From: a virus | Virus record (IMG/VR): IMGVR_UViG_3300025652_000653 | Location: 1-21,718 of that record | Length of the DNA stretch: 21,718 bases | Direction: 5' to 3' (one strand) | In this document: piece after piece, positions 1-21,718 of the stretch | Layout: each line of letters starts with the position of its first letter | Position numbering within the stretch: the stretch's first letter is position 1 | Translations under genes and position numbers: made by a program | The notes under the pieces: model-generated | Told to the model about the DNA's origin: nothing | Seen by the model: the letters and a program-made list of their open reading frames with translations, nothing else | The model's database searches: none

Positions 1-18
1 TTTTTTTTTTTTTTTTTT
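1..18. other. 18-base poly-T run at the window edge
   Basis: The window opens with 18 consecutive T residues directly before a good ribosome binding site. Nothing else here has a homopolymer of this length. It may be a contig-end or tailing artefact, or the T-tract of a terminator whose stem lies upstream of the window. The sequence alone cannot separate these. Confidence 0.6.
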
Positions 19-28
19 GGAGGCAGAT

Positions 29-214
29 ATGTGGTGGATTCTAGTAATAATATGTTCTAATGTATCATGCGAAACAGACCTCATGGCGTTCCACTACGAA
101 CCTTCAGAGGAACGTTGTATAGAAACAGCCGAGACTGTTTACAGAGAAATGGGGTACACATGGCTGTGTGTACAGGATAGAACGTACGATCCCAAGTGGG
201 ATGAATTTGAATAA
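29..214 (+). CDS. Small hypothetical protein, 61 aa
   Basis: I do not recognise this protein. The start chosen is the ATG at 29, because GGAGG lies at 19-23 with a 5-base spacer; an in-frame TTG at 17 has no such site. The N-terminus (MWWILVIICS) is short and hydrophobic, followed by a soluble, acidic, Tyr/Trp-rich region with three further cysteines. It could be a membrane-tethered peptide or a small globular protein. It is the first gene before the RNA polymerase, where phages often keep small host-takeover proteins, but no function can be read from it. Confidence 0.6.
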   Translation: MWWILVIICSNVSCETDLMAFHYEPSEERCIETAETVYREMGYTWLCVQDRTYDPKWDEFE

Positions 215-216
215 TA

Positions 217-247
217 GGTCTCTTTATAGACCAAAATCAAGAGATGT
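217..247 (+). promoter_or_regulatory. Candidate phage promoter or operator ahead of the RNA polymerase gene
   Basis: A palindrome GGTCT-(6 nt)-AGACC at 217-232 contains TATAGACCAAAA (225-236), followed by an AGAGATGTT stretch. Nearly the same block, TATAGACCAATA then AGAGAGTGTT, occurs at 9649-9674 before the exonuclease gene. The core resembles the CTATAG start region of T7 and SP6 promoters. Two intergenic copies in the same orientation, each just upstream of a gene, suggest a promoter for the phage polymerase. No transcription data support this. Confidence 0.4.
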
Positions 248-263
248 TGATTAGGAATAAATA

Positions 264-2528
264 ATGCGTGATAAACTGATTGCAAGCTTGTCAGAAAGGC
301 TGCTTACAACCAAAGACAGCCGGACTCAGGCCCACTGGTTATGGGCGCACATAGAGGAAGAAATTGATCTCTCTATAGAAGATATCTACCGGTTGGTCAT
401 TAGCAAGGTGGTATTAGGGGTAGTTCAAGGATCCTCCCTGACCTCAGTAGCCGTATCAATAGGGGCTTCTATCCGGTTGTTTTATAAAGAGGAAGAGATA
501 GAGGAAGAAACAAAGGCCTCCCTCCACATCGGTGTAAAGGTGTTAGAGGCTTTCTGTAACAAAGACAAGAAGGACAGTGAGGTTCACTTACTAGACATCA
601 AGAGGGTGAACAAGGGACGCTCCTCTAAGCCAAACGAGAATGCTCTATACGTACTGGTATGCACCGATGCAGCCTTACTGGAGCAAATTATACTCAGTGA
701 GGACATAGAGGATACCCCTGAGTTCCCTCTGTTAAACCCTGCAGGGGATTGGACATCTTACTATCATGTAGGTATGAAGGCTTCTATCATTAGAGGAGCT
801 TCTACCTCAACACTAAAGAAGATGACCCCTATCTCTGCAAAGAGTGTGTATGATGCTCTGAATAAGATGCAGGAGACACCTTACATCATCAACCAAAATG
901 TGTTTCAGGTTTATAAAGAATTGATGTCTCTCCAATCTAGGGAAGAATTGCTGAAGAGAGATTACATTCCTGCCCCTCGGTCTCCTTTTAAACATGATAA
1001 AGAAGAAATGGTAGCCAGTAGAGCAGGAATGTTCCTAGAAGCTGATTTCATAAAGACTATATCGAATAAAATTGGTGATAGAACTTTCTACCAAGCATAC
1101 AACTGTGACTTTCGAGGTCGCATATACCCTATGACCCCTTACTTGAATGAGCAGAGCTCTGACAATGCTAAGGGTCTTATACGCTACAGAGATAGCATAC
1201 CATTAGGAGAAGAAGGAGCGTATTGGCTGGCTGTTCACACAGCTAACTGTATTGGAGAAGACAAGCTCCCCTTAGATGATCGTGTAGGGTATGTGGAAGA
1301 AAACCTCGAAGAGATCATGTCTTGGGCAACCGATCCTCATGCTAACAATAACTGGATGGAAACAGACAAGCCGTGGTCCTCTTTGGCTATGGCGTTCGAG
1401 TGGTACAATATCCACTTATGGACCATTATTGGTCAGAATGAGATTGAAGACTACAACTGTGGTGTTCCAATTTTCGTTGACGGAAGTAACAATGCTGTCC
1501 AGCACTTAACCGCTTTGTCTCTCGATGAGAACATTGCACCACTGGTGAACCTAGTACCTACGGAGGTCCCCGGAGACGTATACCAGTATGTTGCTGATAA
1601 AACTTGGGAATCCCTCGATGATGAATATCATAAACTAGAAGACCCAGTGAAGGAAGAACTTCCTCGTTTGATGAAAGAGATCAAAGAAATCAAACTAAAA
1701 AGAGAAGTAGCAGAGACCAAACAAGAAAAAGATGAAGCTTTTCAAGAGCTTGACCGTTGGCGTAAGGCCAACAAAGATCTCACTAAGAATATTTATATCC
1801 CCTTTTGGCAACTTCTTAAGGATGATAAAAAGATACAACGGAAGGCAGTAAAGAGACCTGTGATGACATTGGGTTACGGAGTTACCCGTCAGGGTGTGAG
1901 AGACCAGATATTTGATGACACTAAGACCCTTAGTGAAGAGCTCAAGTTCAAAGATAAGTCTTGGTCTAACCCCTTCGGTGACTTACTAAGAGATACAATG
2001 TTAGAACATCTCAAAGGCCCCGCAACTATGCTGAGCCTATTCCAGAAACTGGCTGAGAGAGCTAATAATAAAAACAAATTCTTATCGTGGAGTGCTCCCA
2101 TAACAAACTTCCCTATAGTACAGGAGTACCTAAAGACTAAGGAAGTACGAGTGAGAGTAAGATTCTGTGGATCAAACAGAGGCAAAGGTTTGCAACTGAC
2201 AATCCAACCCAAAGAGACCGGTAAGCTTGATCGGAGGAAGCAGTCAACAGGTGCTGCTCCTAACGTTGTGCATTCATTTGATGCTGCACATTTAACCCTG
2301 ATTGTAATAAAATCAGACTTCATTGTAACTACGATACACGATAGCTTCGGCTGTCACCCCGGTAACATGGAGTCACTCTTCGCTGTAACCAGAGAGCAGT
2401 TTATGCATTTCTACAAGTCTGATCCTCTGGCTCAATTGCTATCTCAGACTGATGCACTAGACCTTTTCCCTGAACGTGGCAACTTAGATTTAAGTGAAGT
2501 TCTGAAATCAGACTTTGCTTTCTGTTAA
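264..2528 (+). CDS. T7-type single-subunit DNA-dependent RNA polymerase
   Basis: This enzyme transcribes phage genes from phage promoters. All catalytic motifs are visible: DFRGRIYP (282-289); motif A with D406 in FVDGSNNAVQH; motif B with K530, R531 and Y538 in KRPVMTLGYG; motif C with H692-D693 in TIHDSFG; and a C-terminal foot ending DFAFC, matching the DFAFA end of T7 RNA polymerase. At 754 aa it is about 130 residues shorter than T7's 883. The loss is mainly N-terminal, since DFRGR sits at 282 rather than near 421. A Lys/Glu-rich, probably coiled-coil segment (about 451-507) lies between motifs A and B. The start ATG has AGGAA at 253-257. T7-like promoter recognition is family knowledge; the actual promoter is unknown. 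Confidence 0.95.
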   Translation: MRDKLIASLSERLLTTKDSRTQAHWLWAHIEEEIDLSIEDIYRLVISKVVLGVVQGSSLTSVAVSIGASIRLFYKEEEIEEETKASLHIGVKVLEAFCNKDKKDSEVHLLDIKRVNKGRSSKPNENALYVLVCTDAALLEQIILSEDIEDTPEFPLLNPAGDWTSYYHVGMKASIIRGASTSTLKKMTPISAKSVYDALNKMQETPYIINQNVFQVYKELMSLQSREELLKRDYIPAPRSPFKHDKEEMVASRAGMFLEADFIKTISNKIGDRTFYQAYNCDFRGRIYPMTPYLNEQSSDNAKGLIRYRDSIPLGEEGAYWLAVHTANCIGEDKLPLDDRVGYVEENLEEIMSWATDPHANNNWMETDKPWSSLAMAFEWYNIHLWTIIGQNEIEDYNCGVPIFVDGSNNAVQHLTALSLDENIAPLVNLVPTEVPGDVYQYVADKTWESLDDEYHKLEDPVKEELPRLMKEIKEIKLKREVAETKQEKDEAFQELDRWRKANKDLTKNIYIPFWQLLKDDKKIQRKAVKRPVMTLGYGVTRQGVRDQIFDDTKTLSEELKFKDKSWSNPFGDLLRDTMLEHLKGPATMLSLFQKLAERANNKNKFLSWSAPITNFPIVQEYLKTKEVRVRVRFCGSNRGKGLQLTIQPKETGKLDRRKQSTGAAPNVVHSFDAAHLTLIVIKSDFIVTTIHDSFGCHPGNMESLFAVTREQFMHFYKSDPLAQLLSQTDALDLFPERGNLDLSEVLKSDFAFC
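2372..2393 (+). repeat. 22-nt near-identical repeat, copy 1
   Basis: GTCACTCTTCGCT-G-TAACCAGA lies inside the RNA polymerase gene and matches 21502-21523 at 21 of 22 bases, in the same reading frame (SLFAVTR here, SLFAITR there). The flanking sequences and proteins do not otherwise match. Confidence 0.5.
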
Positions 2529-2561
2529 TAATATAAAATAAACTTTTAAGGACAATATAAT

Positions 2562-3053
2562 ATGTCATTTGTAATTCGAGACGCTGAACTCTTCTGGGCT
2601 AAGCTTGTAACACCAGTCAACCCATTCAACGCTGATATCCCTCACTGGGAGATTCAGATTCGCACCCGAGATAAGAAAGAGTCAGCGGAGTGGAAAAAGC
2701 ATGGTCTGCATGTTACTATGAAAGAGGACAACGATGGTAGCTTTTACCAAGTGAACCTTAAGCGTAAATCAGAAACCCGAAAAGGGGATAAGCGAGACCC
2801 AATACGTGTAGTAGACGCAAGCCTAGCCCCTCTAGATGCATCTATTATTGGTAACGGTTCTGTTGGTCACGTTCAGATTGACTCATATGAATATGAGATG
2901 AACGGCAAGAAAGGTGTGGGGTTTTCTCCTCGTGCACTTCAGGTAATCAAGTTAGTGCAGTACACTGGTGCTCAGTCTGCTTTCGAAGTAGAGGGTGAGA
3001 CTGAAGTGGTAGTGCCTACAGACACGGACGAGTCTGACGACTCTCAATGGTAA
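2562..3053 (+). CDS. Single-stranded DNA-binding protein, T7 gp2.5-like
   Basis: Likely coats ssDNA during replication and recombination and recruits replisome proteins through its tail. The 163-residue length, the N-terminal region rich in beta-type segments (WAKLVTPVNPF, then HWEIQIRT), basic patches around 67-78, and a strongly acidic tail ending DESDDSQW fit the gp2.5-like family. Its members end in an acidic tail with a terminal aromatic residue (Phe in T7; here Trp). AAGGA lies at 2548-2552. It sits directly behind the RNA polymerase and ahead of a terminator, so it may be the last gene of that unit. The general SSB assignment is firm; the exact subfamily is less so. Confidence 0.82.
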   Translation: MSFVIRDAELFWAKLVTPVNPFNADIPHWEIQIRTRDKKESAEWKKHGLHVTMKEDNDGSFYQVNLKRKSETRKGDKRDPIRVVDASLAPLDASIIGNGSVGHVQIDSYEYEMNGKKGVGFSPRALQVIKLVQYTGAQSAFEVEGETEVVVPTDTDESDDSQW

Positions 3054-3072
3054 AAAGAATTTTTTAAGAGGA

Positions 3073-3104
3073 ACCCCTATAGCTGACGCTGTGGGGGTCT
3101 TTTT
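3073..3104 (+). terminator. Rho-independent terminator after the SSB gene
   Basis: An 11-bp stem (3073-3083 with 3088-3098, including two G-U pairs) and a TGAC tetraloop are followed by CTTTTT. It lies 20 bases after the SSB stop codon and separates the polymerase/SSB pair from the small-ORF cluster. Confidence 0.85.
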
Positions 3105-3111
3105 ATCGAAT

Positions 3112-3136
3112 TTATAGTAATAGTATAGGAGAAAGC
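3112..3136 (+). promoter_or_regulatory. Possible promoter and ribosome binding site after the terminator
   Basis: Just downstream of the terminator, TATAGTAATAGTATAGGAGA combines TATAG-type sequence with an AGGAG ribosome binding site for the ATG at 3137. Two later junctions (3210-3218 and 3989-3996) also carry TATAGGAGA, but there it is formed by a TAG stop running into the Shine-Dalgarno. The ribosome binding site is convincing; the promoter role is a guess. Confidence 0.25.
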
Positions 3137-3214
3137 ATGAGTGACCTTCCCGACTGGCTGGCCAGAATTTCGGTAGTTATTATCGTAGGTTGTTATCTTT
3201 TTGCAGTGCTATAG
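3137..3214 (+). CDS. Very small single-pass membrane peptide, 25 aa
   Basis: The ATG follows AGGAG at 3128-3132. The product is a short polar N-terminus (MSDLPDWLARI) followed by a hydrophobic segment (SVVIIVGCYLFAVL) that would span a membrane once. Its stop codon overlaps the Shine-Dalgarno of the next gene, which suits a translated gene in a compact operon. No function can be assigned; such peptides are common in phage early regions. Confidence 0.5.
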   Translation: MSDLPDWLARISVVIIVGCYLFAVL

Positions 3215-3226
3215 GAGAGAATAAAT

Positions 3227-3451
3227 ATGGAGTCTCCTTACATAAAACTAAAGTCAGAACTTCGAAGTTGGCAACTAGCTCTGATATCTAAGGAAGCCAC
3301 AGAGAAGGCAGATCTGATACAAGAGGCTATCACGGCAATCAACACGTTGGAGTCCACTATTGGGTATCAGGATGAGGTGAAGAAGAAAAAGGATAAATCA
3401 AAGAGGAGTAATAAAGGTGCCAAGAAAATGAAAACAGGTAAGAAGAACTAG
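3227..3451 (+). CDS. Small hypothetical protein with Lys-rich tail, 74 aa
   Basis: I do not recognise it. Residues 1-50 are predicted mostly helical (SELRSWQLALISKEATEKAD and onward), and the last 24 are dominated by lysine, arginine and serine. That tail could bind nucleic acid or be disordered. AGGAG at 3213-3217 precedes the start by 9 bases. It lies in the string of small ORFs behind the SSB terminator. Confidence 0.7.
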   Translation: MESPYIKLKSELRSWQLALISKEATEKADLIQEAITAINTLESTIGYQDEVKKKKDKSKRSNKGAKKMKTGKKN

Positions 3452-3480
3452 ATCCCTTCTTTATTAGTCTAGGTGATAGT

Positions 3481-3648
3481 ATGAAATTGTTCGTGTATGG
3501 GTTGTCTTTAGCATTTATATTAGGGGTCTTTGCGGCACTTGTTTGCTTTGTAGCACCTTTTTATTTAAGCCCGGTTGAAGCAACTATGGTCATGTATGGG
3601 GCACTAGCACTAGCTACTGGTGTCTGTGTATTTATGGGAGAATGTTGA
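3481..3648 (+). CDS. Two-pass membrane peptide, 55 aa
   Basis: Reading from the ATG at 3481 gives 55 residues with two hydrophobic stretches (about 5-28 and 34-52) separated by YLSPVEA. This is a helical-hairpin membrane protein layout. AGGTGA just upstream is a modest ribosome binding site. It could be a holin-like or envelope-modifying peptide by topology alone, but nothing specific supports that, and no lysis gene is nearby. Confidence 0.5.
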   Translation: MKLFVYGLSLAFILGVFAALVCFVAPFYLSPVEATMVMYGALALATGVCVFMGEC

Positions 3649-3658
3649 GTATGGAGAT

Positions 3659-3847
3659 ATGACAGATAACAAGTCAGTGTACTGCCAATACTGCGGTTAC
3701 GTATACCCTTATCATGATAACTTGTGTATCATAAAAGCGGTTGAACAAATGGAAGAAGAAATTAAACAGCTCAAGATTGAGGTCGAAACTCAAAAAAGGT
3801 TGAGATCGCGTTTATTACGTAATTTATACGGAGGAAACTCAAAATGA
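3659..3847 (+). CDS. Small zinc-knuckle / coiled-coil protein, 62 aa
   Basis: From the ATG at 3659 the protein starts MTDNKSVYCQYCGYVYPYHD and continues NLC. The CxxCG pair followed by a His and a third Cys looks like a zinc-binding knuckle. Residues about 27-55 (KAVEQMEEEIKQLKIEVETQ and onward) form a likely coiled coil. GGAG lies only 2 bases before this ATG, which is unusually close. The frame is open back to a GTG at 3620, but that start lacks a Shine-Dalgarno. The stop overlaps the next start as ATGA. Function unknown. Confidence 0.6.
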   Translation: MTDNKSVYCQYCGYVYPYHDNLCIIKAVEQMEEEIKQLKIEVETQKRLRSRLLRNLYGGNSK

Positions 3848-3900
3848 TCAAAGGAAAATTAATGGTGTACTGGATTAACCTAGAAGGACAAATAGCATGA
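3844..3900 (+). CDS. Putative 18-aa peptide between ATGA overlaps
   Basis: ATG at 3844 overlaps the previous stop (ATGA), and its own stop overlaps the next start at 3897 (ATGA again). The product would be MIKGKLMVYWINLEGQIA. GGAGG at 3831-3835 gives a usable ribosome binding site. At this size the main support is the two exact stop/start overlaps. It may serve only to couple translation of the next gene. Confidence 0.35.
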   Translation: MIKGKLMVYWINLEGQIA

Positions 3901-3992
3901 AGTATACTTCCCTTAAGTGGTACAAGCATGAGTCAGTTATCCTTAGTGTAGTGTTCCTCTTGTCCGTTATTGAATTTGTAGTATTTCTATAG
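3897..3992 (+). CDS. Very small single-pass membrane peptide, 31 aa
   Basis: The ATG at 3897 overlaps the preceding 18-codon ORF (ATGA), and GAAGGA lies about 10 bases upstream. The product has a polar, basic N-terminus (MKYTSLKWYKHES) and a hydrophobic C-terminal helix (VILSVVFLLSVIEFVVFL), a one-pass layout like the 25-residue peptide at 3137. Its TAG stop runs into the Shine-Dalgarno of the HNH gene. Function unknown. Confidence 0.5.
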   Translation: MKYTSLKWYKHESVILSVVFLLSVIEFVVFL

Positions 3993-4009
3993 GAGAATAA
4001 CGATAAACC

Positions 4010-4273
4010 ATGCCTAAGAAATTTGACGATAATTGGAAAAGAAATTCTGTAACGGGCTGTCACAATTGGAAAGGACGTATGACTGCAACAGGTCATGGTC
4101 GATTTGAGGTAGAAGGAGTATGGCAGTTTTCACATGTTATCGCATGGGAACGTAATCTTGGAGTACTTCTCAAAGAAAGGCAAGGGATTGAGCATACATG
4201 TGAGAACCCTGCCTGTGTTAACACAGATCATATGATTATTCGCGATCTGGTCGTTCATACTGACTCAGCTTAA
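4010..4273 (+). CDS. HNH endonuclease, small free-standing
   Basis: This is probably a metal-dependent DNA endonuclease. A C-terminal core with H62, C64, C69, N71 and H74 (EHTCENPACVNTDHM), preceded by SHVIAWERNLG (H42), matches the small phage HNH type in which an HxC...NPxCVNxxH unit carries the catalytic His and zinc ligands. The upstream CHNWKGRMTATGHGRF fits the family's N-terminal strand region. At 87 aa it is a minimal version. AGGAG lies at 3991-3995. It sits among small ORFs, consistent with a mobile homing-type endonuclease, although no intron or inserted host gene is seen. A packaging role is less likely without terminase genes nearby. Confidence 0.8.
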   Translation: MPKKFDDNWKRNSVTGCHNWKGRMTATGHGRFEVEGVWQFSHVIAWERNLGVLLKERQGIEHTCENPACVNTDHMIIRDLVVHTDSA

Positions 4274-4306
4274 TTAAAGAGGAAGAATATTATTCTGGAG
4301 GATAAA

Positions 4307-4516
4307 ATGATAGAAGAATTTACACTAGTTGAGCAGCTATCAGAGGTGCTAGGATGGGACAGCTGCCCCTCAGAGGAAAAACTTGAGGCATTAGAGAGTC
4401 TAGGTTACGGTGTCCTTGAACACTTAAATGCTGTAGATTCAAAGATGGATGAGCTAATTGAGCTTGTTCAGAATCAAGATAGTATCATAGCGAACTATCA
4501 AACAAAGGAGAATTAG
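4307..4516 (+). CDS. Small acidic helical protein, 69 aa
   Basis: I do not recognise it. The protein is acidic and likely all-helical, with a coiled-coil-like C-terminal half (DSKMDELIELVQNQDSIIAN). CTGGAGG upstream of the ATG is a strong ribosome binding site. It precedes a membrane peptide whose GTG start lies 2 bases after this stop, suggesting they are translated together. Confidence 0.65.
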   Translation: MIEEFTLVEQLSEVLGWDSCPSEEKLEALESLGYGVLEHLNAVDSKMDELIELVQNQDSIIANYQTKEN

Positions 4517-4517
4517 A

Positions 4518-4676
4518 GTGAACAAAGTTAAAGAATTTTTAAAAAATAATACCGTAGAGGTAGTAATTGGTGCGAACGCACTGTCAGCTGTTGTCTGTTT
4601 TTTAACAGGTAACTACGCAGTTGCGACAGTAAATGCTTCAGCGGCAACGTTGATATATTATAACTGCCGAGTCTAG
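4518..4676 (+). CDS. Small membrane protein with GTG start, 52 aa
   Basis: A GTG at 4518 with AAAGGAG at 4504-4510 begins a 52-residue product. It has a short basic amphipathic N-terminus (MNKVKEFLKNNT) and a largely hydrophobic body (VEVVIGANALSAVVCFLTG, then YAVATVNASAATLIYY), consistent with two membrane segments. The upstream gene's stop is one base away from this start. Function unknown; the topology resembles many small phage inner-membrane proteins. Confidence 0.55.
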   Translation: MNKVKEFLKNNTVEVVIGANALSAVVCFLTGNYAVATVNASAATLIYYNCRV

Positions 4677-4799
4677 CCTTGCAGAAGCAGAGACATACGT
4701 CGGCCCCAATTAATATATTTACGCTATGGTGGTGTAACCTACAACCTGAGCAAGTTGTCAAACTGCTCTAGTCTAGAATTAATCCAATGGAAACACAAT

Positions 4800-5003
4800 A
4801 TGTTAAAATCACAAGCATTCCACCAAATTAAGAACGTAGAAATCACCCCTAAGAAACTTCGTTATCAGGAATACAACGTGGTGGATTATGCGGTTAGAAG
4901 TATTATACTGACCAATACTAGAGGCGAGAAGTTCACGATTGAGCTTTTCAGCGATGACCCATCCAACCTCGAAATGATGATGGTAAAATTGGGTGAAGAA
5001 TAA
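4800..5003 (+). CDS. Small hypothetical protein, 67 aa
   Basis: I do not recognise it. The ATG at 4800 is the first ATG in a frame that is open from a TTG at 4755. No good Shine-Dalgarno supports either start, so the N-terminus is uncertain. The body looks like a small alpha/beta domain (strands RSIILTNT and EKFTIELF, then an acidic helix). The 123 bases between it and the upstream gene hold no convincing ORF, tRNA or terminator. Confidence 0.6.
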   Translation: MLKSQAFHQIKNVEITPKKLRYQEYNVVDYAVRSIILTNTRGEKFTIELFSDDPSNLEMMMVKLGEE

Positions 5004-5017
5004 CAAAGGGGTGACTA

Positions 5018-5332
5018 ATGGACTACGAACTGTTGTTACACAAGTACATTGACCACGTAGCTATGTGTGACGGTGCCACATATATCCTGCGTTGCTCCGA
5101 GCCGGTGTTCACCGTTGAGGAGATCGAGGAGCTGGAACGACTGGAGTCACTGCCCCGGCCGGATATAGATATGAGTACAGAAATTGCTGATGATGACCTC
5201 TTTCAGTGTGCAGACTGCGGGGCAGAACTTGATATTGACGAGTCTATCCGCGTAGGTGCAGACCTGTCATGTGAACTATGCGTTGAACAAGCTGGGATCG
5301 AGGGTATTCGCAGAGACGACGAGGGGGCATAG
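5018..5332 (+). CDS. Acidic protein with C-terminal zinc ribbon, 104 aa
   Basis: Residues 64-91 carry two Cys pairs, CADCG and CELC, about 20 residues apart, which is a zinc-ribbon layout. The N-terminal half is acidic and helical (EEIEELERLESL). AAGGGG precedes the ATG. The stretch about 5045-5340 is visibly richer in G and C than its neighbours (many CGC, GAG, CTG and CCG codons), which hints at separate acquisition. No enzymatic motif is visible. A regulatory or adaptor role would fit a zinc ribbon but is not shown. Confidence 0.7.
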   Translation: MDYELLLHKYIDHVAMCDGATYILRCSEPVFTVEEIEELERLESLPRPDIDMSTEIADDDLFQCADCGAELDIDESIRVGADLSCELCVEQAGIEGIRRDDEGA

Positions 5333-5367
5333 TGCCTCGTCTAGGACTAACTAATAGAGATATAGAT

Positions 5368-5742
5368 ATGAATGATTACAAAGTAAAATTGAGTCTCCCT
5401 GTTACCTACGAGTTCCTGTGTGACATCTTGACTACTGCTGCCGAAGGCGGCATTGGTTATTGGGCCAGCTATAGTCCTGAGCGAGACAAGGATTTAAATG
5501 TTTGGTTAATACGTAACATTACAGACGATGACGATGAGCTTTTAGGTAAGGGGTTTGTGGAGCTTAAAGACATCACACGCGCACTGAGTAAGATCTGTTC
5601 GGGTGATAGCGACCTGTGGTCAACGCAAGTCGCATATATAATGCGATGTGTGATGGACCCAGACGGAGGGGCTACGTTAGACGCAGATGACTGTGATGCT
5701 ATCTTACAGACAGCTCTGTTCGATGAAGTGATTTATGGGTAA
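5368..5742 (+). CDS. Conserved phage protein of unknown function, 124 aa
   Basis: The C-terminus (DADDCDAILQTALFDEVIYG) and the GGIGYWASY segment resemble a small protein family I recall from many phages and prophages with no known activity. The start is uncertain. The ATG at 5368 gives MNDYKVKLSL, a typical beginning for such proteins. A GTG at 5332 overlapping the previous stop has a better Shine-Dalgarno (GAGGGGG, 4-base spacer) and would add 12 residues. It is acidic and probably cytosolic. Confidence 0.7.
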   Translation: MNDYKVKLSLPVTYEFLCDILTTAAEGGIGYWASYSPERDKDLNVWLIRNITDDDDELLGKGFVELKDITRALSKICSGDSDLWSTQVAYIMRCVMDPDGGATLDADDCDAILQTALFDEVIYG

Positions 5743-5760
5743 TAAAGAGGATATGTATAT

Positions 5761-6198
5761 ATGAAAGATTACGTATATTTGGCGGGTCCGATGGAAGACG
5801 CCCAATATGAAGACATGGTGGGGTGGCGCAAATATGCAACTGCTTCGCTACTCACACATGACATCAATTGCCTAGACCCAACCCGACGTGTCTCATACCA
5901 CGAGGAGTTACAAGGGGTTCTAGGTGCTGAGAGGCGCGTTATGAATGTCTCTCGGAGAATTTTTAAGCAGGATATGAAGGACATAGCGTCTAGTCGTGTC
6001 ATTTTAGCAGACATTCGTAGGTCGTCAGGTAGAGGCACAGGGACCAGCATGGAACTTATGTTTGGTCATACTGAGCACAAGATCATGATTATGTGGGGTA
6101 GTAAAGAGGACTTTCCACACCCCTTTATTCAGTCAATGGCAACTGAGATCCACTATGATCTTGATGAAGCTATTGAGGCTGTGAAAGGATACTACTAA
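5761..6198 (+). CDS. Nucleoside 2-deoxyribosyltransferase family protein
   Basis: Members move deoxyribose between bases or hydrolyse deoxynucleoside monophosphates, so this would act in deoxynucleotide salvage or remodelling. The N-terminal YLAGPM (6-11), the central D71-MKDIASSRVILADI segment and GTGTSMELMFGH with E98 fit the family, whose nucleophile is a Glu in a GT..E motif. At 145 aa the length is typical. It sits upstream of a DUF3310 protein and a nucleotidyltransferase, and in the same genome as dCMP deaminase and ribonucleotide reductase. The substrate cannot be told from sequence. A role in base modification or in depleting a signalling nucleotide is also possible. Confidence 0.82.
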   Translation: MKDYVYLAGPMEDAQYEDMVGWRKYATASLLTHDINCLDPTRRVSYHEELQGVLGAERRVMNVSRRIFKQDMKDIASSRVILADIRRSSGRGTGTSMELMFGHTEHKIMIMWGSKEDFPHPFIQSMATEIHYDLDEAIEAVKGYY

Positions 6199-6210
6199 AG
6201 TGGAGGTATT

Positions 6211-6600
6211 ATGCACATCTTGAGGATCTTTAAGAGTGTAGTGAAACATAAAAACCTGAACCCCTTCTCAGCCAAAGGAGACTACGTCGAGGGGGAAAAT
6301 AATAAAGCGATTGGTTATATTGCGGAGCCTTTGTGGTATGTTAGGTTCACCAACTCTCATGGGAACTCTGAGTCATTCGCTGGCGGAAGTATCAAGAAGT
6401 ATGGGCCCTTCTATTTTGCAAGAGGTCGAGCCTACGGGTACTTAGATGATAAGGCCACTGATGAAGGTGTGCCTATACTTGCTATAGCTTTCCTTCGCAA
6501 GAAAAGCGAGCAGATAACGGTATTTATACCTAAGAGAACTCAATACGTAAAAATAACAGCTCAATATTTGGAGAAAAGAAGAGATGCCCTACGCAGATAG
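6211..6600 (+). CDS. Hypothetical protein, 129 aa
   Basis: I do not recognise it. TGGAGG with a 5-base spacer makes the ATG at 6211 secure. The protein is basic with several aromatic beta-like segments (PLWYVRFTNS, GPFYFARGRAYGYL, ITVFIPKRTQYVKI) and ends in a basic helix (KRRDALRR). It has no membrane segment or Cys/His cluster. Its last 17 bases overlap the start of the DUF3310 gene, implying translational coupling. A nucleic-acid-binding role is possible from charge but unsupported. Confidence 0.7.
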   Translation: MHILRIFKSVVKHKNLNPFSAKGDYVEGENNKAIGYIAEPLWYVRFTNSHGNSESFAGGSIKKYGPFYFARGRAYGYLDDKATDEGVPILAIAFLRKKSEQITVFIPKRTQYVKITAQYLEKRRDALRR

Positions 6601-6892
6601 ATCCAGCGAAAATACAGCAGTCAACCCCGCACATTACCGTATCATCCCAAAGGAGGCTTACGAGAGGTTCCCAAGCGGATTACAGTATCAGGATATCATG
6701 CTGTACGTGCTGTTAGGTCACGACCCACGGGTCGCTAACTTAATGGCTCAAACTTTCAAATATATGTTCCGTGCAGGAAAGAAAGACCCCCTACTGCAAG
6801 AGTTAGAAAAGGCCGCTTGGTATCTGAACTACCTAATTAACGAAGTGGTCAAAGATGACGAAAACCTCAGAAACCAACAAAGAGAAGACTAA
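6584..6892 (+). CDS. DUF3310 / T7 gp1.7-like protein
   Basis: The signature is NPAHYRIIP near the N-terminus and FKYMFRAGKKDPLLQELEKA followed by AWYLNYLI, which matches the DUF3310 family of phage proteins. As I recall, T7 gp1.7, reported as a nucleotide kinase, belongs to this group, so a nucleotide-related role is likely. No P-loop is visible, as expected for this family. The ATG overlaps the end of the previous gene. At 102 aa it is a typical single-domain member. Confidence 0.75.
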   Translation: MPYADRSSENTAVNPAHYRIIPKEAYERFPSGLQYQDIMLYVLLGHDPRVANLMAQTFKYMFRAGKKDPLLQELEKAAWYLNYLINEVVKDDENLRNQQRED

Positions 6893-6893
6893 C

Positions 6894-7628
6894 ATGAGCT
6901 ATATTGCGACAGCAGAACCTAGTGAAGTTATCAAAGACTCCCCTATATACAAAGCCAGAGAGAGAAAGCTTAAGAGTTTAGTGCGCATGTTCAGTAATTA
7001 CTTCAGAACAAAAGAACTTTATATAGCTGGAGGTCAGATTCGGGATTTGCTTTTAGAACGAGAGCCAGCAGACATAGATGTCTTTTTACCTCTTCCAGAA
7101 GGATTCGATGAGGAGCTCTTGCTACCTTTGGTTAGCGGGTTAACTGGAATCTCAAATGTAAAAGAGATAGTACCTGAGAAAAACTGTGAGAACCTTTTAA
7201 AAAGAGGGGATGGCACGAGAAGTTATCCCGGCAACCTAATCGTGTTTGACAGCATCCTAAACTCCTCCTTTCAGAATTACTCACCTAATGACTTGCTAAA
7301 CCTTTGGAATACTGATGAACAAGTGCAATTTATATTCACCAAGGACGTATCTCCAAAATATTATATTACTAATGAAATGTGTTGTAACTTATCTAAAGCT
7401 TGGATTGGCCCCGACGGAAATATCGCTGTTAGTGCGGACTTTGCCAGAGGAGTATGGAATAAGCAACTAAGATTTGATTGGACTTGGAATAACTATCATG
7501 CAAACTGGGCTTATGTTAATAAGATGATAGAGAAATTTCCTGATTATGAAATTAATTCTAGTACACAAGAGGGCTTAAACCTTTGGCGAAAGAAGCAGCA
7601 TGAGGGAGCAGGGATTAATAGAGAGTAA
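6894..7628 (+). CDS. Pol-beta superfamily nucleotidyltransferase
   Basis: Residues 43-64 (YIAGGQIRDLLL, then ADIDVF) carry the GG...RD and DxD (D60, D62) signature of the poly(A) polymerase / CCA-adding branch of nucleotidyltransferases, which transfer NMP to RNA or another acceptor. The usual CCA-enzyme neck and body domains are not recognisable in the remaining 180 residues, which are Trp/Asn-rich (LRFDWTWNNYHANWAYVNKM). The acceptor is therefore unknown: tRNA repair, protein nucleotidylation or a degenerate role are all open. The ATG at 6894, one base after the previous stop, is preferred; the frame is open to another ATG at 6855. It directly precedes the DNA polymerase. Confidence 0.75.
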   Translation: MSYIATAEPSEVIKDSPIYKARERKLKSLVRMFSNYFRTKELYIAGGQIRDLLLEREPADIDVFLPLPEGFDEELLLPLVSGLTGISNVKEIVPEKNCENLLKRGDGTRSYPGNLIVFDSILNSSFQNYSPNDLLNLWNTDEQVQFIFTKDVSPKYYITNEMCCNLSKAWIGPDGNIAVSADFARGVWNKQLRFDWTWNNYHANWAYVNKMIEKFPDYEINSSTQEGLNLWRKKQHEGAGINRE

Positions 7629-7634
7629 TCAAGT

Positions 7635-9551
7635 ATGAAGATAGTTTTCGACTTGGAGGGCAATGGTCTTCTGCGAAAAGAAAGACTTAACCCCCCTATA
7701 AACAAGGTCTGGATGATTGTCACGAAAGACATCAAGACAGAACAAGAGTATATATTTTGTAATGAATATTATCAGGAGAATAAGAAGGATCCTTATGTGC
7801 GCCCTCTGAAAGCATTCAGAAAACATTTCGATGATGCCGAGGAGATCATAGGCCATAATATTATTCAGTACGACCTTCCTGTTATGAAGAAGATACTTGA
7901 CTGGGTTCCTAGTGTCGATCTTACTGTAAGAGATACACTACTAATGTCTCAAGTATTGAACTACCTCCGATTTGGTGGGCAACATAGCTTGAAGCTATGG
8001 GGTGAATACTTGGGCTTTCCCAAGCCCGAGCATGAAGACTGGATGAACTACAGTGAAGACATGATTAAGCGTTGTAGGGATGATGTGACCCTAAGCTTGA
8101 GGGTGTACAGGGTTCTCGCAAGGGAGCTCACTGAGTTCCTAAAGTCTTCTAAGAATCCTGAGTACATGAGAAAGAGTATGAGGGTAGAGCACGTACTGGC
8201 CGAATTCCAAGCGAAAGCTACGGAAACAGGTTGGGTGTTTAACAAGGAGCGAGCTTTTGAGTTGAAAGAAGAGATGGAGCAGCAGCTGGAAGAGACTACC
8301 GCCATCCTCCTGCCTAAGATGAGACCTTTCCTCAAAATAGTAGCTAAAAAACACCCAAATGGTACTTATATGGTATCAAAGCCTGAATACAGGTTGGACG
8401 GGAAATATAAGAAGCCTAGTCTGAATCACTTCAAAGAGCCGGGTTATTGCCAGATACTACCTGAAGATGCTTTCCCTAGCCCTAAGCTAGCCGGGGAGTA
8501 CATCAAGGTGAGGTATGATGATCCTGATTTGAACTCTATTGACCACATCAAGCAGCATCTTTATAATATAGGATGGGAACCTCTTGATTGGAACTGGGAG
8601 AAGAACACCAAGACAGGGAAGTTCACTAAGAAATCACCGAAGGTCTGTAAAGAGTCTCTATATGCTCTAGGGGATGATGGGGTGATGATCCACAACTTCC
8701 TTTCTACTCGATCGAGATTAGGTATCTTGAAGGGTTGGTTAGCAAGCACTGATGAACAAGGGAGGATCCACGGTGACATGTTTGTTATCGGTACCCCTAC
8801 TGGACGGAGCTCTCACAAGATTGTTGTGAATGTCCCCGGTCTTGATGCCCTGTGGGGACCCCAAATGAGAGGATTGTTTGGTGTAGAAGCAGGACGTAAA
8901 GTAGTAGGGGCAGACTCAGCTGGTAACCAGTTTAGAGCATTATGTCACTACATTAAGGACGATGACTTTACTGACACCGTGATCAATGGTGATGTACACC
9001 AGAAGAACGCTGATATCTTAGGTTGTAATAGACCTACAGCTAAGCCGTGGATTTATGCTTTCCTTTTTGGAGCAGGCCTAGAGAAGCTAGGTTTGATTTT
9101 AACAGGGAAGAGAGACAAGAAAGCGGGTTCAGAGTCTAAAAGTAAGTTTGCTAAGGCTATACCCGGTTACAAAGATCTTGTAGATAAGCTTTATGCCATT
9201 ATAAATAACTCCGAGAATCAAGGGCGGAAGCCTAGTATTCCTGCGCTAGATGGTCGTCGAATCTACTTGGACTCATCTCACAAAGCACTCAACTACCTCT
9301 TGCAATCAGCAGAAGGTATTACTTGTAAGGCAGCTGTAGCATATGCTTGGGCGAAGTTTAAAGAAGAAAGCATTGATGCTGTCCCTCTGATCTTCTACCA
9401 TGATGAGATGCAGTGGTCTGTAAAAGAGGAGCAGGCCAAGAGAGCCGCTGAAATTTCAGCTGAAGCTTTCCGAGAGGCCCCTAAATGGTATGGTGTCATG
9501 TGTATGGATGGTGAGTCTATGATTGGAAACAATTGGGCTGAAACGCACTAG
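7635..9551 (+). CDS. Family A DNA polymerase with 3'-5' exonuclease, T7 gp5-like
   Basis: This is the replicative polymerase. The exonuclease domain shows D6 and E8 (FDLEGNG), D80 (GHNIIQYDLP) and D149/D150 (CRDDVTLS). Polymerase motif A has D427 in GADSAGNQFRALCHY. Motif B has R466, K470 and Y474 in NRPTAKPWIYAFLFGAG. Motif C has H589-D590 in FYHDEMQW. Y474 aligns with T7 Y526, the position that controls dideoxynucleotide discrimination. Q432 stands where family A enzymes usually have Glu (T7 E480), a notable change at the sugar-selecting position. At 638 aa it is shorter than T7 gp5 (704), and no thioredoxin-binding insertion is evident. Confidence 0.95.
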   Translation: MKIVFDLEGNGLLRKERLNPPINKVWMIVTKDIKTEQEYIFCNEYYQENKKDPYVRPLKAFRKHFDDAEEIIGHNIIQYDLPVMKKILDWVPSVDLTVRDTLLMSQVLNYLRFGGQHSLKLWGEYLGFPKPEHEDWMNYSEDMIKRCRDDVTLSLRVYRVLARELTEFLKSSKNPEYMRKSMRVEHVLAEFQAKATETGWVFNKERAFELKEEMEQQLEETTAILLPKMRPFLKIVAKKHPNGTYMVSKPEYRLDGKYKKPSLNHFKEPGYCQILPEDAFPSPKLAGEYIKVRYDDPDLNSIDHIKQHLYNIGWEPLDWNWEKNTKTGKFTKKSPKVCKESLYALGDDGVMIHNFLSTRSRLGILKGWLASTDEQGRIHGDMFVIGTPTGRSSHKIVVNVPGLDALWGPQMRGLFGVEAGRKVVGADSAGNQFRALCHYIKDDDFTDTVINGDVHQKNADILGCNRPTAKPWIYAFLFGAGLEKLGLILTGKRDKKAGSESKSKFAKAIPGYKDLVDKLYAIINNSENQGRKPSIPALDGRRIYLDSSHKALNYLLQSAEGITCKAAVAYAWAKFKEESIDAVPLIFYHDEMQWSVKEEQAKRAAEISAEAFREAPKWYGVMCMDGESMIGNNWAETH

Positions 9552-9560
9552 GAGTACACT

Positions 9561-9653
9561 ATGAGCAACCACGCAATCTAGTATGATTGTGAACTCTGTG
9601 GTCACAAGTGGTCACAGGACCAAGGGGTGTTGAATAAATCAATCACTCTATAG
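9561..9653 (+). pseudogene. Zinc-knuckle mini-ORF interrupted by an in-frame amber codon
   Basis: AGGAG (9550-9554) and an ATG at 9561, 6 bases on, start a frame that reads MSNHAI, then TAG at 9579-9581. It continues in the same frame as YDCELCGHKWSQDQG to a second TAG at 9651-9653. CxxCGHxW is a typical zinc-knuckle opening, so the continuation looks like real protein. Many intact genes here end in TAG, which argues against amber recoding and for a nonsense mutation. A 10-bp tandem near-repeat (9598-9607 and 9608-9617) lies in it. The 3' end runs into the promoter-like site at 9649, so the ORF is also truncated. Confidence 0.5.
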
Positions 9654-9674
9654 ACCAATAAAAATAGAGAGTGT
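9646..9674 (+). promoter_or_regulatory. Candidate phage promoter ahead of the exonuclease gene
   Basis: TATAGACCAATA (9649-9660) repeats the block found upstream of the RNA polymerase gene (11 of 12 bases, 225-236), followed again by AGAGAGTGTT. CTCTAT and ATAGAG at 9646-9651 and 9664-9669 form an imperfect stem around it. It ends a few bases before the exonuclease ATG, so any transcript would have a very short leader. Confidence 0.4.
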
Positions 9675-9677
9675 TAT

Positions 9678-10409
9678 ATGTTAACATTGATAGTAGATGG
9701 AGATCCTTTACTATTTAGGTGTGGATGGGGCTCTAAAAGCCTAAACCATGCATTTAAGAAATACGAGAAGGCTCTACAAGATATCAAGAATTGTTGTTTT
9801 AATATTGACAGCACTAAGATTGCGGTATTTGGTGATTCTAACTTTAGGGTGGCATTCTGCCCTAAGTATAAGTCTGGTACCGGGAGAAAGAAGGCTAAAG
9901 AGAAGAACCCTAACTACTTCCTGTTGAGAAAGAAATTAGTTGAGGAGGGGTTAGTCACCCCTGCTCATGGTATGGAAGCTGATGACCTAGTGAGAATCTG
10001 GGCTGAAGAAGAGAAAGCCAAAGGGAATGACTATATAATTGCCAGTATTGATAAAGATCTACACTGTATTGAAGGAACACATTACCTGATTCACAGAGAT
10101 GCTTTCTTACATATGAGTGAGGATGAAGCGGATCTACACTACTGGACACAGGTGCTAACTGGAGACTCTGTGGATGATATCCCCGGCTTATGGATGGTAG
10201 GTCCTGTGAAAGCTGGTAAGATCCTAGAGGGAGCTACCACCAGCAAAGAACGGAAGCAAAGAGTCATCGATGCGTACTATGATGCACATGGAGTTGACTG
10301 GAAGGAAAATATGATGCACACGGGTACTTTGATTCACATCATGAGGACCCCAACAGACATGTTTTCCTTGCAGGATACAGACAAACCGAGTGAGTCGGAG
10401 GATGGGTAA
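9678..10409 (+). CDS. 5'-3' exonuclease, FEN / T7 gp6-like
   Basis: Probably removes RNA primers and degrades host DNA. The flap-nuclease metal ligands are visible in order: D7/D9 in LIVDGDPLLF; E100, D102 and D103 in GMEADDLV; D125 and D127 in ASIDKDLH; and D163, D166 and D167 in TGDSVDDIPG. These are followed by the helix-hairpin-helix-like VGPVKAGKIL. At 243 aa it is smaller than T7 gp6 (about 300). It follows the polymerase and overlaps the start region of the next nuclease gene. The acidic, Ser-rich C-terminus (DKPSESEDG) may be flexible. Confidence 0.9.
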   Translation: MLTLIVDGDPLLFRCGWGSKSLNHAFKKYEKALQDIKNCCFNIDSTKIAVFGDSNFRVAFCPKYKSGTGRKKAKEKNPNYFLLRKKLVEEGLVTPAHGMEADDLVRIWAEEEKAKGNDYIIASIDKDLHCIEGTHYLIHRDAFLHMSEDEADLHYWTQVLTGDSVDDIPGLWMVGPVKAGKILEGATTSKERKQRVIDAYYDAHGVDWKENMMHTGTLIHIMRTPTDMFSLQDTDKPSESEDG

Positions 10410-10914
10410 ATTTACAGCTAAGAAAGATTATATCAAAAGGGACTTAGGTCACTGGGTATATACAGGCGTAAACGTAGACATCTCTCAGTACTTTGGGTTT
10501 GTGTACTTGGTAATTAATAAGACCAAGAACAAGTTCTACATCGGGAAGAAGCAACTCTGGACGTATAAGAAGAACACCTACACTAAGACCGGGAAATCAT
10601 TCTGGAGATCCTACAAGACTTCCTCTGTCCAACTACAATTGGATGAGAAAGAAGGAGATGATATGTCTTACCACATACTAGGTGTGTTTCAGACAAGAGC
10701 TTGGTGCAATTATAGTGAAGCTTGGTTGCAGATGGTATTATGTACTATCACCGATCGGGACACTAGTGGACAGAGAAAATGGTATAATAATCAGGTAGCG
10801 CCTATCCGTTATATACCTAAAGAAGACCATGCCCAACACGAAACGATGAACAAGGCTGCTAAGAAGTCAGAAGCACTTGTCAAGAAGTACGGACATTTAG
10901 AGGTAATAGAATAA
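10402..10914 (+). CDS. GIY-YIG-like nuclease
   Basis: FVYLVINKTKNKFYIGKK (33-50) matches the two-strand GIY...YIG signature. SFWRSY downstream and E106 in NYSEAWLQM could supply the catalytic Arg and Glu. Phages carry related small proteins annotated as putative endonucleases; in this position one might replace T7 endonuclease I in resolving branched DNA, or it could be a homing-type enzyme. The start is unsettled. The ATG at 10402 gives MGKFTAKKDY, but GGAGG abuts it with no spacer. A GTG at 10390 lacks a close Shine-Dalgarno. Translation overlaps the exonuclease stop. The C-terminal 30 residues are basic and helical. Confidence 0.65.
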   Translation: MGKFTAKKDYIKRDLGHWVYTGVNVDISQYFGFVYLVINKTKNKFYIGKKQLWTYKKNTYTKTGKSFWRSYKTSSVQLQLDEKEGDDMSYHILGVFQTRAWCNYSEAWLQMVLCTITDRDTSGQRKWYNNQVAPIRYIPKEDHAQHETMNKAAKKSEALVKKYGHLEVIE

Positions 10915-11099
10915 TGAATTTTTTAAAATTTACGATAGGTGGACTGATCATCATGACCATAAGCTGGAGCGTTATAGCTGTTCCTTATGCAGTGATTACC
11001 GGGACTCCTTTATCCCCATTTAGTATATTCTGCTGGGGAGCCGCAGCCGCCTACACAACTGCTTTTATAGTAGGTAGTGGAAAAGACAGTAAGGAGTAA
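10914..11099 (+). CDS. Two-pass membrane peptide, 61 aa
   Basis: The ATG overlaps the preceding stop (TAATG). Two hydrophobic stretches (about 5-30 and 36-54, including GAAAAYTTAFIVG) flank a turn GTPLSPF, and the C-terminus is charged (GSGKDSKE). It is a likely inner-membrane protein wedged between two DNA-metabolism genes. Its last bases contain the AAGGAG used by the primase-helicase. No function can be assigned. Confidence 0.6.
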   Translation: MNFLKFTIGGLIIMTISWSVIAVPYAVITGTPLSPFSIFCWGAAAAYTTAFIVGSGKDSKE

Positions 11100-11100
11100 T

Positions 11101-12744
11101 ATGGCAGATCAGAAAAGCCAGTTTTTAGGGCACATGGAGTGTAGTGAGTGTAACAGTAGTGACGCAGTAGCTGTGTACGAAGAAGGACCAGCTAAATGTT
11201 TTGCCTGTGACCACGTACACCCTAACCCTAACGACCCTAGTAAGATAACCAAGAAGCCTACTCCAAGTAAAGGTACGTCCAAGCTAACGCTGTTCGATGT
11301 ATCTAACTTCTCCGTAAGGGGGTTCAAGGAAAGAAACCTACCCAAAGACATTACTGATTTCTTTGATGTTAAGGTTGGAGTAGACGGTAACAATAACATT
11401 ATCCAACACTATTACCCTTATGGTGTGGAGGAGACCGTAGGATACAAAGTAAGGGAAGTAGCTACAAAGGACTTTTGGGCTGTCGGAACTATAGAAGGAC
11501 TGTTTGGACAACAGAAATTCAATGGTGGGAAGCGTTTAGTTATCACAGAAGGCGAACTAGACGCCATGTCTGTGGCATACGCTTATTATCAAAGATATCA
11601 GAAGATATACCCGGTTGTATCACTCCCAAGTGCTACGGGTATTAAACACCTCCTCAAACAAAGAGACTGGGTGAGAGGCTTCGATGAAGTCGTACTGATG
11701 CTGGATAACGACGAAGCTGGTAATAAGGCCTTAGCAGAAGCGTGCAAGGTAGTGGGTGTGGACAAGGTGAAGATTGCCAAATTGCCTAAGAAAGATCCAA
11801 ACCAGACACTACTAGAACATGGGCATAAAACGATCTTGGAATCTATCTGGGATGCCCAACCGTGGTCTCCCTCTGGTATTCTCCAAGGGGAACAGCTATG
11901 GGATAAGTTCCTAGATCGTAAGAATATAGAGTCTATTGCGTTACCAGACTGCCTTCGTGGGATCAATGAGTTGACCAAAGGTATTAGGTTTGGAGAAGTA
12001 GACTTATTTACTTCAGGGACAGGTTCAGGTAAGTCTACTTTGATTAAAGAGATTATACTACACCTTGCGGAGACCACAGAGGATGCTGTTGGTATCGTAT
12101 CATTAGAGGAAGATCCCGGTGATACTGTGCAGAAACTAGTCCAAATGGTGCTGCAACAGAACCTAACGGAAGTAGATGTGGATGAAGCAGAGGAACGAGA
12201 GGCGTTCGAATCAATCTTTAGCAATGGGCAAGTCAAGATGCTAGACCATCAAGGTTCTGTGTCTGATGACTCCCTAATGGACAAGATTGAGACTCTATGT
12301 TTAATGGGTTGTAAATACATTATACTAGACCACCTGACTATCGCAGTGTCTGAAACAGAAGTATTTGATGCAAACGCTGCGGTGGATAAGGTCATGTCTG
12401 ATTTATTGAAAAATGCAAAGAAACATAAAGTGTGGATGGGAGTCATATCCCACCTTCGTAAGACAAAGCAAGACTCTACCTCTTTTGAGGAGGGACGAAT
12501 GCCTTCGATGGATGACATTAAAGGCTCTGGGTCCGTAAAACAAATCAGTTTCCAGATAATAGCATTTTCTAGAAATACTGTAGCAGAAAGTTTGACGGAA
12601 AGAAACACTATCAAAATTAGAGTACTGAAGTCACGGCATACCGGGAAAACCGGGGATGCGGGTGGTGCTTTGTATAATCATGAGACTTGTAGGTTATCTT
12701 TCGTGGATAAGAATAATGAGTTCGAACTAGAACCGGAATTATAA
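11101..12744 (+). CDS. Primase-helicase, T7 gp4-like
   Basis: It makes RNA primers and unwinds the fork as a hexamer. Domains in order: an N-terminal zinc finger with C14, C17, C33 and C36; a TOPRIM primase core with E150 (ITEGELDAM) and D202/D204 (MLDNDEAG); and a RecA-type helicase with Walker A GTGSGKST (306-313), Walker B YIILDH (D410), and KGSGSVKQISFQIIAF near 474-489. The acidic end (NNEFELEPEL) resembles the T7 gp4 tail that contacts the polymerase. The length of 547 aa compares with 566 for T7. The ATG at 11101 has AAGGAG with a 4-base spacer and is preferred to an in-frame GTG/ATG-like start at 11077. Confidence 0.95.
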   Translation: MADQKSQFLGHMECSECNSSDAVAVYEEGPAKCFACDHVHPNPNDPSKITKKPTPSKGTSKLTLFDVSNFSVRGFKERNLPKDITDFFDVKVGVDGNNNIIQHYYPYGVEETVGYKVREVATKDFWAVGTIEGLFGQQKFNGGKRLVITEGELDAMSVAYAYYQRYQKIYPVVSLPSATGIKHLLKQRDWVRGFDEVVLMLDNDEAGNKALAEACKVVGVDKVKIAKLPKKDPNQTLLEHGHKTILESIWDAQPWSPSGILQGEQLWDKFLDRKNIESIALPDCLRGINELTKGIRFGEVDLFTSGTGSGKSTLIKEIILHLAETTEDAVGIVSLEEDPGDTVQKLVQMVLQQNLTEVDVDEAEEREAFESIFSNGQVKMLDHQGSVSDDSLMDKIETLCLMGCKYIILDHLTIAVSETEVFDANAAVDKVMSDLLKNAKKHKVWMGVISHLRKTKQDSTSFEEGRMPSMDDIKGSGSVKQISFQIIAFSRNTVAESLTERNTIKIRVLKSRHTGKTGDAGGALYNHETCRLSFVDKNNEFELEPEL

Positions 12745-12745
12745 T

Positions 12746-14473
12746 ATGACAGAAACAAACATAGTTTTAAATCAGACGATGCTGCAGCAAGCTCTTATAG
12801 GGTTGTACCAAATACTCTCAGAGAGATCATCTCCAGAGGGAATGTATGTCAGGGCATATACCTCCCTAGTTCATTACTACGAAGTAAAGAGCGGGGATGT
12901 CTTTTCTGTAGAAGATTTGGTTAAAATCAAAGAGCCAGATGTAACTGAGGAGTATGTAAACTCCCTCATAACTCTCCTAACATTCTCCATTAACTGGGAC
13001 GCATTACAAGACGAAGACAAAGAACTTTATGTGAATCTACAAGGGACTGTAGAAGCTCTATGCAGTGTATTGGCAGCTCTTAAGGCAGGTACAGCTGCAA
13101 AGTCGGAAGAGGCTACAAAAAAGAAAAAACCAAAGACAAAGTCCCAGATCAAGAAGGATCACAATGAACTTCAAGATTTTCTTAATGGCGAGTGGATTAC
13201 TAGCCTGCTGATTCAGCGGGAAGGAGAACGCAAAGGTTACAACCACGGAGTCCCCGAAACCTTTGGTGAGTATTTTCCTCTCAAGAATGAAGCACACTGT
13301 CTCCTTATGGATGGCGAGTCGTATGCGTATATGCCTCGTAGTACAGCCATCAATTATTGGTTTGCTGGTCAGATCCGTAGCTATGCTAGTTTCATCAATG
13401 GAAAAGATAAAGACAAGGCGCACGATCTACTAAACGCACAAGGACTCTCTGATCTTCTTTCAGGATTCCACCGTGGAACCTGTGAGTCAACCGAGCAAGA
13501 CTGGGCCAGCGGCTTCTATGTACAGATCACCTTCAAAGGTAACAATTTACCCGGTGTTGCACTTAAAGTGTTCCCAGTGGTGTTTACAGAGGAGGAGATC
13601 ACCGAACTTGCTACTCAAATACGAGAAATCAAGAAGGTACTGAAGGATGCTAAGAAAGATTCTAAGTCCCCCGAGGTGCTTAGTTATGCGGATGATGTCC
13701 AAGTCACTATCAAGACCCCTGTAGCCTCCTTTCAACCTCCGATCGACCATTCTAGGTATGATCTCTCTCTGATCAATACTGATCGCAAGGCAGATGATCT
13801 GGTGTCTCAAATCAAAGGAGTGATCCAGAAGGAAGAGAAACCACAGATGATCTCCCTCTTGTTGCATGGTATTCCCGGTACAGGTAAGTCCAAACTAGCG
13901 AACTATATTGGTGAGCAACTAGGACAATCAGTAATTAAGCGTACTTATGCAGAGTTGCAGAGCATGTATGTGGGTGAGGGTGAGAAGCAACTACATGACG
14001 CTTTCATGGAAGCACAAATAGAAAATTCGATTCTACTGATTGATGAAATCGACTCTATTGCAGGGAACCGCAGTGATGCCGATCGTAACTATCAAAGAAC
14101 CTTTGTAAATCAACTACTTACTGAGCTCGATGACTTTAAAGGTATCTTTATTGCTACCTCTAACTCAATCGGTGGGTTGGACCCAGCTGTACTGCGGCGT
14201 CTCTTTCTTAAGCTTGAGTTTAAGTTCTTGACTGCTAAGCAGACTCAGAAGTGTTTCGAGCTGTACTTCCCTTCACTAAGCCGACATAAATTAGGTGAAA
14301 TTGAGTACTTGACCCCCGGTGATTTCTATGCCGTGAGTGAGGCTATACGATACGAGATTAAGAAACCTTCATTAAAGAGGGTGAGAGAATTGCTGTCACA
14401 AGAAGTGTCACTGAAGAAGAAAACCTTAACTGAAGTAATTCGGGCTGAGAAAAAACCCGGTTACATTATTTAA
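12746..14473 (+). CDS. AAA+ ATPase (Cdc48/FtsH-type ATPase domain) with unrecognised N-terminal half
   Basis: Residues about 340-560 form a classical AAA domain: Walker A GIPGTGKS (375-382), Walker B LLIDEID (D433, E434), sensor-1 ATSN (N473), and DPAVLRRL with R484/R485 as arginine-finger candidates. MYVGEGEKQL looks like the pore-loop and following helix of protein-remodelling AAA ATPases. No protease domain follows, so it is not a complete FtsH. Residues 1-340 are not recognisable: a helical start, a Lys-rich linker (about 122-138) and a probable alpha/beta region. The start lies 1 base after the primase-helicase stop, so the two are coupled. A substrate in the replisome or host is an inference. 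Confidence 0.85.
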   Translation: MTETNIVLNQTMLQQALIGLYQILSERSSPEGMYVRAYTSLVHYYEVKSGDVFSVEDLVKIKEPDVTEEYVNSLITLLTFSINWDALQDEDKELYVNLQGTVEALCSVLAALKAGTAAKSEEATKKKKPKTKSQIKKDHNELQDFLNGEWITSLLIQREGERKGYNHGVPETFGEYFPLKNEAHCLLMDGESYAYMPRSTAINYWFAGQIRSYASFINGKDKDKAHDLLNAQGLSDLLSGFHRGTCESTEQDWASGFYVQITFKGNNLPGVALKVFPVVFTEEEITELATQIREIKKVLKDAKKDSKSPEVLSYADDVQVTIKTPVASFQPPIDHSRYDLSLINTDRKADDLVSQIKGVIQKEEKPQMISLLLHGIPGTGKSKLANYIGEQLGQSVIKRTYAELQSMYVGEGEKQLHDAFMEAQIENSILLIDEIDSIAGNRSDADRNYQRTFVNQLLTELDDFKGIFIATSNSIGGLDPAVLRRLFLKLEFKFLTAKQTQKCFELYFPSLSRHKLGEIEYLTPGDFYAVSEAIRYEIKKPSLKRVRELLSQEVSLKKKTLTEVIRAEKKPGYII

Positions 14474-14502
14474 ACAGTATTATCAAAAAGGAAAACTGAG
14501 CT

Positions 14503-14712
14503 ATGGATACGCTTTTCATAGGATTGACTCTTATGGCGGTGTTCACAAGCAGTGCCTTTGCAATAATTTGTTGTAAGGAAAGTACTGAGTTAAGGGCGGT
14601 TAATGCTCAACTACAAAGTGAACTGCTAGAAGATAAAATTAAGATTCAGACGGTACTAAAGGAGATTGCCTACTTACGGCGAGAGATTCCTAAACTTAAA
14701 GAGGGTAGTTAG
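14503..14712 (+). CDS. Membrane-anchored coiled-coil peptide, 69 aa
   Basis: Residues 3-24 (TLFIGLTLMAVFTSSAFAII) form a membrane segment or signal-like helix ending in CC. The rest is a charged, heptad-like helix (TELRAVNAQLQSELLEDKIK and onward). AAAAAGGAAAACTGAGCT upstream of the ATG provides a plausible ribosome binding site. The shape resembles an inner-membrane spanin, but no partner or lysis gene is present, so that is only one option. Confidence 0.6.
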   Translation: MDTLFIGLTLMAVFTSSAFAIICCKESTELRAVNAQLQSELLEDKIKIQTVLKEIAYLRREIPKLKEGS

Positions 14713-14747
14713 GATCACGAGAGAAATTTTTACCGAGAGAAAACTAA

Positions 14748-15194
14748 ATGACATACATCTTAGTAGATGATCCTAATAGGCACGAGACCTTCATGCGTGA
14801 CTTAGCTATTCGAATAGCAAAAGAAAGCAAGGATCATAAAACGAAGGTAGGGTGTATAGTATCTAAGGGTACTAACATCCTGTCATATGGTTACAATGGT
14901 ACCCCCTCTGGTTGTGATAACACAATGAGAGATGGTAATGGAAAGACGAACCATAATGTTATACATGCTGAACAAAATGCTATTGCTAAGCTAGCAAAAT
15001 CTACGCTGTCAGGAGAAGACGCGCACATGTATACCACATTGTTGCCTTGTACCACCTGCGCTACCTCGATCATACAAGCCGGTATCGTCCGTGTGTACTT
15101 CGAGGAATTTTACAAGGATCGTTCTGCCCTATCTGTTTTTAAAGAGGCGGGGGTAGCGGTCATCCATTTAAGAAGAAAAGAGAGAGGAGACTGA
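14748..15194 (+). CDS. Deoxycytidylate (dCMP) deaminase
   Basis: It converts dCMP to dUMP, feeding thymidylate synthesis. The zinc site is clear: H73-A-E75 in VIHAEQNAIA and C101/C104 in LLPCTTCATSI. GYNGTPSGCDN is the substrate-side segment typical of phage and cellular dCMP deaminases, and the 148-aa length is normal. It stands directly before the ribonucleotide reductase genes, forming a deoxynucleotide supply block. No thymidylate synthase is seen in the window. The start ATG at 14748 has GAGAG about 12 bases upstream, a weak site. A general cytidine/deoxycytidylate deaminase is the only real alternative. Confidence 0.92.
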   Translation: MTYILVDDPNRHETFMRDLAIRIAKESKDHKTKVGCIVSKGTNILSYGYNGTPSGCDNTMRDGNGKTNHNVIHAEQNAIAKLAKSTLSGEDAHMYTTLLPCTTCATSIIQAGIVRVYFEEFYKDRSALSVFKEAGVAVIHLRRKERGD

Positions 15195-15197
15195 TTT

Positions 15198-17186
15198 TTG
15201 AAATGTTATGGAATAGTTATCAATCATAAGAGGGATGATAGACTTACAGAACAGGCACTAAAACTACTGAAAAGTTATTATCTGGAAAAAGAGGAGACTT
15301 CCCCGCAAGAAGCGTTTGCAAGAGCAGCTGTTGCTTATAGTGGTGGAGACATGGGACTAGCTCAACGGATCTACAATTATGTATCCGAAGGCTGGTTTAT
15401 GTTTTCGTCACCAATCCTGAGCAACGCACCTAAGCCGGAAGAGAAACATGTAGGTCTCCCTATTAGTTGCTTTTTGTCTTATGTACCAGATACAGTAGGA
15501 GGATTGGCTAAGCACCACGAAGAAACCGCTTGGTTATCTGTTAAAGGGGGAGGTGTAGGTGGGCATTGGGCTGACGTAAGAGGTATTACTGAAAAGTCAC
15601 CGGGAGTTCTCCCGATGCTTAAAGTATCTGACGCTCAAATGACCGCTTTCAAACAAGGTAGAACTCGCAAGGGTTCTTACGCAGCCTACCTAGATATTGA
15701 TCACCCAGATATCATTGAGTTTATTAATTTTAAGGTACCAACAGGCGGTGACAGCAACCGGAAGTGTTTCAACTTGTTTAACGCTGTGAACCTTACTGAT
15801 GCCTTTATGCGAGCGGTACTAGATAATGCAGACTGGGAACTAAAATGTCCCCACACAGGGACCGTAACTGATACGCTACGTGCGAGAAACATCTGGGAAC
15901 GCTTACTGGAGGTTCGTTTCAGAACAGGGTCACCCTACCTCAACTTTATTGACACAGCTAATAAGGCACTACCTGATTACCAGAAGGCTATGGGACTTAA
16001 GGTACACGGTTCTAACTTGTGTAATGAGATACACTTAGCAACTAGTGAAGACCGTACAGCTGTATGTTGTTTGTCTTCTGTTAATCTAGAGCACTATCCT
16101 CTGTGGAAAGAGACAACCATGGTACAAGACCTCATTGAGTTTCTTGATAATGTGCTACAAGCTTTTGTGGACAATGCACCAGAGGAATTGAGCAAAGCCA
16201 AGTATAGTGCCATGAGGGAACGCTCTCTAGGATTAGGCGCTATGGGTTTTCACAGCTTGTTGATGAGTAAGAATATCGCTTGGGAAAGCCGTGAAGCTGC
16301 TGACCTTAATCGTGAGGTATTCGAATTTATTTCGGAAGGAGCTAAGGCATCTACGAGGAAGTTGGCGGTGTTGAAAGGAGTGGCTCCTGATGCGGCTGGT
16401 TATTCCAAAGTACGTAACGCTCACTTGCTGGCGATAGCTCCCAATGCAAACAGCAGTATCCTCTGTGGTACTAGTGCAAGTATTGAGCCTATTAAGGCAA
16501 ATGTATACACACACCGTACTAGGGCAGGCGCGGATGTCATTAAGATACCTCATCTAGTGAACTTACTAGAGTCATTAGGTAAGAATACTGAGGAAGAATG
16601 GGTATCTATAATGCAGAACGAGGGAAGTGTTCAACATCTAGACTACCTTACGGATCACCAGAAAGGTGTGTTCAAGACCTCCTTCGAGATAGATCAACTA
16701 TGGGTAGTTAAACATGCCGCCGATAGACAAGAGTTTATCTGTCAAGGACAGTCTGTTAACCTGTTCTTTCCTTCAGGATCAGACAGAAAGTATGTTAACA
16801 AAGTACACCTACAAGCTTGGAAATCGGGACTTAAAGGTTTGTACTATCTTCGAACAACAGCGGGAAGAACTGCTGATAAGGTAGGACAATCCGTGGAACG
16901 TCATGCGCTAAAAGATGATGAGGACTATACCGTTGTGTATGGTAAAGCAGACTGTCCTTGGTGTAAGAAGGCATGTGATTTGTTCTCTGAACGAGGTATG
17001 GTATATATGTACATAGACATCGGTGTTGCCGGTGTGACTGCGGCAGACGTTACTGGACGTGATGTAACTACAGTTCCTCAAATTTACGTTGGGGGCAAAT
17101 ACATTGAGAATGGATATCAAGGCCTCGTAGAATTCTTAGGGGAAGATCTCGAAGATGATGAGGAGTGTGTGGCATGTCAGGGATAG
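15198..17186 (+). CDS. nrdA: Class I ribonucleotide reductase large subunit fused to glutaredoxin
   Basis: It reduces ribonucleotides to deoxyribonucleotides with the small subunit encoded next. The active site is complete: C91 (PISCFLS), N273/C275/E277 (GSNLCNEI), a second redox Cys at 290/291 (AVCCLSSVNL), and the radical-path tyrosines Y549-Y550 (GLYYLRTT). Residues about 575-650 are a glutaredoxin domain with C586-P-W-C589 and cis-Pro P627 (TTVPQIYVGG). After it comes a tail ending EECVACQG (C657, C660), which resembles the redox-shuttle Cys pair of class I enzymes. The N-terminus starts straight at the catalytic region, with no room for an ATP-cone, so dATP shut-off is probably absent. 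The start is TTG at 15198, with AGAGGAG upstream. Confidence 0.93.
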   Translation: MKCYGIVINHKRDDRLTEQALKLLKSYYLEKEETSPQEAFARAAVAYSGGDMGLAQRIYNYVSEGWFMFSSPILSNAPKPEEKHVGLPISCFLSYVPDTVGGLAKHHEETAWLSVKGGGVGGHWADVRGITEKSPGVLPMLKVSDAQMTAFKQGRTRKGSYAAYLDIDHPDIIEFINFKVPTGGDSNRKCFNLFNAVNLTDAFMRAVLDNADWELKCPHTGTVTDTLRARNIWERLLEVRFRTGSPYLNFIDTANKALPDYQKAMGLKVHGSNLCNEIHLATSEDRTAVCCLSSVNLEHYPLWKETTMVQDLIEFLDNVLQAFVDNAPEELSKAKYSAMRERSLGLGAMGFHSLLMSKNIAWESREAADLNREVFEFISEGAKASTRKLAVLKGVAPDAAGYSKVRNAHLLAIAPNANSSILCGTSASIEPIKANVYTHRTRAGADVIKIPHLVNLLESLGKNTEEEWVSIMQNEGSVQHLDYLTDHQKGVFKTSFEIDQLWVVKHAADRQEFICQGQSVNLFFPSGSDRKYVNKVHLQAWKSGLKGLYYLRTTAGRTADKVGQSVERHALKDDEDYTVVYGKADCPWCKKACDLFSERGMVYMYIDIGVAGVTAADVTGRDVTTVPQIYVGGKYIENGYQGLVEFLGEDLEDDEECVACQG

Positions 17187-17204
17187 ACAAAGAGGAGAAC
17201 TACC

Positions 17205-18149
17205 ATGTCAGTAGTTGAAGCAAGCCTTGTTTTTAAGCCGTTTAAGTACGGTTGGGCAGTAGAAAAAGCTGTAGAGCATGAGAAAATGCACTGGCATGAA
17301 GGAGAATGTAAGCTCCAAGAAGATTTAGCCCAGTGGAAAATGGACCTAAATGATAATGAGAAGAACCACATCACACAGATATTACGACTGTTTACTCAGT
17401 CAGATGTTGTTGTGGCTGGTAACTATCTAGATCACTATTTGCCTTGTTTCAAGAATAACGAAATAAGAGCTATGTTATCTAGTTTCTCCAGCAGAGAATT
17501 TGTACATCAGAGAGCCTATGCACTCCTGAATGACACTCTAGGACTACCCGAAGAGGAGTTCTCTGCTTTCTTAGATTATGAGGAAATGAGAGATAAGGTT
17601 GATTTCATGGTAGATATCAACACTAAGAGTCACTCAGGACTTGCTAGCGCCGTAGCTAGGAGTGCTATTAACGAGGGTATGAGTCTGTTCTCTGCTTTCG
17701 TTATGCTCATAAATTACTCTCGTTTCGGTAAGATGCGAGGAATGTGCGAAATCGTACAATGGTCGCTACGAGATGAATCTCTCCACTGTGAAGGAATGAC
17801 TAAGCTTTTTAGAACTTACTGTGAAGAACACCCTAGGATTGTCAATGACTCTTTTAAGAAAGAGATATACGATATGGTGAGAGAAGCAGTAGCTCTGGAA
17901 GACAAGGTCATTGACTTAGCGTATGAAATGGGACCTATAGAAGGTCTTAAGGCAGAAGAGGTCAAGACATATATCAGGTTTATCGCAGATAGACGTTTGA
18001 TTGAGCTTGGACTTAAAGCAAACTATAAACAGAAAACAAACCCCTTGCCTTGGCTAGAACCACTAATGACTACCTCTCACGACAATTTCTTTGAGACAAC
18101 CGTCACAGAGTATAGTGCAGATGGACTAGCTGGTGAATGGGAATATTGA
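17205..18149 (+). CDS. nrdB: Class I ribonucleotide reductase small subunit
   Basis: It houses the di-metal/tyrosyl radical cofactor for the large subunit. All ligands are visible at the expected spacing: D67, E98 and H101 (SSREFVHQRAY), E157 (INEGMSLF), and E191 and H194 (LRDESLHCEG). Radical tyrosine Y105 sits four residues after H101, so this looks like a Tyr-radical enzyme rather than a Tyr-less subclass. The C-terminus ends in an acidic aromatic peptide (LAGEWEY), as expected for docking to the large subunit. At 314 aa it is compact but complete. It starts 18 bases after the large-subunit stop behind AAGAGGAG and is followed by a strong terminator. Confidence 0.95.
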   Translation: MSVVEASLVFKPFKYGWAVEKAVEHEKMHWHEGECKLQEDLAQWKMDLNDNEKNHITQILRLFTQSDVVVAGNYLDHYLPCFKNNEIRAMLSSFSSREFVHQRAYALLNDTLGLPEEEFSAFLDYEEMRDKVDFMVDINTKSHSGLASAVARSAINEGMSLFSAFVMLINYSRFGKMRGMCEIVQWSLRDESLHCEGMTKLFRTYCEEHPRIVNDSFKKEIYDMVREAVALEDKVIDLAYEMGPIEGLKAEEVKTYIRFIADRRLIELGLKANYKQKTNPLPWLEPLMTTSHDNFFETTVTEYSADGLAGEWEY

Positions 18150-18164
18150 TAAGAGACTTAGAGG

Positions 18165-18191
18165 ACCCCTAACAATAGTTAGGGGTTTTTT
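18165..18191 (+). terminator. Rho-independent terminator after the reductase genes
   Basis: A perfect 9-bp stem (ACCCCTAAC with GTTAGGGGT) and an AATA loop are followed by six T residues. It lies 15 bases after the small-subunit stop codon and closes the replication/nucleotide block before the MoxR/VWA module. Confidence 0.92.
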
Positions 18192-18217
18192 AAGCAACCC
18201 CGCACGACTCTTTTCCC

Positions 18218-18236
18218 AAAGGGTCTATAGAAGAAC
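18218..18236 (+). promoter_or_regulatory. Candidate phage promoter ahead of the MoxR/VWA module
   Basis: GGGTCTATAGAAGAACG lies between the terminator and the ATG at 18241. CTATAGAAG is identical to the start region of the SP6 promoter, and TATAGA is shared with the sites at 225 and 9649. Position after a terminator is where a new promoter is expected. The same 9-mer also occurs inside three genes (373, 11489, 17935), so it may not be specific. Confidence 0.35.
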
Positions 18237-18240
18237 GTAA

Positions 18241-18492
18241 ATGAATACATATAATGAACTTATGCAAGACGTAATGTCAACAGTAACTCACGTAGCTAAC
18301 TCAGAAGAGTGCAAGGCTCTTGTACGAGTAGCAACAGGAATTGTAGCAACTACATTATCCAAGAATGCTGTCAAAATGGCCACTACTCATCCGGTTGGAT
18401 TGGCCGTGGTTGGTGCAGTAGCAGTAAGCGCTGTAATCTATAGGACAATTAAAAGTCGTCAAAACGAACCAGTGGGTCAACGAGCTGCCTAA
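18241..18492 (+). CDS. Small membrane protein, 83 aa
   Basis: The N-terminal half (about 1-45) is a polar to amphipathic helix. Residues 47-68 (PVGLAVVGAVAVSAVIYRTI) form one membrane segment, and the C-terminus is basic (KSRQNEPVGQRAA). GAAGAACG upstream of the ATG is only a weak ribosome binding site. It is the first gene after the terminator and precedes the MoxR-like ATPase by 45 bases. It may be a membrane anchor or an unrelated early-type peptide; the sequence does not say. Confidence 0.65.
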   Translation: MNTYNELMQDVMSTVTHVANSEECKALVRVATGIVATTLSKNAVKMATTHPVGLAVVGAVAVSAVIYRTIKSRQNEPVGQRAA

Positions 18493-18537
18493 GGCAACCC
18501 ACAACTAACTATACAAAAATATTGGAGACTACCATAC

Positions 18538-19572
18538 ATGAATATTTCTAATGCAGTAGAAGTCGTAGCCCAGATGCTTCAACATAACTTGAACCTTCCA
18601 AAGAACTCTTCCGATGCCGCTTACCTTATCCCTATGTTGTGGTCTCTCCCCGGTGAGGGAAAAACTACAGCGGTGTGTGACTTGGCTGACTCACTTCAAT
18701 GGGACATCCGGACGGTGATTGTAGCCCAGTACGATGCAGGTGAGCTCGGTGGATTTCCGGTTATCGATCGGGAAAACGAACAGTACGTTCGGTACGCGCC
18801 GTTCTTCATGAAGGGCTTTGATAAGAAAAAGCCTACTATCTTGTTCTTGGATGAGATGCCTCAAGCTGGTACCGCTAACTTGAACGTATGCGCTCAGCTG
18901 ATTAACGAACGCCGTATTGGTGAGCATATCCTACCTGATAACGTATTCGTTGTAGCCGCAGGAAACCCAATGTCTGCTCGTGCTGGTACGACCCAGCTTC
19001 CTTCTCACTTGAAGGATCGGTTGACTCACTTGGATATCGAAACGGATCATGTGGCTTTTCGTGAGTATGCTCTGCAAAATAACTTTGCACCAGAGGTAAC
19101 GTCATTCATTAATGATCGTCCTGAGTACCTCCAGAAGTTTGATGCAAATCAGAACGCTTGCCCCTCACCTCGCTCTTGGGAACGGGTTAACTCAATCTTG
19201 GAACTCAACTTGGACTTGGGTCTGAGCCGGGGCACTCTGATGGGTCAGATTGGTGAAGCAGCGGTAACTGATTTCTTCGGTTACATGCGGATGTACAATG
19301 AGCTCCCAGACGTTCTTAACGAGATCTTCCCTAACCCAGAGAGTGCGGTTATCCCCGATGCCCCTGATGTTCTTTATGCGCTGTGCTCAAATATGTCCCA
19401 CAAGGTGACTGCGGAGACTGCGGAGGCGCTGGTTACTTACATTCGTCGTTTTACTAACAAAGAGTTTGCAGCTTTCTGTATCCGTGAGACAATTGCGCGT
19501 TCGCCTGAACTCAAGAAGTCTAAAGCTATTAGCTCTTGGGTTGTAACGGATGGTCGCGATTTGCTCTTGTAG
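18538..19572 (+). CDS. MoxR-like AAA+ ATPase
   Basis: MoxR-type ATPases work with VWA-domain partners to remodel or activate protein complexes. Here Walker A is SLPGEGKTT (about 36-44), Walker B is ILFLDEMPQ (about 101-109), and sensor 1 is AAGNP, followed by HLKDRLTHLDI, where an arginine finger would lie. The ELGGFP segment after the Walker A helix and the overall 344-aa length fit the family. The HExxH/VWA protein that usually partners such ATPases is two genes downstream. I found no TTA leucine codon and very few CTA codons in this frame, unlike the rest of the window. That suggests selection for high expression or a separate origin. Confidence 0.88.
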   Translation: MNISNAVEVVAQMLQHNLNLPKNSSDAAYLIPMLWSLPGEGKTTAVCDLADSLQWDIRTVIVAQYDAGELGGFPVIDRENEQYVRYAPFFMKGFDKKKPTILFLDEMPQAGTANLNVCAQLINERRIGEHILPDNVFVVAAGNPMSARAGTTQLPSHLKDRLTHLDIETDHVAFREYALQNNFAPEVTSFINDRPEYLQKFDANQNACPSPRSWERVNSILELNLDLGLSRGTLMGQIGEAAVTDFFGYMRMYNELPDVLNEIFPNPESAVIPDAPDVLYALCSNMSHKVTAETAEALVTYIRRFTNKEFAAFCIRETIARSPELKKSKAISSWVVTDGRDLLL

Positions 19573-19580
19573 GGGGTTCG

Positions 19581-19778
19581 ATGCTTAACCCTAGATTAAT
19601 AAATGTAGAGATTCTGGATTTCTCTAGGGGGACTATACTCCCCCTTAATAGTCAGAAATTCTTCGTCGCAATGGAAAGGGGGCCCGGAATTTTCCGGGTC
19701 AACGATGGTACATATGATTTCACATTCACTGAGAGTGAACTCTCGGATACTGGGTGGATTAGGAGAATAGATGGATAG
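19581..19778 (+). CDS. Small hypothetical protein, 65 aa, hairpin-rich gene
   Basis: I do not recognise it. AGGGGG at 19571-19576 places the start at the ATG at 19581, though the frame is open into the MoxR gene. Its stop overlaps the next ATG (ATGGATAG). The product looks like a small beta domain (INVEILDFSRG, KFFVAMERGPGIFRVND, TYDFTFTES). The gene contains at least three inverted repeats. As it sits between the ATPase and the VWA protein and is coupled to the latter, it may belong to the same complex. Confidence 0.65.
   Translation: MLNPRLINVEILDFSRGTILPLNSQKFFVAMERGPGIFRVNDGTYDFTFTESELSDTGWIRRIDG
19626..19758. repeat. Three inverted repeats clustered inside a small gene
   Basis: First, AGGGGGA and TCCCCCT around a 6-base loop (19626-19645). 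Second, CCCGGAA-TT-TTCCGGG (19683-19698), extendable by two pairs. Third, overlapping palindromes near 19735-19745, TTCACT-GAG-AGTGAA and GAGAGT-GA-ACTCTC. None is followed by a T-run, so they are not simple terminators. Confidence 0.6.
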
Positions 19779-20976
19779 CCAACTAAAAGTAAGCAGGGCT
19801 GTAACTAACCTTGCATTTTCGGAACCGTTTTTCGGGTCATGTCTATTGCAGTTAGCCGTACAACCTAGTGAGTTGGTACCTACGATGGGTACTGATGGGT
19901 TTAACGTTTTCTGGAATGACGACTTTGTGGCAGGTATTACAGAGGAGGAAACTAGGGGCGTTCTGGCTCATGAAGTGTTACACGTGATCTTTAAACACTG
20001 TGCCATGATGGAGGGAAAAGATCCTAAGTTGTGTAATGTGGCTATGGACTGGGCTATTAACCTTATACTCAGAGAGGCGCATTTTAGACTACCCGAAGGG
20101 GCCTTGTTCGACCCTTCTAAGAAGACAGCAGGTTGGGCTTGGGAAGAGATCTACCGGTATTTAGACAACATCCAGAAAGACCAGCCGGATGTTTTTAAAT
20201 ACACCCCGGGTAATGGCGGAGTACAACCTAGTGAAGATATGAAGCAGAAAATCAAAGAGCAGATTTCTAATTCTGAAGAACACGTGCAAAAAGGTGGTGG
20301 TCAGTCAGCTTCAGAAAGGGAAGAGTACGGAGCCAAGATTGATGATATGGTGATCAAAGCGTCTAACGCTGCTGGTTCATCTGGTAAGGGCTCTATACCG
20401 GGTGATATCAAGCGACGTATCAAGGATATACGGGAGCCTAAGATTCATTGGGCTGAACTGCTTCACAAAGAAGTTAAAAGCAAATACCCTATGGACTTCA
20501 CTTTCCGTAAGCCTAATCGTAAATTCTTAGGGGACGACCTCTATCTCCCTTCAATGGATGGAGAGGAGGTAGGACCAATCGTGATTGGTTTTGATAGCTC
20601 TGGGTCAGTTACGGAGGAAGAGACTAGGGCGTTTATCGGAGAAGCTAACTCTATCATCAATGATATCAAGCCTAGTTGCGTCTACTTGATGTCTGCGGAT
20701 TATAGGGTTGCTAACGTAGAGAAGTACGGGCAAGACGCTTGGTTTGATTACAGCACCTTTGAAACTGTGGGAGGGGGAGGTACCTCGTTCCAACCTGTGT
20801 TCCAATACGTGGAAGAACACCAAATCGAGCCAGACCAGCTGATTTACTTCTCTGACATGTGTGTCAGTAGGCATGACTACCCAAGTAAAGCCCCTCTATA
20901 CCCTGTGATATTTGTGGGCACACGAAATACGAAAGGTAACAACCCTTTCGGTACTTATATTAAATTGGAGGTATAA
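19771..20976 (+). CDS. Predicted metallopeptidase-like plus VWA protein (COG3864/DUF2201-type)
   Basis: The N-terminal domain carries HEVLH (67-71) within GVLAHEVLHVIFKH, a HExxH zinc-protease-like motif. CNVAMDWAIN (D93) could supply a third ligand. A linker rich in Gly, Ser and charged residues (about 145-215) leads to a VWA domain. Its metal-adhesion site is complete: DSSGS (275-279), T338 in GGGGTSF and D362 in YFSDM. This two-domain layout is that of the COG3864/DUF2201 proteins that pair with MoxR ATPases in bacteria. Whether the HExxH site cuts peptides is unknown. The start overlaps the previous stop, and the next gene starts in its stop (TAATG). At 401 aa it appears full length. Confidence 0.85.
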   Translation: MDSQLKVSRAVTNLAFSEPFFGSCLLQLAVQPSELVPTMGTDGFNVFWNDDFVAGITEEETRGVLAHEVLHVIFKHCAMMEGKDPKLCNVAMDWAINLILREAHFRLPEGALFDPSKKTAGWAWEEIYRYLDNIQKDQPDVFKYTPGNGGVQPSEDMKQKIKEQISNSEEHVQKGGGQSASEREEYGAKIDDMVIKASNAAGSSGKGSIPGDIKRRIKDIREPKIHWAELLHKEVKSKYPMDFTFRKPNRKFLGDDLYLPSMDGEEVGPIVIGFDSSGSVTEEETRAFIGEANSIINDIKPSCVYLMSADYRVANVEKYGQDAWFDYSTFETVGGGGTSFQPVFQYVEEHQIEPDQLIYFSDMCVSRHDYPSKAPLYPVIFVGTRNTKGNNPFGTYIKLEV

Positions 20977-21158
20977 TGAATTATTCAGAATTTAAGAACG
21001 AAGAATGGAACAGAAGTGAAGATGTTTCTGGGATGGGTTCATTCTTTTCACTATATGATCAGGGAAAGTATGAGGAACTGTACGATGAATCTTTTTGTCA
21101 GTATCGACCTGAGTTTAACAGATTGCAGAAATGTATAAAGAGAAGATTAAGAAAGTAG
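20976..21158 (+). CDS. Small hypothetical protein, 60 aa
   Basis: I do not recognise it. The ATG overlaps the VWA gene's stop (TAATG), with TTGGAGG about 6 bases upstream, so it is likely translated with that gene. The protein is acidic and aromatic in the first 45 residues (FFSLYDQGKYEELYDESF) and ends in a basic helix (RLQKCIKRRLRK). Its last 28 bases overlap the next reading frame. Confidence 0.65.
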   Translation: MNYSEFKNEEWNRSEDVSGMGSFFSLYDQGKYEELYDESFCQYRPEFNRLQKCIKRRLRK

Positions 21159-21718
21159 CTTTTAATATGTGGCGTTCACTTGGAGCGGATCTTGAGGAAT
21201 TAGAGCGTCTGTGTTCTTGGTTGGCAAAAATCCACGGTCCGAGATATCTAGAAAATAAGTCTCTGTCTGTAGATCATAAAATGCGTTTACTCCACTCAGG
21301 AATGGAGCGGGGTGGAGGGCAATTTTCACGTAGAAGGTATTTCTACGAGTATGGCAATAGTATCAACAACGACGCTTTGATGAACTTCTGTAACGCTGCT
21401 CCTGCTACGACTTTGTCAGGCGATGAAAACGTGATTCGTGTCAAATTCTTTGAGCTAATAAAGGATTTTGAAACATTCAATCATATCCAAGGATACTCTT
21501 CGTCACTCTTCGCTATAACCAGAAGGTATATCGCTACCAAGGCTTTCCTAAACAACCCTGTAGTTATAGATCTACAAGAACAGAAGAGAGAACTTGCTCT
21601 ACACAATCTTAACACTGGGACAAATAGCGGGCGCGGTTTCTCTGGTAATAGGTTCAGGTTTAATCGTTATGAAGACGTCTCTGGCCATGTCTTTAATCGA
21701 GATGCCGGGAGAAGTCAA
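21131..21718 (+). CDS. Partial hypothetical protein running off the right edge
   Basis: An open frame from the ATG at 21131 has no stop through the last base, giving at least 196 residues. The start could instead be the ATG at 21167 (MWRSLGADLEELERLC), which avoids most of the overlap with the previous gene. The visible part is basic and mixed (SVDHKMRLLHSGMERGGGQF; FFELIKDFETFNHIQGY) with no motif I recognise. Its downstream part is Asn/Arg/Gly-rich (NTGTNSGRGFSGNRFRFNRY), perhaps a flexible or nucleic-acid-contacting stretch. It follows the VWA module without a terminator. Confidence 0.75.
   Translation, partial: MYKEKIKKVAFNMWRSLGADLEELERLCSWLAKIHGPRYLENKSLSVDHKMRLLHSGMERGGGQFSRRRYFYEYGNSINNDALMNFCNAAPATTLSGDENVIRVKFFELIKDFETFNHIQGYSSSLFAITRRYIATKAFLNNPVVIDLQEQKRELALHNLNTGTNSGRGFSGNRFRFNRYEDVSGHVFNRDAGRSQ
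21502..21523 (+). repeat. 22-nt near-identical repeat, copy 2
   Basis: GTCACTCTTCGCT-A-TAACCAGA matches 2372-2393 inside the RNA polymerase gene at 21 of 22 bases and in the same codon phase (SLFAITR here). Confidence 0.5.

Follow-up and report, generated by a model that had tools for sequence, protein, structure and literature searches.

Where do phages that infect small hosts get the electrons that making dNTPs requires? The question is raised by a marine phage record whose whole 21,718-nucleotide stretch was analyzed here (the window), in which the catalytic subunit of a class I ribonucleotide reductase (RNR) carries a glutaredoxin (Grx) between its catalytic core and its redox-active C-terminal tail (15198 to 17186, plus strand). 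The window encodes a single-subunit T7-like RNA polymerase, DNA polymerase A, a primase-helicase, SSB, and a nucleotide block. Among cultured phages, its RNA polymerase is nearest to that of DSS3_VP1/PM1 and its DNA polymerase to that of Pelagibacter phage Kolga, with 35 to 38% identity. Within the dNTP-supply block, all on the plus strand, a dCMP deaminase gene (14748 to 15194; PF00383) lies directly upstream of nrdA, a synteny maintained in four related contigs (L005, L025, L030, and L036), and nrdB (17205 to 18149; PF00268), encoding the 314-aa radical-generating subunit, starts 18 nt after the nrdA stop. An inverted repeat 3' of nrdB forms a hairpin followed by a T-run (18157 to 18194, plus strand) and is a probable intrinsic terminator; it was not among the calls of a consensus promoter/terminator scan of the window, which was uninformative.

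The nrdA frame runs from a TTG start at 15198, with GAGGAG ahead of it, to a TAG ending at 17186, and encodes 662 aa. Pfam places Ribonuc_red_lgN at residues 15 to 80, lgC from residue 90, and Glutaredoxin at residues 579 to 636 (E = 6e-11), and residues 1 to 553 (15198 to 16856, plus strand; PF00317 and PF02867) make up the class I alpha catalytic core, which matches NCBIfam PRK09102 with 727 bits, over the curated cutoff. Alignment to solved RNRs identifies C91, C275/E277, and C290 as known catalytic or redox positions, and C91, N273, C275, E277, C290, C291, Y549, and Y550 are invariant across 52 homologues of the same architecture. An earlier reading made from the sequence alone (the sequence-only reading) had named the catalytic, Grx, and tail motif residues correctly; it had offered C290 and C291 together, and while both are invariant, only C290 is the redox partner of C91. 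Everything expected of a class I NrdA is thus found: the redox Cys pair, the radical Cys, the N/E residues, the YY pair, the C-terminal Cys pair, and an NrdB partner. The best fold match of the core is 6dqw (TM 0.89 by target length), and Foldseek groups it with the class Id alpha subunits of Flavobacterium johnsoniae (6dqw) and Actinobacillus ureae (6dqx), which also match it best by sequence, are likewise compact, have no ATP-cone, and share the CCLSS active-site motif. Unlike the window protein, those subunits have no Grx; class Id is defined by a mixed-valent dimanganese NrdB, and the likeness holds for the alpha subunit only. No ATP-cone was detected by Pfam in the 662-aa protein, as the sequence-only reading had proposed. 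Its conclusion that the enzyme is unregulated is not supported, since the missing ATP-cone is common to close Grx-less relatives (e.g., L104) and to class Id enzymes (PMC9531940) and is ordinary for this family.

Behind the core, the chain continues as linker, folded domain, linker, and tail. The first linker spans residues 554 to 574 (16857 to 16919, plus strand), and an AF2 model built from 52 sequences (mean pLDDT 78, pTM 0.75) gives pLDDT values below 50 at residues 553 to 574, consistent with a flexible segment. The Grx follows at residues ~575 to 648 (16920 to 17141, plus strand; PF00462, E = 6e-11), with CPWC at residues 586 to 589 and TVP at residues 625 to 627, and is predicted to be folded (pLDDT ~80 to 91). 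A second linker and the terminal redox tail occupy residues 649 to 662 (17142 to 17183, plus strand), with pLDDT again below 50 at residues 653 to 656, and the chain ends in EECVACQG (C657 and C660). Both the CPxC motif and the cis-Pro TVP motif in a Trx fold, as expected of a glutaredoxin, are present by sequence and AF2 prediction, and C586, P587, C589, P627, C657, C660, and G662 are invariant across the 52 homologues. Among solved structures, the domain is most closely related to E. coli glutaredoxin 1 (1ego/1qfn; E = 1e-9). Entry 1qfn, in which E. coli Grx1 is trapped on the RNR tail peptide, would directly model the Grx-tail step proposed below. We call the domain GrxA-like rather than GrxA because it scores 41.7 bits against PRK11200, under the curated GrxA cutoff of 84 bits. 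Its GSH-binding turn (residues 637 to 639; 17106 to 17114) reads ENG (N638) with a one-residue insertion, versus GG in 51 of 52 aligned sequences, and in the Grx tree the domain sits on a longer branch; the GSH affinity of the window Grx could therefore differ from that of its relatives.

To ask how widespread this order is, an alignment of the Grx and tail from five proteins was searched against IMG/VR, yielding at least 80 full-length matches, and a search with a full-length alignment added more. Among the matches listed, mostly IMG/VR contigs, 104 of 145 distinct NrdA ORFs with a complete C-terminal end show the core-Grx-tail order; the queries were themselves Grx bearing, and these counts are not prevalences. 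The same order recurs in annotated Phage C48C1, PhiW-14, and Acinetobacter phages SH-Ab 15599 and nACB2. The sequence-only reading had placed a Grx between the catalytic core and a CxxC tail and proposed a search for homologues of identical domain order: Pfam, the single open frame, and the order conserved in 104 NrdA proteins bear out the placement, and the search returned more than 100 such homologues from IMG/VR and annotated phages. A chance order is excluded because 104 distinct NrdA proteins share it, and, judged from these sequences, the domain order is genuine and widely found among ocean phages. All 104 Grx-bearing NrdA proteins listed keep the CPxC motif and the C-terminal CxxC, and 103 keep the final Gly (tail consensus ECxACEG), while the stretch between Grx and tail varies, a pattern that supports strong purifying selection on the CxxC tail beside a variable linker.

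The partner subunit in the window carries neither a Grx nor an ATP-cone. It has the ligand and radical motifs (E98..H101...Y105, NEG, and an RDE..H type motif), and its best NCBIfam match is the Grx::NrdB model PRK12759, of which only the NrdB part is covered (positions 94 to 405). Where a Grx-bearing NrdA has its NrdB in view, the NrdB is Grx free in 103 of 103 cases among the matches listed, and where the NrdA is Grx-less, an N-terminal Grx stands on the NrdB in 12 of 39 (Fisher p = 4e-8 for this exclusivity, a value not corrected for relatedness and resting on phylogenetically clumped counts). Judging by these pairings, either RNR subunit may hold the Grx, with both doing so in 0 sampled cases. 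Methylophilales phage Melnitz and contig L007 illustrate the alternative placement, with an nrdA ending in ECVACQG and grx::nrdB next to it. In L007 (5731 to 5752), the nrdA stop codon overlaps the start of the grx::nrdB frame, making translational coupling possible. No standalone Grx was seen between nrdA and nrdB in the longest gap ORFs of the nearest Grx-less relatives.

What does the Grx do in this position? Domain order, conservation, exclusivity, phylogeny, and the predicted fold and disorder make it probable that the window protein is a phage class I alpha subunit with its own RNR-dedicated Grx as a tethered reductant of the tail; its electron flow, its reach in cis or in trans, and its benefit we infer as follows. 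In each turnover, the terminal C657-C660 pair would reduce the C91-C290 disulfide in the barrel, by homology with standard class I chemistry, and NrdB would supply the radical. The oxidized tail would next be reduced by C586/C589 of the attached Grx, which in turn would be recharged by glutathione and host glutathione reductase. The Grx would ride on a flexible linker of ~20 residues with the tail ~10 residues further on; because these tethers are flexible, the Grx would always be close to its substrate, whichever redoxins the host has. To call such an enzyme "self-sufficient," as the sequence-only reading did, is too strong, since NrdB, GSH, and glutathione reductase would still be required, and no glutathione reductase gene was seen in the window.

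The transfer from Grx to tail could be intrachain, or it could cross from one alpha subunit of the dimer to the other. A variant in which it is interchain only, the Grx of one alpha reducing the tail of its partner so that the tether raises local concentration and no single chain holds the full relay, is a serious contender that we place somewhat short of even chances. It draws on the finding that electrons can pass between subunits in a class II RNR whose redox domain is C-terminal (PMC5704485), and only ~10 residues separate the Grx C-terminal helix from C657, so self-reduction may be strained; the low-confidence AF2 linkers, however, leave transfer in cis possible. We consider it unlikely that host thioredoxin reduces the tail while the Grx has another job, such as deglutathionylation, enzyme protection, or NrdB docking. 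Among the matches listed, 27 of 41 close Grx-less relatives have a Grx-less NrdB too, so a redoxin from elsewhere can evidently serve, but the Grx here is GrxA-like, is placed on the tail itself, keeps both Cys in 104 of 104 proteins, and is never joined by a second Grx on NrdB. Direct reduction of the active site by the Grx, with the terminal CxxC left as a relic, is very improbable, given tail cysteines kept in 104 of 104 proteins next to a freely varying linker. An assembly or frame artefact can be set aside as wholly implausible: a second IMG/VR contig of the same virus (L004) matches at 9932 of 9986 nt (99.5%) over ~10 kb spanning the nrdA locus, and more than 100 homologues as well as complete phage genomes share the order.

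A tethered reductant of this kind has precedents on the other subunit. Grx::NrdB fusions occur in Facklamia ignava, Francisella, and vibrio phages, and experiments on the F. ignava protein have shown that the fused Grx, using GSH, reduces the RNR of which it is part (PMC6187632). As in those proteins and in the Melnitz phages and L007 to L013, a reductant, presumably GSH dependent, is covalently part of the RNR holoenzyme in the window. The Grx of Grx::NrdB is, however, N-terminal on the radical subunit (together with an ATP-cone in F. ignava), whereas here it lies within the catalytic subunit immediately before the tail, its presumed substrate, and belongs by sequence to another Grx group. 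The main text of PMC6187632 reports Grx fusions to NrdA, NrdB, NrdD, and NrdJ, including grx::nrdA in two viruses, which resemble the window protein in joining a viral Grx to the catalytic subunit and whose domain order that text does not give. Class II NrdJ with a C-terminal cysteine-rich zinc domain (PMC5704485) likewise has an extra turnover-mediating redox domain near its C-terminus; unlike the window Grx, that domain is a zinc/cysteine array, and it took no electrons from Grx or Trx.

The exact core-Grx-CxxC order, paired with a Grx-less NrdB, is found in PhiW-14, SH-Ab 15599, nACB2, and C48C1, where NrdA is annotated plainly as RNR alpha; identity to the window NrdA is 43% for Delftia phage PhiW-14 and 59% for C48C1. 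The Acinetobacter phage nrdA genes (L017, 1760 to 4381; L018, 1772 to 4390) additionally match an intein splicing domain within the barrel region, weakly in L017. A different layout is seen in the NrdA of Pseudoalteromonas phage PH357 (L019, 3992 to 7480), with an N-terminal Grx and ATP-cone, a LAGLIDADG intein, and a CxxxxC tail, and a third placement of the domain in the NrdB of Shewanella phage 1/4 (L020, 2876 to 4222), where the Grx is C-terminal. The sequence-only reading would have yielded to many described reductases of this order: the sequences are indeed many, but no paper describing the core-Grx-tail layout was found in literature outside subscription, and the main text of PMC9669993, on RNR extensions, makes no mention of glutaredoxin. 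Grx-RNR fusions are thus already known, and a Grx directly before the NrdA tail is, as far as found, an apparently undescribed layout, which corrects the view of such fusions as mainly an NrdB feature. An alpha subunit so widespread with a reductant on its tail offers a simple system in which to ask whether a tether replaces host redoxins, whether it acts in cis or in trans, and how a folded domain between barrel and tail avoids blocking turnover.

Where did the Grx come from? In the catalytic-core tree the Grx label needs four changes, three of them forced by well-supported branches, and these counts carry no direction. A constraint uniting the Grx-bearing cores in one clade is rejected (AU p = 4e-7), and with it a single origin of the Grx together with the core; on this tree, NrdA cores of no fewer than three distinct lineages bear the module. 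The NrdA-internal Grx domains themselves form one group (SH-aLRT 95; 75 columns, weakly resolved inside), apart from NrdB-type and standalone Grx. A recent move from a neighboring Grx::NrdB, which the L007 layout invites, is rejected on this separate grouping of NrdB-type and NrdA-type Grx. The window core clusters with L036, L005, L030, and L025 beside Grx-less L105 and L106 (SH-aLRT 99 for all seven). The window nrdB agrees with this placement, being 74 to 77% identical both to its Grx-bearing neighbors and to Grx-less L104 and L105 and 59% identical to the large Grx-bearing C48C1 clade. These trees are most simply read as a Grx module that arose once and then either passed from core to core or was lost repeatedly. 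A comparison of C-terminal ends sets ...ALKDFEDDEECISCQG in Grx-less L116 against ...ALKDDED-[Grx]-EDLEDDEECVACQG in the window, and the module would have entered an ordinary NrdA in the linker that precedes the tail. More tentatively still, and with the balance of our judgment leaning against it, the Grx and the ECxACEG tail might form a transferable redox cassette that phages have exchanged, on three or more occasions and onto separate cores, through recombination at the C-terminal end of NrdA; the resulting alpha subunits would receive electrons in cis from the Grx they carry and would not depend on host thioredoxins. A cellular origin was rejected. A genome scan gave one full-length match, L179 from a Sphingobacteriales MAG, and because the L179 core falls within the phage sequences on the tree, we take it to be a phage contig.

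Several other genes of the window deserve mention. A weak match to nucleoside 2-deoxyribosyltransferase (5761 to 6198) is possibly a further nucleotide-salvage gene, and a SegE-like GIY-YIG endonuclease (10390 to 10914) is flanked by a 5'-3' exonuclease and the primase-helicase. At 18538 to 20976, a MoxR-type AAA ATPase is followed by a VWA/DUF2201 metallopeptidase-like protein, for which the PHROG label "HNH endonuclease" conflicts with Pfam DUF2201 and looks wrong.
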